Origin: Spirosoma fluviale
GTDB taxonomy: Bacteria; Bacteroidota; Bacteroidia; Cytophagales; Spirosomataceae
DNA: 64,000 nucleotides
NCBI GenBank assembly: GCA_945901025.1
Contig: CAMDJW010000009.1
Coordinates: 1-64,000 of the forward strand
Direction of reading: 5' to 3'
Numbering within the stretch: position 1 is the first letter of the stretch; each line of letters opens with the position of its first letter. The notes beneath the pieces were generated by a model. That model was given only the letters and a program-made list of their open reading frames with translations. It had not been told where the DNA came from and ran no database searches. The position numbers and the translations under genes are program-made. Below are positions 1 through 64,000 of this stretch, piece after piece.

Positions 1-34
1 GCATCGTAAGATCGCGGTTTTTTTTTGCCCCAAT

Positions 35-157
35 AATACCTATTACCTGATTTTATGAAGGGACGAGGTTAACCCGTCCCCTACTATTACCTATTAACTA
101 ATACCTGTTACCTGATTTTATGAAGGGACGAGGTTAACCCGTCCCCTACTATTACCT
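35..157. repeat. 65-base-period tandem repeat with palindromic core
   Basis: Two head-to-tail copies with a 65-base offset (35-99 and 100-157, the second truncated) lie just upstream of rmuC. Each copy holds an imperfect palindrome, GGGACG-a-GGTTAACC-CGTCCC (about 60-80 and 125-145), able to form a 6-bp stem or a longer cruciform. The flanks are built of AATACC/TATTACC words that recur at 1436-1462 and 57207-57255. No ORF lies inside. The function is unknown; it could be a REP-like or MITE-like dispersed element or a protein-binding site. It lacks a T-run directly after the stem, so it is not a classic terminator. Confidence 0.8.
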
Positions 158-166
158 GATTTTTTA

Positions 167-174
167 TATCTTTG
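167..174 (+). promoter_or_regulatory. TAnnTTTG box directly before rmuC
   Basis: TATCTTTG matches the Bacteroidota -7 consensus TAnnTTTG and ends 4 bases before the rmuC ATG. If used, the transcript would be leaderless or nearly so. No TTTG was found 19-21 bases upstream, because the repeat occupies that space, so this is weak. Confidence 0.3.
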
Positions 175-178
175 CTCC

Positions 179-1435
179 ATGACCATTCTCTACATTTCCA
201 TCGCCATTCTTGTTAGCTCTGCCCTAACCTATCTCCTCCTAAACGGTAAAATAGCTTTACTAAATAACCAATTAGCTCAAGCAGACGCAAACCAACATAA
301 AATCACCCAATTAGAAGCTGATAATAAAGCCATGTTTGGGAAATTATCCCAATTAGAAGGCCAAAATGAAACGCTCAAAGAAACAGTAGAAAATCAAAAA
401 TCAGATGAAGAAAAACTACGAAAAATATTAGTTGACGTTAGCAACGACTCCGTACTTAGGCAAGGGAAAATGTTGAGTGACCAACAACAAGTTAAATTAA
501 ACGATGTATTAAATCCATTAAAAGAAAAGCTTAAAGAATTTGAAGAAAAAGTCAACTTAGGTCAAAAAAATAGCCTAGAACAAAGCACCATTTTAATGGA
601 ACAAATCAAAAACCTAACGAGCCTAAACCAAACAGTAACTCAAAAAACAGAAGACCTAACCAATGCCCTCAAAGGCTCAAACAAGTCACAGGGAAACTGG
701 GGTGAAATGATTTTAGAGCGTGTTTTAGAGAGCTCAGGCCTTAAAAAAGGCATGGAATACGAAACACAATTTGTCACCAAAAATCAAATACAAGAGACCA
801 TAAAACCTGACGCAGTCATTTTTCTGCCCGACAATAAAAATATCATCATCGACTCAAAAGTATCTCTAACAGCCTATGAAAGATTTACAAGTGCTGATGA
901 CGGGACCATTGAAAAAGAACAAGCACTTAAAGAACATATCGAATCACTTAAATCACATATTAAACTACTTTCCGCTAAAGACTATCACACCAGTCTTGAC
1001 CTCAATAGCCCAGATTTCACCTTGCTATTTATCCCCATTGAGTCTGGTTTTGTGGCAACCATCAGTCAAGATTATAGCCTTTTCAACTACGCATGGGAAA
1101 GAAAAATAGTTTTGGTCTCCCCTTCTACCCTATTGGCAACTTTAAGGACCATCGCTTCCGTTTGGAAAACAGAATACCAAACCCGAAATGCGATTGAAAT
1201 AGCCCGACAAGCCGGAGATTTATACGATAAGTTTGTTGGCTTTACTCAAGACATGGAAGATGTAGGCAAACACATTAAAAAAGCAGAAGATTCCCACCAA
1301 AATGCCCTCAACAAATTAAGCACCGGAAAAGGAAATCTAGTTACTCGAGCCCAAAATCTACATAAACTTGGCGTTAAGTCGAACAAAAAACTAAACTCTG
1401 GCCTGATTCAAGAAGAGGAAGAGGAGGAAGAATAA
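179..1435 (+). CDS. rmuC: DNA recombination protein RmuC
   Basis: RmuC-family protein, 418 aa, close to the family length. A single N-terminal membrane segment (about residues 4-21) is followed by a long coiled coil (about 25-165) and then the RmuC nuclease-like domain from about residue 170, with the family signatures GNWGE (172-176) and IIIDSKVSL (222-230). The family limits inversions at short inverted repeats in E. coli and is predicted to cut DNA structures; direct biochemical proof is limited. The ATG at 179 places the membrane segment exactly at the N-terminus, which supports this start. The C-terminus is a run of eight glutamates. It is convergent with the PhnA-like gene, so it is monocistronic. 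Confidence 0.93.
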   Translation: MTILYISIAILVSSALTYLLLNGKIALLNNQLAQADANQHKITQLEADNKAMFGKLSQLEGQNETLKETVENQKSDEEKLRKILVDVSNDSVLRQGKMLSDQQQVKLNDVLNPLKEKLKEFEEKVNLGQKNSLEQSTILMEQIKNLTSLNQTVTQKTEDLTNALKGSNKSQGNWGEMILERVLESSGLKKGMEYETQFVTKNQIQETIKPDAVIFLPDNKNIIIDSKVSLTAYERFTSADDGTIEKEQALKEHIESLKSHIKLLSAKDYHTSLDLNSPDFTLLFIPIESGFVATISQDYSLFNYAWERKIVLVSPSTLLATLRTIASVWKTEYQTRNAIEIARQAGDLYDKFVGFTQDMEDVGKHIKKAEDSHQNALNKLSTGKGNLVTRAQNLHKLGVKSNKKLNSGLIQEEEEEEE

Positions 1436-1462
1436 ATTAGGTAATACCTATTACTTATTACC
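1436..1462. repeat. GGTAATA-type degenerate spacer repeat
   Basis: The whole spacer after the rmuC stop consists of TAGGTAATACCTA (a 13-base palindrome at 1438-1450) followed by TTACTTATTACC. The same words make up the flanks of the 35-157 repeat and the spacer at 57207-57255. It sits between convergent genes; its function is unknown. Confidence 0.55.
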
Positions 1463-1466
1463 AAAC

Positions 1467-1694
1467 TTACGCTTTCTTTAAAAACTCAGTCCTCAAAACC
1501 ATCACAGATTTATCTACCTTACCTTCGATTTCATCGGCAGCATCCGTTAAACGAATATTTTTCACCATCGTGCCTCTTTTAATAATTCCTGACGAGCCCC
1601 TCACTTTTAAATCTTTAATCACTGTAACCGAGTCCCCTTCTGTTAGAATTGCTCCATTACTATCGCGAACGATCAACACATCTTCTTCACTCAT
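1467..1694 (-). CDS. PhnA/YjdM-like small protein, zinc-ribbon-less
   Basis: A 75-aa protein equivalent to the C-terminal domain of the PhnA (YjdM) family: VRDSNGAILTEGDSVTVIKDL and the conserved basic GTMVKNIRL stretch are visible. The usual N-terminal zinc ribbon with its cysteines is missing; there is no Cys in the protein. Despite the historic phosphonate name, the family has no proven role in phosphonate use. It lies 41 bases downstream of ygiQ on the same strand and could be co-transcribed. The short form is common in Bacteroidota, so it is not necessarily a truncation. Confidence 0.8.
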   Translation of the reverse strand: MSEEDVLIVRDSNGAILTEGDSVTVIKDLKVRGSSGIIKRGTMVKNIRLTDAADEIEGKVDKSVMVLRTEFLKKA

Positions 1695-1735
1695 TTTGTT
1701 TAGTTTAAATGGATATAGGCACTTATAAATGACTA

Positions 1736-3595
1736 TTATTTCTTATCCCATGTATTTTTATTATTCCTAAAACCCAATAGTCTTTGAGCTAAATCAGGAC
1801 GCTTCAAAAAAGTTAATCGATTGCGAATCCAATCTTTATATTCTGGCTTATACCAGAAAAAATATTTGTTTTGATTCTGCTTTTCTTCTCTCGTCTTAGC
1901 CGTTTTAATCGGTTGCAACGTATAAGGGTGAACCCCAGAATAATAAATCACCTCAGCCACCGTCATAGGTGTGGGCGTAAAATCCTGTACCTGCTCTAAA
2001 TGAAAACCTAAATCCTTCGTTTCCGCAGCTAAATTAGCCATATCTTCTTCCTCGCAACCCGGATGTGATGAAATGAAATACGGAATTAAAGGTTGTTTTA
2101 ATCCAAACTTTGCCGAAATAGCATCATACTTCTTTTTAAATGCATGAAAATATTTAAACGAAGGTTTGCGCATTACCCGCAAAGTGGCATCTGAAGTATG
2201 TTCCGGAGCCACTTTTAATCGACCCGACACATGCCGAGTAATCAATTGCTCCATGTATTCATCATGGTTGCCATCTTGATTATTTTTATTGAAATCATCT
2301 ACCAATAAATCATATCGTACACCTGAGCCAACAAACGCCTTCTTGATTCCTGGGTGTGCGTCGACTTTACGATAAATTTCAGTCATAGGCTTATGTGAAG
2401 TGTCTAAATTATTGCAAATCACCGGGTGAATACAAGATGGACTCACACACCGAGCACAAATTGCCTCATCTTTCCCCTTCATCTTGTACATATTAGCCGA
2501 AGGTCCACCCAAATCAGAAATATACCCTTTGAAATCAGGAGCCTTCGTTATCTGTTCAACCTCCCTCATGATCGAGGCCTCACTCCTAGACGCAATAAAC
2601 TTACCCTGATGCGCTGAAATAGTACAAAAACTACAACCCCCAAAACATCCTCGGTGCATATTCACAGAAAACTTAATCATCTCAAAAGCAGGAATGGGTC
2701 CACGCTTGCGATATTTCGGATGCGGTAATCGAGTATAAGGTAAATCAAAGGATTTATCCATCTCAACCTCTTCCATCGTCTTAAATGGGGGGTTAATGAC
2801 TAATATATCATCCCCAACAGCTTGAGTGATTCGATTCGCTTGCCATTTATTCGATTCAACTTCCACAATCTTAAAGTTGGAAGCATATTTAATTTTATCC
2901 TCTAAACACACCTCATGACTGGACAACTCTACGGTCTCCCAATCCGTTGGCGGTAAAGCATCAGCCTTGGATTGTAAAAAAGCAACTTGATTGATGTGCG
3001 TTAAATCCCGCAAGTTTTTACCTTCTTTGACCCCACGCATAATTTCGCGCAGTGGCTGCTCTCCCATTCCATAGACCAACATATCCGCCCCGGAATCCAC
3101 TAAAACTGAAGGGAATAATTTGTCTGCCCAATAATCATAATGGGTTACTCGGCGTAGGGAAGCCTCAATGCCCCCGATTAAAACAGGTACATCGGGATAA
3201 ATCTCCTTTAATATTTTGGAATAAACCGTAGTGGCATAATCAGGTCTAAATCCTGATTCTCCCCCAGGTGTATAGGAATCATTCGAACGTAAGCGCTTAT
3301 TAGCTGTATAATGATTCACCATCGAATCCATACAACCAGCCGTTACACCGAAAAAATACTTGGGTTTACCTAATTTTTTGAAATCCCTTAAGTCATCTTG
3401 CCAGTTGGGCTGCGCGACTATCCCCACCTTCAACCCTTCACTCTCCATAATTCTACCTATCACTGCGGTGCCAAAAGCTGGATGATCTACATAAGCATCC
3501 CCAGAAATCAAAATTACATCGAGTTCATCCCAACCTCTTTTCTCTACTTCCTTTTTAGTCAAAGGCAACCAGTCGGTAATCGGTCTTTCATCCAT
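1736..3595 (-). CDS. YgiQ-family radical SAM protein
   Basis: A 619-aa UPF0313/YgiQ radical SAM protein. The N-terminal half resembles a B12-binding-like fold (about 25-200, including GVTAGCMDSMVNHYTANK). The radical SAM core begins at MHRGCFGGCSFC, where Cys317, Cys321 and Cys324 form the 4Fe-4S CxxxCxxC motif. A C-terminal segment carries the family motif QVQDFTPTPMT. The reaction and substrate of this family are not established. The start ATG at 3595 follows TAATTTTG (minus strand) by 4 bases, a possible -7 element like that at rmuC. Length is slightly below the E. coli protein, with no sign of damage. Confidence 0.9.
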   Translation of the reverse strand: MDERPITDWLPLTKKEVEKRGWDELDVILISGDAYVDHPAFGTAVIGRIMESEGLKVGIVAQPNWQDDLRDFKKLGKPKYFFGVTAGCMDSMVNHYTANKRLRSNDSYTPGGESGFRPDYATTVYSKILKEIYPDVPVLIGGIEASLRRVTHYDYWADKLFPSVLVDSGADMLVYGMGEQPLREIMRGVKEGKNLRDLTHINQVAFLQSKADALPPTDWETVELSSHEVCLEDKIKYASNFKIVEVESNKWQANRITQAVGDDILVINPPFKTMEEVEMDKSFDLPYTRLPHPKYRKRGPIPAFEMIKFSVNMHRGCFGGCSFCTISAHQGKFIASRSEASIMREVEQITKAPDFKGYISDLGGPSANMYKMKGKDEAICARCVSPSCIHPVICNNLDTSHKPMTEIYRKVDAHPGIKKAFVGSGVRYDLLVDDFNKNNQDGNHDEYMEQLITRHVSGRLKVAPEHTSDATLRVMRKPSFKYFHAFKKKYDAISAKFGLKQPLIPYFISSHPGCEEEDMANLAAETKDLGFHLEQVQDFTPTPMTVAEVIYYSGVHPYTLQPIKTAKTREEKQNQNKYFFWYKPEYKDWIRNRLTFLKRPDLAQRLLGFRNNKNTWDKK

Positions 3596-3627
3596 TTGAC
3601 AAAATTAATTCAAAAAGAGTATTTTAC

Positions 3628-5754
3628 CTATTTCAAAAGCTTTGCTTTTAAATAATTTGCAGTTGCATTAAATACTTTCAATGTGTTTGTAAATTTAAAC
3701 CAATGATTTGTATCGTCCACAATGACCATGGTCTCCACAGATACTTTACGTTTCATTAATCGGTTCACTAGGTCAACACTCTGATTAAATGAAACATTGC
3801 GATCATCATCCGCATGAATAATGAATACCGGAGATGTCCATGTACTTATCGAAGAAACCGGAGAAGATCTAAAAGACAAACTAGCTGCCCATTCAGCATC
3901 TGGGGCTTTATGAAATTCATCCGCCAATGGTTCCGCTTTTAATTGATTTGCCCAGTCATGCACCCCATGAATATCAACACCCGCCGCAAATAATTTTGAA
4001 TCCCTAGCTAATCCTAAAGCTGTCAAATAACCTCCATAAGAGCCTCCATAAATACCTATTTTCTTCGCATCCACAAAGGATTGAGTGGCTAACCACTCGC
4101 CCGCCGCCTTAATATCCAAATATTCTGAAGCACCTAAATGCCCGGCAGATTTAGGATGTTGAAATTCATAGCCATACCCGATGCCCAATCTATAATTCAC
4201 AGATAATACAACAAAACCAAGGTTGGCTAAATACTGATTCAATGCATACACATTGGCATAATAATCAGAATAATGCCAACCTAAAAGCATTTGCCTTGGA
4301 GGGCCGCCATGCACAAAAATAATAGCTGGTTTTTTCTGTTTACCATTTGAATTATCAAAAATCTGAGCATGTATAGATAAGCCATCCAAAGACTTATATA
4401 TTACTTGCTTAGGTTCAATCAGTGATTTTTCAGGATATTCAGCTGGGAATAGTGAAGCTGTTAATGATTTTTCTGAGCCAGCATCCGATTTGAAAATTAC
4501 CTGAGGTGCTTTTTGGAAAGTAGAACCCATGTAAACAATCCCCATGTTATTTGCCAAAGCCAATGCAGTCCATTCATTGCCATTTCCTGGCGTTAATATT
4601 TTCATATCAGCCTTGTCAACAGACACCTGAAGAATATGTCTTCTATCCTTATCCAAAGCATCAGGGCCAGTATTAACATCGCATAAAAGATTTTTTCCAT
4701 CCAAACTTAAACTTACATGCTCAACCATAAATTCACCGGGGGTCAATAACAGAGGCGAGCCACCTGAGGGAGTAATGGAATATAAATGAGGCCAACCATC
4801 ATGATAGGAAGTAAATGTGATGACATTATCAGTAGCCCAGAATAAATTTGCGCCTCCATGTGTTGTTGGGAAAGACCCTCGATTAGTTTTAGGAGCCTCC
4901 CAAACTAATTTAGAATTCTCACCTGTTACAGAAGCAGTACGAATGCTCCAAAAAACTTTTTTTCTTTGAGTCAATGAATCTGACTGGCCACCCAAAGCAA
5001 GTGTACGAATAAAGACTATGCTTTTCCCATCTGGCGACCAACGAGGACTCATGTCTTTTGCAAATGAAGGATCAATCCATTGGATTTGATTATTCCCGAT
5101 CGTCAATGATCCAATAAATGAATGGTCTCCCCTATTGGCCACAAAAACAACTTTTTAACCATCAGGTGACCACTTTAATTGAGATACAGTTCCCCTTGTT
5201 TTAAACAATTTCACAGGAGCCTCTAAAAAGTCCTCATTTTTATTGGTATCCAACTTGCAAATCCATGGTTGGCCTTCTTTAATGTAGGCAACTACATCAT
5301 TTTTAGGAGAAATTACAGGTTCATCACCTTCTGAAATAATCCGAATGGGCCCCCCTGTAAAAGCTATTTGCATCACACGAACTGTCTGAGGCTCAAGATT
5401 ACCGTTTGGATTAATAGGTTTTAAATGATCAAAATTAGCGCCATGATCTCCTCCACGCACAAACAAAACCCATTTTCCATCATCTGAAATAGATATTGAT
5501 GTTAACTCTTGCCCATCATCTTCATAAAATTAAGTTAATTTTCGAGCCTCAAAACTTGGCCCTTCAGCCACATAAATATTACGGATTCCTTTTTCATCCA
5601 TGGCCCAAGCAATCTTATTACCTTTATTGGATCGGACTAATTCTGTAGGAAATGGATGTGATTTAATGGCCTCAAAAGTGAAGTTTTGAGCCTGACTAAA
5701 TCCCTTAATTACAAACAATGCAATGATTAAAATGGATGAAAAGAAACGTAGCAT
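3628..5754 (-). pseudogene. S9 family peptidase (prolyl oligopeptidase/DPP-type), two nonsense codons
   Basis: One reading frame of 709 codons is interrupted only by two in-frame TAA codons: codon 75 (5530-5532) and codon 200 (5155-5157). Read through, it gives an N-terminal signal peptide (to about GFSQA), a WSPDG-type beta-propeller, and an alpha/beta-hydrolase domain with Ser572 in GGSYGG, Asp about 650 in HADDDRNV and His684 in DDTNHWF. The family consists of exported serine peptidases that cut after proline or clear dipeptides. Both stops fall in conserved propeller sequence (after ARKLT, and inside the repeat WSPDG-stop-KVVFVANRGD), so each looks like a single-base change. There is no frameshift and the catalytic residues are intact: a very recent pseudogene, or a sequencing error. 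The larger downstream piece could start at 5142 only from GTG and lacks a signal peptide. Confidence 0.9.
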
Positions 5755-5919
5755 GATAATTAATTTAAAATGGATTTAGAAATTTATTTAAATTTATGTT
5801 AATACTTTTAAATTTCATAATTGATTTATTCATGTTTCAGTTCAAATAATTGACAAAAATCATGATAAACTTCCAAGCATAATTTTATAAATTCGCTTCC
5901 AAATTTAAAAATATTTACA

Positions 5920-6705
5920 TTGATCTACAGTACCGTCATCCTAGAGGAGATCTTACGATTTGCAAATCCAACAGAAAGCGTTTGGATAGAATCTAAATCG
6001 AAAGGAAATGCCAAAGAACTCGCTTTAGCATTTGTCATGGCGCCTAGATTTATTTCAAAAACTCAGATAATTAACTCATTAAATGTCATTGACGGTTGGT
6101 CCTGGCAGGATTATACCCTAGATAAATTAGTTCGCATTTATATCATCTGCTTGATATCTGAGAAAGATGGTACGGACCAACTCAATTTATTGTTTGACAC
6201 AGCTGAAATTAATGAAGCAGTTGCCTTGCATGCTGCACTACCCGCGTTAAAAAATCCAGACCAATTTTTATTAAGAGCAACAGATGCCGTAAGATCCAAT
6301 ATGGGCTCAGTGTTTGAATCTATTGCATTTGAAAATCCTTACCCAAGCCTGTATTTTTCGGAATTAGCCTGGAATCAAATGGTTTTAAAATGCATCTTCA
6401 ACGACAAAGCTATTCATCGAATTTATGGATTAGAAAACAGAGCAAACCAGGCCCTTGCAGATACCTTATCAGACTTTGCGCATGAGAGGTGGGCTGCAGG
6501 CAGACGAGTTCCATCCCAAGTATGGCGATTAGTTCCTAAGTTTATGAATGAAAATTTGCATCGCGATATTAAAAAATTAGAACAATCAGATAATCCTAGA
6601 GATATTCTGGCTGCACAATTGGTCATCAAAGAGATAGACCAACCCGGAAGTACAAAAGAGCAATGGAAAGAATTAGAATTGCCTGAACCTATATATCAAG
6701 CTTAA
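5920..6705 (+). CDS. eboA: EboA domain protein
   Basis: First gene of a six-gene ebo operon. The 261-aa protein is mostly helical and leucine/alanine-rich, with no enzyme motif that I can see, as expected for EboA. Identification rests partly on context: it is followed in order by EboB to EboF. Ebo genes were studied in cyanobacteria, where they are needed to get a scytonemin monomer to the periplasm; EboA has no assigned activity. The frame begins with TTG at 5920; the first in-frame ATG is about 40 codons in and would remove sequence that looks coding (ILEEILRFANPTESVWIESK), so TTG is preferred. It is separated by 4 bases from eboB. Confidence 0.8.
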   Translation: MIYSTVILEEILRFANPTESVWIESKSKGNAKELALAFVMAPRFISKTQIINSLNVIDGWSWQDYTLDKLVRIYIICLISEKDGTDQLNLLFDTAEINEAVALHAALPALKNPDQFLLRATDAVRSNMGSVFESIAFENPYPSLYFSELAWNQMVLKCIFNDKAIHRIYGLENRANQALADTLSDFAHERWAAGRRVPSQVWRLVPKFMNENLHRDIKKLEQSDNPRDILAAQLVIKEIDQPGSTKEQWKELELPEPIYQA

Positions 6706-6709
6706 AAAT

Positions 6710-7729
6710 ATGTGTCAAAACCCTCATCAAAAGGAAATAAATCCTTCACATTTTGAAGGATCAACGGAAGAAAAAGCAACAGCAAATGTGGTGGATCATG
6801 ATTTCATGAACTACACTCAGGGGATGAAATTTTTTGACCCTCATATGCACATGAGCTCGAGGACCACGGATGATTATCAAGCTTTAGCTGACGCAGGTGT
6901 GGTTGCACTGATTGAACCGGCTTTTTGGTTAGGCCAACCGAGAACTGGTTTAGCATCTTTCAAAGACTATTTTTCTAGCCTTGTTGGCTGGGAGAGATTC
7001 CGATCTTCCCAATTTGGCATCAAACATTATTGCACGATTGGTTTGAATTCTAGAGAAGCCAATAATGAAGCCCTTGCCGAACAAGTGATGGAAATACTTC
7101 CCTTATTTCTTCAAAAAGAAGGTGTAGTCGGGGTTGGTGAAATCGGCTTTGATGATCAAACAGCTGCTGAAGAAAAATATTACCGGGCCCAATTAGAAAT
7201 GGCTAAGGAAATGAACCTGCCAGTCCAAGTGCATACTCCCCATCGCGATAAGAAAAAAGGGACCGAACGAAGTATGGCCATTGCTTTAGAACATGGAATA
7301 GACCCAAAAATGGTTATTATTGATCATAATAATGAAGAAACCGTAAAGTCTGTTTTAGATCAAGGTTTTTACGCCGCTTTTACCATTTATCCTTTTACCA
7401 AAATGGGAAATGAACGTATGGTCGAAATTGTCAAAGAATACGGGCCTACTCGAATTATGGTCAATTCTGCTGCGGACTGGGGAATTTCAGATCCCTTGGC
7501 TATTCCAAAAACAGCCGCTTTGATGAAGATTAAAGGGATAGATGTAGAGATCATACGCCAAGTAACCTATCAAAATGCTTTGGACGCTTTTGCCCAAAGT
7601 GGACAAATCAATGAAAGTGATTTTATTCATGGCCTGGAAATTGATCAATCACAAAAATTCAATGGAAACACCGTACTCAGAGGAGGTCAAGCGCCACGAA
7701 TAAATAAAAACTCTATGATTATTCGTTAA
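6710..7729 (+). CDS. eboB: EboB, TatD-family metal hydrolase
   Basis: A 339-aa amidohydrolase-superfamily (TatD-like) TIM barrel. Metal-binding candidates are visible in order: FFDPHMHM (HxH), GVGEIGFD (Glu), VQVHTPH (His), IIDHNN (His) and NSAADWG (Asp). The N-terminal 35-40 residues before MNYTQGMKFFDPHMHM are variable and hydrophilic, so an internal start is possible. In ebo operons this is the predicted hydrolase, whose substrate is unknown. Its stop overlaps the eboC start (TAATG), implying coupled translation. Confidence 0.9.
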   Translation: MCQNPHQKEINPSHFEGSTEEKATANVVDHDFMNYTQGMKFFDPHMHMSSRTTDDYQALADAGVVALIEPAFWLGQPRTGLASFKDYFSSLVGWERFRSSQFGIKHYCTIGLNSREANNEALAEQVMEILPLFLQKEGVVGVGEIGFDDQTAAEEKYYRAQLEMAKEMNLPVQVHTPHRDKKKGTERSMAIALEHGIDPKMVIIDHNNEETVKSVLDQGFYAAFTIYPFTKMGNERMVEIVKEYGPTRIMVNSAADWGISDPLAIPKTAALMKIKGIDVEIIRQVTYQNALDAFAQSGQINESDFIHGLEIDQSQKFNGNTVLRGGQAPRINKNSMIIR

Positions 7730-8610
7730 TGAAAGCAAAAATCAGAGCCTTCATTGAACTAATGCGACCTGCGAATGTCATTACTTCTTTAACAGATGTT
7801 TTAGCTGGTATGTCCGTCGTAGGATTTTTGTTCAATATTATAGACATAAATTCAGTAGTGTTTTTAGGTATTTCAACCATGTGCTTGTATGCAGGTGGCG
7901 TTGTTTTCAATGATGTGTTTGACCATGACTTGGACAAAATTGAAAGGCCGGAACGCGCATTACCCAGTGGAAGAATATTGAAATCTGAGGCCATATTCGG
8001 TGGAATTTTATTGCTATTCATGGGTATATTTTGTGCATTTTGGCATAGCAAATTGAGCGGCTTTATTGCCATCATCATTAGCATTTGCGCTTTATTTTAC
8101 GATTGGAAAGGCAAGCATATGTCCATTTTCGGGCCGATCAATATGGGTTTATGTCGAGCCTTTAATTTGCTTTTAGGAATGAGCGTTTATGAAATAGGTG
8201 TTTTTACCTATGGTTATTTAATCCTAATCCCATTAATTTACATCGCAGCCATTACCCTAGTTTCAAGGGGTGAAGTACATGGAGGAACTCCTAAAACCCT
8301 ATTATTTGCATTATTTCTTTTTTTGTTGGTCCATATTTGCCAACTATATTTTGCTGATAAATTTGGACATTTATATCTAGCATTCCCTTTTATTGCCACT
8401 CACTTTTATTTAATTTTCAACAAATTAATGGTGGCCATAAAGAATCCAATAGGCCCCAATATCGGCAAAACAGTTAAAACTGGGGTTTTAACTTTAATTT
8501 TAATGAATGCAGCTTGGGTTAGTTTGAGTGGACAATGGGAAATGGCTATATTTGTTGTCCTGCTTTTACCCGTATCAATTCTATTAGGTAAAAAGTTTGC
8601 AGTTACGTAA
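7729..8610 (+). CDS. eboC: EboC, UbiA-family prenyltransferase
   Basis: A 293-aa integral membrane protein with about eight to nine membrane segments. The first Asp-rich UbiA motif is NDVFDHDLDKIERPERALPSG; the second region is YDWKGKH followed by GPINMGLCRAFNLLLG. UbiA proteins transfer prenyl groups to aromatic or other acceptors in the membrane. In the ebo system it is the likely step that puts a lipid tail or carrier on the metabolite; this is inferred from the family. It overlaps eboB by one base and is followed by eboD after 10 bases. Confidence 0.92.
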   Translation: MKAKIRAFIELMRPANVITSLTDVLAGMSVVGFLFNIIDINSVVFLGISTMCLYAGGVVFNDVFDHDLDKIERPERALPSGRILKSEAIFGGILLLFMGIFCAFWHSKLSGFIAIIISICALFYDWKGKHMSIFGPINMGLCRAFNLLLGMSVYEIGVFTYGYLILIPLIYIAAITLVSRGEVHGGTPKTLLFALFLFLLVHICQLYFADKFGHLYLAFPFIATHFYLIFNKLMVAIKNPIGPNIGKTVKTGVLTLILMNAAWVSLSGQWEMAIFVVLLLPVSILLGKKFAVT

Positions 8611-8620
8611 ATTTGAGTTC

Positions 8621-9766
8621 ATGCAATCTTTAAAACAAATATTTCAAGTCCCATTTCAATACGAAGTTTTTTTCACAAAAAGCTTGTTTGATACTGCAAA
8701 TACAATATTTGCAGATTTTATTCGCCATTTTGGCAACCCTGAATTTCAAAAAAGAATTTTATTTGTTGTGGACAAAGGGGTGGCCGACGCACATCCATAT
8801 CTGACAAATACTCTCATAAAATATTTTGATCATCATTCTGTAGCCAAATTATCACCTGAGATTTTAGTTTTACCTGGAGGAGAAAATTGCAAAAACGACC
8901 CTAGATTTTACGAAGAAGTAGTACGCGCGATTGATGAACATCGAATTGATCGTCACTCTTTTGTTGCCGCCATCGGTGGAGGTGCCTTTTTAGATATGTC
9001 AGGTTATGCTGCAGCTATTTCTCATCGTGGAGTTAAATTAATTCGCATCCCTACAACCGTATTGTCCCAAAATGATTCTGGGGTTGGCGTAAAAAATGGG
9101 GTTAATTATTTAGGTAAAAAGAACTTTCTTGGGACATTTGCTCCTGCAGTAGCTGTTTTTAATGATGTAGATTTTTTAACTACACTAATAGATCGAGATT
9201 GGAGATCAGGGATTGCAGAAGCTATTAAAGTAGCCTTAATTAAAGATCTATCATTTTTTACTTGGCTTGAAGAGCATGCAGATGACATGAACTCGCGGAA
9301 TGAATCTATCATGATGGAACAAATTTACCGTTGCGCCGATTTACACATGAAGCACATATCTTCCGGTGATCCATTTGAATTAGGTTCCGCTCGGCCCCTA
9401 GACTTTGGGCATTGGGCAGCACATAAATTAGAATATTTAAGCTCGTTTAGTATCCGTCATGGTGAGGCTGTTGCCATAGGCATCGCATTAGATTGTGCCT
9501 ATTCTTATTTAATTGGGAATATCTCAAAAGAAGATTTAGATCGAATTATTGGATTAATTAAAAAGCTTGGCTTTGATATTTATCATCCCGCGTTAGCTGA
9601 AAATGATAAAATTAATCTTTACAAAGGTTTACAGGAATTCCAGGAGCATCTTGGCGGCCAATTAACCATTACGCTTCTATTGGCCTTAGGAAAAGGAATC
9701 GAGGTGCATGAAATTGATTTTGAAATGGTCAAAAAATCGGTTGATTACTTAGCCAATCTTGCATAA
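8621..9766 (+). CDS. eboD: EboD, 3-dehydroquinate synthase-like sugar-phosphate cyclase
   Basis: A 381-aa protein of the sugar phosphate cyclase fold (DHQ synthase, EEVS, DOI synthase relatives). Visible are the NAD-binding GGGAFLDMSGYAAA, the RIPTTVLSQNDSGVGVKNGVN loop, SGIAEAIKVALIKD, and the metal-ligand histidines in FGHWAAHKLE and IRHGEAVAIGI. Canonical AroB has ASIGGK/NHPKGKN at the substrate loops; the different residues here suggest another substrate or product, so it should not be called aroB. The frame is open from a TTG at 8597 inside eboC, but the ATG at 8621 after the eboC stop is more plausible. Membership in the operon decides the name. Confidence 0.88.
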   Translation: MQSLKQIFQVPFQYEVFFTKSLFDTANTIFADFIRHFGNPEFQKRILFVVDKGVADAHPYLTNTLIKYFDHHSVAKLSPEILVLPGGENCKNDPRFYEEVVRAIDEHRIDRHSFVAAIGGGAFLDMSGYAAAISHRGVKLIRIPTTVLSQNDSGVGVKNGVNYLGKKNFLGTFAPAVAVFNDVDFLTTLIDRDWRSGIAEAIKVALIKDLSFFTWLEEHADDMNSRNESIMMEQIYRCADLHMKHISSGDPFELGSARPLDFGHWAAHKLEYLSSFSIRHGEAVAIGIALDCAYSYLIGNISKEDLDRIIGLIKKLGFDIYHPALAENDKINLYKGLQEFQEHLGGQLTITLLLALGKGIEVHEIDFEMVKKSVDYLANLA

Positions 9767-9769
9767 GCG

Positions 9770-10966
9770 ATGGAAACTAAACACGGTCATTTTAGCTATT
9801 GCAGTAATATTCACCCAGGAGAAATTTGGCATGAGCATTTTGAAGAATTAAAAAAAAATGTCCCACTGGTAAAAGCACAAATAGCCCCAAATGAAAAAAT
9901 GGGTTTGGGGTTACGATTTGCCAATCAAGCGAGTATTGATTTACAAAATCCTACTGAATTCAAAAATTTAAAAGATTGGCTACAAAAAGAAAATCTATAT
10001 GTGTTTACGTTAAATGGATTTCCTTACGGTGGTTTTCATAATACAATTGTCAAAGACGATGTGCACACCCCTGATTGGACTACACAAGATCGATATGATT
10101 ACACGCTAAGACTGGCTCATTTGTTGGCCAAACTTCTACCTACAAATTTAGAAGAAGGAGGAATTTCAACTTCTCCATTATCCTATAAATATTGGTGGAA
10201 AAATTCAGAAGAATTATCGAATGCTACCCATAAAGCCACACTTCATTTAATGGATCTAGTGGTTGAATTAGCTAAAATAGAGCAGGGAACTGGGAAATGG
10301 ATCCACATTGATATCGAACCTGAACCGGACGGAATTCTTGAAAATCACAAAGAATTTGTTGAATGGTACGAAAATACATTAATTCCCTTAGGCACTGAAT
10401 ATTTGCAAAATAAAGGGATTAACAGCTCTGTGGATTTAATCAAAAGGCATATTCAGCTGTGTTTTGATATTTGTCATTTTGGGGTAAGTTATGATAGTCC
10501 TGCCATATGCATTGAAGAATTAAATCAAAAAGGAATTGGCGTAGGTAAGATTCAAATTAGTTCCGCTTTGCGTGTGGATTTAAGAACTAATCCTCAAGAA
10601 AAAATAGATGCGCTTAGAAAATACCATGAGCCTGTTTACTTGCACCAAGTAAAAGCTTTGTTGGCAAATGGCGAATACCTTCAATATAAAGACTTGGATG
10701 AGGCGATCCAGGATTATTCAGCAGACCATTTTGTCGAATGGAGAATCCACTTTCATGTCCCGCTTTTCCTAGCGAATTATGGCTTATTGGGCTCTACACA
10801 AAAAGAAATCATAGAGACATTAGAGGTTCAAAAAGCAAAGCCATTTACACGTCATTTAGAAATAGAAACCTATACTTGGGCCGTTTTACCTACCGAGTTT
10901 CAAGCGCCTATTCATGAGTCCATCGCTCGAGAAATTAGTTGGGTGAAAGCCATTTTAAATGATTAA
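9770..10966 (+). CDS. eboE: EboE, xylose-isomerase-like TIM barrel
   Basis: A 398-aa AP-endonuclease-2/xylose-isomerase-like TIM barrel, annotated in databases as metabolite traffic protein EboE. Family-like features are SYCSNIHPGEIW at the N-terminus, TLNGFPYGGFH, HIDIEPEPDG (a likely metal-binding Glu), CFDICHFGVSYD (Asp/His pair) and a C-terminal HLEIETYTWAVLP. The activity is unknown; the fold suggests isomerisation or epimerisation of a polyol or sugar-like compound, which fits with an upstream sugar phosphate cyclase. It starts 3 bases after eboD and ends 2 bases before eboF, so the block is one transcript. Confidence 0.9.
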   Translation: METKHGHFSYCSNIHPGEIWHEHFEELKKNVPLVKAQIAPNEKMGLGLRFANQASIDLQNPTEFKNLKDWLQKENLYVFTLNGFPYGGFHNTIVKDDVHTPDWTTQDRYDYTLRLAHLLAKLLPTNLEEGGISTSPLSYKYWWKNSEELSNATHKATLHLMDLVVELAKIEQGTGKWIHIDIEPEPDGILENHKEFVEWYENTLIPLGTEYLQNKGINSSVDLIKRHIQLCFDICHFGVSYDSPAICIEELNQKGIGVGKIQISSALRVDLRTNPQEKIDALRKYHEPVYLHQVKALLANGEYLQYKDLDEAIQDYSADHFVEWRIHFHVPLFLANYGLLGSTQKEIIETLEVQKAKPFTRHLEIETYTWAVLPTEFQAPIHESIAREISWVKAILND

Positions 10967-10968
10967 CG

Positions 10969-12330
10969 ATGCAAAAAACAGTTGTCATAGATATCGTTGG
11001 GCTTTCTGAAAGCATTATTTCAGAACATACCCCCTATTTAAAATCCTATATTGAGAAAAACCACTTAAGTAAAATTAAGCCGATTTTGCCAGCAGTCACA
11101 ACCTCCTCACAAAGCTGTTATGTCACGGGGAAATATCCAACGGATCATGGAATTGTGGGAAATGGCTGGTATGATCGCACAGATGCAGAAGTGAAATTCT
11201 GGAAGCAATCGAATCATTTAGTTGGCTCTCCAAAAATATGGGATGAGGCCAAGAAAAAGGACCCTGATTTTACCTGTGCCAAAATGTTTTGGTGGTATAA
11301 TATGTATTCCAGTGCAGACTATTCTGTCACTCCTCGGCCTCAATACCATGCTGACGGAGTAAAAGCCCCTGATTGCTATTCAAATCCTCCTGAATTAAGA
11401 GATGAATTACAAGATGCCTTAGGCACATTTCCCTTGTTTAACTTTTGGGGTCCTAATGCCAACATAAAATCCACACAATGGATTGCGGATGCATCTATTT
11501 GGGTAGACAAAAAATACAACCCAACGCTCAATTTAATATACCTCCCTCATCTTGATTATTGCCTTCAAAAATTTGGAGTTGATTTTACTAAAATATCGAA
11601 GGAATTAGCGGAAATTGATCGAGTAATCCAACAATTAATCGAACATTTTGAGTCGACAAATGCCCACATCATTTTGTTATCGGAATATGGTATCAATAAT
11701 GTTTCTGAACCGATTCATATCAATCGGATTTTAAGAGAGCATGATTGCCTAGCGATTCGTGAGGAGCAGGGATTAGAGTTATTAGATGCAGGGGCAAGCA
11801 AAGCCTTCGCTGTTTCTGACCATCAAATTGCGCATATTTATGTAAAAAATGGGGAGCATAAGAAGGAGGTAAAAAAGATATTGGAGGCTATTCCTGGTGT
11901 AGCCAAAGTATTAGACTCAAAAGAAATAGAGTCCCATCATTTACATCATGAAAGAACAGGTGATTTTGTTTTGATTGCGGATACCGACAAATGGTTCACT
12001 TATTACTATTGGCTGAATGATGCAAAGGCACCAGACTTTGCACGATGTGTAGATATATTTAAAAAACCTGGCTACGACCCAGCTGAAATGTTTATGGACC
12101 CTAAAAATCCATTCATCAAACTGAGAGCTGGATATAAATTGGCCCGAAAACTAACGGGATTCAGGTATTTAATGGATGTCATTCCTTTGGATGCCACCTT
12201 AGTGAAAGGATCCCATGGAAGTCCGTTTTGTGATAAACAATTTTACCCTGTTTTTATCTCTAACCAAGTGACAAAATCAGAACTTGAACCCACGGACGTC
12301 TACAAATTGATCTTAAATTCTATTTTCTAA
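10969..12330 (+). CDS. eboF: EboF, alkaline phosphatase/phosphodiesterase family protein
   Basis: A 453-aa nucleotide pyrophosphatase/phosphodiesterase-superfamily protein. VVIDIVGLSE near the N-terminus supplies the first metal aspartate; the nucleophile region is LPAVTTSSQSCYVTGKYPTDHG; later metal ligands are probably in LPHLDYC, LLSEYG and KGSHG. No signal peptide is seen, so it should act in the cytoplasm. In the ebo pathway it could remove or exchange a phosphoryl group on the intermediate (inference). It ends the operon: the next gene starts 37 bases later with its own signal peptide and unrelated function. Confidence 0.9.
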   Translation: MQKTVVIDIVGLSESIISEHTPYLKSYIEKNHLSKIKPILPAVTTSSQSCYVTGKYPTDHGIVGNGWYDRTDAEVKFWKQSNHLVGSPKIWDEAKKKDPDFTCAKMFWWYNMYSSADYSVTPRPQYHADGVKAPDCYSNPPELRDELQDALGTFPLFNFWGPNANIKSTQWIADASIWVDKKYNPTLNLIYLPHLDYCLQKFGVDFTKISKELAEIDRVIQQLIEHFESTNAHIILLSEYGINNVSEPIHINRILREHDCLAIREEQGLELLDAGASKAFAVSDHQIAHIYVKNGEHKKEVKKILEAIPGVAKVLDSKEIESHHLHHERTGDFVLIADTDKWFTYYYWLNDAKAPDFARCVDIFKKPGYDPAEMFMDPKNPFIKLRAGYKLARKLTGFRYLMDVIPLDATLVKGSHGSPFCDKQFYPVFISNQVTKSELEPTDVYKLILNSIF

Positions 12331-12367
12331 CTAATATTTTATAAATTCCAACTTAAACACAAAAACT

Positions 12368-12730
12368 ATGAAAAAATTAATTACTTCATTTGCTATCGTA
12401 GCAACATTAATGGGTTTTTCAACTCAAGTATCCGCTCAGGATTTCAATCCACAAGCGATGGTTCAGCGTCAGATCGACCGCATGGAAACTGAATTAACTT
12501 TATCTAAGGATCAAATCAAAAAAATTGAGCCATTGGTAATGGTAAGAATGGAAAAAATGATGGAATTCCGCCAAGCAGGTATGGAAAGAGAAGCGATGCA
12601 AGCTGAGATGAAAAAATTGAATGATGCTCAATTAGAGTCTCTTAAGGCAATTTTAACTCCCGAGCAACTAGAGAAATACAAGACGATGCAAGCTGCACAG
12701 CGGCAAGGTGGCGGAGGTCCTAGAAACTAG
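12368..12730 (+). CDS. Spy/CpxP-like periplasmic protein
   Basis: A 120-aa protein with a clear signal peptide (MKKLITSFAIVATLMGFSTQVSAQ, about 24 residues) and a helical mature part rich in Met, Gln, Glu and Lys. The motifs LTLSKDQIKKIEPL and LTPEQLEKYKTM are the LTxxQ-type repeats typical of the Spy/CpxP envelope-stress family, although the primary similarity is short. The tail is RQGGGGPRN. A role as a small periplasmic chaperone or metal/stress protein is inferred. It lies between the ebo operon and the sugar locus and may belong to neither. Confidence 0.7.
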   Translation: MKKLITSFAIVATLMGFSTQVSAQDFNPQAMVQRQIDRMETELTLSKDQIKKIEPLVMVRMEKMMEFRQAGMEREAMQAEMKKLNDAQLESLKAILTPEQLEKYKTMQAAQRQGGGGPRN

Positions 12731-12747
12731 TCCCAATAACAATACCT

Positions 12748-13842
12748 ATGATAAAGCACCTATTTGTTTGGATAGGGTTGTTTTGTATACCCTTTATTTT
12801 TCATGCTAAACCACTCCGAGTGGGTATAGCCGGAATGACCCATGACCATGTGGGACAGGTTTTTAGTACCATTAAAAAAGCACAGCAAGATGTAGTGATT
12901 GTGGGTTTTGCTGAACCTAACAAAGAATATGCTTTGTCCTTGCTAAAAAGTCAAAATCTTCCAGATTCACTTTGGTTTCCTACCTTAGAGGCTTTAATAG
13001 CGAAAACAAAGCCCGAGGCAATTGCTGCCTTTAATAGTATTTATGACCATTTGGAGGTGGTTAAAGTTTGTGCTCCCAAAGGAATCCATGTGGTGGTTGA
13101 AAAGCCTTTAGCGGTCAACATGAATCATTTAAACCAAATGAAAGCCCTAGTGGACCAATATAAAATTCATCTTTTAACCAATTTTGAAACCACTTGGTAT
13201 TCATCTCATGCCAAGATGTGGCAAATGGTTAAGGAAGAAAAGTCTCTAGGTACGATTAGAAAAGTTGTCATAATGGATGGACATCGTGGACCCAAGGAAA
13301 TTGACTGTTCCCCCGAGTTTCTAAATTGGTTAACCGACCCGATCAAAAATGGAGGAGGTGCTATTATCGATTTTGGGTGTTATGGGGCCAATATCATGAC
13401 TTGGTTAATGGATGGAAAAAGGCCTATTTCGGTAACAGCTGTAACCCAACAATTAAAACCCGATTTATACCCAAATGTAGACGACGAAGCCACAATCATT
13501 TTAACTTATCCAGATTGTCAAGCGATCATTCAGGCCTCATGGAATTGGCCATTTGACCGAAAAGACACCGAGATCTATGGGACCAAAGGAATTTTAGTAG
13601 CCAATAAAAACAAGAAAATGAGGTATGTGAACGGAGATCGATATGGTAAAGAAAGCATGATTGACTTAAGTCCTTTGCCACATGAAGTGTCCAATGTATT
13701 TCCTTATTTGTCTGCCGTGCTACAAGGAAGGATTAAACCCAAAATGGATTTATCTTCATTTGAAATCAATCAAGTAGTCGTAGAAATATTAGAAGCGGCA
13801 CGGGAATCTGCAAAAACAGGTAAAAAAGTAAATTTAAAATAA
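12748..13842 (+). CDS. exported Gfo/Idh/MocA-family oxidoreductase
   Basis: A 364-aa NAD(P)-dependent oxidoreductase of the Gfo/Idh/MocA family. An N-terminal hydrophobic signal (about residues 1-20) precedes the Rossmann fold (LRVGIAGMTHDH, about 24-35), and the family motif VVVEKPLA is present at about residues 114-121. A C-terminal alpha/beta domain follows, with GGAIIDFGCYGANIMTW. The presence of a signal peptide means the enzyme probably works outside the cytoplasm with a tightly bound cofactor, as in glucose-fructose oxidoreductase. The substrate is not predictable. It is followed by a sugar-phosphate-isomerase-like gene after 17 bases; such pairs are common in polyol and inositol catabolism. 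Confidence 0.85.
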   Translation: MIKHLFVWIGLFCIPFIFHAKPLRVGIAGMTHDHVGQVFSTIKKAQQDVVIVGFAEPNKEYALSLLKSQNLPDSLWFPTLEALIAKTKPEAIAAFNSIYDHLEVVKVCAPKGIHVVVEKPLAVNMNHLNQMKALVDQYKIHLLTNFETTWYSSHAKMWQMVKEEKSLGTIRKVVIMDGHRGPKEIDCSPEFLNWLTDPIKNGGGAIIDFGCYGANIMTWLMDGKRPISVTAVTQQLKPDLYPNVDDEATIILTYPDCQAIIQASWNWPFDRKDTEIYGTKGILVANKNKKMRYVNGDRYGKESMIDLSPLPHEVSNVFPYLSAVLQGRIKPKMDLSSFEINQVVVEILEAARESAKTGKKVNLK

Positions 13843-13859
13843 AAAATATCTTAATAAAT

Positions 13860-14720
13860 ATGAATGCTCTAATCAAAAAAATCTTAGTTACAACCAGTAT
13901 CATCTGCTTGTTTTTCAATTTAAATGCCCAAAAAAGCCCCTGCATTAATGGAGTTCCTTTAGGCATGGTTTCGTATACCTATCGACAAAGTCTTCAAAAG
14001 GATGTGGCTACCACCCTAGATTCATTGAAAATAATGAAGGTATATGACATGGAATTTTCTAGTTTGTTTGGTAAAAAAGCGACGGAAATCAGAAAGCTCT
14101 TAGATGAAAGAGGCATGTATTGTTCTTCCTTTGGCGTTAGTTATCAAGATGCATTAACGAAGGCCGACGAAGTAGCTTCTAATGCAAAGACTTTAGGTGC
14201 AAAATTTGTCCGAGTGGCTTGGATTCCCCATGAAGGTCCATTTACAAAGGAATTAGCTGACAAAACGATCACAGATTTTAGCATCATTGGAAAAAACTTA
14301 AAAGAAAATTATGGATTAGAATTTTGTTACCATAACCATGGTTTTGAATTTGCTCCTTATGAAGGGGGTACTTTTTTTGATTATATGGCTAAAAATACGG
14401 ATCCGAAATTTGTGAATTTTGAAATGGATATCTTATGGACGTTTTTTCCGGGAATTGATCCAGCCAAACTTTTAGAAAAATATCCAAATCGCTTTAAACT
14501 GATGCACGTAAAAGATTTAAAAAAGGGGGTTATAGGAAACTTGTCAGGAGGAACTTCCTCTGAAAATGATGTAGCCTTAGGAACGGGCCAATTAAACTTG
14601 CCGGCTATTATGAAAGCTGCAAAAAAGGCGAAGATCCAACATTATTATATAGAAGATGAGAGTTCGCTTCATGCAATACAAGTTCCAGAATCCATTAAAT
14701 ATTTACTGAGCATAAAATAG
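13860..14720 (+). CDS. exported sugar phosphate isomerase/epimerase-like TIM barrel
   Basis: A 286-aa xylose-isomerase-like TIM barrel with an N-terminal signal peptide (to about NLNA-QKS). Conserved stretches are VSYTYRQSL, LEFCYHNHGFEF (metal His/Glu region), NFEMDILWTFFPG, FKLMHVKDLKKG and a C-terminal HYYIEDESS. Proteins of this type act on free sugars or polyols and often sit next to Gfo/Idh/MocA oxidoreductases, as here. No substrate can be given. A 204-base non-coding gap follows (14721-14924) in which I see neither a gene nor a clear terminator. Confidence 0.85.
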   Translation: MNALIKKILVTTSIICLFFNLNAQKSPCINGVPLGMVSYTYRQSLQKDVATTLDSLKIMKVYDMEFSSLFGKKATEIRKLLDERGMYCSSFGVSYQDALTKADEVASNAKTLGAKFVRVAWIPHEGPFTKELADKTITDFSIIGKNLKENYGLEFCYHNHGFEFAPYEGGTFFDYMAKNTDPKFVNFEMDILWTFFPGIDPAKLLEKYPNRFKLMHVKDLKKGVIGNLSGGTSSENDVALGTGQLNLPAIMKAAKKAKIQHYYIEDESSLHAIQVPESIKYLLSIK

Positions 14721-14924
14721 AAATACTGCCTATCGGACTGGTGAAAAAATTACTTGGGATACAAAGAAAGGCTTATTTGATAAAAATCAGCTAATAATTT
14801 AATTAAGCCCAACTATCACAATGGATTTAGTTACCCGAAATTTTAAAAAACAAAATCAGTAACTTGAAGTTTTAATAAAGTTGGAAAATTTTCAAATTAA
14901 ATTATACCTGTTTAATTCCCAATT

Positions 14925-16124
14925 ATGCGAATATTAATTTTAAGCTTATTTACCTTATTCAGTACCCAAATTATCGCTCAGGCCGACTTTGAAAAAAAAT
15001 TACAAACCAAGTTAATCATGGCAGAAGATGGAGATATCATCAACATTGAAGCGGGTAACTTTGCATTAACTAAAAGTCTAAGCCTAGATGGTAAAAAGAA
15101 TATCACCATTCGAGGAAAAGGGATTAACAAAACGGTCCTAAACTTCAAAGCACAAACCCAAGGAGCTGAGGGAATCAGAATAACGAATTGTGAAAATATT
15201 ATTTTAGAAGATTTTACGGCAGAAGATTCCAAAGGAGATTTGATCAAAACCATGCATGTAAAAGGAATCACATTCCGAAGATTAAAGACGGCTTGGACAG
15301 GAAAACCCTCCCCTACAAATGGCAGTTACGGCTTGTACCCAGTACTTTGTGAAAAGGTATTGATTGACAGCTGTATTGCGATCGGTGCATCTGATGCTGG
15401 AATTTATGTAGGACAATCCAAATATATCACGGTTCGCAATTGCACAGCCTTCCAAAATGTGGCGGGCATTGAGATTGAAAATTCATTATATGCTGATGTG
15501 TATAATAATGTGGCAGAAGGAAATACTGGAGGTATTTTAGTTTTTGATTTACCGGATCTAATCCAAAAAAAGGGAGGGTTTGTACGCGTGTACAACAACT
15601 TAATTAAAGAAAATAATTTAGCCAATTTTGCACCCAAAGGTAATATTGTGGGAAATGTACCCAAAGGCACAGGAATGATGGTGTTGGCTACTAGCCAAGT
15701 TGAAATTTTTGATAATAAAATTCTAAATCATTCAACTGTGGGGGTCGCAATCATCAGCTACTTTATGACCGAGAAAAAAAATAAAGATAAAGGGTATTAC
15801 CCCTACCCCACTTCGATCAACATTCATGATAATTTATTTGAAAGAAAACCGCGTCGAGTGCCAATGGACAGCCGATTTGGTCAGTTGTATCGGGTGAAAT
15901 TAAAATTTGGCCGTAAGATACCACAGGTCATTTTCGATGGAATATTAGACCCTAAATTAGTGGGGACTGATGGTAAATATCTGCCTGAATATGCCATTTG
16001 TGTACGAAATAACATCAACCAAAGTACTTCATTTTTAGATGCTGATCATGACTTTAAAAATGTTTTAGTGGGTCCTGACTTATTTGAATGTTCACCCGTT
16101 TCGATCAAATCAAATCAGTTTTAA
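14925..16124 (+). CDS. secreted parallel beta-helix repeat protein
   Basis: A 399-aa protein with a short signal peptide (to about IIAQA) and a right-handed parallel beta-helix built from repeats such as NITIRGKG, GIRITNCENIILEDFTAED, AGIYVGQSKYITVRNCTAFQN and AGIEIENSLYADVYNNVAEGN. This matches the beta-helix family that is typically encoded next to an SO2930-type diheme cytochrome, which is the next gene. Its role is unknown; the beta-helix fold suggests polysaccharide binding or lyase/epimerase activity at the cell surface. It ends 4 bases before the cytochrome start. Confidence 0.85.
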   Translation: MRILILSLFTLFSTQIIAQADFEKKLQTKLIMAEDGDIINIEAGNFALTKSLSLDGKKNITIRGKGINKTVLNFKAQTQGAEGIRITNCENIILEDFTAEDSKGDLIKTMHVKGITFRRLKTAWTGKPSPTNGSYGLYPVLCEKVLIDSCIAIGASDAGIYVGQSKYITVRNCTAFQNVAGIEIENSLYADVYNNVAEGNTGGILVFDLPDLIQKKGGFVRVYNNLIKENNLANFAPKGNIVGNVPKGTGMMVLATSQVEIFDNKILNHSTVGVAIISYFMTEKKNKDKGYYPYPTSINIHDNLFERKPRRVPMDSRFGQLYRVKLKFGRKIPQVIFDGILDPKLVGTDGKYLPEYAICVRNNINQSTSFLDADHDFKNVLVGPDLFECSPVSIKSNQF

Positions 16125-16128
16125 ACAC

Positions 16129-17172
16129 ATGAATAAGCTTTTCATCATTTTAGTTTCATGTATTAGTTTGACATTTTTAATGTCCATCGATTCAGAAATT
16201 AATACGGAATTCAATTATCCGGAAAAGCTATCTGAGTTTGCCTTATTTAAAGGACGTTTACAAGATCAAATTCCTGCTGAAGATGTTTTGCCCTACTCGT
16301 TAAATTCTCCCCTATTTTCAGATTTTGCACATAAATTACGATTCATTAAAATGCCCAAAGGCACTCAGGTGAATTTTAATGCCGATTCCGTTTTGCAATT
16401 TCCAGTTGGGACCGTTATAGCCAAGACATTTTATTATAAAAACGATGAACGTGCTGAGGCAAAAGGCCGAAGATTAATGGAAACGCGAATTCTAATTCAT
16501 GAAGCAAAAGGTTGGAAAGCCTTACCCTACATTTGGAATAAAGAACAAAATGAAGCTACATTAGAAGTAGCAGGAGGTGGCGATTTAGTCTCTTGGATTG
16601 ATGATCAAGGAAAAAAACAAGCCTTTGAATATGTGGTTCCAAATATGAATCAATGCAAAGGCTGTCATGAAAGACAAGGGATCATGACGCCCATTGGTCC
16701 CTCTGCGCGGCAATTAAACGGAGAATTTTCATATGAAGATGGCGCACATGAAAACCAGTTGGCCCACTGGGCAAAAAAAAATGCCCTAGTTAATCTTCCT
16801 AAACTAAATGACGTTCCTAAAATGCCCTCATATTCAGATCTAAACGCTTCATTAGATCTGAGGGCGAAAGCTTATTTAGACATAAATTGCGCCCATTGCC
16901 ATAATCCAGTCGGTCCAGCGCAATCCTCCGGATTATTTCTACAATGGAATAATTCGAATAAAACCAGCTATGGTTTTATGAAAACCCCCGTCGCGGCAGG
17001 AAGGGGATCTGGGAATTTATCCTATGATATCGTACCAGGAAAGCCCGAAGAAAGCATTTTAGCCTATCGAATGCATTCATTAGATCCGGGAATTATGATG
17101 CCGGAACTAGGACGTAGATTATCTCATAAAGAAGGCGTAGATTTAATTAAAAATTGGATCAAATCACTTTAA
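16129..17172 (+). CDS. SO2930-type diheme c-type cytochrome
   Basis: A 347-aa exported protein with two c-type haem motifs: CKGCH (in PNMNQCKGCHERQG) and CAHCH (in DINCAHCHNPVG). Later Met residues, for example in GIMMPELGR, can act as distal ligands. The ATG at 16129 starts a signal peptide (MNKLFIILVSCISLTFLMS); the frame is also open upstream inside the beta-helix gene but that start is unlikely. The family regularly pairs with beta-helix proteins as in this locus. Electron transfer during periplasmic oxidation of a sugar-like substrate is a reasonable but unproven role. Confidence 0.87.
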   Translation: MNKLFIILVSCISLTFLMSIDSEINTEFNYPEKLSEFALFKGRLQDQIPAEDVLPYSLNSPLFSDFAHKLRFIKMPKGTQVNFNADSVLQFPVGTVIAKTFYYKNDERAEAKGRRLMETRILIHEAKGWKALPYIWNKEQNEATLEVAGGGDLVSWIDDQGKKQAFEYVVPNMNQCKGCHERQGIMTPIGPSARQLNGEFSYEDGAHENQLAHWAKKNALVNLPKLNDVPKMPSYSDLNASLDLRAKAYLDINCAHCHNPVGPAQSSGLFLQWNNSNKTSYGFMKTPVAAGRGSGNLSYDIVPGKPEESILAYRMHSLDPGIMMPELGRRLSHKEGVDLIKNWIKSL

Positions 17173-17173
17173 T

Positions 17174-18691
17174 ATGATGAAGAAAATATCACTGATAATC
17201 ATTTCCTTATTGACCGTACAATCTGGCTTATTGGGTCAAGGCAAGAAAGAAAAATTACCCAATATCATTTATATATTAGCGGATGATTTAGGCTACGGGG
17301 ATGTTTCAATCAATAATCCCAAAGGGAAAATAAAAACGCCTCATATCGATCAAATCGCACTTCAAGGTATGAGGTTTACAGATGCGCATTCCGCGTCTGG
17401 GGTTTGTACGCCCACTAGATATGCCATTTTAACTGGCCGCTATCCATTTAGAAGCAAATTGCCCGTTGGGGTTTTAAGAGGCTACAGTCGTTCTTTGATC
17501 GACACAGACCAACAAACCGTTGCGAAATTACTTTCACAAGCGGGGTATTCCACAGGGGTTATCGGCAAATGGCATTTGGGTGTGGACTGGACGTTAAAAT
17601 CCGGAAATGAATCGTTGTTAAATGAAAAAGAGTTAGGCATAAAGACTGAATTAAATCCAGAAATCATCGATTTTACTAAACCGGTGACGGCTGGTCCAAA
17701 ATCCGCTGGATTTGATTATTCGTATATCTTACCAGCTTCCTTGGACATGCCGCCCTATTTATATCTAGAAAACCAACAAGTTGAAGAGCTTCCCTCGGCA
17801 TACACCGCTGGGAATAAAATGGAAAAAGGGTATTCAGGACCCTTTTGGCGCGAAGGAAAAATGTCTCCTTCTTTTGATTTTCATCAAGTTTTACCTCGAT
17901 TTATTGAGAAAGCAAACCAATTTATTGGAAAACAAAATGGTGAAAAACCGTTCTTTTTATACCTTCCATTAGCCGCGCCGCATACCCCATGGATGCCCAA
18001 TCCCGAGTATGCAGGAAAATCTGGGGCAGGAGAATATGGAGATTTTGTCCAACAAGTTGACGCATCCGTGGGAGCTCTTTTGAAACAATTGGAAAAATTA
18101 GGGATTGCTAAAAATACAATCGTAATCTTTGCAAGTGACAATGGTCCATATTGGCGTTCTGATTACATAGAAAGATTTAATCATACGTCGGCAGGTGATT
18201 TTAGGGGAATGAAAGGAGATGCTTATGAAGGAGGACATCGAATTCCGTTCTTTGTTCGTTGGCCTGCAGAGGTAAAAGCAAATACGATATCAAATGCAAC
18301 CACTAGTTTGGCCAATTTATTAGCTACATGTGGAGATTTGACAGGTATTCAAGCAACCTCAGAAGATACATACAGCATTATGCCGATTCTAAAGGGTCAA
18401 ACAAAAGAGATAAAAGGGCAACCTGGAATTGTTGTTTCATCATCCATCGGATATCTAACGATTCGAAAAGGCGATTGGAAGTTAATTGAAGGACTCGGAT
18501 CTGGTGGTTTTACAGAACCACAAAAAATCGAACAGGTAAAAGAGGGGGTTAATGGTCAATTATTTAATTTAAAAAGTGACCCTAAAGAAGCAAATGATGT
18601 TTTTGAAACGAATAAAGGTAAAGTTCAAGAGCTCAGAATTTTACTACAAGAAATCAAAGGCTATAAAAAAAAGATAAGTCGGCCATTTTAA
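17174..18691 (+). CDS. exported sulfatase (arylsulfatase family)
   Basis: A 505-aa type I sulfatase with a signal peptide (to about LLGQG). The metal-binding start is ILADDLGYGD and the formylglycine motif is CTPTR (in SASGVCTPTRYAILTGRYPF), a Cys-type site that must be converted by a sulfatase-maturing enzyme not encoded here. A further metal site is FASDNGPYW. It hydrolyses sulfate esters, probably on a carbohydrate, in the periplasm. It starts 1 base after the cytochrome stop, so it is translationally linked to it, and is followed by a TonB-dependent receptor. Confidence 0.92.
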   Translation: MMKKISLIIISLLTVQSGLLGQGKKEKLPNIIYILADDLGYGDVSINNPKGKIKTPHIDQIALQGMRFTDAHSASGVCTPTRYAILTGRYPFRSKLPVGVLRGYSRSLIDTDQQTVAKLLSQAGYSTGVIGKWHLGVDWTLKSGNESLLNEKELGIKTELNPEIIDFTKPVTAGPKSAGFDYSYILPASLDMPPYLYLENQQVEELPSAYTAGNKMEKGYSGPFWREGKMSPSFDFHQVLPRFIEKANQFIGKQNGEKPFFLYLPLAAPHTPWMPNPEYAGKSGAGEYGDFVQQVDASVGALLKQLEKLGIAKNTIVIFASDNGPYWRSDYIERFNHTSAGDFRGMKGDAYEGGHRIPFFVRWPAEVKANTISNATTSLANLLATCGDLTGIQATSEDTYSIMPILKGQTKEIKGQPGIVVSSSIGYLTIRKGDWKLIEGLGSGGFTEPQKIEQVKEGVNGQLFNLKSDPKEANDVFETNKGKVQELRILLQEIKGYKKKISRPF

Positions 18692-18718
18692 AATTTGCGA
18701 GTCAAAAATCGATTCATT

Positions 18719-21028
18719 ATGATTCGTCATTCAGTCTTTCTAATTTTTTGTTTAAGTATTTTTCACGTAGGCTTTGCTCAAAATCTTGAGCAAACCATTC
18801 GGGGGAAAATCGTGGATAAACAAACATTAGAACTATTATCTAATGTGACGGTCAAATTAGTTCCTGGTAATCATGTTAGCTTTAGTGATAGCCTTGGTCG
18901 ATTTTATTTCCATAAGATCCCATTAGGCCGATATATTATTTCGTTTTCTAGGGTAGGCTATGCACCAACGAGCATTCCCAATTTAGAACTTAGAAGTGGA
19001 AAAGAAATCAATTTACCTGTTGAGTTAGAAGAAGCACCGCAATTTTTAAGTGAAGTGCTGGTGGTTTCTGAGCGAGCAAAAGATCGGGCAAAAAATGAAA
19101 TGGCATTGGTTAGTACACGCCAATTTTCTGTCACAGAAGCAAATCGATATGCCGGAGGATTTCAAGATCCGGCTCGCATGACTTTAAACTTTGCTGGGGT
19201 AACGAATGCAGGATCCGATCAAAATAATGAGATTATCATTCGCGGGAATTCTCCAAAAGGATTATTGTGGAGAATGGAAGGAATCGAAATCCCGAATCCA
19301 AATCATTTTGGGGATGGACAAGGCTCCACTAGTGGAATCATATCGATGATCAATTCGACCAGTTTGGCCAATTCTGATTTTATGTCGGGTGCTTTCCCAG
19401 CTGAATATGGGAATGCCTCCTCGGGTGTTTTCGATCTACGATTTAGAAGAGGCAATAATGAAAAAAGGGAATGGATGGCACAATTGTCGGTGGTGGGAAT
19501 AGATGTGGCTTCTGAGGGACCCATTGGGAAAAATGGTGGCTCCTATCGGGCTGGTGCAAGATATTCAACATTAGAGTTACTACTAAAATCGGGGTTAATC
19601 AATATCAATTCAGGGAATTTCAAGCCTGCCTATCGAGATTTAAATTATACGATTGATATTCCCTTGAAAAAAGCTGGGCTACTTACATTTTGGGGATTAG
19701 CCGGAGCCAATGATACGGAAGATGAGAAATTAACCACGAAAGATTACTCCAATAGTAAAATGGGCGCATTTGGATTATCGTATAAATTACCCTTCAAAAA
19801 AGGTCATCTATCAACTGTTTTGGCTTTAACAACTGAATCGGCAAACGTGAGCAAAATTGAAATGATGTCGAATGCATGGAAAACAACCAGAGATCAATTA
19901 TATCGATACCCCAATGTACGATTGAACGCTACCTATGTGTATAAATGGAATGCCAACTCGACGGCAAAGTTTGGAATTAATATAAGCCAACTATCTTTTG
20001 AACTCAAGGATGATCGTTGGGACGGTAAAAAACTAGTGAATTACTTAAATGAATCTAATTCAACATATTACGTCCAACAGTTTGGGCAAATCATAAAAAA
20101 ATGGACGCCTGCCATTCAAACTACTTTTGGGCTTCATGCATACCAATTTGAACTGAATCAATCCAAGGCTATCGAACCTAGAATGGCCATTTCGATCGAG
20201 AATAAATTGGGAGGTCGATTTGGCGTTGGGATTGGTTGGCATTCAAGAATTGAGCCTATATCCACCTACCTTTTTAAAAAATACATCCCCAATGGAAACT
20301 TTTTCCAGCCAAATAAAAATATAAAGCCGTCGCAAGCTCTGCACCAAGTAGTTTCTTATGATCAAAGAATCGGTGAAAATACACGATTGAAAGTTGAGGC
20401 ATACATTCAAAATATTAATCAAGTTCCAATAGACACATTAAAGACCGGCTTGTTTTCCTTGGTCAATTACACCTCTGGCATTCCTGGCCAAGTACTAGAA
20501 AATACGGGCAAAGGGATTAATAAAGGGATAGAATTGACATTGGAAAGATTTTTAGCTGATAATTTTTATTATTTAGTCACCGCTTCACTTTTTGACTCTA
20601 AGTTCCAAAATAAGGATTTAGTATGGCGAAATACTCAATTCAACAACCTATTTGCCGGAAATATTTTGGTAGGCAAAGACTTCAAATTAGCGAAACAAAA
20701 ATCGCTTTCGGCCAACTTAAGATATCTGTTAAGAGGTGGAAACCGATACACACCGATCAATTTAGCTGAGTCCATAAAAAGGAATACAACGGTTAGTGTG
20801 CAAGCAAAAGCTTTTGAATCTCAATATCCAAATTTTGAGCGATACGATTTTTCATTGGCCTATCGGATAAATAAGTTGAATCGAACATGGTCCTTCCGAG
20901 TGGATCTTCAAAACATTTTCAATACAAATAATATCATCGAAGAGCGATATGACTCAAATTTAAAGGGTTTGTCCTATCGGTTTGCCTTACCACTCATTCC
21001 GATCATTAGCTCCCAATTAGAATTTTAA
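18719..21028 (+). CDS. TonB-dependent outer membrane receptor
   Basis: A 769-aa receptor. It has a signal peptide, a carboxypeptidase-D-like regulatory domain (IRGKIVDKQTLELLSNVTVKLV), a plug (from about residue 120, with IIIRGNSPKGLLWRMEGIEIPNP) and a beta-barrel ending in an aromatic residue (QLEF). No SusD partner follows, so it is not a standard SusCD pair. The ATG at 18719 is chosen because it begins the signal peptide; a TTG at 18695 is in frame. Uptake of a product or a cofactor for the preceding sulfatase/cytochrome locus is likely from position only. Confidence 0.88.
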   Translation: MIRHSVFLIFCLSIFHVGFAQNLEQTIRGKIVDKQTLELLSNVTVKLVPGNHVSFSDSLGRFYFHKIPLGRYIISFSRVGYAPTSIPNLELRSGKEINLPVELEEAPQFLSEVLVVSERAKDRAKNEMALVSTRQFSVTEANRYAGGFQDPARMTLNFAGVTNAGSDQNNEIIIRGNSPKGLLWRMEGIEIPNPNHFGDGQGSTSGIISMINSTSLANSDFMSGAFPAEYGNASSGVFDLRFRRGNNEKREWMAQLSVVGIDVASEGPIGKNGGSYRAGARYSTLELLLKSGLININSGNFKPAYRDLNYTIDIPLKKAGLLTFWGLAGANDTEDEKLTTKDYSNSKMGAFGLSYKLPFKKGHLSTVLALTTESANVSKIEMMSNAWKTTRDQLYRYPNVRLNATYVYKWNANSTAKFGINISQLSFELKDDRWDGKKLVNYLNESNSTYYVQQFGQIIKKWTPAIQTTFGLHAYQFELNQSKAIEPRMAISIENKLGGRFGVGIGWHSRIEPISTYLFKKYIPNGNFFQPNKNIKPSQALHQVVSYDQRIGENTRLKVEAYIQNINQVPIDTLKTGLFSLVNYTSGIPGQVLENTGKGINKGIELTLERFLADNFYYLVTASLFDSKFQNKDLVWRNTQFNNLFAGNILVGKDFKLAKQKSLSANLRYLLRGGNRYTPINLAESIKRNTTVSVQAKAFESQYPNFERYDFSLAYRINKLNRTWSFRVDLQNIFNTNNIIEERYDSNLKGLSYRFALPLIPIISSQLEF

Positions 21029-21127
21029 AATATCAATTAGTTTATTGGAATTTAGGTTGCATATCAGTGCATTCTCTATACATTGCTGAGCTTGAAATTT
21101 AATTTAATTTTCCTAACCATAAAACTG

Positions 21128-21595
21128 ATGAATCATAAATCTAAGATTGAAGATATGTTGCTGGAAATGATCCAACCTAAATTAACGGAAATTGAGGAGC
21201 GACTCAGTCGGGGTGAAGGACTAACCGGCGAGGACGTTAATACGCTATTGTTAAAATCTCAGTTTAATCACATTAATCATTTGGATCTCCGATTGGATGA
21301 GGTGGTAGCGGATGTTGCTAGTTTAAAAACAGATTTCAAACAATTAGAAAATAGGTTTGAAGGGCTAGAAAATAAATTTATTGGATTAGAGTCAAGACTG
21401 GATACCAAATTTGACGCATTAGAATCCCGCATAGACGCCAAAATCGATTCATTAATTGCTCAGTTTAATGAATTTAAAATGGAGCTCAGATTAGAGATTC
21501 AAGTGGCCATACATAAATCTATGAAATGGAGTATTGGCCTATTAGCTTTCATCATTACCTTTTTAAAAGCATTAGAAATGCTTTTAGCCAAATAA
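21128..21595 (+). CDS. coiled-coil protein with C-terminal membrane anchor, copy 1
   Basis: A 155-aa hypothetical protein: a hydrophilic N-terminal part (MNHKSKIEDMLLEMIQPK, RLSRGEGLTGEDVNTLL), a coiled coil built of LENRFEG/LENKFIG heptads and one LDTKFDALESR 11-residue unit followed by IDAKIDSL, then a hydrophobic C-terminal helix (WSIGLLAFIITFLKALEMLLA). The layout recalls Bdr-type and DUF1640-type coiled-coil tail-anchored proteins, but I do not assign it to a family. The ATG at 21128 is used since it matches copy 2 exactly; the upstream frame to 21083 is not conserved. No signal peptide, so it is probably anchored at the inner membrane facing the cytoplasm. Confidence 0.8.
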   Translation: MNHKSKIEDMLLEMIQPKLTEIEERLSRGEGLTGEDVNTLLLKSQFNHINHLDLRLDEVVADVASLKTDFKQLENRFEGLENKFIGLESRLDTKFDALESRIDAKIDSLIAQFNEFKMELRLEIQVAIHKSMKWSIGLLAFIITFLKALEMLLAK

Positions 21596-21628
21596 AAAAC
21601 ATTAAAAATTGCCTAACCCATAAAACTG

Positions 21629-22183
21629 ATGAATCATAAATCTAAGATTGAAGATATGCTGCTGGAAATGATCCAACCCAAATTAACGGAAATTGAGGAG
21701 CGATTCAGTCGGGGTGAAGGACTAACTGGGGAGGACGTTAATACGCTATTGTTAAAATCTCAGTTTAATCACATTAATCATTTGGATCTCCGATTGGATG
21801 AGGTGGTGGCCGATGTTGCTAGTTTAAAAACAGATTTCAAGCAATTAGAAAATAGATTTGAAGGGCTAGAAAATAAATTAGATGGCTTAGAAAATAAATT
21901 TATTGGATTAGAGTCCAGACTTGAAACTAAATTTAATGCATTAGAGTCAAGACTGGATACTAAATTTAATGCATTAGAGTCAAGATTGGATACCAAATTT
22001 GACGCATTAGAATCCCGCATAGACGCCAAAATCGATTCATTAATTGCTCAGTTTAATGAATTTAAAATGGAACTCAGATTAGAGATTCAAGTGGCCATAC
22101 ATAAATCTATGAAATGGAGTATTGGCTTACTAGCTTTCATCATCACCTTTTTAAAAGCATTAGAGATGCTTTTAGCAAAATAA
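21629..22183 (+). CDS. coiled-coil protein with C-terminal membrane anchor, copy 2
   Basis: A 184-aa paralogue of the preceding gene, nearly identical at both ends. It is 29 residues longer, made up of one additional heptad (LENKLDG) and two additional 11-residue units (LETKFNALESR, LDTKFNALESR). The C-terminal hydrophobic helix is the same. Adding 7- and 11-residue units preserves coiled-coil packing (heptad and hendecad periods), which suggests that the rod length can change by slippage while the fold is kept. Function unknown. It is convergent with leuS, 11 bases away. Confidence 0.8.
   Translation: MNHKSKIEDMLLEMIQPKLTEIEERFSRGEGLTGEDVNTLLLKSQFNHINHLDLRLDEVVADVASLKTDFKQLENRFEGLENKLDGLENKFIGLESRLETKFNALESRLDTKFNALESRLDTKFDALESRIDAKIDSLIAQFNEFKMELRLEIQVAIHKSMKWSIGLLAFIITFLKALEMLLAK
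21917..22015 (+). repeat. three 33-base coding repeats
   Basis: Units at 21917-21949, 21950-21982 and 21983-22015 each encode the 11-residue unit (L/I)-(E/D)-T-K-F-(N/D)-A-L-E-S-R. Copy 1 of the gene has one such unit. The units differ by few bases, consistent with recent expansion by slippage or unequal recombination. Confidence 0.85.
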
Positions 22184-22194
22184 TTCAGGTTCAA

Positions 22195-25011
22195 CTATTT
22201 TCCCAATACAATATTAACGATACGTTTAGGAACGACAATTACCTTAGAGGGAGAAACGCCTCCTAATATTTTAATTACCTGTTCGTTAGCTAATACTCCC
22301 AATTCTATTTCATTTGGAGAAGCAGAACTAGAGAAATCAAGTGTTAATTTAACTTTACCATTAAACGATATCGGATATTTAAATGAATCTTCATTCAAAA
22401 AAGAAGCCTTAAATTCAGGGAATTTAGCATAGGATATTTGGCCAGGTAATTCGCCTAGTACAACCCATAATTCCTCAGCAATGTGGGGAGCATAAGGGGA
22501 TAATAAAATTAACAACTCCCTCAAAACAGATTTTTTATGACACTTCAACTGGCCCAATTCGTTCACGCAGATCATCAGTGTAGACACCACCGTATTAAAA
22601 GAGTATCGATCTAGATCATCCTTCACTTTTCGAATTGCCGTATGAAGTACTCGAAGCTCATCAGCTGAAGCAACTTCATCTACCACCTTATTTACCTGAG
22701 TATTTTCGTCAAAAAATAATCGCCATACCTTCCTCAAAAAGTTATGTGATCCTGAAATTGAATTTGTATTCCAAGGTTTAAACTGTTCCAATGGGCCTAA
22801 AAACATTTCATAAACCCGTAAAGTGTCAGCACCATATTTTGCAATTAAATCATCTGGATTTACTACATTATATTTGGATTTAGACATTTTTTCTACTTCC
22901 CAACCGCAAATATATTTACCTCCTTCTAGGATAAATTCCGCATCATCAGGCACATCATTTCTAGATTTTTTAAATGCTTCTATATCTAGAATATCATTCT
23001 CGACAATGTTTACATCCACATGTAAAGCCGCAACCTGATATTTATCCTTTAAACCAAATGAAACAAAAGTGACCTTTTCAGAATCCTTTAGCCTATACAC
23101 AAAGTTGGATCTGCCTTGAATCATTCCTTGATTAATCAATTTTTTAGCAAACTCCTCTTCATTCACCAATCCAAGATCCTTTAAGAATTTATTCCAAAAA
23201 CGACTATAAAGTAAATGACCTGTAGCATGTTCAGAACCACCAATATATAAATCAACCGCTTTCCAATAATCTACTGCTTCTTTAGAAGCGAATTCTTCCT
23301 TGTTTTGGGCATCCATATAGCGGTACCAATACCAAGAGGAACCGGCCCAACCAGGCATTGTGGACCATTCGTATTCATACTGATTTTTATATTTCCACTC
23401 AGCAGACGCGCGCCCCAAAGGAGGTTCGCCTGTTTCCGTTGGCAAATATTTGTCTATTTTAGGCAACTCTAATGGCAATTCAGATTCATCGATCAAATAA
23501 GGTAGCAATTCACCTTTACTATTGGGCTTAAAATACACAGGGACAGGTTCCCCCCAATAACGTTGGCGAGAAAAAACAGCATTTCGCATTCTATATTGAA
23601 TTTTCCCCTTCCCAATACCCCGTTGCTCCAACCATAAAACTAATGTGTTTGAAGCTTCTTTATAGGTTAAGCCATTGATGATTCCGGAATTAATATAATG
23701 TCCATCTTTTGTCGCATCAGCTTGTTTTTCAATTCCTTTTTGAGCATCTAAAATAGGAATAATAGGCAATTCAAAATGAGTCGCAAAATTCCAATCACGT
23801 TGGTCCCCAGACGGCACCCCCATAACAGCCCCCGTTCCATACCCTGCCAAAACATAATCGGCTAAATACAAAGGAACACGCTCATCATTGACCGGATTAA
23901 TCACATAAGTTCCCGTAAATACACCTGAAATTTGCTTTACCTCAGAAACACGATCCAATTCCGACCTAGATTGAGTCCATTTCACATATTCATCCACAGC
24001 ATGTTTCTGCTCAGGAGTGGTTAGAGATTCTACCCATTCATGTTCAGGCGCTAAAACCATAAAGGAAACACCGTAAATCGTATCGACTCTAGTCGTAAAG
24101 ACTTTGATTTTTTTGTCTTCGACATTTTCAATATCAAAAGTAACCTCAGCACCTATTGACTTACCAATCCAATTCCTTTGTTGCTCCTTAATGGAATCAG
24201 ACCAATCAACCTCATCCAAACCACTCAGTAATCGGTCCGCATATGCGGTAATTCGCATGGACCATTGGCGCATTTTTTTCTGCTCTACCGGATATCCACC
24301 ACGTTCAGAAAAACCATCTTTAACCTCATCATTAGCCAAAACAGTACCCATCGCAGGACACCAATTCACCACTGAATCATCTAAATAAGCTAATCGGAAG
24401 CCCAACGTATATTTATATTGTTCTTCTTTGGAATATGAATTCCAAACATCAGCTGTTATTCTAGGTAACTCCTCATCGCAAACAGCCTGCAAGTCTACAG
24501 AACCCTTTTTATTTAAAATATCCATCAAGGTGTCAATCGACTCAGCCTTATCTGTTTCCTGATTATACCACGAATTAAATAACTTCATGAAAATCCACTG
24601 GGTCCATTTATAATAAGAAGCATCAGAAGTCCGCACTTCCCGCGACCAATCAAAAGAAAAACCCATGTTCTTCAGTTGCTCGATATATTTGGCAATATTA
24701 TTTTCAGTAGTTACCGCAGGGTGCTGCCCCGTCTGAATCGCATACTGTTCTGCCGGCAAACCAAATGAATCAAAACCCATAGGATGCAAAACCTCAAACC
24801 CCATTAGCCTTTTATAGCGCGATATAATATCGGATGCGATATATCCCAGAGGATGTCCAACATGCAACCCAGCTCCAGATGGATATGGAAACATGTCAAG
24901 TACAAAGTACTTAGGTTTGTTTTTATTTATTTGAGATTTAAATGTTTCATTTTTTTCCCAAAAAGATTGCCATTGCTTCTCAATCTCACGAAACTGATAC
25001 TCTGTACGCAT
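22195..25011 (-). CDS. leuS: leucyl-tRNA synthetase
   Basis: A class I aminoacyl-tRNA synthetase of 938 aa that charges tRNA-Leu. The HIGH-type motif is PSGAGLHVGHPLGY (about 46-59) and the KMSKS motif is present in EVEKMSKSKYNVVNPDD. The CP1 editing domain is present between them, with TRVDTIYGVSF. It is longer than the roughly 860 residues of E. coli LeuS, mainly through insertions such as the segment after NSWYNQETDKAESIDTLM and one before the KMSKS region (LKDKYQVAALHVDVN), which is usual for Bacteroidota LeuS. Monocistronic, divergent from the TauE-like gene. Confidence 0.97.
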   Translation of the reverse strand: MRTEYQFREIEKQWQSFWEKNETFKSQINKNKPKYFVLDMFPYPSGAGLHVGHPLGYIASDIISRYKRLMGFEVLHPMGFDSFGLPAEQYAIQTGQHPAVTTENNIAKYIEQLKNMGFSFDWSREVRTSDASYYKWTQWIFMKLFNSWYNQETDKAESIDTLMDILNKKGSVDLQAVCDEELPRITADVWNSYSKEEQYKYTLGFRLAYLDDSVVNWCPAMGTVLANDEVKDGFSERGGYPVEQKKMRQWSMRITAYADRLLSGLDEVDWSDSIKEQQRNWIGKSIGAEVTFDIENVEDKKIKVFTTRVDTIYGVSFMVLAPEHEWVESLTTPEQKHAVDEYVKWTQSRSELDRVSEVKQISGVFTGTYVINPVNDERVPLYLADYVLAGYGTGAVMGVPSGDQRDWNFATHFELPIIPILDAQKGIEKQADATKDGHYINSGIINGLTYKEASNTLVLWLEQRGIGKGKIQYRMRNAVFSRQRYWGEPVPVYFKPNSKGELLPYLIDESELPLELPKIDKYLPTETGEPPLGRASAEWKYKNQYEYEWSTMPGWAGSSWYWYRYMDAQNKEEFASKEAVDYWKAVDLYIGGSEHATGHLLYSRFWNKFLKDLGLVNEEEFAKKLINQGMIQGRSNFVYRLKDSEKVTFVSFGLKDKYQVAALHVDVNIVENDILDIEAFKKSRNDVPDDAEFILEGGKYICGWEVEKMSKSKYNVVNPDDLIAKYGADTLRVYEMFLGPLEQFKPWNTNSISGSHNFLRKVWRLFFDENTQVNKVVDEVASADELRVLHTAIRKVKDDLDRYSFNTVVSTLMICVNELGQLKCHKKSVLRELLILLSPYAPHIAEELWVVLGELPGQISYAKFPEFKASFLNEDSFKYPISFNGKVKLTLDFSSSASPNEIELGVLANEQVIKILGGVSPSKVIVVPKRIVNIVLGK

Positions 25012-25082
25012 AAAATTTTTATAATCATTTAAAGAACACGCAAATTAAGTCTTTTTTGTTAAAAAATATTTACTCTACTTTA

Positions 25083-25113
25083 TTGGTAGATTAAGTAAAG
25101 TCTATTAACTTTG
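25083..25113 (+). promoter_or_regulatory. Bacteroidota-type promoter before tauE-like gene
   Basis: TTG at 25083-25085, a 20-base spacer and TAACTTTG at 25106-25113 match the primary sigma consensus TTTG-N19/20-TAnnTTTG. The predicted transcript would start about 25120, giving a leader of roughly 13 bases to the ATG at 25133. Confidence 0.6.
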
Positions 25114-25132
25114 TAGAGAATAAAAATTTAAC

Positions 25133-26086
25133 ATGTCTTTACCTACTGAGCCAAGTAATTTTAATAGAAAGTTCCCAAGCCTTTATAAGGCCTTACAAAT
25201 TATATGGAAAAGAGAAAGAAGTGTTACTGAAATAATCATTCATTTAAGTAACGCATTAGGCCTAATGATCGTAGGCCATCTCCTATTTAGTTATTTAACG
25301 ACAGAAAATTTAATCGCTGTTTTTAATTCTGTCAATTCTGAAATTCTATATTATATCGCCGGTGGATTTATTGCCCAAATGATCGATGGCGCGCTGGGTA
25401 TGGCTTATGGGGTTACCGCAACCACCTTTTTATTGTCTGTTGGCATAACACCTGCAGCAGCATCCGCCTCAGTTCACGCCTCCGAAGTATTTACCTCCGG
25501 TGTCTCAGGTTATATGCACCTGAAATTCGGAAATGTTAATTCTAAATTATTTAAAACATTAGTCATTCCAGGAATCATAGGAGCCGTTTTAGGAGCTTAT
25601 GTTTTATCAAGTCTAGAGGAATATTCCACTTATATAAAGCCAATCGTGTCTATTTACACTTTGTTTTTAGGTATCATCATTATTCGAAAAGCATTGATTA
25701 AAAGAATGGAAAAGCGCCAACTAAAACGTGTGGGCTTGCTTGCACTTTTTGGTGGCTACCTAGACTCAATCGGTGGAGGCGGCTGGGGACCCATCGTTTC
25801 ATCCACCCTAATCGCATCAGGAAGACATCCAAAATACACGATTGGAAGCGTTAATTTGACCGAATTTTTTGTTTCTCTTGCCTCATCCATTACCTTTTTC
25901 ACGGTCATTGGCTTAGGCTATTGGCAAGTGATCATTGGCCTAATTCTGGGCGGCGTTGTCGCTGCACCTATAGCGGCTAAAATAGCCAATAAACTACCCG
26001 TAAAATCCATGATGATTTTGGTCGGTATGGTGATCATCATTGTCAGTCTCCGACAAATTATTTTAGGTGTCCCAAAATTTCTCTAA
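25133..26086 (+). CDS. TauE/SafE-family sulfite/anion exporter
   Basis: A 317-aa multi-pass membrane protein of the TSUP (TauE/SafE) family with about eight membrane segments. Family-type motifs appear twice, as expected of its two-fold repeat: FIAQMIDGALGMAYGVTATTFLL and ALFGGYLDSIGGGGWGPIVSSTLI. Members move sulfite, sulfonates or other sulfur-containing anions; which one is not visible here. The N-terminal 60 residues form a cytoplasmic helix plus an additional hydrophobic helix. Its stop overlaps the convergent next gene by 4 bases (CTAA at 26083-26086). Confidence 0.9.
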   Translation: MSLPTEPSNFNRKFPSLYKALQIIWKRERSVTEIIIHLSNALGLMIVGHLLFSYLTTENLIAVFNSVNSEILYYIAGGFIAQMIDGALGMAYGVTATTFLLSVGITPAAASASVHASEVFTSGVSGYMHLKFGNVNSKLFKTLVIPGIIGAVLGAYVLSSLEEYSTYIKPIVSIYTLFLGIIIIRKALIKRMEKRQLKRVGLLALFGGYLDSIGGGGWGPIVSSTLIASGRHPKYTIGSVNLTEFFVSLASSITFFTVIGLGYWQVIIGLILGGVVAAPIAAKIANKLPVKSMMILVGMVIIIVSLRQIILGVPKFL

Positions 26087-28227
26087 TCAACCACCAGCTT
26101 CCTTAGGCTTATTTGATTTTTTGACGAAGTAAATTTCAGGAAATATACCCCTTTGGAAATTCGAGATACATCAATCCTAGAGGGAATCAACTTTTCAATT
26201 TGAACAATAGCCAGTATTTTTTTACCTATAAAATCAATCACTTCATAGGTACCACTTTCATTGGTAATAATTTGAACATACTCTTTACTCGGATTTGGCC
26301 ATATCTGAATGAATGAATTTTCAACATTGCTAGATAATTCAGACATGGATTTATTTTGTAATAATTGGACACCTCCAGTAGATAGGCCAACACTTATATC
26401 CATCAAACCATCTTGATTCCAATCGGATGCAGATACCGTTGCCTTTTGACCAAAATTAAAGGACTCGAAATTAGCGTCGGATTGCCAAAAAATTAATGAT
26501 GTTGTTGGGTCTAATATACCCACATGTAAACGGCCAAAATTATCGACGCCAATAAAATCCAAGCGGCCATCTAGGTCCCCATCCGCCAAAGTAAATGATT
26601 GTAAAACCCAATCTGTTTTTTTAGAAAAACCACCCCAATCAGAACTGAGTATTTTCGAAAAAGACCTGTCATAACTTCGAATTCGACCACTTTTTTCTAA
26701 AACCAATAAATCTACTTGGCCATCTTGATTCCAATCCGTAAATAAAGGCCGATCACCAGAAGATAATCCAGCAAGTTTATATTGATTGCTTACAGAAGAA
26801 TTTGAAGTAAAATACCTTATTTCTGGCCCTAAAAATGTTTGTATCGATAGGATTAATTGGCGCCGCCCAGAAGAAACAAGATCCGCCAAAGATAATCGAA
26901 TATCTGTTCCCTGAATCAGTTTTGAAAGTCCGCCAAAATCATCTGTTTTGAGAATTAATTCAGGTTTTAAAGAGGTTCCTACATTTTCAAAATAAAAAAT
27001 AGATGCTCGCACGCCTACTAGACCACGAATTCCAGCATTCCCAACATATAAGTCTAAATCTCCATCTTGGTCTCCATCCCACCAAACACAAGATGCACCC
27101 TCACCCACGTCAATCATTTCAGATTGTAAATAATTTTTTGATTTTAATACCCAATCACCCTTTTCGAATTGAAATAAAGAAACCGAGTTTTGAAAATCCT
27201 GAATATACCCCCCATTATCAGCAGCATTAGTAGAAGTCAATAATTCCATTTGCCCATCCCCATTTAAATCCAAAGGAAATGCAGCCGCAAACGAAGGAAC
27301 TGAAACGGGATTTTTAGTCGGATAATCGAATTCCGCTTTTAAAAAATTAGCCTGGTTTAAACTTCCCGTATTTGGCAAATAAACAAGGTTTGAACAAGTA
27401 ACATGACCAAATAATAAGTCCTTAATGCCATCCTTATTTAAATCCAATAAGTTCAAACTATTGCCCGTATGCATCGTTTGATATGGCGACAAATTACTAT
27501 GTAAGGCTACAGACGAATTCCCAGAAGCATTACAAGGAACCCCAAATAAAATATCACGGCAGTCGTTATGAATAAAATTACCCCAACAATCACCTAATTT
27601 CTGAAATTGTAATCCCATTTGGCCTGTCTTCTCAACCGACATATTTTTGTGAAATTCTAGGTAATGTCCCCCAGGTTCAAAAGATAAAATATCAATATCC
27701 CCATCTCCATCTAAATCCCCGATGGCCGGAATATCAGATGCGGCCACATACAAGTTTATTTTACCAGAAAATCCCTCACTAAAAAGTGCCTCAGAAACAA
27801 CCTCAAATTTAATGTTTGGCCCTACAGAAATATTTCGATACACTTTAACTCCGGCAGAAGTTGACGTAAAAAGATCCTTTCTCCTATCCCCATCAAAATC
27901 ACAAACAATGAGCCAATTTTCTATTAAAGGGAAATTTTTCTCATACATTGGGTCATAGGCTAATGCGATAGCTCCTCCTATTATTGATTTATTAATATAG
28001 GTAAATACCTTTTGATTCGTTCGGTCAAAGGCAAGTACATCTTCGACTCCATCCCCATTTAAATCAATCTGAGAAAATTGCGCAGCATTTAATCCCCCAG
28101 CCCATGGATTTTTCAAAATCCCTTTGCCATTCGAGACATTAATATCTTGATTAAACTTAAATTGAAGGCCTTGTCCTAAAATTTGAGCACTAAAAACCAG
28201 TAAAAAAAGGAATACTAAATTTTTCAT
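26083..28227 (-). CDS. FG-GAP/VCBS repeat protein with type IX secretion signal
   Basis: A secreted protein of about 714 aa. It has a signal peptide (MKNLVFLFLLVFSAQILGQG), a series of FG-GAP/VCBS-type repeats carrying calcium-loop sequences such as DLNGDGVEDVLAFD, DLDGDGDIDILSFE, DLNKDGIKDLLFG and DGDQDGDLDLYVGN, and a C-terminal sorting domain (IQIWPNPSKEYVQII, then GVYFLKFTSS) typical of type IX secretion cargo in Bacteroidota. It is predicted to be a surface or extracellular beta-propeller adhesin-like protein. The frame extends to 28410, but the ATG at 28227 starts the signal peptide and leaves a normal gap to the divergent murF. Confidence 0.88.
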   Translation of the reverse strand: MKNLVFLFLLVFSAQILGQGLQFKFNQDINVSNGKGILKNPWAGGLNAAQFSQIDLNGDGVEDVLAFDRTNQKVFTYINKSIIGGAIALAYDPMYEKNFPLIENWLIVCDFDGDRRKDLFTSTSAGVKVYRNISVGPNIKFEVVSEALFSEGFSGKINLYVAASDIPAIGDLDGDGDIDILSFEPGGHYLEFHKNMSVEKTGQMGLQFQKLGDCWGNFIHNDCRDILFGVPCNASGNSSVALHSNLSPYQTMHTGNSLNLLDLNKDGIKDLLFGHVTCSNLVYLPNTGSLNQANFLKAEFDYPTKNPVSVPSFAAAFPLDLNGDGQMELLTSTNAADNGGYIQDFQNSVSLFQFEKGDWVLKSKNYLQSEMIDVGEGASCVWWDGDQDGDLDLYVGNAGIRGLVGVRASIFYFENVGTSLKPELILKTDDFGGLSKLIQGTDIRLSLADLVSSGRRQLILSIQTFLGPEIRYFTSNSSVSNQYKLAGLSSGDRPLFTDWNQDGQVDLLVLEKSGRIRSYDRSFSKILSSDWGGFSKKTDWVLQSFTLADGDLDGRLDFIGVDNFGRLHVGILDPTTSLIFWQSDANFESFNFGQKATVSASDWNQDGLMDISVGLSTGGVQLLQNKSMSELSSNVENSFIQIWPNPSKEYVQIITNESGTYEVIDFIGKKILAIVQIEKLIPSRIDVSRISKGVYFLKFTSSKNQISLRKLVVD

Positions 28228-28273
28228 TCGATATTTGTAAACGCAATATGCAAATTGGAGCATTAAATATAAA

Positions 28274-29566
28274 ATGAAGGTTACTAATTCATTGCTTTTA
28301 GAGAAATTTTTATCCTCCACTGGGATATCAACCGACACCCGAAAAATAGAAAAAGGAAATCTCTTTTTCGCATTAAAAGGGCCCAATTTCAACGCTAATA
28401 TACTAGCCAAAGATGCCTTAGAAAAAGGAGCATCTTACGCAGTCATTGATGATTCCAAATTTGATTCTGGAGAAAAAACATTATTAGTACAAGATAGCTT
28501 AAAAGCTTTGCAAGATTTAGCCCTCCAGTACAGAAAAACCCTAAAAATTCCCATCATTGGGCTCACGGGTTCTAATGGTAAAACCACGACAAAAGAACTT
28601 ATTTTTTCCGTTTTATCTCAAAAATACCAATGCTTTGCCACCACGGGTAATTTAAACAACCATATAGGTGTTCCGCTATCCATTCTCTCAATTAAATCTG
28701 GTGACGAAATTGCAGTGATCGAAATGGGGGCTAATAAACAAGGTGACATCAAAGAATTAGCCGATATTGCACAGCCCACTCATGGATTAATTACCAATAT
28801 TGGCAAAGCACATTTAGAGGGTTTTGGAGGAATTGAAGGGGTAAAAAAAGGAAAAGGAGAATTGTTTGACTTTTTAGCTCAAAATTCTTCCACTGTATTT
28901 TTGCCAGAAATCAAGAATGTGGTTCACGAAATGTATGCCAAAAGAGTGTTTAACCAAACGGTTTTGGCCAATCAAGAAATGCCCATTACATTAATAGCAT
29001 CAACACCCACCATCATTTACCAAACAGCGACAGGAGAAAAAAAAACCACACACTTGCCCGGTGTTTATAATTTTGAAAATATTCAAATGGCCATCGCCAT
29101 TGGAAAGCATTTTGAATTAACAGATTTAGCCTGCAATCAAGGAATAGCTAATTACCTACCTTCAAACCATCGATCTCAATTCATCAAATCTGGAAGTAAT
29201 CAGGTTTTAATGGATGCATATAATGCCAATCCCACATCTATGAATGTGGCCATAAGCCATTTTGCAGGAACCCCTAATGACCCAAAGGTTCTGATCTTAG
29301 GAGATATGTTTGAATTAGGCGATGAATCTATGAAGGAACATGCCGACTTAGGTAAATTAATTTCATCCTTCCCATTTGAAAAAATATTGTTAGTGGGAGA
29401 ACAAATGCAGCATGCCCTCATTCATTTGCCCCACGCATTTTATTTCCCAGATAAATTTGGATTGCATAATTGGCTTCAAGATAACCCAATTAAAAATTCA
29501 TTTATACTAATCAAAGGTTCTAGAGGAATACAATTAGAAAGTGTTCTACCTTTTTTGACCATATAA
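28274..29566 (+). CDS. murF: UDP-MurNAc-tripeptide:D-Ala-D-Ala ligase
   Basis: A 430-aa Mur ligase. It adds D-Ala-D-Ala to the cytoplasmic peptidoglycan precursor using ATP. The short N-terminal domain (SRKIEKGNLFFALKG-like, residues 20-36: TDTRKIEKGNLFFALKG) precedes the ATP-binding loop GLTGSNGKTTTKE (about 96-108), then NNHIGVPLSIL and IEMGANKQGDI. The C-terminal domain has LMDAYNANPTSM, and the ligase ends with ILIKGSRGIQLE. Standing alone rather than in a dcw cluster, it is divergent from the FG-GAP gene with 46 bases between start codons. Confidence 0.96.
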   Translation: MKVTNSLLLEKFLSSTGISTDTRKIEKGNLFFALKGPNFNANILAKDALEKGASYAVIDDSKFDSGEKTLLVQDSLKALQDLALQYRKTLKIPIIGLTGSNGKTTTKELIFSVLSQKYQCFATTGNLNNHIGVPLSILSIKSGDEIAVIEMGANKQGDIKELADIAQPTHGLITNIGKAHLEGFGGIEGVKKGKGELFDFLAQNSSTVFLPEIKNVVHEMYAKRVFNQTVLANQEMPITLIASTPTIIYQTATGEKKTTHLPGVYNFENIQMAIAIGKHFELTDLACNQGIANYLPSNHRSQFIKSGSNQVLMDAYNANPTSMNVAISHFAGTPNDPKVLILGDMFELGDESMKEHADLGKLISSFPFEKILLVGEQMQHALIHLPHAFYFPDKFGLHNWLQDNPIKNSFILIKGSRGIQLESVLPFLTI

Positions 29567-29628
29567 ATCTTAGGAATAGAGGTGAAAAATAAATATAATT
29601 TGACCGTTAAATAGGAGTTCAATAAGAT

Positions 29629-29660
29629 TTTGCGTCAGAAGAAAAAAAAGATTAAATTTG
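29629..29660 (+). promoter_or_regulatory. Bacteroidota-type promoter of ahcY
   Basis: TTTG at 29629-29632, a 20-base spacer and TAAATTTG at 29653-29660 match the consensus well. The predicted start is about 29667, giving a leader of about 24 bases to the ATG at 29691. Confidence 0.65.
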
Positions 29661-29690
29661 TACTTTATTAAGATAACAAGCATAAAAAAT

Positions 29691-31007
29691 ATGGCATTAA
29701 CAGCAGGTACTTATGTACCATTCAAAGTCAAAGATATTGCATTGGCCGATTGGGGTCGCAAAGAAATTCAATTAGCTGAAGCAGAAATGCCAGGTCTAAT
29801 GGCATTGAGAAGAGAATTCGGAAAAGCCCAACCATTAAAGGGAGCCCGCATCGCAGGATGTTTGCACATGACGATTCAAACAGCCGTTTTGATTGAAACT
29901 TTAACTGCTTTAGGAGCAGAGGTAACTTGGTCTTCCTGTAACATTTTCTCTACACAAGACCATGCAGCTGCAGCCATTGCTGCTGCAGGTATTCCAGTTT
30001 ACGCTTGGAAAGGCATGAACGAAGAAGAATTCAATTGGTGTATCGAACAAACTCTATTTTTTGGAGAAGATAAGCAACCACTTAACATGATTTTAGATGA
30101 TGGTGGTGATTTAACCAATATGGTTTTTGACGAATATCCAGAATTGATCAAGGAAATTAAGGGTCTTTCTGAAGAAACCACTACAGGGGTTCACCGTCTA
30201 TATGAGCGTATGAAGAATGGCACTTTATTTTTGCCAGCGATCAACGTAAACGACTCGGTGACTAAATCAAAATTTGATAATAAATATGGCTGTAAAGAGT
30301 CTTTAGTAGACGCTATTCGTCGTGCGACAGATTTGATGTTGGCCGGAAAAGTAGCTGTTGTAGCAGGTTATGGAGATGTTGGAAAAGGTTCAGCCGAATC
30401 TTTAAGAGGTGCTGGTTGCCGAGTTTTAGTCACTGAAATTGATCCAATTTGCGCACTTCAAGCCGCAATGGATGGATTTGAAGTAGTTCCTATGGATGAA
30501 GCTGCCACTAGAGCCAATATTTTTGTTACTGCCACAGGTAATGTGAAAATCATTCGTGATCGTCACTTCAAATTGATGAAGGACAAAGCTATCGTTTGTA
30601 ACATTGGTCATTTCGATAATGAAATTGACATGGAATGGTTAAACAGTAACTATGGTGACACGAAAGATCAAATCAAGCCACAAGTTGACATGTATACGAT
30701 CGAAGGTAAAAATGTAATCGTTTTAGCAGAAGGACGTTTAGTTAACCTTGGCTGCGCGATGGGTCACCCATCTTTCGTAATGTCAAATTCATTCTGTAAT
30801 CAAACATTGGCTCAACTAGAACTTTGGGCTAATTCAGCTAATTATGAAAACAAAGTTTACATCTTGCCTAAACATTTAGATGAGAAAGTAGCCTTCTTGC
30901 ACTTAGCACATATTGGCGCAAAACTAGAGGTATTAGAAAAAGAGCAGGCAGATTATATTGGCGTACCGGCTAACGGGCCATTCAAGCCTGAACATTATCG
31001 CTATTAG
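29691..31007 (+). CDS. ahcY: S-adenosylhomocysteine hydrolase
   Basis: A 438-aa NAD-dependent enzyme that splits S-adenosylhomocysteine into adenosine and homocysteine, keeping the methylation cycle running. Conserved features are [31 protein letters not shown], the NAD-binding [27 protein letters not shown] and the C-terminal KPEHYRY. The frame is open from a TTG at 29658, but that codon lies within the -7 promoter element, so the ATG at 29691 (protein start [15 protein letters not shown]) is the start. It has its own promoter and a strong terminator, so it is monocistronic. Confidence 0.97.
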
Positions 31008-31024
31008 TCAATCATTAAATTTTT

Positions 31025-31057
31025 AAAAAGCTGCATGTAACCCATGCAGCTTTTTTT
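31025..31057 (+). terminator. rho-independent terminator after ahcY
   Basis: GCTGCATG (31030-31037) pairs with CATGCAGC (31043-31050) across a 5-base loop. An A-run before and a run of seven T after extend the stem and give the U-tract. It begins 18 bases after the ahcY stop. Confidence 0.92.
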
Positions 31058-31134
31058 AGGTTAACTATTTACCCCTAACACTTTCAATAAAAATAAATGC
31101 ACTTTTGTTTGTTTAAAAATTTAACAAAAAGCCG

Positions 31135-31142
31135 TATTTTTG
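31135..31142 (+). promoter_or_regulatory. candidate -7 element before purQ
   Basis: TATTTTTG matches TAnnTTTG and lies 13 bases before the purQ ATG. TTTG words at 31104-31111 are about 23-27 bases upstream, longer than the usual spacer, so the full promoter is uncertain. Confidence 0.4.
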
Positions 31143-31155
31143 AAGATAATCTGAA

Positions 31156-31854
31156 ATGAAAAATATGAAATTTGGCGTTGTAGTATTTCCTGGTTCTAAT
31201 TGCGATGATGACACAGTAGGAGTTATTGAAAGTTTAGACCACGAGGCTGTGAAACTTTGGCACAAAGAAACAGATCTACAAGGTTGTGATTTCATCATTA
31301 TCCCAGGTGGATTTTCGTATGGCGATTACCTTCGTTCAGGTGCCATTGCCCGCTTTTCACCCATCATGGACCACGTAATTGCGCATGCAAAAAACGGGGG
31401 ATATCTCATGGGCATTTGCAACGGATTCCAAGTGTTGGTGGAAGCCCATTTGCTTCCCGGGGTTCTCCTTAGAAACAGCTCTCAAAAATTTATATCAAAA
31501 AATATTTTTTTAAAGACGGCGACAAACAATTCCTTGTTGACTCAAGAACTTGATTTAAACAAAGCTTTTAAAATACCTATCGCACATGCGGAGGGAAGAT
31601 ACTTTACAGATGAAAAAACGTTAGCAAGTTTACAGGCCAACGATCAAATCTTGTTTTATTATTGTGACGAAAATGGAAACATCAATGATGCGGCCAATCC
31701 GAACGGAAGCTTGCTTAACATTGCTGGAATATGCAATGAGCAAAGAAATGTGTTTGGTCTAATGCCACACCCTGAAAGAGCCGCTGACCCCGATTTAAAT
31801 AATACAGATGGGTTGGAAATTTTGCGCCAACTAATTTTAGAAACGGTTTCTTAA
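31156..31854 (+). CDS. purQ: phosphoribosylformylglycinamidine synthase subunit PurQ
   Basis: A 232-aa class I glutamine amidotransferase that supplies ammonia for the fourth step of purine synthesis. The catalytic Cys is in GICNGFQVL, with His and Glu in MPHPERAADP; the oxyanion region is GGFSYGDYLRSGAIARFSP. A stand-alone PurQ implies that separate PurL and PurS subunits exist elsewhere in the genome. There are two closely spaced ATG codons (31156 and 31165). It is convergent with the LolA-like gene, 9 bases apart. Confidence 0.95.
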   Translation: MKNMKFGVVVFPGSNCDDDTVGVIESLDHEAVKLWHKETDLQGCDFIIIPGGFSYGDYLRSGAIARFSPIMDHVIAHAKNGGYLMGICNGFQVLVEAHLLPGVLLRNSSQKFISKNIFLKTATNNSLLTQELDLNKAFKIPIAHAEGRYFTDEKTLASLQANDQILFYYCDENGNINDAANPNGSLLNIAGICNEQRNVFGLMPHPERAADPDLNNTDGLEILRQLILETVS

Positions 31855-31863
31855 TAAACAAGA

Positions 31864-32475
31864 TTATCTCAGGTCGTTCACAGAAACGCCCGGAAATGAT
31901 TTCTTATTAAAAGTGAAGTAGGTATCATCCACTCCAGCATTCGGCGTGAATTTTGTAATTTTAAAATTCTGTTTCTTTCCTGCTTTATTAACAATGGTCC
32001 ACTCCTTCACTTTGAAGCTACCGGTTTCAATCTTTAAACTAATTTTCTGAATCTGTACCGACTTGGCCGTTGGCGCTAATTCTAACGTCGATACCCCAGC
32101 TGCTTCCGATACCAAATTGATTTTATATTGCTTTTTATCAAAGGAGTATATCTTAGCAGGATTCAAATCACCTTCCTCAGGATCAAAGCCTGAAATGTTT
32201 ACTTCATTAATTTCCTTCATGTAAGTAGACACTTCTTTCCCGTTATTGAAAATTTCTTGGCCTGCTGTTTTTAATCTAAATTTAGTTCCCCTCACGGTTA
32301 TCGACCCCGACATCACCCCATTTCCATCCGTCTGATAAGAAAAATTAGCTGAAAAAGAAGGCAATGATTTATACATCTTTTGCATGCCGTCAACGATCGA
32401 TATTGCCTTTGAAGATTGACCAAAAGTACCCAAGGAGATAAATAAACTAACAGAAATGTAAAGCAATTTTTTCAT
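31864..32475 (-). CDS. LolA-like outer membrane lipoprotein carrier
   Basis: A 203-aa exported protein with a signal peptide (MKKLLYISVSLFISLGTFGQ). The mature part resembles the LolA/LolB fold: an N-terminal helix (IVDGMQKMYKSLPSFSANFSYQT) and beta strands as in GSITVRGTKFRLKTAGQEIFNNGKEVSTYMKE and VDDTYFTFNKKSFPGV. It would ferry lipoproteins from the inner to the outer membrane. It lies 7 bases downstream of ftsK, an arrangement also common in other Bacteroidota, and is probably co-transcribed with it. Confidence 0.88.
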   Translation of the reverse strand: MKKLLYISVSLFISLGTFGQSSKAISIVDGMQKMYKSLPSFSANFSYQTDGNGVMSGSITVRGTKFRLKTAGQEIFNNGKEVSTYMKEINEVNISGFDPEEGDLNPAKIYSFDKKQYKINLVSEAAGVSTLELAPTAKSVQIQKISLKIETGSFKVKEWTIVNKAGKKQNFKITKFTPNAGVDDTYFTFNKKSFPGVSVNDLR

Positions 32476-32482
32476 ATCAATT

Positions 32483-34933
32483 TTATAGATTTTTTAATAT
32501 TTCTTCTAACTCAGTTTCCGACTTAACTAAGACCTCTCTAGCCTTAGATCCTCCAAAAGAACCCACGATACCCACTGACTCCAACTGGTCTATCAGACGC
32601 CCAGCCCGATTATAACCCAATTTCAATTTTCGTTGGATCAAAGACGTACTACCTTGTTGGTGCATCACGACTAATCGTGCCGCCTCCTCAAAAAACGAAT
32701 CTCTATTTGCTGGATCAAAGTCACCCCGATCTTGCCCACCCATTTCCTCCGAATCAGGCTCGGGCAACAAATAAGCAGACGCATAACCTTGTTGGTTCCC
32801 TATAAACTCACAAATCTCTTCCACTTCTGGAGTGTCAACAAAGGCACATTGCAAGCGTATAACTTCAGAACCCATCGATAAAAGCATATCCCCCATTCCT
32901 ACTAATTGGTCTGCACCACCCGCATCAAGAATTGTCCTAGAATCAATTTTTGACATTACTTTAAATGATAATCTCGCTGGGAAATTCGCTTTAATGGTAC
33001 CCGTAATAACGTTGACAGACGGACGCTGAGTCGCAACCACTAAGTGAATGCCTATCGCACGGGCCAATTGGGCCAAGCGAGCAATCGGATGTTCCACCTC
33101 TTTCCCTGCGGTCAACATTAAATCCGCAAGTTCATCGATGACTAAAACAATATAAGGCATAAAATCATGCTCATTAGGGTTCAACCGGCGATTGATAAAC
33201 TTCTGATTGTATTCTTTAATATTTCGACAACCCGCATCCTTCAGTTTATCATAACGCATGTCCATCTCCTTGCAAAGTGAATTAAGGGTATTAACCACTT
33301 TTTTGGTATCCGTAATAATAGCCTCCTCTGAATCTGGAAGACAAGCCAAAAAGTGTCTCTCTAATTTATTAAATAAAGAAAGCTCAACTTTTTTTGGATC
33401 GACCAAAACAAACTTTAACGTAGCAGGATGTTTTTTATAAATCAACGAAGTCAATAACATATTTAAACCAACCGACTTTCCTTGGCCCGTAGCACCGGCC
33501 ATTAATAAGTGAGGCATTTTGGCTAAATCCGCAACAAAAATTTCATTTGAAATTGTTTTTCCCAACGTAATGGGTAAATCATAGGTAGACTTCTGAAACT
33601 TTTCAGAACCAATAACTGCTCGAACGGGCACCATCTCTCTGTTCTTATTGGCCACTTCGATTCCTATCGTACCTTTTCCAGGCATTTGGCCAATAATCCG
33701 AACCCCCATAGCCGCCAAAGAAAGCGACAAGTCGTCCTCCAAAGAAGTTATTTTACTTACTCGAACACCCGCTTTGGGTATAATCTCATACAAGGTGACC
33801 GTTGGCCCAATCGTAGCCTCAATCTTCTGAATACCAATTCCATAATTCAATAAAGTCTCTACAATCTTCTCCTTATTCTCCTTCAACTCATCCATCGTCA
33901 CTTGAGTCGATTGGTTTTTCTGATCATATTCCTTCAATAAATCCAAGGTCGGATAAACGTATTTTGGTAAATCAGCTGTAGGATCATATAGGCCAAATTG
34001 CTGAACCAAATCATTCGCCTTAGTCTCCTGTCCCGCTAAACTCGAATCTTCCACTTCCTCCACCGGGGTTTCGTCCACAGCCACCTTATACGTAAACGAT
34101 AAATCATCCTCAGCTGCTACTCCATTTTCATTAGGTGCTAATATTTCTTTTACACTGATTTCTTCTACTTTCTCAGGAGGGACAATCGGTCTAAAGACCT
34201 CTAAATCTTCATTATCCTCGTGAATACTAGGCCCATCTTTATCGATAAAATCATCTTCAAAATCTGTAGGTAATCCTGCCTCATCTAAACCTACCGGCAT
34301 ATCACTGGCCAAATCAGGAACGGCCCGAACTTGTTTAGGGTTTAATTGATAAAAAATAACTAAGAAGACAAAGCCAACAAACAATATCAGAAATATAGAG
34401 AGGTATCCAATGAGTTGGTTCAGCTTCTCATTGATAAAAAAGCCTACTCCCCCACCCATAGAATGAGGCAAATCCAATTGGAATACCCAAAAACCCGCCA
34501 CTAAACTCCCCCAAATAATATAAAACAAGACCTGCCAAGAAAGGCGATCCAAAGGATATAATTCACGCTTAAAACCTAATTTTAAAGCTGATAAATAAAA
34601 AAGGGGTAAAAGCAAAAACGAAGACCAACCAAAAGTCCTAAACAAAAAGAAATGAGCAATCTTAGCTCCTAGCAAGCCTGCAAAATTCTTCACAGGAATA
34701 TCGGAACCATTTAACACATCGATTGAACCCTGCTCTAATTCACTCTGGTCAGCGACGCCGACAAAAAAATTAGATGCAAAAGCGACCAACAATAAAGTGC
34801 CAATCCCAAACAAAAAAGCCGCAAAAATAATTCGAAATCGGAAGAAAACTGGACTAGAAGAACTGTCCTTTTTTGCTCCCTTCTCAAAATTAATTTGAAG
34901 CGTTTTTGATGTATTAACGATCTTTTTGGCCAT
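32483..34933 (-). CDS. ftsK: DNA translocase FtsK
   Basis: An 816-aa FtsK/SpoIIIE ATPase that pumps DNA at the septum and helps resolve chromosome dimers. Four N-terminal membrane segments lie at about 35-57, 95-118, 133-152 and 174-196, followed by an acidic linker (about 205-320). The motor has a Walker A GATGQGKS at 480-487, a Walker B stretch YIVLVIDELADLM and ATQRPSVNVITG. The C-terminal winged-helix gamma domain (STSLIQRKLKLGYNRAGRLI) reads KOPS-like sequences. xerD is also encoded in this window (42335-43234). Confidence 0.96.
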   Translation of the reverse strand: MAKKIVNTSKTLQINFEKGAKKDSSSSPVFFRFRIIFAAFLFGIGTLLLVAFASNFFVGVADQSELEQGSIDVLNGSDIPVKNFAGLLGAKIAHFFLFRTFGWSSFLLLPLFYLSALKLGFKRELYPLDRLSWQVLFYIIWGSLVAGFWVFQLDLPHSMGGGVGFFINEKLNQLIGYLSIFLILFVGFVFLVIFYQLNPKQVRAVPDLASDMPVGLDEAGLPTDFEDDFIDKDGPSIHEDNEDLEVFRPIVPPEKVEEISVKEILAPNENGVAAEDDLSFTYKVAVDETPVEEVEDSSLAGQETKANDLVQQFGLYDPTADLPKYVYPTLDLLKEYDQKNQSTQVTMDELKENKEKIVETLLNYGIGIQKIEATIGPTVTLYEIIPKAGVRVSKITSLEDDLSLSLAAMGVRIIGQMPGKGTIGIEVANKNREMVPVRAVIGSEKFQKSTYDLPITLGKTISNEIFVADLAKMPHLLMAGATGQGKSVGLNMLLTSLIYKKHPATLKFVLVDPKKVELSLFNKLERHFLACLPDSEEAIITDTKKVVNTLNSLCKEMDMRYDKLKDAGCRNIKEYNQKFINRRLNPNEHDFMPYIVLVIDELADLMLTAGKEVEHPIARLAQLARAIGIHLVVATQRPSVNVITGTIKANFPARLSFKVMSKIDSRTILDAGGADQLVGMGDMLLSMGSEVIRLQCAFVDTPEVEEICEFIGNQQGYASAYLLPEPDSEEMGGQDRGDFDPANRDSFFEEAARLVVMHQQGSTSLIQRKLKLGYNRAGRLIDQLESVGIVGSFGGSKAREVLVKSETELEEILKNL

Positions 34934-34993
34934 AAATAAAAAGGTGTTTTAATCTATAAATTTCGACTTTTTGATTTGATTTACAAAATCATT

Positions 34994-36028
34994 TTACAAA
35001 CCATTTTTAAGGATTGCCTGATTAATTTCTTTTATCAAGCCAGGCCCTTCGTATATAAACCCAGAATAGAGCTGAATTAAACAGGCCCCAGCTTTCAATT
35101 TTTCTATCGCATCCTCCGCAGAATGTATGCCACCCACACCTACAATAGGAATTTTACCGTTCGACTTGCCATGCAAGTAGGCGATTACTTCCGTAGACCT
35201 TTCTCGTAATGGCCGACCACTTAAGCCGCCTATCTCCTTTGACAAATCGGCAGAAGACTTCAATCCCTCCCTTGAAAGTGTTGTGTTGGTAGCAATAATC
35301 CCAGCTAAATTTGTTTCTAAAACAATCTCAATGACATCATCTAATTGCTCATTGGTTAAATCTGGTGCAATTTTCAATAAGATTGGTTTTGGTTTTTGCT
35401 TACTCTGATTCAATTTTTGCAACCTGATCAACAGCTTTTTCAAAGGCTCTTTTTCTTGCAAAGCTCTTAAATTGGGCGTATTAGGCGAACTTACATTGAC
35501 AGCAAAGTAATCCACATCATTAAACAAAGTTTCAAAGCTTAAACAATAATCCTCTTCTGCTTCTTCATTGGGAGTAACTTTGTTTTTACCTAGATTGCCG
35601 CCAACAATCACCTTTGATCTTCGCGAGGCCAAACGCTGTTGCATGGCGAACATCCCGTCATTATTAAAACCCATCCGATTAATCAAAGCCTCATCTTTGG
35701 GCAAGCGGAATAGTCGGGGCGTAGGATTACCAACTTGTGCATTAGGGGTCACAGTTCCCACCTCAATAAACCCAAATCCAAGATTTGCATATTCATCCAC
35801 CAAATATGCATTTTTATCAAAACCCGCGGCTAAGCCAACCGGATTTTCAAATCTTAATCCAAATACCTCTCGAACTAAATTTTTATGCTTAAACCCATAA
35901 ACGGATTGTAAAACCAAAGAAACTCCTGGAATTTTCATCAACAATCGCAAACCATGGGCTACTATATAATGAGCGCGCTCTGGATTAATTAAGAATAAGA
36001 GCGGTTTGAGAATATTTAGATAAAACAT
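34994..36028 (-). CDS. pyrD: dihydroorotate dehydrogenase (quinone), class 2
   Basis: A 344-aa membrane-associated class 2 enzyme that oxidises dihydroorotate to orotate and passes electrons to quinone. Features are the N-terminal amphipathic helices typical of class 2 ([23 protein letters not shown]), [38 protein letters not shown], the [14 protein letters not shown] loop with the catalytic Ser (FAVNVSSPN), and [14 protein letters not shown] near the FMN phosphate. The frame is open to 36094, but the ATG at 36028 fits the family N-terminus best. Confidence 0.95.
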
Positions 36029-36216
36029 AAATTCCTTAAAAAATAAAACAAAGTAAAAATACAACATTTGAACATATTTATGGGAATAAAACAAGGATAA
36101 AATGTAGATTTAATAGAGTACATTTAAATAAATTCATTGCTTGATGAAAGTCTCAAAAAAAATAATAATTTTAAGCATCCTTCGGATAATCAAGCATTTA
36201 ATAAAATTTAAAGCCT

Positions 36217-37191
36217 ATGCTAAGTCGAGTTGCTAACTCCATTTATTGGATGAATCGTTACATTGAGCGAGCGGATAATTACGCGCGATTTATCTCCGTT
36301 AATTTTAATTTAGCTTTGGATCTTCCGCCCAACGTGCCCGAACAATGGGAGCCCTTGATTGTCGCTACTGCAGACCACTTCAATTTTTTCGAGCATTACC
36401 CCGTGGCCAATCGTGAAAATGTATTGCATTTTATGACCTTTGACGTAGATAATCCCAACTCCATCCTTTCATGTTTGTATAGTGCCCGTGAAAATGCTCG
36501 CACCATTCGAGAAAGTATTTCAAAAGAAATGTGGGAATACGTTAATCAAATTTACTGGAAGGTAAAGGATCGAGTTGAGGGAAGTAAAAACTGGGAGATA
36601 TCTCGCTATCAGGGTTTTTTAGAGGAAATAAAGTCGGGTAGCCAACTGTTTTACGGGATTGTCGACTCAACAATCACAAGAGGTGAAGGTTGGCATTTTG
36701 GCCAGATGGGCAAATTGTTAGAAAGAGCAGACAAAACAACTCGTTTTTTAGATGTAAAATACTTTACCCTACTTCCCGATATTGACGCCATAGGATCGCC
36801 CTTGGACCTTTTATTATGGTCAGCCGTTCTAAAATCTGTTTCAGCTTATAATATGTTTCGCCAACAATACAAGGTGATTAGTCCCACTCATATCGTCGAG
36901 TTTCTAATTCTTGACAAAAGCTTTCCAAGGTCCGTTGTGCATTGTCTGCAAGAGGCAGAATTATCACTTTATGCCATTTCGGGAATCTCATTTGATCACG
37001 GATATTCAAATGCAGCCGAAAAGAAAATATCAAAACTTTTATCAGAAATTGAGTTTACTGAAATTGACGATATTTTAAAAACAGGACTACACCAATTTTT
37101 AGATGATTTCCAATCAAAGAACAATGAAATAGGTCAAACAGTATTTAATACCTATTTTGACATTAAGCCCGTAGTTAACATAGGCTTCTAA
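36217..37191 (+). CDS. alpha-E domain protein
   Basis: A 324-aa all-helical alpha-E protein. The N-terminus MLSRVANSIYWMNRYIERADNYARF is the family hallmark, with a second conserved region GRGEGWHFGQMGKLLERADKTTRFLDVKYF. Alpha-E proteins are encoded with circularly permuted ATP-grasp ligases, transglutaminase-like proteins and Anbu-type proteases in a predicted peptide-tagging or peptide-synthesis system. Here the Anbu-like protease and a transglutaminase follow, but no ATP-grasp gene is adjacent. Its role is unknown. Confidence 0.92.
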   Translation: MLSRVANSIYWMNRYIERADNYARFISVNFNLALDLPPNVPEQWEPLIVATADHFNFFEHYPVANRENVLHFMTFDVDNPNSILSCLYSARENARTIRESISKEMWEYVNQIYWKVKDRVEGSKNWEISRYQGFLEEIKSGSQLFYGIVDSTITRGEGWHFGQMGKLLERADKTTRFLDVKYFTLLPDIDAIGSPLDLLLWSAVLKSVSAYNMFRQQYKVISPTHIVEFLILDKSFPRSVVHCLQEAELSLYAISGISFDHGYSNAAEKKISKLLSEIEFTEIDDILKTGLHQFLDDFQSKNNEIGQTVFNTYFDIKPVVNIGF

Positions 37192-37233
37192 ATAAAAATC
37201 GTAATATTGCGCAAAATTACGCAATTCCCTTAT

Positions 37234-37971
37234 ATGACATATTGCTTAGGTATAACAGTAAAAGAAGGCATTATCGCCATTGCCGATACCAGAATCACGG
37301 CCGGAAATGAGATGTATTCGAATAAAAAAATCTCGATTCATGAAATTAAAGACCACAGTCTTTTCATCATGACCGCTGGCTTAAGGTCTGTTCGAGACAA
37401 AGCTGTTATATACTTTAATCAAACGATTGAAAAGCAAGAGGCGGCGTATAATTACATGCATGAGGCGGCAACGGCCTTTGGTCAAATGTTAAAAAAAGTG
37501 GCCACTGAGGACCGAGAAACTTTAGAAAAAGAAGGATATCAATTTAATCTTCATGCCATTGTGGGTGGCCAAATGCCAAAAGACACAACACATAAGCTGT
37601 TTTTGATATTTCCTGAAGGGAACTGGATTGAAATAAATGATGGATTAAAATACCAGATTATTGGCAATTCAAATTATGGCAAACCCCTCTTGAATAGGAA
37701 TCTGAACCATGACACTTCTTTAAAAGATGCCTTAAAAATGGGCTTTCTTTCATTTGACGCAACTCAAGTAAGTACCAACGATGTGGATTATCCCATTGAC
37801 GTAGTCGTGTATGAAAAAAATAGCTTTAAAGCAAAAGAGGTGCGTTTATACAAAGAAGATATGCAAAAAATTTCTGATGAGTGGAATATCGCATTGAGAA
37901 ATTCATTAAAAAGCATAGATGAAGAATGGATGAAAAATTTAATTTCAGTGCCTAGCCCATCTGCTAAATGA
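37234..37971 (+). CDS. Anbu-type proteasome-like protease
   Basis: A 245-aa Ntn-hydrolase of the Anbu (bacterial proteasome homologue) group. Starting from the ATG at 37234 the sequence MTYCLGITVKEGIIAIADTRITAG places Thr2 as the expected N-terminal nucleophile after Met removal; the longer frame from a TTG at 37207 would hide it, so it is rejected. KISIHEIKDHSLFIMTAGLRSVRDKA supplies the typical Lys region. Anbu particles are helical assemblies related to HslV, and the substrates are unknown. The stop overlaps the transglutaminase start (ATGA). Confidence 0.92.
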   Translation: MTYCLGITVKEGIIAIADTRITAGNEMYSNKKISIHEIKDHSLFIMTAGLRSVRDKAVIYFNQTIEKQEAAYNYMHEAATAFGQMLKKVATEDRETLEKEGYQFNLHAIVGGQMPKDTTHKLFLIFPEGNWIEINDGLKYQIIGNSNYGKPLLNRNLNHDTSLKDALKMGFLSFDATQVSTNDVDYPIDVVVYEKNSFKAKEVRLYKEDMQKISDEWNIALRNSLKSIDEEWMKNLISVPSPSAK

Positions 37972-38822
37972 TCGCAAAAATCAAGCACTTGCTTACCTAT
38001 CATTATAGCGCAGCTGTAAACCTGGAGCCACATGTCTTATATTTGCATCCTAGAAAAAGTTCGTTATTAACAATCAATTCGTTCACTTTGGATATCAACC
38101 CAAAGCCTGTTCAAATTTCTAAAAACTTGGATCCTGAAGGGAACATTCAAAATATCTTATTTTTTAAAGAGCCCACCGACTTCCTAAAGATCGAAATGAA
38201 TGCGGTGGTTGAAACAACTGAATTCAATCCTTTTGACTTTGTGTATTTCCCTTTTGAGAGTAAAACATTGCCCTTAAATTACACCCATTCTTATCAAAAA
38301 ACACTGAGTCCTTATTTAGGCCAAGAAGGCGTAAGCACCCTTGTGGAGCAAGCAGCCAGACAAATTGCCTCTCAAGTCAAATGGAATACTTCCTCCTTTT
38401 TATCCGAATTAAATGAATTCATCTTCAAGCAATTTGCGTATGAAATTAGGGAAGAAGGTGCTCCTAACTCGGCGGAATATACGCTAGCCAATCGAAAAGG
38501 CTCATGCCGTGATTATGCCGTTTTATTTTCTGCTATGTGCAGAGCTTTGGGATTAGCTACGCGGTTTGTCAGTGGATATTATGTAGGCATCGCTCCAGTA
38601 GATGTCCCTAATCAAACGCATCATTTACATGCTTGGGTAGAAGTTTATTTACCAGGAGGCGGTTGGCGTGGCTATGATCCTACTCAACACGAAGTAGTTG
38701 CCGGCAATCACATTCCTTTAGCAGCTTCATGCTTGCCAGAAGAAATCACACCGGTATTTGGTTCCTATCGAGGATCGGCTAGCTCCGAAGTGATTACGGA
38801 AGTAATTATTGATCGCGTTTAG
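37968..38822 (+). CDS. transglutaminase-like protein with N-terminal beta domain
   Basis: A 284-aa protein with the bacterial transglutaminase-like N-terminal domain (LLTYHYSAAVNLEPHVLYLHPR) and a transglutaminase core. The catalytic triad is visible as Cys in RKGSCRDYAVLF, His in HHLHAWVEVYLPGGGW and Asp in GYDPTQHE. Such proteins are either peptide hydrolases or amide-forming enzymes; in this gene association the direction is unknown. It is coupled to the Anbu gene by a 4-base overlap, and its own stop overlaps the convergent mlaE-like gene (TTAG). Confidence 0.92.
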   Translation: MIAKIKHLLTYHYSAAVNLEPHVLYLHPRKSSLLTINSFTLDINPKPVQISKNLDPEGNIQNILFFKEPTDFLKIEMNAVVETTEFNPFDFVYFPFESKTLPLNYTHSYQKTLSPYLGQEGVSTLVEQAARQIASQVKWNTSSFLSELNEFIFKQFAYEIREEGAPNSAEYTLANRKGSCRDYAVLFSAMCRALGLATRFVSGYYVGIAPVDVPNQTHHLHAWVEVYLPGGGWRGYDPTQHEVVAGNHIPLAASCLPEEITPVFGSYRGSASSEVITEVIIDRV

Positions 38823-39550
38823 CCGATTAATAATTGGGCCAATAAATAATCAGCAATTAGAATAGCAATACAAGAATTCGTTACAGCGGAAGTACTTGCT
38901 TTTCCCACTTCATAAGCACCACCTTGCGTATAAAATCCCTGAAACGAAGAAATAGTCACGACAATAAAAGAAAAGACAACGGATTTGATTAAGGCAAAAA
39001 ACATGTAATTGCCTTTAAATTGAAATTGAAGACCTTGAATGTATTCTTGAGGAGAAATTGAACCCGTTAACCAACCTGCCAAATAACCACCATATATAGC
39101 TAAAAAACAAGCAAGTGTAACCAACATTGGAAAAGTCAACATGGCAGCAATAATTTTCGGAAGCACCAAATAAGACCTAGAATTAATCCCCATGACCTCC
39201 AAAGCATCTATTTGTTCTGTGATTCGCATGGTGCCCAACTGTCCCGCGATGTTAGAACCAATTTTTCCTGCCAATACCACACAGGTAATCGTAGGTCCCA
39301 TCTCTAAAATAGTGGAATCACGAACGATTAAACTTATAATGTATTGAGGAACAAATGGATTGTCCATATTGGCAGCCGTTTGAACACAAGTAACCGCTCC
39401 CAAAAAAGATGAAACGATTGCGACTATGAGTAAAGAATTTATTCCAATGTCGATGCACTCCTGCATAATTAAGGGCCAATAAACCCTAAATTTTTCAGGA
39501 TTTGTGAACAGCTTACCTAGGAAGATTAAATATTTACCTAATTTTGACAT
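38819..39550 (-). CDS. MlaE-family ABC transporter permease
   Basis: A 243-aa inner-membrane permease of the MlaE/YrbE family for lipid movement between membranes. About five to six hydrophobic segments are seen, with the family stretches LGPTITCVVLAGKIGSNIAGQLGTMRITEQIDALEVMG (positions about 85-122) and VLPKIIAAMLTFPMLV. The ATG at 39550 is chosen over an upstream non-ATG start at 39595 that would overlap the divergent SDR gene. The ATPase (MlaF) and MCE (MlaD) genes that often follow are not adjacent here. Confidence 0.9.
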   Translation of the reverse strand: MSKLGKYLIFLGKLFTNPEKFRVYWPLIMQECIDIGINSLLIVAIVSSFLGAVTCVQTAANMDNPFVPQYIISLIVRDSTILEMGPTITCVVLAGKIGSNIAGQLGTMRITEQIDALEVMGINSRSYLVLPKIIAAMLTFPMLVTLACFLAIYGGYLAGWLTGSISPQEYIQGLQFQFKGNYMFFALIKSVVFSFIVVTISSFQGFYTQGGAYEVGKASTSAVTNSCIAILIADYLLAQLLIG

Positions 39551-39582
39551 GGATTTTAGATTAAACCATTTTGTCAAAGATA

Positions 39583-40284
39583 ATGAAGAAATCAATCATA
39601 ATTAGTGGGGGAAGTCAAGGAATTGGAAAAGCCTTAGTAAAAAAGTTTTTAGAAAACGGATTTCAAGTCTTTACTTGTGCCCGGAATGCAGAAAAATTAG
39701 AAAGCCTTAAAAATGAGTTTAATCATCCGCTCCTGCGCACTTTTGTGGCGGATTTAAGTGATAAAAAACAGGTAGCCCAATTCGCCCAATGGATTTTAAA
39801 TCAAGAGAGTAAGATTGATATTTTGATTAATAATGCGGGATATTTTTTACCTGGTCAAATCCAGAATGAAGACGATGGCGTACTTGAAAGTCAAATTGAG
39901 GCCAACCTATATAGCGCTTATCATTTGACCAAAGCCATTTTACCAGGTATGCAAAAATCTAAATCTGGACATATTTTCAACATCTGCTCAACCGCCTCCA
40001 TCACGGCATATACCGCTGGGGGATCCTATTGCATTAGTAAATTTGCCTTATTAGGATTTACCAAAGTCTTAAGGGAAGAATTGAAAACGCAAGGAATTAA
40101 AGTTACAGCGGTACTTCCTGGCGCTACGCTAACTCCCGCTTGGGATGGAGTTAATCTACCCGATTCAAGATTTATTCCAGCAGAAGATATAGCTAATACG
40201 ATATTTTCAGCTTATATGATGAGTGCGTCGACAGTCATTGAAGAAATATTAATTCGCCCACAATTAGGTGATATAGAATTATGA
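39583..40284 (+). CDS. short-chain dehydrogenase/reductase
   Basis: A 233-aa classical SDR. The NADP-binding motif is SGGSQGIGKALV at the N-terminus; NNAGYF follows, and the active site is Ser in ICSTAS and Tyr-x-x-x-Lys in YCISKFALLG. The substrate is not predictable, though the sequence resembles 3-oxoacyl-reductase-like members. The ATG at 39583 is preferred to a TTG at 39571. Its stop overlaps the tsaE start (ATGA). Confidence 0.9.
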   Translation: MKKSIIISGGSQGIGKALVKKFLENGFQVFTCARNAEKLESLKNEFNHPLLRTFVADLSDKKQVAQFAQWILNQESKIDILINNAGYFLPGQIQNEDDGVLESQIEANLYSAYHLTKAILPGMQKSKSGHIFNICSTASITAYTAGGSYCISKFALLGFTKVLREELKTQGIKVTAVLPGATLTPAWDGVNLPDSRFIPAEDIANTIFSAYMMSASTVIEEILIRPQLGDIEL

Positions 40285-40706
40285 TTTTTGAAATAGAATA
40301 TTCGCTTGAAGATCTATCTGCTACGGTAACTAAGCTATTAGAGGCCATAAAACATGGCCCCAATATTTGGTTATTTAGAGGAGAAATGGGTGCAGGCAAA
40401 ACCACATTAGTGAGAGAAATTGGCCTCCAAAAAAAAGTGCAAACGAGGGTGCAAAGTCCAACCTTCTCTCTGGTCAATCCCTATGAAACAGAAGCGGGTG
40501 ATTTTATATATCATTTTGATTTATATCGATTAGAAAACGTACATGAGGCTATTGATATTGGCATCGAAGAATACCTTGATTCAGGTCATTTATGTTTTAT
40601 TGAGTGGCCTGAAAGAGCTGAAAGTTTATGGAATATTCCACATATCAATATTGAGATCATACAATTGACTGAATTTAGCCGTAAATTGACTTGTAATTGG
40701 CAATGA
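40281..40706 (+). CDS. tsaE: tRNA threonylcarbamoyladenosine biosynthesis ATPase TsaE
   Basis: A 141-aa P-loop ATPase required with TsaB and TsaD for t6A37 formation in ANN-decoding tRNAs. The Walker A motif is RGEMGAGKTTLVRE (about 34-47), followed by VQSPTFSLVNPYE and YHFDLYRLENVHEA, and a terminal CFIEWPERAESL. Length is standard. It overlaps both neighbours by 4 bases. Confidence 0.96.
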   Translation: MIFEIEYSLEDLSATVTKLLEAIKHGPNIWLFRGEMGAGKTTLVREIGLQKKVQTRVQSPTFSLVNPYETEAGDFIYHFDLYRLENVHEAIDIGIEEYLDSGHLCFIEWPERAESLWNIPHINIEIIQLTEFSRKLTCNWQ

Positions 40707-41917
40707 TGATAGAAAATAAACCCTTTCAGGAGATATTGGCCCAACAAGGAATCATGACGATGGAGGCCATGAATTGGACCAAAAAAAATGCAAAATCAAT
40801 TCAAATTGGTATTCCTAAGGAAGATTCTGAGGATGAAAATCGAGTTGCATTGAGTCCCCAAGCGGCCCAACTTCTAATTGCCAATGGCCATGACGTATGT
40901 GTGGAGAAATCAGCCGGTGAACGTGCTGGATTTATTGACGCCCATTATCTTTTGGCTGGTGCACACGTAACGGAAAATCAAGATCAAGTTTGGCAATGCC
41001 CACTGATTATTAAAATTAATGCGCCGACCCTTGAAGAAATTAGCCAAATTAAAATGGGGCATGCCATCATTTCATGTGCATCTCAACATCAGCTAAGTCC
41101 TGAAGCAATAGACCAATTAAACCTAAAAAAAATCCTTGCCATCGGACTTGAATTGGCAGAAGATAACGGGGGTGAATTCCCATTTGTTAAAATAATGGCT
41201 GAAATTGCTGGCCAATTAGTATTACCCATCGCAAGTGATTTATTACGCAATAAAGAAGGTGCCGGAATATTACTAGGAAATGTAACAGGGGTTCCTCCGT
41301 TCAATTTAGTTATTTTAGGATCAGGGCATGTCGCGGAACAAGTTGCCAGAGCCGCATGGCATTCAGGCATTCAAATGCAAGTTTTTGACAAAGACATTTA
41401 TAAATTACAAAAACTTAAAAGTACCCTTGGGTTTCCATTAATTACCCAAGTCATTGATTCCGAAAATTTACCCAAAGCATTACAAGAAGCCACGGTTATC
41501 ATTGGCGCTTTAAGATCTGATTCTGGAATTACCCCATGTGTGGTGACCGAAGAAATGGTGGCCAATTTAAAAGAGGGCACCTTGATAATTGACGTTTGTA
41601 TTGATCAAGGGGGTTGTTTCGAAACTTCTGAAATGACCAATTTGAAAAACCCAACCATCAAGAAATATGGAATTACCCATTATTGTGTACCTAATATTCC
41701 CTCATTAGTCTCAAAAACTTCCAGTCTCGCCATCAGTAATTTAATTACTTCTTTTGTTCTAAAAACGGGCAAAACAGGGGGGATTGAAGAGATGCTTTGG
41801 CAAGGAAAATCGTTCATGAAAGGGGTATATTGCTATAAAGGACACGTCACCCATCCTTTCATTGGGAAATTATTTAAAAGACCTGTTAAAGACATCCAAC
41901 TATTATTAATGAATTAA
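40703..41917 (+). CDS. alanine dehydrogenase/NAD(P) transhydrogenase-like protein
   Basis: A 404-aa protein of the alanine dehydrogenase/PntA superfamily. The N-terminal domain has IQIGIPKEDSEDENRVALSP (about 33-52), a lysine/arginine substrate region, and the Rossmann part carries VILGSGHVAEQVARAAWHSG. IIDVCIDQGGCFETSE is a family signature. It would reversibly deaminate L-alanine to pyruvate with NAD. The extended N-terminal 30 residues (MMIENKPFQEILAQQGIMTMEAMNW) are typical of the Bacteroidota form. ATG codons at 40703 and 40706 both fit; the first overlaps the tsaE stop. Confidence 0.88.
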   Translation: MMIENKPFQEILAQQGIMTMEAMNWTKKNAKSIQIGIPKEDSEDENRVALSPQAAQLLIANGHDVCVEKSAGERAGFIDAHYLLAGAHVTENQDQVWQCPLIIKINAPTLEEISQIKMGHAIISCASQHQLSPEAIDQLNLKKILAIGLELAEDNGGEFPFVKIMAEIAGQLVLPIASDLLRNKEGAGILLGNVTGVPPFNLVILGSGHVAEQVARAAWHSGIQMQVFDKDIYKLQKLKSTLGFPLITQVIDSENLPKALQEATVIIGALRSDSGITPCVVTEEMVANLKEGTLIIDVCIDQGGCFETSEMTNLKNPTIKKYGITHYCVPNIPSLVSKTSSLAISNLITSFVLKTGKTGGIEEMLWQGKSFMKGVYCYKGHVTHPFIGKLFKRPVKDIQLLLMN

Positions 41918-41923
41918 TTGGCC

Positions 41924-42340
41924 ATGCTAGAAGATTATACTGCCATTTCAAATGCCCCCAATTCACCCGATTTAAATGGTAAATACTTGGGCCTCATTTC
42001 GACCGATTTCATTAAAGTCTCTGATACTTTAAAAGAGGCCGCATACCAAGTAAAGAAAAGAGGATTTTCGGATTTTCCCATTTTTGTAACTTCCCAAAGG
42101 CCCATCGAAATAGGTCAGAAGTTAATTGGCGTCAACGAGTTAAACGAAAATAAATGGAACTACCATGCATCCATGATGGAGGAATTTGTGCAAAGTAAAT
42201 TAATTGCCGAAGAAAACATGGAATTGTTTGTGCAAAACTACAAGGATATTGAGGAATTTGCATGCCTGTTTGTCCTAGATGGTCAATTTACCAATTTTGT
42301 TTTCATCCCATACCCTGAAGAAAACTCGGAATTGCTATAA
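41924..42340 (+). CDS. conserved hypothetical protein
   Basis: A 138-aa acidic soluble protein, without signal peptide or membrane segment. It contains YLGLISTDFIKVSDTLKEAAYQVKKRGFSDFPIFVTSQRP and an FIPYPEENS C-terminus. I do not recognise a named domain; it looks like one of the small conserved Bacteroidota proteins of unknown function. It follows the alanine-dehydrogenase-like gene by 6 bases, so it is probably co-transcribed with it. Its stop overlaps the convergent xerD stop by 6 bases. Confidence 0.7.
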   Translation: MLEDYTAISNAPNSPDLNGKYLGLISTDFIKVSDTLKEAAYQVKKRGFSDFPIFVTSQRPIEIGQKLIGVNELNENKWNYHASMMEEFVQSKLIAEENMELFVQNYKDIEEFACLFVLDGQFTNFVFIPYPEENSELL

Positions 42341-43234
42341 TTTTTTATTTAAGGGGTGGAAATCTCTTACCATTTGGCTTAAATAAGCCCGATCTAAGTG
42401 CATATAAATTTCGGTAGTCAAGATGGATTCATGCCCTAGCATCTCCTGAACTGCCCTCAGATCAGCCCCACCCTCAATCAAATGAGTAGCAAAAGAATGC
42501 CTAAAAGTATGGGGACTAATCGTCTTTTGAATACCTGCCTTTTGTGCTAGGTCTTTACAAATAATAAATACCATCACACGGCTTAATGGCGACCCACGCC
42601 GATTTAAAAACACATAATTTACAGCTGATTTTTTTACTGGAATTTGAGGCCTAATATGCGCTAAATATAATTTCAAATAAGTAAATGCATCTCTGCCCGC
42701 AGGAACCAAACGTTCCTTATCCCCCTTTCCGCACACTTTTATAAAACCATTTTCGATGTATACATCGGTCAATTTTAACCCTACTAATTCTGAAACCCGA
42801 AGTCCAGCGCCATATAAAAATTCTAAAATGGTCCGATTACGAACTCCTTCATTGGTACTCAAGTCATTTGCCTCTAAAATTAAATTGATTTCATCAAATG
42901 AAAGCGTATCCGGCAATTTCCTACCTTTTTGCGGACTCTTAATATGTACCGTGGGGTCCATAGGAATCTTGCCTTCAAAAACTAAATACTGAAAGAAACT
43001 TCGGATGCCTGATAAACAACGAGACTGCGTACTTGCTTCAATACCCAGGCTATGTAGATCTTTTAAAAAATCAAGTATCTGATTTTCTTTAACGTCTATA
43101 ACAGGGGTTTGTAGCGGAGATAAATAAGTGGCCAACTTCCGAATATCGCGTTTATAAGCCTCTAAGGAGTGCCCAGAGAGGCCCCTCTCAATCCTTAAAT
43201 AATGCCCAAAAGTCTGAATTTCATTTTCCCACAT
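42335..43234 (-). CDS. xerD: tyrosine recombinase XerD-like
   Basis: A 299-aa tyrosine recombinase that resolves chromosome dimers. It has an N-terminal SAM-like DNA-binding domain (HYLRIERGLSGHSLEAYKRDI) and a catalytic domain with Arg in GAGLRVSELVGL, His-x-x-Arg in SPHTFRHSFATHLIEGG, His in MLGHESILTTEIYMHLD, with the Tyr nucleophile in that last stretch. Full-length with all catalytic residues; housekeeping XerD rather than a phage integrase, since there is no adjacent tRNA or phage gene. The ATG at 43234 is chosen over the non-ATG two codons upstream. Confidence 0.92.
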   Translation of the reverse strand: MWENEIQTFGHYLRIERGLSGHSLEAYKRDIRKLATYLSPLQTPVIDVKENQILDFLKDLHSLGIEASTQSRCLSGIRSFFQYLVFEGKIPMDPTVHIKSPQKGRKLPDTLSFDEINLILEANDLSTNEGVRNRTILEFLYGAGLRVSELVGLKLTDVYIENGFIKVCGKGDKERLVPAGRDAFTYLKLYLAHIRPQIPVKKSAVNYVFLNRRGSPLSRVMVFIICKDLAQKAGIQKTISPHTFRHSFATHLIEGGADLRAVQEMLGHESILTTEIYMHLDRAYLSQMVRDFHPLNKKL

Positions 43235-43334
43235 GGGCAATTTATTTAAACAATCACATAAATTTAACAGAAATACGTATTTTTACATCGCATTAGATCT
43301 AAATATAGATTGGCCCTTATTAAATTCTTTTTCT

Positions 43335-43760
43335 ATGGTACGTCAAAAAATCTTAATTCTGAATGGACCCAACTTAAATTTGTTGGGCACCAGAGAGCCT
43401 GAAATTTATGGCCAACAAACATTCGAACAATACCTAGAAGTATTACGAGATAAATTTGAAAAGGAATTTGAAATCTCTTATTTCCAGTCCAATGAAGAAG
43501 GTGCAATGATTAATAAATTACACGAAGTGGGGTTTTCCTATGACGGGATTTTATTAAATGCGGGTGGATATACGCATACTTCCATCGCCCTTGCAGATGC
43601 GGTTTCTGCCATTAAAACTCCCGTCATAGAAATTCACATTTCCAATGTACACGCTAGAGAATCGTATCGCGCCCATAGTTACCTGAGTCCAAAATGCAAG
43701 GGTAGTATTGTTGGTTTTGGGCTACCGGGTTATGATTTAGGACTTTATTCATTTCTATAA
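43335..43760 (+). CDS. aroQ: type II 3-dehydroquinate dehydratase
   Basis: A 141-aa type II dehydroquinase for the third step of the shikimate pathway. LILNGPNLNLLGTREPEIYG carries the catalytic Tyr/Arg loop; NAGGYTHTSIALADAV and IEIHISNVHARESYRAHSYLS contain the active His. The frame is open from 43233, but the ATG at 43335 begins right before the conserved N-terminus. aroK is also in the window (52488-53006), though no aroB orthologue is (EboD is a different branch). Confidence 0.95.
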   Translation: MVRQKILILNGPNLNLLGTREPEIYGQQTFEQYLEVLRDKFEKEFEISYFQSNEEGAMINKLHEVGFSYDGILLNAGGYTHTSIALADAVSAIKTPVIEIHISNVHARESYRAHSYLSPKCKGSIVGFGLPGYDLGLYSFL

Positions 43761-43763
43761 TTC

Positions 43764-44819
43764 ATGCTCTCATTTTATCCAGGTCCTTCCAAGGTTCATC
43801 CTGAAGTCCTCGGATTTATCCAAGAGGCGTTTTTAAATGGCGTTGTAAGCATAAATCACCGAAGCGAACGCTTTGAAGTTTTGCTAAAAGACACGCTGCA
43901 TATACTTCATGAAAAATGGAATATACCTCAGGATTACACATTATATTTCATATCATCAGCCACTGAAGCTTGGGAAATTGTAGCCCAATCACTCATAAAA
44001 GAAAAAAGTCTGCATTTATACAATGGGGCTTTTGGCAAAAAATGGGCCCATTATACGCATCAAATTATTCCAAAAGCTCATTCATTTGAATTTGATCTTA
44101 ATGAGGACTTACAATCAGTAGCCAGTAAATTAGATCCGAAAGATGTTGATACCCTCTGCTTAGTCCAAAGTGAAACTTCGAATGGTACAGGACAAAAAAT
44201 ATGCAGATCTGCTTTTAATCTAAACGAGGATGCCATTATTGCTGTGGACGCCACATCGACTATGGGAGGAATTAATTTACCTTGGCTAGAAGCGGATGTT
44301 TGGTTTGCCTCTGTGCAAAAATGCTTAGGGATTCCAGCGGGTTTAGGCGTTCTTATTTGTTCGCCTAAAGCGCTTGAAAGAGCCACCCAATTAAATAAAA
44401 AAGTCCATTACAACGACATTCTTCTCATGGAAGAAAACCGGAAGCTTTTTCAAACTCACTATACCCCTAACGTCCTTAGTATTTATGTATTAAATAAATT
44501 GGCACACCTACTTCCAAACCTAACCGAAATTGATCAGCAAACGAACGAAAAAACAAAATTGTTAACAGAATTCTTCTCTCAAAAGAATGCTTTTAATCTT
44601 TCATTTTTAGTTGAAAACCCAATCGTACGACTCCCTACCGTATTCGCATTAAAAGGGGAAGCCATTCAAATAAAAAGACTTCAAGATTTGTGTTTAAAAA
44701 ACAACATTGAATTAGGTAAGGGCTACGGAAATTGGAAAGATAATACCATTCGAATTGCCAATTTTCCTAGCCATACACTTGAAGATTTTCATCAATTGTT
44801 TAATTTGATCAATTCGTAA
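43764..44819 (+). CDS. class V aminotransferase (SerC-like)
   Basis: A 351-aa PLP-dependent aminotransferase of class V. The N-terminus FYPGPSKVHPEVL resembles phosphoserine aminotransferase and alanine-glyoxylate transaminase. The PLP aspartate is in AIIAVDATSTMGG and the Schiff-base lysine in WFASVQKCLGIPAGLGVLI. It could be the serine pathway enzyme, but it is shorter and diverged from canonical SerC, so I leave the symbol empty. It starts 3 bases after aroQ and is followed by the marC-like gene after 1 base. Confidence 0.8.
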   Translation: MLSFYPGPSKVHPEVLGFIQEAFLNGVVSINHRSERFEVLLKDTLHILHEKWNIPQDYTLYFISSATEAWEIVAQSLIKEKSLHLYNGAFGKKWAHYTHQIIPKAHSFEFDLNEDLQSVASKLDPKDVDTLCLVQSETSNGTGQKICRSAFNLNEDAIIAVDATSTMGGINLPWLEADVWFASVQKCLGIPAGLGVLICSPKALERATQLNKKVHYNDILLMEENRKLFQTHYTPNVLSIYVLNKLAHLLPNLTEIDQQTNEKTKLLTEFFSQKNAFNLSFLVENPIVRLPTVFALKGEAIQIKRLQDLCLKNNIELGKGYGNWKDNTIRIANFPSHTLEDFHQLFNLINS

Positions 44820-44820
44820 A

Positions 44821-45390
44821 ATGGAAATCAACTTTAAAGAAATAGTATCCTCCTCATTAATTTTATTTTCAGTCATTGATATTTTAGGTGCTATACCCAT
44901 CATCATCGACTTAAGAAAAAAGAATGGAGACATTCATGCGGGACAAGCAACCTTAGTATCAGGTTTGATTATGGTCGGATTTTTCTTTGCCGGAAAATTT
45001 ATCCTAGCTTTTTTAGGGGTGGATACTAATTCCTTTGCTGTGGCCGGTGCGTTAATATTATTTTTAATAGGCCTGGAAATGACATTAGGCAGAAATATAT
45101 TCAAAAATGAAACCATTACCACGGGGTCCCATTCCATTGTTCCACTCGCATTCCCTATAATTGCTGGAGCTGGGACTATGACCACATTAATTTCACTAAA
45201 ATCACAATTTGAAGAAGTTAATATATTGATTAGTATTTTAATCAATTTGATTTTTATTTATTTGGTATTACGCTCGAGTATTTGGATTGAAAGGAAATTA
45301 GGAAATGCAGGAACACAAATTTTAAGAAAAGTTTTTGGAGTTATTTTGATTGCCATAGCCATCAAGATATTTAAAACAAGACTCTTATAA
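44821..45390 (+). CDS. MarC-family integral membrane protein
   Basis: A 189-aa membrane protein with six predicted hydrophobic segments. Family features are SVIDILGAIPIIIDLR near the N-terminus, LFLIGLEMTLG and PLAFPIIAGAGTMTTLISL. The MarC family has no proven transport substrate, and its old link to multiple antibiotic resistance was not confirmed. It is packed between an aminotransferase and an RNase H gene with gaps of 1 base each, so it shares their transcript. Confidence 0.9.
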   Translation: MEINFKEIVSSSLILFSVIDILGAIPIIIDLRKKNGDIHAGQATLVSGLIMVGFFFAGKFILAFLGVDTNSFAVAGALILFLIGLEMTLGRNIFKNETITTGSHSIVPLAFPIIAGAGTMTTLISLKSQFEEVNILISILINLIFIYLVLRSSIWIERKLGNAGTQILRKVFGVILIAIAIKIFKTRLL

Positions 45391-45391
45391 T

Positions 45392-46018
45392 ATGGCTAAA
45401 AAGCAAAAATATTATGTTATTTGGGCAGGTCACAAGACTGGTATTTTTGACACCTGGGCTGAAACAGAGCAAAATATTAAAGGATTTCAAAATGCTCAAT
45501 TCAAATCTTTTGAAACAAAAGAGCAAGCTTTCCATGCGTCCAAAAAGAATTATTGGGCTAGCATTCAAACAAAATCAGCCCCATCAAAGAGTAGAAAAAT
45601 AACGAGTGAAACCATTGTCATTCCATCCATTTCAGTCGATGCAGCCTGTGCAGGAAATCCAGGTGTTTTGGAATACCAAGGCGTAAACACTGAAACGAAA
45701 GAAGTTTTATTTTTTAGAGGCCCCTTCCCTTTAGGCACGGTTAATATAGGTGAGTTCTTAGCTATTGTTCACGGATTGGCCTATTTGAAAAAAAATAATT
45801 GCCCATTCCCCATTTATTCAGATTCAAGAACCGCGATTTCATGGGTTAAAAAAAAGGCGATAAAAACGAATCTAGAACGTAGTTCGGCCACGGAAGAGCT
45901 TTTCAAAATGGTCGATAGTGCATTAGAATGGCTACAAAAAAATCCATACGTGACAAAAATATTAAAATGGGAAACCGAAGATTGGGGAGAAAATCCAGCA
46001 GATTATGGGAGGAAGTAG
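45392..46018 (+). CDS. ribonuclease H with N-terminal viroplasmin domain
   Basis: A 208-aa protein of two parts. Residues 1-55 form a viroplasmin/RNase H1 hybrid-binding domain (KYYVIWAGHKTGIFDTWAETEQNIKGFQNAQFKSF). Residues about 73-208 are an RNase H fold with acidic residues in SVDAACAGNPG (Asp), GEFLAIVHGLAYL (Glu), IYSDSRTAISWVKKK (Asp) and NPADYGRK (Asp). It removes RNA from RNA-DNA hybrids. It is the common Bacteroidota form and overlaps the following gene by 14 bases. Confidence 0.92.
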   Translation: MAKKQKYYVIWAGHKTGIFDTWAETEQNIKGFQNAQFKSFETKEQAFHASKKNYWASIQTKSAPSKSRKITSETIVIPSISVDAACAGNPGVLEYQGVNTETKEVLFFRGPFPLGTVNIGEFLAIVHGLAYLKKNNCPFPIYSDSRTAISWVKKKAIKTNLERSSATEELFKMVDSALEWLQKNPYVTKILKWETEDWGENPADYGRK

Positions 46019-46721
46019 ATCGGTCTTTACCTTTAAACAATTTTCCCTAGCCCACGGTAATCCGGGATTAAAAATAAGTACCGAAGCTTGCATATTGGGT
46101 GCATGGGCCCACTCATTTGCCCATGGGAAAATCTTAGATATAGGAACTGGTTGCGGTTTACTTGCTTGCATGCTCGCTCAATCCAATCCAAATGCGAATA
46201 TTGATGCGATAGAAATTCATCAAGAAGTTGCAAAAATCGCATCGGAGAATGTAAAAAACAGCCCTTTCTTTAATCAGATTCAGGTAATTAATTCCGATAT
46301 CCGCTCATTAACAACTAAGAATCAGTACGATTTCATCATTTCCAATCCACCATTTTTTTCGAATCACCTCCCAGCCTCTTTAAAAGACAAACAGATTGCC
46401 ATACATGATGACGAATTGAATTTTGTGGATTTAATAGTTTCCATCAAAAACATGTTAAAATCTGGCGGGAGATTTGCTGTTATTTATCCAAAAGAAGCAA
46501 TGGATAAATTTGAAAAAGAGCTAGGGAAAAATAGTCTTTTTATTCATCAATTTTTATATATTTTTCCAAACCCTAAGTCGAAACTCTTAAGGGTGATTTG
46601 TCTAGGATCAACTATTAAAGAAGAGGTAGCCATTGAAAATTTTTACATCAAAGATGAAAAAAATGAATACACCGAGGCGTTTAAATTATTGCTTAATCCC
46701 TACTATTTAATCTTTGAATAA
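46005..46721 (+). CDS. tRNA1(Val) (adenine37-N6)-methyltransferase, YfiC/TrmN6 family
   Basis: A 238-aa class I SAM methyltransferase. The N-terminus VFTFKQFSLAHGNPGLKISTEACILGAW matches the YfiC family; motif I is ILDIGTGCGLLACMLAQ, and the adenine N6 catalytic motif is NPPFFSNHL. It modifies A37 of tRNA-Val. The ATG at 46005 lies inside the end of the RNase H gene; this overlap is accepted because the conserved domain begins within ten residues of it. Confidence 0.9.
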   Translation: MGGSRSVFTFKQFSLAHGNPGLKISTEACILGAWAHSFAHGKILDIGTGCGLLACMLAQSNPNANIDAIEIHQEVAKIASENVKNSPFFNQIQVINSDIRSLTTKNQYDFIISNPPFFSNHLPASLKDKQIAIHDDELNFVDLIVSIKNMLKSGGRFAVIYPKEAMDKFEKELGKNSLFIHQFLYIFPNPKSKLLRVICLGSTIKEEVAIENFYIKDEKNEYTEAFKLLLNPYYLIFE

Positions 46722-46741
46722 AAATTAACCACATGTTTTCG

Positions 46742-46749
46742 TATTTTTG
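46742..46749 (+). promoter_or_regulatory. candidate -7 element before GT2 gene
   Basis: TATTTTTG matches TAnnTTTG, 19 bases before the ATG at 46769. TTTG at 46714-46717 is 24 bases upstream, longer than the optimum, so this is a moderate call. Confidence 0.35.
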
Positions 46750-46768
46750 TTCATAGATAAATCCATAT

Positions 46769-47722
46769 ATGTTGCAAATATCTATTCTTGTTCCTCTCTT
46801 CAACGAAGCTGAGTCTCTCCCAGAACTAACGGCTTGGATAGATCAAGTAATGCAAAAAAACTCGTTTTCCTACGAGCTTATTTTTATCAATGATGGAAGC
46901 ACCGATGCGTCATGGGAGGTGATTAATTCCTTATCGAAAGAATATAAGCCAGTCAAAGGAATTTGTTTTGCTAGAAATTATGGCAAATCAGCCGCTTTGC
47001 ACGAAGGTTTTTCTAAAGCGCAAGGAGAGGTGGTCATAACCATGGATGCTGATTTGCAAGATTCTCCAGATGAAATTCCAGCGCTTTATCAAATGGTCAA
47101 AGAACAAGATTATGACCTTGTTTCTGGTTGGAAGCAAAAGAGATTTGACCCTATTTCAAAAACAATACCCACAAAATTATATAATGCTGCAACCAGAAAA
47201 TTATCTGGCGTACAGCTAAATGATTTCAATTGTGGGCTAAAAGCGTATAAAAAAGAAGTAGTCAAGACACTCCGACTATATGGCGAAATGCACCGATATA
47301 TCCCCGTCCAAGCAAAATGGAATGGATTTACTAAGATTGGAGAAAAAGTCGTTCAACATCAAGCTAGAAAATATGGCGTGACCAAATTTGGATTAGAACG
47401 TTTTATTTTCGGATTCCTAGACCTTCTTTCAATCTCATTTGTGCAGGCTTTTGGAAAAAGACCTATGCATCTTTTTGGAAGCTTGGGGATTTTGTCCTTT
47501 TTCTCAGGGACCATATTAACAACATGGTTGATCGGCGAAAAATTGTACAATATCACAAAGCACTTAAAATATAGGAATGTCACGGATAATCCCTTATTTT
47601 ATTTGGCCTTAGTTGCGATCATTTTAGGGGTCCAATTATTCTTAGCTGGCTTTATTGGCGAATTATTAATCACAAACTCCGACAAAACAACGGATTATAA
47701 AATCAAGGAAGAAGTTTCTTAG
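46769..47722 (+). CDS. GT2 family glycosyltransferase (DPM/GtrB-like)
   Basis: A 317-aa membrane-bound family 2 glycosyltransferase. The GT-A domain has ISILVPLFNEAESLPEL, IFINDGSTDASWEV and the metal motif ITMDADLQDSPDEIP (DAD). Two C-terminal membrane segments follow (about 228-255 and 270-300). This is the architecture of bactoprenol glucosyl- or phosphate-mannosyl transferases, which charge a polyprenyl phosphate with one sugar for use on the periplasmic side. The sugar is not predictable. It is followed by tcdA after 1 base. Confidence 0.9.
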   Translation: MLQISILVPLFNEAESLPELTAWIDQVMQKNSFSYELIFINDGSTDASWEVINSLSKEYKPVKGICFARNYGKSAALHEGFSKAQGEVVITMDADLQDSPDEIPALYQMVKEQDYDLVSGWKQKRFDPISKTIPTKLYNAATRKLSGVQLNDFNCGLKAYKKEVVKTLRLYGEMHRYIPVQAKWNGFTKIGEKVVQHQARKYGVTKFGLERFIFGFLDLLSISFVQAFGKRPMHLFGSLGILSFFSGTILTTWLIGEKLYNITKHLKYRNVTDNPLFYLALVAIILGVQLFLAGFIGELLITNSDKTTDYKIKEEVS

Positions 47723-47723
47723 C

Positions 47724-48515
47724 ATGCATTCAAAAGATTTAAGTTGGCTTAGTCGCTCAGAATTATTAATTGGCTCAGAGGGCATTCAAAAATTACAATC
47801 TGCTCATGTATTGATCGTTGGCCTCGGAGGTGTAGGATCCTTCGCGGCTGAATTTATTGCCAGAGCTGGAATTGGTACCATGACGATTGTCGACGGAGAT
47901 GTGGTGGATCCCACAAACCGAAATCGCCAATTACCTGCACTCGCGACCAATCATGGAGTGGCCAAAGTGAAAATTATGGCTGAACGCTTAATGGCCATCA
48001 ATCCAGACTTGGTTCTACACGCACATGAAACCTTTTTAAATCCTGATGCGGCCAAAGAAATTTTAGAATCGACCCGATTCGATTACGTCATGGATTGTAT
48101 TGATTCCGTAACTCCTAAATTAACTTTACTAAAAACAGCCTATGATCTTGAGCTCAAAATAGTAAGTTCCATGGGGGCTGGCGGTAAATTAGATCCAACC
48201 AAACTTAGAACCACGGATTTATTAGACACGAGAGAATGTTATTTAGCCGCTTTAGTCAGAAAACGAATTAGGAGACTGGGCGTCGGAAGAGGAATAAAAG
48301 CCGTGTTTTCATTAGAAAAAGTACGAGACGAATCCCTTATTTTAACAGACGGTTCTAATTTCAAAAAATCGGCTTATGGCACCATATCCTATTTACCTGC
48401 GGCTTTTGGTGGGGCTTGTGCTTCAGTGGTCATTCGGGATATTTTAAACGAAGAAATACCGATGGAAAAAAGACTAAAGGCGCATATGAATCTAAGCCGA
48501 AAATCAAAAAAGTAA
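47724..48515 (+). CDS. tcdA: tRNA threonylcarbamoyladenosine dehydratase TcdA
   Basis: A 263-aa E1-like ATP-dependent enzyme that cyclises t6A to ct6A in tRNA. The nucleotide-binding loop is VLIVGLGGVGSFAAEFIARAG, the adenylation region TIVDGDVVDPTNRNRQLPA, and the membrane-associated basic segment MGAGGKLDPTKLRTTDL is typical. Its job connects to tsaE at 40281 (t6A synthesis). The stop overlaps the mogA-like start (TAATG). Confidence 0.94.
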   Translation: MHSKDLSWLSRSELLIGSEGIQKLQSAHVLIVGLGGVGSFAAEFIARAGIGTMTIVDGDVVDPTNRNRQLPALATNHGVAKVKIMAERLMAINPDLVLHAHETFLNPDAAKEILESTRFDYVMDCIDSVTPKLTLLKTAYDLELKIVSSMGAGGKLDPTKLRTTDLLDTRECYLAALVRKRIRRLGVGRGIKAVFSLEKVRDESLILTDGSNFKKSAYGTISYLPAAFGGACASVVIRDILNEEIPMEKRLKAHMNLSRKSKK

Positions 48516-49042
48516 TGATCAAAATAGGGGTTATCAATGTTTCGGATCGGGCAAGCCAAGGAATTTATGAAGATATTCCAGGCAAAGCTGTGGTCGACCT
48601 TCTCCATGAATACCTCATCAGTGAATTTGAGCTAGTCTATAATGTCATTCCGGATGAGCAAAAGCAATTGGAACAAGCCATGACCCACATGGCCGACATA
48701 GAAAAAACGTGTCTGATCATCACCACAGGTGGAACGGGACCCTCCCTTAGAGATGTTACGCCTGAAGCAACAGAAGCGATATGCCAAAAAATGTTACCGG
48801 GATTTGGTGAGTTAATGCGCCAAGTTAGTTTAGCATTTGTACCTACGGCCATTCTGAGTAGGCAAACGGCCGGCATTCGAGGAAATACGTTAATTGTTAA
48901 TTTACCAGGAAAACCAAAAGCTATTAGACAGTGTCTTGAGGCGGTTTTCCCAGCTATTCCCTATTGCATCGATTTAATCGAAGGCCCCTATTTAGTTTGC
49001 AACGAAGCCAATATGAAAGCCTTCAGGCCTCCGTCGAATTAG
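48515..49042 (+). CDS. MogA/MoaB-family molybdopterin adenylyltransferase
   Basis: A 175-aa MogA-like protein: IKIGVINVSDRASQGIYEDIPG, the conserved TTGGTGPSLRDVTPEAT and LIVNLPGKPKAIRQCLEAV. MogA adenylates molybdopterin before metal insertion. The ORF is open from 48416 inside tcdA, but the ATG at 48515 sits at the family N-terminus. No other molybdenum cofactor gene is in the window. Its stop overlaps the convergent aminotransferase (TTAG at 49039-49042). Confidence 0.92.
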   Translation: MIKIGVINVSDRASQGIYEDIPGKAVVDLLHEYLISEFELVYNVIPDEQKQLEQAMTHMADIEKTCLIITTGGTGPSLRDVTPEATEAICQKMLPGFGELMRQVSLAFVPTAILSRQTAGIRGNTLIVNLPGKPKAIRQCLEAVFPAIPYCIDLIEGPYLVCNEANMKAFRPPSN

Positions 49043-49857
49043 CACTCAGATTTAACGAATAAATCATATAAATGTGAGGTTATTTTGCCTCGCTGGCCGC
49101 CATTGACTTGTTTCCCGTCGATGGAGAAAATAGGCAAAACACGTTTAGTACTACCAGTCGTAAAAACTTCGTCTGCCGATAAAAAATCATCCATTGAATA
49201 ATTGCCAACTCGAACCTCAAACTCTTTTGAGGCCAAAGACAACACATGACTTCGGGTAATCCCCTCTAAAATTTGTTGGCCCGGAGTGTAAATAATCCCT
49301 GACTTCACGAAAAATAAATTACTCCTCGACGATTCAGAAACTCCTGATTCATCGGTATAATATAGTAAGTCATTCCCTCCCCTATTTTTTACTTCGGCCC
49401 AATGCCTGATGGCAAAAGCATAGTTCAATGACTTAATATCCGCCATTTCCCGATGGTATTTTTGACTGATCAGGTGCATGCCGTCCAAGGGATTAGCAAA
49501 AGAGAAAACTCCGGGAAAGACAAATAAGTTAGCTTTTCCTTCCATAGGTTCAAACCCATTTAAACTTTCCCCACCCGTTAAAACGAGCTTAACCCCTAAG
49601 CAAGAATCCGTAGCCGCAAGTGCTAATTGGCCTATCAAATCGGCCAAATCAGCTTTGGAATACCCATGTTGTATTCCCATTTTTTGAGCAGATGAAAGAA
49701 ATCGATCCAAATGATCCGACATAAATATCGCCTGACCATCCATGATTCTAAAAAAATCGAAAATGCCATATCCCCTTAGAAAACCAATATCCTTAACGCT
49801 AACACGAGCTTTTTCTGGGGCAACCCAAGCATCATTCACAAATATCTGATACGCCAT
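49039..49857 (-). CDS. class IV aminotransferase, PabC-like
   Basis: A 272-aa fold-type IV PLP enzyme. The N-terminal VSVKDIGFLRGYGIFDFFRI and the lysine region DIKSLNYAFAIRHW (Schiff-base Lys) are clear, and SGVSESSRSNLFFVKSG binds the cofactor phosphate. The family includes branched-chain and D-amino-acid aminotransferases and aminodeoxychorismate lyase (PabC). Because it overlaps folP by 26 bases and PabC makes the p-aminobenzoate that FolP uses, a PabC role is inferred from context, not from a diagnostic residue. Confidence 0.82.
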   Translation of the reverse strand: MAYQIFVNDAWVAPEKARVSVKDIGFLRGYGIFDFFRIMDGQAIFMSDHLDRFLSSAQKMGIQHGYSKADLADLIGQLALAATDSCLGVKLVLTGGESLNGFEPMEGKANLFVFPGVFSFANPLDGMHLISQKYHREMADIKSLNYAFAIRHWAEVKNRGGNDLLYYTDESGVSESSRSNLFFVKSGIIYTPGQQILEGITRSHVLSLASKEFEVRVGNYSMDDFLSADEVFTTGSTKRVLPIFSIDGKQVNGGQRGKITSHLYDLFVKSEC

Positions 49858-50716
49858 ATTGTTTTAATTTATGAACTAATTTAATGACCTCCATGGCTTC
49901 TTTTACGTCATGAACCCTTAAAATGCTAGCCCCTTTGTTCAAAGCGATTGCATGCAAGGCAGTGCTTCCAGTTAACGATTGATCTGCATCAATTTGTAAA
50001 AATTTATGAATCATGGTCTTCCGCGAAAGCCCAACCATAATAGGCGCGCCCAATAGTTTGAACTGACCCAATTTTGATAACAGTTCATAGTTATGATCCA
50101 AAGACTTAGAAAACCCAAAACCAGGATCTATAAGCAAATTTTTCAATCCTTTCGACCTTAGATATTGGACTTTTTTAGCTAAATCAGTCCATACTGCTTC
50201 AACTACATTCTCATAAGTAGGAATTTGATGCACCTCCTCAAATTTACCGACACTGTGCGTTAAGACATAAGGGATTTGCGCAGAACAAATCCAATCGAAG
50301 ATGCCATCATCCATTTGACCTCCACCAATATCATTCAATATGTGAGCGCCAGCATCAAACGCAGCTTTGGCAACGGGTAGTCGGTAGGTGTCAATGGATA
50401 TAATGAGTGATGGAAATCGCTTATTTAATGCCTCAATGATAGGAACTACGCGATTAATCTCTTCCTTCTCACTGACAGGTTCTGCCCCAGGCCGTGTCGA
50501 GTGACCACCTACATCGATGATCGCGACCCCCTCCGAAATCATTTTATCAGCTTGCTTCAAGGCAGCATCCACAGAATTAATCCGACTTCCTTCATAAAAT
50601 GAATCAGGCGTCACATTTAAAATTCCCATACAGATGGCAGAATTTAAAGTACCCCCTAGGTCTATTAATTGACCATTTACAAAGAATGTGTTAATAGTTG
50701 GAAAAAGAGCATCCAA
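49832..50716 (-). CDS. folP: dihydropteroate synthase
   Basis: A 294-aa dihydropteroate synthase that joins p-aminobenzoate to the pterin diphosphate in folate synthesis, the target of sulfonamides. Motifs are CMGILNVTPDSFYEGSR, IIDVGGHSTRPGAEPV, ISIDTYRLPVAKAAFDAGAHILNDIGG, LIDPGFGFSK and LVGLSRKTMIHKFL-like GLSRKTM, and the final ILRVHDVKEA. There is no in-frame ATG upstream of Met30, and the family needs the preceding strands, so the non-ATG start (TTG at 50716) is likely. Confidence 0.92.
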   Translation of the reverse strand: MDALFPTINTFFVNGQLIDLGGTLNSAICMGILNVTPDSFYEGSRINSVDAALKQADKMISEGVAIIDVGGHSTRPGAEPVSEKEEINRVVPIIEALNKRFPSLIISIDTYRLPVAKAAFDAGAHILNDIGGGQMDDGIFDWICSAQIPYVLTHSVGKFEEVHQIPTYENVVEAVWTDLAKKVQYLRSKGLKNLLIDPGFGFSKSLDHNYELLSKLGQFKLLGAPIMVGLSRKTMIHKFLQIDADQSLTGSTALHAIALNKGASILRVHDVKEAMEVIKLVHKLKQYGVSDICE

Positions 50717-50743
50717 ATGAGCTGAAATTTAGGATAATTTAAA

Positions 50744-50751
50744 TATTTTTG
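50744..50751 (+). promoter_or_regulatory. candidate -7 element before DUF1599 gene
   Basis: TATTTTTG matches TAnnTTTG, 42 bases before the ATG at 50794, within the divergent gap to folP. No good TTTG is found 20 bases upstream. Confidence 0.3.
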
Positions 50752-50793
50752 TAGGCTAAAAAAACGTGAGTATAGAAATCTAATCCAAGTAAT

Positions 50794-51372
50794 ATGAATC
50801 GGGACTCTTCGCCTTCCCAAACCGAAATCGAATATCGACAAGTAATTTCACACTGCAAAGCCTTGTTTGATAAAAAAAACAAAGATTACGGGACTTCTTG
50901 GAGAATTTTACGTTTACCCAGCTTAACCGATCAAATTTTTATCAAGGCACAAAGAATACGCAGTATTCAGGATAAAGGCCAACAAAAAATCGTGGATGGA
51001 ATTGAGGGCGAGTTTATCGGCATCATCAATTATTGCATTATTGCATTAATTCAAAAAACACTCGAGAATTCAGATCAAATGGAGTTTTCGCCAGAAGAGT
51101 TAGGTGGGATCTACGACGATCAAGTAGAAATCACATTAGAGCTTTTAAGAAACAAAAATCACGATTATGGGGAAGCATGGAGAGATATGCGGGTTAGCAG
51201 CATGACCGATTTGATTCTAATGAAAATATTTAGAACGAAGCAAATTGAGAATAATTTAGGCGTTACTTTAGTGTCGGAGGGGGTGGAAGCCAATTATCAG
51301 GACATGTTAAATTATGCCGTTTTTTGTTTGATTAAATTGAAAGAGGAACAAAGCCAACAAGCTCAACAGTAA
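50794..51372 (+). CDS. DUF1599 (nucleotide-modification-associated) protein
   Basis: A 192-aa protein with two copies of one domain. The first has FDKKNKDYGTSWRILRLPSLTDQIFIKAQRIRSIQD, the second RNKNHDYGEAWRDMRVSSMTDLILMKIFRTKQIENN; each ends in a D/N-Y-based helix (GIINYCIIALIQ, DMLNYAVFCLIKL). This is DUF1599, called nucleotide modification associated domain 1. In some phages its relatives sit with base-modification genes; here the neighbours are housekeeping and the role is unknown. It is followed by a DoxX-like gene after 6 bases. Confidence 0.88.
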   Translation: MNRDSSPSQTEIEYRQVISHCKALFDKKNKDYGTSWRILRLPSLTDQIFIKAQRIRSIQDKGQQKIVDGIEGEFIGIINYCIIALIQKTLENSDQMEFSPEELGGIYDDQVEITLELLRNKNHDYGEAWRDMRVSSMTDLILMKIFRTKQIENNLGVTLVSEGVEANYQDMLNYAVFCLIKLKEEQSQQAQQ

Positions 51373-51378
51373 TAAATT

Positions 51379-52491
51379 ATGCAGCGTTACGCAAAAATTG
51401 CCACCTTTTTACTGGTCAGCATATTCCTTTTTTCAGGGTTTATTAAACTGAATGACCCTATCGGAACCCAATTAAAACTAGAGGAATATTTTGATGTCTT
51501 TTCTGTGGATTTTCCGTTGATGTCAGGCTTCTGGAAATTCTGGATTCCTTACGCATTAATTCTCTCCATTATACTAAGTAGCCTAGAAGTCGTCCTAGCA
51601 ATTGCATTATGGTTTAATTATCGAGCCAAGCAAATCCTTTGGGCAATCTTTTCCATATTACTCTTCTTTAGTTTTTTAACATTTTATTCAGCTTATTTCA
51701 ACAAAGTTACTGACTGTGGATGCTTTGGCGAGGCTATCAAACTTACGCCATGGACGTCTTTTGGAAAAGATATATTCCTCATTCTATTAACTGTCAGCTT
51801 ATTTTTTAGTGAGAAGGCTAAGAAAAATGAACGCACGTTGAAAATCGTCGTGGTCAGTATATTCATCAGTGTGGGGATCGGCGTTTACTCCTATTTTTAT
51901 TTACCCAAATTCGATAGTCTACCTTATGCGATAGGAGAAAGTATTCCACAAAATATGAAGGAGAGAGAAGCTCTGAAATTTAGTTATGTGTATCAAATTA
52001 ATGGCAAAGAGACTGAATTATTGGAAATGCCTACTGACACTTTAGCGAAGTTTATCTCGATGAAAGCGATCAATGAGAAAGAAGCGAGGCCGCTCATCAC
52101 CGACTACCATTTGTGGGCGGAAGGCGATACCACTGATTTTACGAAAGAAAGCTTTAAAGGAAACCGGGTTATGGTGATCGTACCCAACATTCATCATACC
52201 TACGAAAAAGCATTCACCGATATTAGTATTTTAGCTAAGGAATTAGAAAACAAAAAAATATCGGTGTGGTTCGTTTCCGCATCTACTGATGCAGAGGTCA
52301 ATGAATTAAGGCATCGGTATCAATTAAGCTTCCCAGCTTTATCAGCTGACGTCAAAGTATTAAAAACGATTATCAGGTCGAGTCCAGGAATTTGGATATT
52401 AAAAGATGGAACGGTCAAAGGAAAGTGGTCAGCTTTTCAATTGCCCAGTGCCAATGAAATTGAAGAACGTTTAACAAAAGTGCAAGAATGA
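51379..52491 (+). CDS. DoxX-like membrane protein with thioredoxin-like C-terminus (BT_3928 family)
   Basis: A 370-aa protein. The N-terminal part (about 1-175) has four to five membrane segments with GFIKLNDPIGTQLKLEEYFDVF and KVTDCGCFGEAIKLTPWTSFGKD, the MauE/DoxX-type redox membrane domain with a Cys pair (CGC). The C-terminal part (from about 220) is soluble, with FKGNRVMVIVPNIHHTYEKA and SASTDAEVNELRHRYQLSFPAL, like a thioredoxin fold, but without a CxxC motif. The family is known as BT_3928 and its role is unknown. It overlaps aroK by 4 bases. Confidence 0.82.
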   Translation: MQRYAKIATFLLVSIFLFSGFIKLNDPIGTQLKLEEYFDVFSVDFPLMSGFWKFWIPYALILSIILSSLEVVLAIALWFNYRAKQILWAIFSILLFFSFLTFYSAYFNKVTDCGCFGEAIKLTPWTSFGKDIFLILLTVSLFFSEKAKKNERTLKIVVVSIFISVGIGVYSYFYLPKFDSLPYAIGESIPQNMKEREALKFSYVYQINGKETELLEMPTDTLAKFISMKAINEKEARPLITDYHLWAEGDTTDFTKESFKGNRVMVIVPNIHHTYEKAFTDISILAKELENKKISVWFVSASTDAEVNELRHRYQLSFPALSADVKVLKTIIRSSPGIWILKDGTVKGKWSAFQLPSANEIEERLTKVQE

Positions 52492-53006
52492 AAAACATTT
52501 ATTTAATTGGAATGCCCTCATCGGGGAAAAGTACATTAGGAAAAGAATTGGCTAGAAATTTAGGTTACAGCTTTACCGACATGGATAAATTGATCGAAAC
52601 CCGTGAGCAAAAAACCATATCCGAAATATTTTCTGGCCAAGGTGAAAGCCATTTTAGAGATTTAGAAAAAAAGACCTTGCATGGATTCCAACCTGATCAA
52701 TCGATGGTCATAGCGACCGGTGGCGGAGTTCCTTGCTTTAACGATAACATGGAATTCATCAAAAATAACGGGGTCAGTATTTTTCTAAACGTCGACGTAA
52801 ACGACTTAGCAAAAAGATTATATAAAGCCCAAGGAAACAATAGACCCCTATTAGACAAAAGTCAAAGCGAAGAAGCGGTGATCGATACGATCAAAAAGAC
52901 TTTTGAAGATCGCTTACCATTTTATAAACAAGCCGATATCCAAGTGGATGGTGAAATATCAGTGACCCAACTCCTTTGGTTGTTGGATCAGTATATTCCG
53001 GTTTAG
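52488..53006 (+). CDS. aroK: shikimate kinase
   Basis: A 172-aa kinase that phosphorylates shikimate, fifth step of chorismate synthesis. Walker A is IGMPSSGKSTLGKELA; the shikimate-binding residues are in TDMDKLIETREQKTI (Asp), HFRDLEKKTL (Arg) and IATGGGVPCF (Gly triplet), and LID region NRPLLDK. Length is standard. Its start overlaps the upstream gene (ATGA) and its stop overlaps the convergent OmpP1-like gene (TTAG). Confidence 0.95.
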   Translation: MKNIYLIGMPSSGKSTLGKELARNLGYSFTDMDKLIETREQKTISEIFSGQGESHFRDLEKKTLHGFQPDQSMVIATGGGVPCFNDNMEFIKNNGVSIFLNVDVNDLAKRLYKAQGNNRPLLDKSQSEEAVIDTIKKTFEDRLPFYKQADIQVDGEISVTQLLWLLDQYIPV

Positions 53007-54562
53007 AAGTAAACTCCCGTACCTATCATGAATTGCAGGCTCGTCAAGTTCAAACTTGCCGATGAATAATCCGCCGTATTTTTCAATGCGTAAGGGGTAA
53101 AAGCCTCTTTAGAGGTTCTTTGATAAGCTGTTAAATCAATATAAAATTGGTTCGTTCGGAATCCTAAACCACCGGAAATTTGAAGCACGGTACGATCGAT
53201 CGAATCATAGGTTGGCGCATAACTATTCCCCCAAGTAGCCACACCCCCACGAAGATTGAAGTTAGCATTCAATCTAATTTCAGTCCCTAATTTTATGTTG
53301 AGTGCCGATTGAAAATTTTTCTTAGTTTGCCCATTATACTTATTCTCAAAATTTATATTATCTGCTGCCGATAACTCAACCGATGACACCTGCATACCAG
53401 GGTAATTGACATATTCCAAATCAAGACTTAGTAAGCCCCTTTTTCCAAAAAAATAAGCTGCTCCACCAGAAAGCTTGAAGGGGGTAGTTAATTGGTAGGT
53501 GAATTCATTGGGGGTCAACTTCACCGCACCTACCCTCGTAATAGTGATCGGATTTCCTTTTGAATCAATCGAAGGAATACCAAAAACTCTAGGACTTAAC
53601 GTAGCATCATAACGCTCGTTTATTTGGTCAAAAAACATGGGAGTATTAAGCGCTAATGACACTCGAAGATTCGAATTCAGCTTGTAGATCATACCTAAAG
53701 TCGCTGAAAGACCTGAACCCGTGTTGACCAATTTCTCTTGATATTGTAATCCAGAAACATAATTTGCTCCTTCAAATTCTTCCTGCCAAAATGTAGTAGA
53801 CGTCGCATTTATTTTAGAGAAGTGCAAACCTAAACCCAAATAAAATTTATTTAAATAGGATGCCCCATAACTGATATCCCATTGACTCAATGCCCCTTCA
53901 TTGTCGGCGGAACCTAGTTGGCGCGTCGGCAAATTTGGCTCATATCGTTGAAAAGGAGCACCCCCTGTTTTGTTATTGGGATTAATTAAATACGCTTGAT
54001 AGGCCACCGCTTCAGGGCTATCCGCCGTTTTACTATAAGAATTAAACTCGTCGTCTAAACTCTGACCTGTGGCACCTTTATCATTTGCTTTTTCGATGAA
54101 CTTGTCCAACAAAGAACTTCGGTTATTGACTCCTGAAATTGATATTGGTTGGTCAAAGATGACTTGTCTAGAGAAACCAATTCCGAAACTACCGTGCCAC
54201 TGAGAGGATGAAAGCTCGCCTGGACTTCCTAACACCAAGCCAAAAATAGGCAATTGGGCAAATGAATTTGTTTTACTAGATGATTCAGAAAGGTAAGTAG
54301 ATTCAGTCGTGGAAGAAACATAACCAATGCCTACAGCCACTTCAGAACGATTGTAAAAACCTAAACCAGCGGGATTTCCAGAAATTGAGCTTATATCGGC
54401 ACCTAATGTACTGTGCACCCCACCCATAGCTTGCATACGAGGTGAACTCGTGGAGTAGGCGGTTGAAAAACTCTTGGCCAAATTCGAATAAGAATAAATT
54501 TGCCCATGTACTGCCGATAGGCTACCTAGGCCCAAAAAGACAAACAAAAAAATACGATTCAT
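53003..54562 (-). CDS. OmpP1/FadL-like outer membrane protein
   Basis: A 519-aa outer membrane protein of the FadL/OmpP1/TodX group. It has a signal peptide (MNRIFLFVFLGLGSLSAVHGQ) and an N-terminal region that reads GGVHSTLGADISSISGNPAGLGFYNRSEVAVGIG, the family's NPAG-type signature, then many alternating strands. The final residues GTGVYF end in a terminal aromatic. FadL-like barrels transport hydrophobic compounds; in Bacteroidota, some relatives assist type IX secretion. The longer frame, open to 54763, overlaps the upstream lipoprotein and lacks a signal peptide, so the ATG at 54562 is chosen. Confidence 0.88.
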   Translation of the reverse strand: MNRIFLFVFLGLGSLSAVHGQIYSYSNLAKSFSTAYSTSSPRMQAMGGVHSTLGADISSISGNPAGLGFYNRSEVAVGIGYVSSTTESTYLSESSSKTNSFAQLPIFGLVLGSPGELSSSQWHGSFGIGFSRQVIFDQPISISGVNNRSSLLDKFIEKANDKGATGQSLDDEFNSYSKTADSPEAVAYQAYLINPNNKTGGAPFQRYEPNLPTRQLGSADNEGALSQWDISYGASYLNKFYLGLGLHFSKINATSTTFWQEEFEGANYVSGLQYQEKLVNTGSGLSATLGMIYKLNSNLRVSLALNTPMFFDQINERYDATLSPRVFGIPSIDSKGNPITITRVGAVKLTPNEFTYQLTTPFKLSGGAAYFFGKRGLLSLDLEYVNYPGMQVSSVELSAADNINFENKYNGQTKKNFQSALNIKLGTEIRLNANFNLRGGVATWGNSYAPTYDSIDRTVLQISGGLGFRTNQFYIDLTAYQRTSKEAFTPYALKNTADYSSASLNLTSLQFMIGTGVYF

Positions 54563-54566
54563 ATAT

Positions 54567-55604
54567 TTACCTAGGTCCTCTGGTTGAACTTCCACCCCCC
54601 GAACTTCCAGCGGAACTTCCTCCGCTTGAACTTCCATAATTAGTCGATGGAGCACTATAGGATTCTGTTCTATTTTGATATTGCGGAACTGAGTTATTTT
54701 GAGGAGCTGCTCGATATTCATAATTCGAATTTCTGCGAGAAGGTGCCACCATTGACTCCCCACTCACATCCGTTGTACTAGAGTTGACTCTTTGTTGGTT
54801 AGTCCCATTCGAATTATACGAATTGCTGTTGCCCCTAGGCGCGTTGTTATAATTCTCACCTCCATAGCGATTGGACATACCATCTTCTCGAGCTCCACGT
54901 CTGCTAACTCGTACAGGATCTACCACATTATAATTATTCGAATTATACGAGGCATAACTTGAATTTAAGGCCCCATAATAATTATAGATGTTAGTTGACC
55001 CATACATACCAAAACCATACATTCCCCCATACATCGAATTAAATGGATTTGAGAACGCAGACATCCGATAAAAAGGATCATAATAATATGGATTCATCAT
55101 GAAACTCGATTGATAAGCAAAACTTGAGTACATCATTGGCCCATACATGGAGGACATCGATCCATAATAATAAGGATCTGCTAAACGCCAAGAGGCTAAT
55201 GGGGAAGCCCAACGAGAACCAAAACCGGTTCCAAAAGATATGAAAGGATTAGTGTACCAACTATTCCAAGGATTTGAATTCATCAAACCCGATGAAAAAC
55301 CATTGGCAAATCCTTGATCATATTGGTTGGCATATACGGCTCGAGAATTTAAATAATTAGGTTCAGCTGAAGCAGCTAATCCTTCCTCTTCTTCGATTAA
55401 AGTTGCATCATCTTGAAAGTCTAAAAAATCAGACTTCTTCTTTTTCTTAGGTATTGCATTTGCCTGAACAGGATTATCATACAGGTCATCGGCGACCAAT
55501 TTTGATTGGTTCGTCACATCCGACGAATTATTTTGAACAACGGTACATGCTTGTATAATAATTAAACCAACAAGCAATAAAAAGAACATCAAGTGATTTT
55601 TCAT
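54567..55604 (-). CDS. lipoprotein with Tyr/Asn/Ser/Gly/Met-rich region
   Basis: A 345-aa lipoprotein. The signal peptide ends in the lipobox-like IIIQAC, with the lipidated Cys at residue 20. After a KKKKKSDF stretch and a short acidic segment, residues about 100-220 are rich in Tyr, Met, Ser, Phe and Gly (for example SSMYGPMMYSSFAYQSSF), and the tail is Asn/Ser/Gly-rich (GGSSAGSSGGGSSTRG). No catalytic domain can be seen. It ends 4 bases before the barrel gene start and is probably co-transcribed; a surface-exposed partner or matrix protein is a guess. Many Bacteroidota have comparable unassigned lipoproteins. Confidence 0.75.
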   Translation of the reverse strand: MKNHLMFFLLLVGLIIIQACTVVQNNSSDVTNQSKLVADDLYDNPVQANAIPKKKKKSDFLDFQDDATLIEEEEGLAASAEPNYLNSRAVYANQYDQGFANGFSSGLMNSNPWNSWYTNPFISFGTGFGSRWASPLASWRLADPYYYGSMSSMYGPMMYSSFAYQSSFMMNPYYYDPFYRMSAFSNPFNSMYGGMYGFGMYGSTNIYNYYGALNSSYASYNSNNYNVVDPVRVSRRGAREDGMSNRYGGENYNNAPRGNSNSYNSNGTNQQRVNSSTTDVSGESMVAPSRRNSNYEYRAAPQNNSVPQYQNRTESYSAPSTNYGSSSGGSSAGSSGGGSSTRGPR

Positions 55605-55647
55605 TGGATTTGAATGTTATACATGTTAAAAACCTAGCACAAAACTG

Positions 55648-55655
55648 TATATTTG
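55648..55655 (+). promoter_or_regulatory. candidate -7 element before proS
   Basis: TATATTTG matches TAnnTTTG, 78 bases before the proS ATG. The -33 region (about 55624) only has TG/TT and not TTTG, so the promoter is tentative. Confidence 0.4.
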
Positions 55656-55733
55656 TCCCCAACAAATTTGGAACAAAAATAGTTTACAAATAAAACGATA
55701 ATATCTTAAAAATTACGATTTCAAAAAATATAT

Positions 55734-57206
55734 ATGAGTAAATCCCTACCAAGTCGCGCCGAGAACTATTCTGAATGGTATAATGAATTAGTTAAACGAG
55801 CTGATTTAGCTGAAAATTCCGCCGTAAGAGGTTGTATGATCATCAAACCGTATGGTTATTCAATCTGGGAGAAAATGCAAAGGGCCTTAGATGACATGTT
55901 TAAAGAAACGGGACACACAAATGCCTATTTCCCTTTATTTATTCCTAAATCGTTCCTTTCAAAAGAAGCTTCACACGTAGAAGGATTTGCCAAAGAATGT
56001 GCCGTAGTTACTCATTATCGATTAAAAAACGATCCCAATGGCGGAGGTGTCATTGTGGACCCAGATGCAAAATTAGAAGAGGAATTGATCGTCCGACCGA
56101 CCTCCGAAACAGTCATTTGGTCATCCTACAAAAACTGGATTCAATCATACCGAGATTTACCCTTATTGATCAATCAATGGGCCAATGTGGTTCGTTGGGA
56201 AATGCGTACGCGCCTTTTTCTTAGAACCGCTGAATTCTTGTGGCAAGAAGGTCACACGGCCCATGCGACTAAAAAAGAAGCCATTGCCGAAACAGAACAA
56301 ATGCTAGAAGTATACGCTGAGTTTGCGGAAAACTTTATGGCCATGCCCGTATTAAAAGGTATAAAAACGGCCAATGAACGATTTGCAGGAGCGGAAGAAA
56401 CCTATTGCATCGAAGCATTAATGCAAGATGGAAAAGCATTGCAGGCCGGTACCTCTCATTTTCTAGGTCAAAATTTTGCAAAAGCTTTTGATGTAAAGTT
56501 TCTTAGCAAAGAAAATCAATTAGACTATGTTTGGGGAACCTCATGGGGTGTGTCTACCCGATTAATGGGTGCTTTAATTATGGCGCATTCCGATGATCAG
56601 GGTTTAATTTTACCTCCCAAACTAGCGCCTATCCAAGTCGTTATCGTTCCTATTTACAAAGGAGAAGATCAATTGAACTTGATCAAGGATAAGATAGATC
56701 CTTTAGTTAAAGCTTTGAAAAAACAAGGAGTATCTGTAAAATTTGATACGTCAGAAAATCAAAGTCCTGGATTTAAATTTGCTGAGTATGAATTAAAGGG
56801 AGTCCCTATTCGCCTAGCGATTGGCAGTAGAGATATTGAAAATGGGACCATTGAACTTGCTAGAAGAGATACTAGAGAAAAAACGAGTATGCCTTTTGAC
56901 GGAATTGAGCAAGTGGTGATTGACACACTTAGTGATATTCAAGAAAAGATTTATGCCAAAGCATTCGCATTCCGCAAATCAAATACCCATGAAGTGAATA
57001 CCTGGGAAGAATTTCAAACGAAAATCGAAGAAGGTGGATTCATCTCAGCGCATTGGGATGGAACTTCGGAGACGGAAGAAAAAATAAAGGAATTGACCAA
57101 AGCGACTATTCGTTGTATTCCTTTAGGTGTCAAAAAAGAAACGGGCAAATGTGTTTTGACTGGGTCAACTTCTGAGCACAGAGTGATTTTTGCCAGAGCT
57201 TATTAA
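55734..57206 (+). CDS. proS: prolyl-tRNA synthetase (type 3, archaeal/eukaryotic-like)
   Basis: A 490-aa class II synthetase charging tRNA-Pro. It is the short form without an inserted editing domain: motif 2 region [28 protein letters not shown] and [16 protein letters not shown], a C-terminal anticodon-binding domain ([13 protein letters not shown]) and the extra C-terminal domain with a Cys-poor zinc-like end ([19 protein letters not shown]...RVIFARAY). The type is typical of Bacteroidota and distinct from E. coli ProRS. Convergent with the cysteine desulfurase gene. Confidence 0.96.
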
Positions 57207-57255
57207 ATTAGGTAACAGGTAATGGGTATTAGGTAAAAGGTAATAGGTCATTAGG
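57207..57255. repeat. GGTAATA-type degenerate tandem spacer repeat
   Basis: The spacer between convergent proS and the cysteine desulfurase gene is about six near-tandem copies of an AGGTAAY/GGTAATA word (ATTAGGTAACAGGTAATG..., then AGGTAAAAGGTAATAGG). Related words occur at 35-157 and 1436-1462. Not a hairpin terminator. Function unknown. Confidence 0.6.
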
Positions 57256-57259
57256 CTTC

Positions 57260-58405
57260 TTAGCTTATTATTTTGCGCAGAACCTCCAATACGCGATCGA
57301 TTTCTGCTCGGGTATTATTTTTCGAAAACGAAAATCGAACGGCTGCACCTTCAGCGTTTGGATTTAATGCGGTCAGCACATGCGAGCCTACAGAAGTTCC
57401 GCTTGAGCAAGCACTCCCTCCTGAAGCTGAAATTTTTTCTATGTCTAATTTAAATAATAGCATATCTCCATCCTGAACCTGTGGAAAGCGTACATTCAAA
57501 ACCGTATACAAACTTTTATCCATGTCGGCTGAAAGGCCATTAAATTCAATGCCTGGGAAATTATTCTGTAAACCCTGGATGAAATAAGTTTTTAGATCTT
57601 TTATATGCGTTTCATGATCAGCCATTTCTGTGTAAGCTAAAGAAAGAGCTTTGGCAATTCCCACCATTCCATACACATTTTCTGTGCCTCCACGTTGATT
57701 ACGCTCTTGGGCACCCCCATGCATCAAAGGTGAGAACTTCGTACCTGACTTAGCATAAAGAAATCCGATTCCTTTGGGTCCATGAAATTTGTGTCCGGCG
57801 CCAACTAAAAAATGAACGGGCAATTCTTGTACATTGTGCACAAAATGTCCCATGGTTTGAACTGTATCTGAATGAAACAGAGCACCATATTTTTCACATA
57901 AATTACCCACTGCATGCAAATCCAATAAATTCCCAATTTCATTATTTCCCTGCATCAAACTCACTAACGCGTTGGGCGAAACAGATAATAAACTTTCCAA
58001 ATCTACTAAATCAATAACCCCATTCGCATCTACCTTGACCATTTTCAAGTCTACCATTCCCAATTTTTCCCATGCCTCCGAGGTATGCAAAACGGCGTGG
58101 TGCTCTAAAGGTGAGGTAATAATCGTCTTGACTCCGCCATATAAGACGGCCGATTGAATCACCGTATTATCAGCCTCCGTACCCCCAGAAGTAAAAAATA
58201 TTTCCGATGGAGATGCATTTAGTAATGTGGCAATCGTCTTTCTAGCTTTTTCAACAATCACTTTGGCTTGTCGGCCATGCGAATGAATCGACGACGGATT
58301 TGCAGTAAACTGCTCAAAATAGGGCTGCATTTCCTTCCATACCTCAGGATCTATGGGAGTAGTAGCCGCATTATCTAAGTAAATCGGCGATTGTGTTGAA
58401 TTCAT
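57260..58405 (-). CDS. cysteine desulfurase
   Basis: A 381-aa class V PLP enzyme of the NifS/IscS type. It starts IYLDNAATTPIDPEVW; the PLP lysine is in GAGHKFHGPKGIGFLYA, and the active cysteine loop is SGGSACSSGTSVGSHVL. It takes sulfur from cysteine for Fe-S clusters or tRNA thiolation. No isc or suf partner is adjacent, so the exact role (IscS, NifS-like) is open. It ends within the spacer repeat, 5 bases downstream of glmM, on the same strand. Confidence 0.92.
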   Translation of the reverse strand: MNSTQSPIYLDNAATTPIDPEVWKEMQPYFEQFTANPSSIHSHGRQAKVIVEKARKTIATLLNASPSEIFFTSGGTEADNTVIQSAVLYGGVKTIITSPLEHHAVLHTSEAWEKLGMVDLKMVKVDANGVIDLVDLESLLSVSPNALVSLMQGNNEIGNLLDLHAVGNLCEKYGALFHSDTVQTMGHFVHNVQELPVHFLVGAGHKFHGPKGIGFLYAKSGTKFSPLMHGGAQERNQRGGTENVYGMVGIAKALSLAYTEMADHETHIKDLKTYFIQGLQNNFPGIEFNGLSADMDKSLYTVLNVRFPQVQDGDMLLFKLDIEKISASGGSACSSGTSVGSHVLTALNPNAEGAAVRFSFSKNNTRAEIDRVLEVLRKIIS

Positions 58406-58410
58406 ACGCT

Positions 58411-59799
58411 TTATTTGGAAGCAATCTCTTCGATTACCTGTATAATTTGTTGTGCAAGTGTATTGGCTTCTTCCTCGCTAGGGGCCTCCGCGTAAATCCG
58501 AATAATGGGTTCGGTATTTGATTTTCTTAAATGTATCCAACGATCTGGAAAATCTATTTTTACTCCATCGATCGTGTTAACCTGTTGGTCTTTATATTTC
58601 TCAGCCACGGTAGATAAGATTAAATCTACATTCAAATTGGCCGATAACTCGATTTTATTTTTTGAAATAACATACGAAGGGAAACTAGCTCGTAGTTCTG
58701 ACGTTTTAATCCCTTTTTGTGCTAAATACGTCAGAAACAAACCAATCCCGACCAAAGCATCCCGACCATAATGTGACTCAGGAAAAATAACGCCTCCATT
58801 GCCTTCTCCTCCAATTACTGCCTGATGAGCCTTCATTTGATTGACGACATTCACCTCGCCAACAGCCGCTGCAAAATAACTTCCCCCATGCTTTTCAGTC
58901 ACATCGCGTAAAGCGCGCGTGGACGATAAATTAGATACTGTATTACCAGTACCTAATGACAATATATAATCCGCTATTGCCACTAAGGTATATTCTTCTC
59001 CAAAAGGCGTACCGTCCTCCGATATAAAACACAAACGATCTACATCGGGGTCAACTACAATACCTAGATCATAATTTCCTTCTTTCATTTTGGAAATCAT
59101 GACCCCCAAATTCTCTGGCAATGGTTCTGGATTATGCGCAAAATGTCCCGTTGGTTCCCCATAAATTACATCCACATGATTCACACCTAAGGCGCGCAAA
59201 AGATCTGGTACCACGATCCCTCCTGTGGAATTAACTGCATCCACCAATACTCGGAAATTTGCTTTTGAAATTTGATCTACATGGACTCCACGCAGACCTA
59301 AAACATGTTGAATATGTTGGTCTAAAAATGAATGATCCTCCTTATATTCGCCCAAATCATGTACCTCAGCAAATGAAAAATCTTGATGATCAGCTATGGC
59401 CAACAGATCCTTTCCATCCGCATCCGATATAAATTCTCCTAAATGATTCAATAATTTAAGTGCATTCCATTGAGCTGGATTATGGCTTGCTGTGATGATA
59501 ATTCCGCCGGCAGCATGCGTCCAGGGAACCGCTAGTTCAACGGTAGGAGTTGTGGACAAACCTATATCTAAGACGTCCCAACCTAAACCTATGAGCGTGT
59601 TGGCCACCAAGGATGAAACCATGGAACCTGAAATCCTAGCATCTCTACCTAAAACGATCGTGTTCGATGGATTCCCTACTCGCTTGAGCCAAGTGCCATA
59701 AGCGGCAGCAAAAGTAACTACGTCGATGGGACTGAGGCCTTCGCCGGGTTTACCTCCGATGGTACCTCGGATACCTGAAATTGATTTAATTAAAGCCAA
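58411..59799 (-). CDS. glmM: phosphoglucosamine mutase
   Basis: A 462-aa alpha-D-phosphohexomutase. The N-terminus ISGIRGTIGGKPGEGLSP, the phosphoserine loop ITASHNPAQWNALK, the metal loop VDPDVDRLCF and the sugar-binding GGEGNGGVIFPE are present, and the phosphate-binding LRKSNTEPIIRIYAEA near the C-terminus. GlmM makes glucosamine-1-phosphate for cell-wall precursors; a phosphomannomutase role cannot be ruled out from sequence alone, but the GEGNGG motif and length fit the Bacteroidota GlmM group. Confidence 0.87.
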   Translation of the reverse strand: MALIKSISGIRGTIGGKPGEGLSPIDVVTFAAAYGTWLKRVGNPSNTIVLGRDARISGSMVSSLVANTLIGLGWDVLDIGLSTTPTVELAVPWTHAAGGIIITASHNPAQWNALKLLNHLGEFISDADGKDLLAIADHQDFSFAEVHDLGEYKEDHSFLDQHIQHVLGLRGVHVDQISKANFRVLVDAVNSTGGIVVPDLLRALGVNHVDVIYGEPTGHFAHNPEPLPENLGVMISKMKEGNYDLGIVVDPDVDRLCFISEDGTPFGEEYTLVAIADYILSLGTGNTVSNLSSTRALRDVTEKHGGSYFAAAVGEVNVVNQMKAHQAVIGGEGNGGVIFPESHYGRDALVGIGLFLTYLAQKGIKTSELRASFPSYVISKNKIELSANLNVDLILSTVAEKYKDQQVNTIDGVKIDFPDRWIHLRKSNTEPIIRIYAEAPSEEEANTLAQQIIQVIEEIASK

Positions 59800-59903
59800 T
59801 GGTTAAAAATTTTATTTTACAAATTTCGAATTTTAAAATTACGCAAAAATACTTATTTCCTTTCTGAGAAAATATCCTTATTTTTAGAGGCATTTTCAAA
59901 CCT

Positions 59904-60905
59904 ATGTATATGAATTCCAATCGGCTTAAAGAGATCTTAAGTCAAATACAAAAAATCAAGATCGCAGTTATCGGTGATTTTGCCGTTGATTTTTACTTTC
60001 AAGAAAATACGTTAACGAAAGAATTCTCGGTGGAGACTGGAAAAAACGTTTTTTGGGGGTATCAACCCAAAGGGTATTTAGGAGGTGCGGGAAACGTGAC
60101 TAAAAATTTGTCTGTATTAGGAGCGAAGGCCTTTGCCTTTGGGGCGATAGGACTAGACTTATTTGGCAGAGAAATGCAATTCCAATGTAAATCATTAGCG
60201 ATAGACACCTCGCATTTATTGCCCTTTTCAGATATCGATACGCCGACCTACTCGAAACCGATGTGGGCTGACGTCGAATTAAATCGCATTGATTTTGGTA
60301 CTCAGAATAAGCAATTCCAACTAAAATCTGAGGCATTAATTCAACATTTAGAAACTGATATAGCCTCGTATGATTGGGTAGTTGTGAATGAACAATTTCA
60401 AAATCCTTTATTAAACAAGGCTAGTATAAAAAAGCTGCAAAAGCTCATTAATCAGCATCACAAAAGTTCATTGGCCGATCTTCGTAATTTAGGGGATGAA
60501 GCCACTGAAATCCCATTAAAAGTTAATGAATCTGAATTGGCAGCCATTTTGAAATTAAGTCCAAAGCAGTTGGCTTTAGATGAAACATTAATTGCCATCA
60601 TTAAAAACTGGGTTTCCCAACGAAAAACAGGGGCCTTAGTTACCTTAGGTGAGCGGGGATTAATCTACGCAAGCCCGACGGAGTTTCATTGGCAACCTGG
60701 CATTAAACCCACAGGAGAGATTGACACCGTGGGGGCTGGTGATATGGTTGTCGCAGCGTATTCAGCAGCGAAAGCCACCGGAGCGAGTACCGCCGAATGC
60801 TGTGAATTTGCTAATTTATGTGCCCACATATCCATCCATAAAATTGGGGAAACGGGTGCTGCCAGTCCAGAAGAAATTGAAAAATTAAACCTTACATTTT
60901 TATGA
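59904..60905 (+). CDS. PfkB-family carbohydrate kinase
   Basis: A 333-aa ribokinase-type sugar kinase. VIGDFAVDFYF starts the fold, GGAGNVTKNLSVLGAKAFAFGAIG is the first signature, and TVGAGDMVVAAYSAAKA carries the catalytic Asp (GAGD). The general shape is near the HldE kinase domain (RfaE), which uses heptose-7-phosphate, but no fused nucleotidyltransferase follows, so the substrate is unclear. Its stop overlaps the AGE-family gene (ATGA), implying a shared substrate or pathway. ATG codons at 59904 and 59910 both fit. Confidence 0.88.
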   Translation: MYMNSNRLKEILSQIQKIKIAVIGDFAVDFYFQENTLTKEFSVETGKNVFWGYQPKGYLGGAGNVTKNLSVLGAKAFAFGAIGLDLFGREMQFQCKSLAIDTSHLLPFSDIDTPTYSKPMWADVELNRIDFGTQNKQFQLKSEALIQHLETDIASYDWVVVNEQFQNPLLNKASIKKLQKLINQHHKSSLADLRNLGDEATEIPLKVNESELAAILKLSPKQLALDETLIAIIKNWVSQRKTGALVTLGERGLIYASPTEFHWQPGIKPTGEIDTVGAGDMVVAAYSAAKATGASTAECCEFANLCAHISIHKIGETGAASPEEIEKLNLTFL

Positions 60906-62170
60906 ACAAAGAAGAATTAAAATCACTTCGTGACGAAATCAAACAGTATACGGAAGCCCATTTGTTGCCTTTTTGGTCCACAAGAACCATGGATAAAACC
61001 TATGGCGGATTCATAACACATTACAATGAATTTGGGGAAGATTCTGGACAAGATGAAAAGTCATTGATCGCCCAATCTAGATCTGTTTTTACGTATTCTC
61101 AGGCATACCGACATGGATTTGGGGGACCTATCATGAAAGAAATGGCCGAACATGGAGTAAGGTTCATGTTAGACAAAATGTGGGATCATGAAAATGAAGG
61201 GTTTTACTGGATGATGAATCGTAAAGGGGAAGCGACCAACCGACAAAAAATCGGGTATGGCCATAGCTTTGCCATTTATAGCCTTAGTGAATATACGTTG
61301 GCCACTGGAGATCCAGTAGGTCTAGAATATGCGGAAAAGTGTTTTGATTTATTGCAAAAATATGCCGTAGATACCAATTTGGGAGGCTATTGGGAATTCT
61401 TTTCTGAGGATTGGAAGTTGATGGGACCGGGCGCTCCTGGAGGTGATCGAAAAACCCTTGACGTGCACATGCACCTGATGGAAGCTTTCACCACTCTGTA
61501 TGAAGCCAGTGGCAAAGAATTACATCGTAGAAAACTAAAAGAGTCCATTGACATATTAATTCAAAAAGTCATGCATTCGGAAACGGGGACAGGAATCCCG
61601 CAGTTTTGGGCTGACTGGTCCGTCGCGCCACAGATTAAATTTGATATTGTGTGGGGTTGGGATCGATTTGCTGAGGGAGGTCAAAAAGCTTCGGCCACCG
61701 ACAATACCTCGTATGGACACAACTCAGAATTTGGTTGGCTATTAATGCACGCCTTGAAAGTGGGCGGTTTTTCAATCGAAGATTACAGAGTCAATTTAGA
61801 AAAGGCATTCTATCATTCCATGAATTATGGAGTGGATTGGGAGTTTGGGGGTGTTTATGTGGAAGGATCACATGAAGGAGTTGTGTATGATAAAGAGAAA
61901 GAATTTTGGCAACAGGCTGAAATGTTAATTGGCATGCTCGATGCCTATTTGCTTACTGGAGATGAAAAATTCTTAGCGGCACATAAGCAAGTGCATCGCT
62001 TTGTTTTTGACAAGATGATTAATTTTAACACAGGAGAATGGTGGCCATTATTGACCCGTGAGGGAGAGCCTATCTGGCGACACATGGCGACTTCTTGGAA
62101 AATAAATTACCATAATGTGAGATCCATGATTTTGAGTTATGAAAAACTAGACGCTATTATCGCATCATAA
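60902..62170 (+). CDS. AGE-family epimerase/isomerase
   Basis: A 422-aa alpha/alpha-barrel protein of the N-acylglucosamine 2-epimerase family. Features are YGGFITHYNEFGEDSG, the GYGHSFAIYSLSEYTLA region with catalytic His, TLDVHMHLMEAFTTLYE, NTSYGHNSEFGWLLMHAL, and EFWQQAEMLIGMLDAY near the C-terminus with WRHMATSWKINYHNVR. Members interconvert mannose/fructose, cellobiose or N-acetylglucosamine/mannosamine. Its 4-base overlap with the PfkB kinase suggests an epimerase-kinase pair for one sugar; which one is unknown. The next gene starts 2 bases later. Confidence 0.9.
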   Translation: MNKEELKSLRDEIKQYTEAHLLPFWSTRTMDKTYGGFITHYNEFGEDSGQDEKSLIAQSRSVFTYSQAYRHGFGGPIMKEMAEHGVRFMLDKMWDHENEGFYWMMNRKGEATNRQKIGYGHSFAIYSLSEYTLATGDPVGLEYAEKCFDLLQKYAVDTNLGGYWEFFSEDWKLMGPGAPGGDRKTLDVHMHLMEAFTTLYEASGKELHRRKLKESIDILIQKVMHSETGTGIPQFWADWSVAPQIKFDIVWGWDRFAEGGQKASATDNTSYGHNSEFGWLLMHALKVGGFSIEDYRVNLEKAFYHSMNYGVDWEFGGVYVEGSHEGVVYDKEKEFWQQAEMLIGMLDAYLLTGDEKFLAAHKQVHRFVFDKMINFNTGEWWPLLTREGEPIWRHMATSWKINYHNVRSMILSYEKLDAIIAS

Positions 62171-62172
62171 AA

Positions 62173-63009
62173 ATGAAAATACTTATCTCTTTTGCCTTGT
62201 TCTTGTGCGTGACTAATTCATTAATGGCTCAAAAAATGAGTCAACCAAACGAATTAGTTGGTATACTAAAGCAATATTTTGAATCAAGTACTTCATCTGG
62301 ATCCAAGGCAAAACAAGCACAAAGAGCATTCGCCATCAAATCAGATTCGCTATTCATCTACTTTTATGATCCGGAGGATTTATTTACCAAAGGGGAATAT
62401 CGGGATACTAATGCGATCCCACTGGGCCAATTAGAAAAAGTGGTGGTGGTGTCAGGCCGAAGCGCAGAAGGTGTGGCGGGCGTAGGAATTCAATTTATTC
62501 CTAGGTTTATAGAACCTTCAATAGCTAAACCAAGAAGTGACAATAATGGAGCAGTGGGAGAAGTGAGTGCACAAAATTTATCACAGGTAGCGGCTGGAAC
62601 TTTGAATCAAAAAATGGCTGGCCAAGTTGCTGGGGTCACCGTAGGAAATGATAATTCCCCAGGCGGAGCAGCGATGGTACGTATTAGAGGATTTGGTTCT
62701 ATCAATGCCAATAGCCCTTTGTATGTGGTTGACGGGGTGCCCATCACCAACCTTAACACCATTAATCCCAATGATATCGAATCAGTTAATGTATTAAAGG
62801 ATCCGTCGACAACAGCCATTTACGGGGTGCGCGGTGCGAATGGAGTGGTATTAATCAAAACAAAAACGGGTGGGTCAACCACGTTTAAAATTCCGGATGA
62901 AATCTTACATCAAAAACCATTGCCCTATACATTATGGGTGTATGGTAAAAAAGCAAAAGAGTTTAAAAATCAAGGGATCGGGGAAAAGATTCTGGAGCTT
63001 TTGAAATAA
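62173..63009 (+). CDS. free-standing SusC-type TonB plug-domain protein
   Basis: A 278-aa exported protein with a signal peptide (MKILISFALFLCVTNSLMAQ). Residues about 20-115 form an uncharacterised domain ending in a VVVVSGRSAEGVAGVGI-like strand. Residues about 130-235 are a SusC/RagA-type plug: LNQKMAGQVAGVTVGNDNS, then MVRIRGFGSINANSPLYVVDGVPI, and AIYGVRGANGVVLIKTKTG. A short C-terminal helix follows instead of a barrel. It is not a broken receptor: the frame ends in a normal stop and no barrel sequence is downstream. Related stand-alone plug proteins exist in Bacteroidota, with unknown function. Confidence 0.85.
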   Translation: MKILISFALFLCVTNSLMAQKMSQPNELVGILKQYFESSTSSGSKAKQAQRAFAIKSDSLFIYFYDPEDLFTKGEYRDTNAIPLGQLEKVVVVSGRSAEGVAGVGIQFIPRFIEPSIAKPRSDNNGAVGEVSAQNLSQVAAGTLNQKMAGQVAGVTVGNDNSPGGAAMVRIRGFGSINANSPLYVVDGVPITNLNTINPNDIESVNVLKDPSTTAIYGVRGANGVVLIKTKTGGSTTFKIPDEILHQKPLPYTLWVYGKKAKEFKNQGIGEKILELLK

Positions 63010-63020
63010 ATCAGATACAT

Positions 63021-64000
63021 ATGATTCCCAATTTATCCAATTTTATTTCTAGGTTTAATCAATATATTCAGCATATAACATCCTCGAATCTTGGCACTTT
63101 AATTTTAAGTCTATCTATTTATCTACTTTTTTCTAGTATCTATTTCCCAGAATCTGTCTTCAAAAAGCTAAACAAATCCTTTAGTCAAAATGAAATCTTC
63201 ATTCAAGATTTTGTCAATCATAAAATTGATCATCCATTAGAAGCTACAAAAAACAAAGATGAAGGGGATCATTTCATGAAAAGAGAATTAAGGATAAGTC
63301 CTTATTTTGTTGGCAAGATATTTCATTTAAACGCCTTAAAACTTTTTTACCTACAATCACTCTCTTTAATTGCCTTTATTTGGCTTTTTTTTAACACCGT
63401 TAAAAAGCTGATGCAGAACGATGCTAGCATCGCATTTTGGTCGGTTCTAGCTATGTTATTTACCTACGTAGGACATTCATTTAATTACGACACCCTATTT
63501 TATGATTCATTTGCCTATTTAGGGCTCATGCTCTCAATTTATTTTTATGACAAAAAAGTATCTGTCTTATTTTTAGTTTTTAGCTTTTTCGTGGATGAAA
63601 GAGCCGTAATTCCATCGTTGGCTCTACCTATTTATTTCATCTTAAATAAATATAATCTTTCAAAAATTCCTAAGAAATTAATTGATGTATTTAGGTTACT
63701 TATTTTTAAAAATAAAAGTTTCTATTTTGTGGCCTTAAGCATCAGCGTGTATGTTATTATAAGAACAATCCTATATGTACAATTCAACTTAAAGACACCC
63801 GTAGGATCAAATTCAGGAGTAACCATTGGATTTGCATTGAGGCATGGAGCCAACATGATTTTTGCCATCTATTATGCATTGAAAATATTTTTTATTTTCC
63901 CAATGGTAGCTATCGGCACATTGACTGTTAAAAAGCATTATTGGTTAGCTATATCACTTTTCTTAATTTTTGTTGCCTGTTTAATGGTTTCGACTAGTGT
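63021..64000 (+). CDS. multi-pass membrane protein, cut by window end
   Basis: An open frame from ATG 63021 runs off the window (326 codons visible, no stop). It codes for a protein with about eight hydrophobic stretches (for example LGTLILSLSIYLLFSSIYF, SLIAFIWLFFNTV, VSVLFLVFSFFVDERAVIPSLALPIYFIL and YFVALSISVYVIIRTILYV). A charged loop lies between the first two. No domain is recognised; the layout resembles polytopic glycosyltransferase-like or DUF proteins in cell-surface gene sets. The start is 11 bases after the plug protein stop. Confidence 0.75.
   Translation, partial: MIPNLSNFISRFNQYIQHITSSNLGTLILSLSIYLLFSSIYFPESVFKKLNKSFSQNEIFIQDFVNHKIDHPLEATKNKDEGDHFMKRELRISPYFVGKIFHLNALKLFYLQSLSLIAFIWLFFNTVKKLMQNDASIAFWSVLAMLFTYVGHSFNYDTLFYDSFAYLGLMLSIYFYDKKVSVLFLVFSFFVDERAVIPSLALPIYFILNKYNLSKIPKKLIDVFRLLIFKNKSFYFVALSISVYVIIRTILYVQFNLKTPVGSNSGVTIGFALRHGANMIFAIYYALKIFFIFPMVAIGTLTVKKHYWLAISLFLIFVACLMVSTS

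Follow-up and report, generated by a model that had tools for sequence, protein, structure and literature searches.

Comparative sequence analysis of the ebo operon of Spirosoma fluviale and of actinobacterial ebo clusters with an inositol-phosphate synthase in place of EboD

Introduction

Which small molecule does the ebo operon make? The question is raised by a six-gene run in Spirosoma fluviale, located in a stretch of 64,000 nucleotides that was analysed as a whole (the window). Both the operon type and the hypothesis of a prenylated cyclitol product have already been published (Yurchenko 2016, PMC5133447). The prenylated cyclitol-like compound suggested in an earlier note on this DNA is therefore not a new idea, but it gains support from the cyclase swap in the Actinomycetota described below.

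The operon in the window

The six genes are the following:

5920..6705, + strand: eboA, EboA domain (261 aa ORF)
6710..7729, + strand: eboB, TatD-like metal-dependent hydrolase superfamily (339 aa ORF)
7729..8610, + strand: eboC, UbiA-superfamily prenyltransferase (293 aa ORF)
8597..9766, + strand: eboD, sugar phosphate cyclase superfamily (389 aa ORF as listed)
9770..10966, + strand: eboE, xylose-isomerase-like TIM barrel (398 aa ORF)
10969..12330, + strand: eboF, type I phosphodiesterase / alkaline-phosphatase superfamily (453 aa ORF)

In the ORF list all genes lie on the + strand between 5920 and 12330 in the canonical order A-B-C-D-E-F, and from eboA to eboF they are separated in turn by a 4 b gap, a 1 b overlap, a 14 b overlap (as listed), a 3 b gap and a 2 b gap. 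The true start of eboD is probably the ATG at 8621, because a same-genus relative (L061) aligns its start there, and this start would leave a 10 b gap after eboC. When the source genome (2.64 Mb in 32 contigs, 98.6% complete) was searched at the DNA level, only this ebo copy was returned.

The family models agree with these assignments. EboA scored 157 bits with the EboA_domain model NF035938 (cut-off 50), and 176 bits with the stricter EboA_family model NF035937, which is under its cut-off of 320. EboC reached 353.5 bits with NF035940 (cut-off 250) and also matched PF01040, while EboE reached 488 bits with NF035939 (cut-off 250) and had no match in the Pfam scan. EboD scored 559.5 bits with NF004852 (cut-off 333), a model that NCBI names 3-dehydroquinate synthase. 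EboB and EboF matched PF01026 (69 bits) and PF01663 (207 bits), respectively. The family scores are far above chance, and the cut-offs for EboA, EboC, EboD and EboE were passed in none of 14 control genomes. Both the tightly spaced six-gene operon in canonical order and the gene identities given in the earlier note are thus borne out by the ORF coordinates and the profile scores.

Some features of the individual proteins bear on their possible roles. In EboA, residues R72, R125, K157, R174, E189, R190 and R195 are invariant among 44 aligned copies. The protein is predicted to be all-helical in a confident model (pLDDT 95), for which no PDB match was found at E<=0.001 (best 0.14); several helical-repeat proteins occur among the best 50 PDB matches, with weak similarity. 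The published idea of a TPR protein, or the assignment to another fold, is unsupported by these matches. EboC carries the NDxxDxxxD motif as NDVFDHDLD at residue 61, and the motif is kept in all 96 EboC copies of at least 250 aa, from clusters with EboD and from those with an inositol-phosphate synthase (IPS) alike. With its Asp-rich motif and UbiA domain, EboC belongs to the UbiA superfamily. Many invariant acidic and histidine residues are seen in EboB and EboE among aligned homologues. For the EboE model, 75 PDB entries matched at E<=0.001. The best 50 of these 75 belong by title to the xylose-isomerase-like superfamily and include the inosose isomerase IolI (1i60); their TM-scores, by query length, do not exceed 0.53. 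These matches point to no specific EboE reaction.

EboD and dehydroquinate synthase

The earlier note had stated that its operon call would be weakened if EboD grouped with AroB. On the AroB model TIGR01357, EboD scores 217 bits, below the cut-off of 305, whereas a separate housekeeping AroB in the same genome (C9:101837-102808) scores 334 bits. EboD as the sole DHQ synthase of the genome is ruled out by this second gene. The three metal ligands are kept in 12 of 12 aligned EboD sequences, and all 12 differ from AroB in having D for N (LNFGH), H for lysine and EHL for DKK. By model scores, EboD is well separated from AroB, and in a published tree it forms its own clade (PMC5133447). The best PDB matches of EboD are nonetheless dehydroquinate synthases (5eks, 165 bits), with the sedoheptulose-phosphate cyclase ValA (4p53) behind at 126 bits; overall, EboD is nearer to DHQ synthases than to ValA, though unlike AroB at several positions. 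PMC4426668 mentions, for the sedoheptulose 7-phosphate cyclases (EEVS/EVS/DDGS), a fingerprint of 14 active-site residues taken from the structure of ValA.

Distribution within the order and flanking genes

A lack of co-occurrence outside the source genome, which the earlier note said would also weaken its operon call, is not what was found. In 148 genomes of the order, an identical set of 46 carries eboB, eboD and eboE, and eboA, eboC and eboF are each present in 43-44 of the 46 eboE genomes. All six lie within 25 kb in only 20 of the 46. The genomes with EboB relatives at E<=1e-40, and likewise those with EboD above the NF004852 cut-off, are precisely the 46 that have EboE among the 148 searched. 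EboF scores at least 418 bits in 43 of the 46, and at most 36 bits in four other genomes. By these sequence scores, EboB, EboD and EboF belong to ebo lineages and are not generic TatD, AroB or phosphatase proteins.

Downstream of the operon lie genes for a 120-aa protein, a MocA-type oxidoreductase, a xylose-isomerase-like protein and a beta-helix protein, and G086 (L061), a genome of the same genus, shows synteny for them. At the 44 remaining Cytophagales loci, some of which are truncated by contig ends, tblastn gave no match above 60 bits near eboE. These flanking genes were left out of the ebo system.

Comparison with known ebo systems

The ABCDEF operon described from Bacteroidota, Cyanobacteria, Leptospira and eustigmatophyte plastids (PMC5133447) has the same six genes, order, orientation and near-zero spacing. 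The window copy shows no structural difference beyond a small N-terminal extension of EboB (about 38 aa), which is common to L062 of the same family and absent from the other 10 aligned homologues. The window operon is a complete, ordinary ABCDEF member of this type, contributed by a species whose genome is small for its family. A placement in Bacteroidota agrees with the Por secretion tail domain (PF18962) seen in the window ORF scan and with the best named match among plasmid records, Aureibacter tunicatorum (Cytophagales).

In Nostoc punctiforme the same protein families are found, with EboC as membrane prenyltransferase, but eboD is a close neighbour on the opposite strand, and the cluster is grouped with scytonemin genes (Klicki et al. 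2018, PMC6282210). In that study each ebo deletion analysed (eboD excluded) left the scytonemin monomer trapped in the cytoplasm. The window holds no scytonemin pathway according to Pfam scans of its 39 ORFs, in line with the earlier note. The EDB cluster of Pseudomonas fluorescens is said in PMC6282210 to hold a full ebo cluster; it has extra genes and is linked to a nematode-repelling phenotype.

Inositol-phosphate synthase in actinobacterial clusters

Actinobacterial ebo-like clusters likewise contain EboA, EboB, EboC, EboE and EboF homologues in one gene run, the EboC homologue being a prenyltransferase of the SCO3242 family. They differ in being without EboD and in having an IPS paralogue, normally next to eboC, and an extra xylose-isomerase-like protein. 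The loci counted are the best 80 of 588 confirmed places, ranked by a Streptomyces EboB and all from Actinomycetota by title. Within these best 80 loci, 61 have the IPS paralogue; eboC lies downstream of it in 59 of the 61, and the full order IPS-C-isomerase-A-B-E-F is found in 58. The extra xylose-isomerase-like protein is present at 75 of the 80, and EboD at none within the fetched stretch. Thirty of the 80 loci were followed into their genomes (20 with IPS at the locus, 10 without), and EboD was above its model cut-off in none of the 30.

The identity of the cluster gene was derived from its domains and lysines. The IPS of L080 has the Pfam domains PF07994 and PF01658, and that of L088 matches 1u1i (E 1.7e-66). 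Five lysines are kept in all 76 ebo-type IPS, four of which match catalytic lysines of the A. fulgidus IPS. By these sequence features, the gene is an inositol-phosphate synthase.

The association was also seen in 246 Actinomycetota genomes, a sample centred by choice on G163. EboE and an ebo-type IPS (at least 301 bits, a threshold set after the score gap of 301 vs 226 bits had been seen) occur in exactly the same 11 genomes, G163 among them. The start of an EboE gene and that of the IPS gene are 3.6-5.2 kb apart in each of the 11. With up to 7 first-look candidates scored per genome, none of the 235 EboE-less genomes reached the ebo-type score. Outside the phylum, Gemmatirosa (Gemmatimonadota, L093) carries the IPS variant with eboC, eboF, eboB and eboE, its IPS being 47% identical.

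Among the best 80 loci, 19 are without IPS. Eight are contig-cut upstream (L096, L097, L117, L130, L135, L157, L165 and L170), one has partial eboE/eboF matches only (L111) and ten look complete. The latter looked at first like counter-examples, but nine of the ten genomes hold an ebo-type IPS (54-57% identity) at another site. Five of the nine have it within a second ebo cluster; G174 has it in part of one, on a short contig, and in G155, G169 and G170 no second ebo cluster was seen around it. The tenth, G165 (L145), has a complete-looking cluster and a housekeeping IPS only.

Fourteen plasmid regions comprise seven with EboD, six with IPS (two of them unannotated and seen by tblastn) and one (L089) where a lone eboE adjoins polyketide genes.

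At the level of sequence, a dedicated IPS paralogue replaces EboD in the Actinomycetota, which is a new comparative result. No description of the IPS-type variant was found in the literature searched, and the word inositol is absent from the main texts of three ebo papers. The two Saccharomonospora clusters in Figure 3 of PMC9235831 may depict the variant.

Proposed pathway and alternatives

The ebo operon would produce a prenylated cyclitol that stays in or at the inner membrane and is needed for the passage of other small metabolites to the periplasm. A sugar phosphate, probably sedoheptulose 7-phosphate, would be cyclised by EboD, and EboC would join the resulting cyclitol to a prenyl diphosphate. 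The isomerase/epimerase-like EboE and the hydrolase-like EboB may modify the ring or the groups attached to it, EboF may cleave a phosphate bond and EboA would be a helical accessory protein. We infer the substrate, the order of the steps, the product and its function as carrier or cofactor for export. Taken as a whole, this pathway is the best explanation and is considered fairly probable. Two unrelated cyclitol-forming enzymes in one slot give independent support for a cyclitol that is prenylated by EboC. IPS leaves the phosphate on its product and sugar phosphate cyclases remove it; the compounds made by the two cluster types may therefore differ. Counted against the pathway are the closeness of EboD to DHQ synthases, the extra isomerase of the IPS type, the ten complete-looking loci with no adjacent IPS, the apparently single IPS of G159 and G161, the published EboC assays with aromatic acceptors and no mention of a cyclitol, the IPS threshold chosen after the gap was seen, and the lone eboE plasmid. 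The same holds for draft genomes without eboD (Leeuwenhoekiella and two Planctomycetes; PMC5133447) and for Nostoc, where no lipid-linked monomer was seen (PMC6282210).

The product might instead be a prenylated aromatic of the quinoline or phenol type, with EboD supplying a dehydroquinate-like precursor. Homologues of EboC showed prenyltransferase activity in vitro: 6 of 14 aromatic acceptors were farnesylated, quinolines best, with cyclitols unmentioned. One of them, Ubi-297, used 8-hydroxyquinoline-2-carboxylate and quinaldic acid as farnesyl acceptors, which favours such a product together with the likeness of EboD to DHQ synthases; yet it did not accept phenols and catechols, and every acceptor in the panel described was aromatic (PMC9235831). 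The genome already has its housekeeping AroB, and in Actinomycetota the EboD slot is taken by IPS, which is not known to make an aromatic precursor. An aromatic product is judged unlikely. A shade less likely again is an export machine around membrane-bound EboC, in which the enzyme folds bind and do not catalyse. The identical intermediate trapped in every Nostoc ebo deletion tested (PMC6282210) speaks for it, as does the helical EboA with its weak resemblance to helical-repeat proteins. It is opposed by the prenyl-diphosphate motif kept throughout EboC, the abundant invariant acidic and histidine residues of EboB and EboE, the activity of EboC homologues (PMC9235831), the often scattered ebo genes and a cyclase that can be swapped for an unrelated enzyme.

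Least probable of the three is that the actinobacterial cluster IPS is an ordinary inositol supply gene, there by chance and unrelated to the role of EboD. It appears to be the sole IPS in G159 and G161, where the general supply of inositol might also depend on it. However, 27 of the 30 genomes hold two or more IPS. A cluster IPS query against 20 stretches with a higher-scoring housekeeping-type IPS gave nothing in 19 and 29% identity in one, and the strict pairing with EboE in the 246 genomes also argues against chance.

Beyond the prenyl-cyclitol pathway itself, a broader reading is offered tentatively, as possible but short of probable. Ebo would be a widespread prenyl-cyclitol lipid pathway with an interchangeable ring-forming enzyme, and its lipid a general export cofactor for oxidatively matured metabolites. 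The enzyme would be EboD in Bacteroidota, Cyanobacteria, Deinococcota and Proteobacteria; in Actinomycetota, and in one or more members of the Gemmatimonadota, it would be the unrelated IPS paralogue, accompanied by the added isomerase. The non-orthologous replacement of the cyclase, inherited together with the other cluster genes, provides an evolutionary argument for a cyclitol in the product, one that is not annotation-based. With IPS, whose family is well understood, there is a second enzyme to start from and a testable substrate, and the product search thereby becomes tractable in culturable Streptomyces and Cytophagales.

The ebo operon and its flanks

Six plus-strand ORFs fill the stretch from 5920 to 12330, with adjacent frames either 1 to 14 bases apart or overlapping by as much. 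HMM searches assigned them to EboA, EboB (TatD-like), EboC (UbiA-like), EboD (sugar phosphate cyclase superfamily), EboE and EboF (type I phosphodiesterase family), and a DNA search found a single copy of the operon in the 2.64 Mb genome. The coordinates proposed from the sequence alone in the earlier note are borne out, with the EboD start probably at ATG 8621 and not at TTG 8597.

3628-5757, minus strand: S9-family peptidase gene, secreted-looking, divergent from eboA and apparently broken
5920-12330, plus strand: eboABCDEF
12368-16124: four genes 3' of eboF, for a 120-aa protein, an IolG-like Gfo/Idh/MocA protein, an IolE-like TIM barrel and a beta-helix protein

The peptidase frame, read from near 5757, is interrupted by an in-frame stop after frame residue 75 and by another near 5157, which leaves separate open pieces; it appears to be a pseudogene or the product of sequencing errors.

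The ebo operon of the window is complete and of the ordinary ABCDEF type. Both the name and the description of this operon come from Yurchenko et al. 2016 (PMC5133447); in their account, ABCDEF is the ancestral order for Bacteroidetes and Cyanobacteria, and the product is proposed to be an isoprenoid-cyclitol. In Nostoc, the scytonemin monomer was trapped in the cytoplasm in each ebo deletion tested (eboD was not among the genes analyzed), and a prenylated lipid carrier was suggested (Klicki et al. 2018, PMC6282210). Quinolines are farnesylated by EboC homologues (Amiri Moghaddam et al. 2022, PMC9235831), and the operon was also reported in Phycorickettsia (Sevcikova et al. 2018, PMC6092422). 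Given these descriptions, neither the operon type nor the prenylated cyclitol put forward in the earlier note is new.

EboD compared with AroB

Judged by sequence, EboD is distinct from AroB. A separate, true AroB is encoded at 101837-102808 of contig 9 and scores 334 bits against a cut-off of 305, while EboD reaches 217 on the same model; by these scores, EboD stands apart from AroB, and phylogenetic clustering with AroB was the outcome that the earlier note had considered damaging. The matches listed for the EboD model NF004852 in 148 genomes of the order Cytophagales fall into two groups, at least 450 bits and at most 193 bits. In an alignment of 12 EboD sequences with the AroB of the window genome, an active-site comparison that the earlier note had proposed, E208, H272 and H288 (window numbering), which we take to be the three metal ligands, are kept. 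Other positions differ from AroB in all 12: the N of LNFGH is replaced by D, GHT by GHW, DKK by EHL, and one lysine by H, although HMMER pairs that AroB lysine with a neighboring methionine instead. The best PDB matches of EboD are DHQ synthases, ahead of ValA, which counts against a sedoheptulose-phosphate assignment.

Co-occurrence of the six genes

EboE is present in 46 of the 148 Cytophagales genomes, and EboB (E<=1e-40) and EboD (over the cut-off) occur in exactly the same 46. Within these, EboA is found in 44, EboC over its cut-off in 44 and EboF (at least 418 bits) in 43, with none outside the 46. Looser thresholds reveal paralogues elsewhere (EboC model in 130 genomes, EboD model in 132), and EboF has weak matches in four genomes outside the 46. 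The genes missing are EboA in G017 and G141, EboC in G110 and G082 (where the copy is below the cut-off and contains internal stops), and EboF in G079, G082 and G141; genome completeness is 75% for G082, 72% for G110 and 94-95% for the others. The full set in 41 of the 46, a count in which related genomes are not independent, speaks against the concern that the six genes might not co-occur elsewhere.

All six genes lie within 25 kb in 20 of the 46 genomes. Four others carry the genes on one contig, across 100 kb to 6.7 Mb in linear coordinates; the remaining 22 have them divided among several contigs, where some splits may be assembly breaks. In a one-contig genome (G004) they are dispersed over 1.5 Mb. 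Linked transfer of the operon alone cannot explain the occurrence of the genes in the same genomes even when scattered; most likely, the Ebo proteins act together.

Replacement of the cyclase in Actinomycetota

Plasmids were searched at the protein level with EboC; in 15 of 34 records, each of them from Streptomyces, the matches overlap genes with the annotations 'SCO3242 family prenyltransferase' and 'inositol-3-phosphate synthase' (IPS). Four annotated Streptomyces plasmid regions have the gene order IPS, EboC (SCO3242 family), isomerase, EboA, TatD, EboE, EboF. Genome contigs were then scanned with an EboB alignment, giving 588 confirmed places, of which the best 80, actinobacterial by title, were kept. 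Among these best 80 of 588 loci, EboA and EboE are each found in 79, EboF in 77, the isomerase in 75, EboC in 72 and IPS in 61, with the full order from IPS to EboF in 58; EboD was found in none of the 80 fetched stretches. Of 30 genomes drawn from these loci, none has an over-cut-off EboD, though in six a relative from the cyclase superfamily scores 208-232 bits, while IPS is present in all 30 and at least twice in 27.

At the sequence level, the cluster IPS differs from the housekeeping type. Used as query against the stretches with a higher-scoring IPS in 20 genomes, it gave no match in 19 and a 29% match in the remaining one. For clusters without an adjoining IPS (ten genomes), an ebo-type IPS lies elsewhere in nine (54-57% identity), in five of them within a second ebo cluster; in G165 it was found nowhere in the genome. 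Among 246 Actinomycetota genomes, sampled around Streptomyces scabiei (G163) as the chosen center, EboE occurs in 11 and an IPS of at least 301 bits in the same 11. The next best IPS, with at most seven candidates scored per genome, has 226 bits, and this gap was adopted as threshold post hoc. Each of the 11 has an EboE 3.6-5.2 kb from the ebo-type IPS; a second EboE in G163 and G305 is 135 and 191 kb away, respectively. The two in S. scabiei are at 1874752 and 2013647 of contig 1, one cluster with and the other without IPS.

A Gemmatirosa kalamazoonensis (Gemmatimonadota) plasmid also carries the IPS variant; EboA was undetected at this locus (L093). All 76 ebo-type IPS compared retain the lysines that align with the catalytic lysines K274, K278, K306 and K367 of A. 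fulgidus IPS. That the ebo cyclase is interchangeable with an IPS paralogue was not found described in the open-access main texts searched.

Implications for the product

EboD and IPS belong to families that are not known to be related, and both cyclize a sugar phosphate to give a polyol ring. The diphosphate-binding motif of EboC is kept in 96 of 96 copies. Because IPS replaces EboD beside an otherwise shared set, above all the motif-keeping EboC, action of these partners on a cyclitol is the best explanation of the swap. As to which cyclitol, the evidence is weaker, since clusters of the IPS type carry an additional isomerase, the products of IPS retain a phosphate, and a related IPS-family enzyme (6k96) carries the name five-membered-cyclitol-phosphate synthase. 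The swap supports the published cyclitol hypothesis and renders it testable.

EboE, EboA and the export role

EboE is modeled as a xylose-isomerase-like barrel, with sugar epimerases and IolI among its PDB neighbors. The EboA model is confident and predicts an all-helical protein with seven invariant charged residues; no clear match was seen among PDB structures. On one Streptomyces plasmid (L089), a lone eboE at 7968-9146 sits next to genes of aromatic polyketide type, which suggests an EboE relative recruited alone.

An export role would be carried over by analogy from Nostoc. It fits the neighbors of some other clusters (ScyD/ScyE-family, multicopper oxidase or ferritin-like proteins); the scan of 39 window ORFs revealed no such partner. 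On two Streptomyces plasmids, an IPS-type cluster has a ScyD/ScyE-family gene on one side and a gene for a multicopper oxidase on the other (L088, 2174-3373 and 12155-13633; L090, 2188-3390 and 12906-14414), hinting at an exported, oxidized product. In Aureibacter (Cytophagales; L092, 1046-4106) and Mycetohabitans (Burkholderiales; L084, 3888-6970), a large hypothetical protein and then a PF12902 ferritin-like protein precede the cluster, possibly a shared metabolite pathway using ebo.

The first three of the genes at 12368-16124 have signal-like starts, as judged by eye. The four are syntenic in a genome of the same genus (G086), at 67-71% identity; around eboE at 44 further Cytophagales loci, none of them was found. 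The Ketogulonicigenium cluster has two Gfo/Idh/MocA genes as well as a sugar isomerase at its flanks (L083, 4771-6817 and 13223-14134), a loose echo of these 3' genes, with the isomerase 29% identical.
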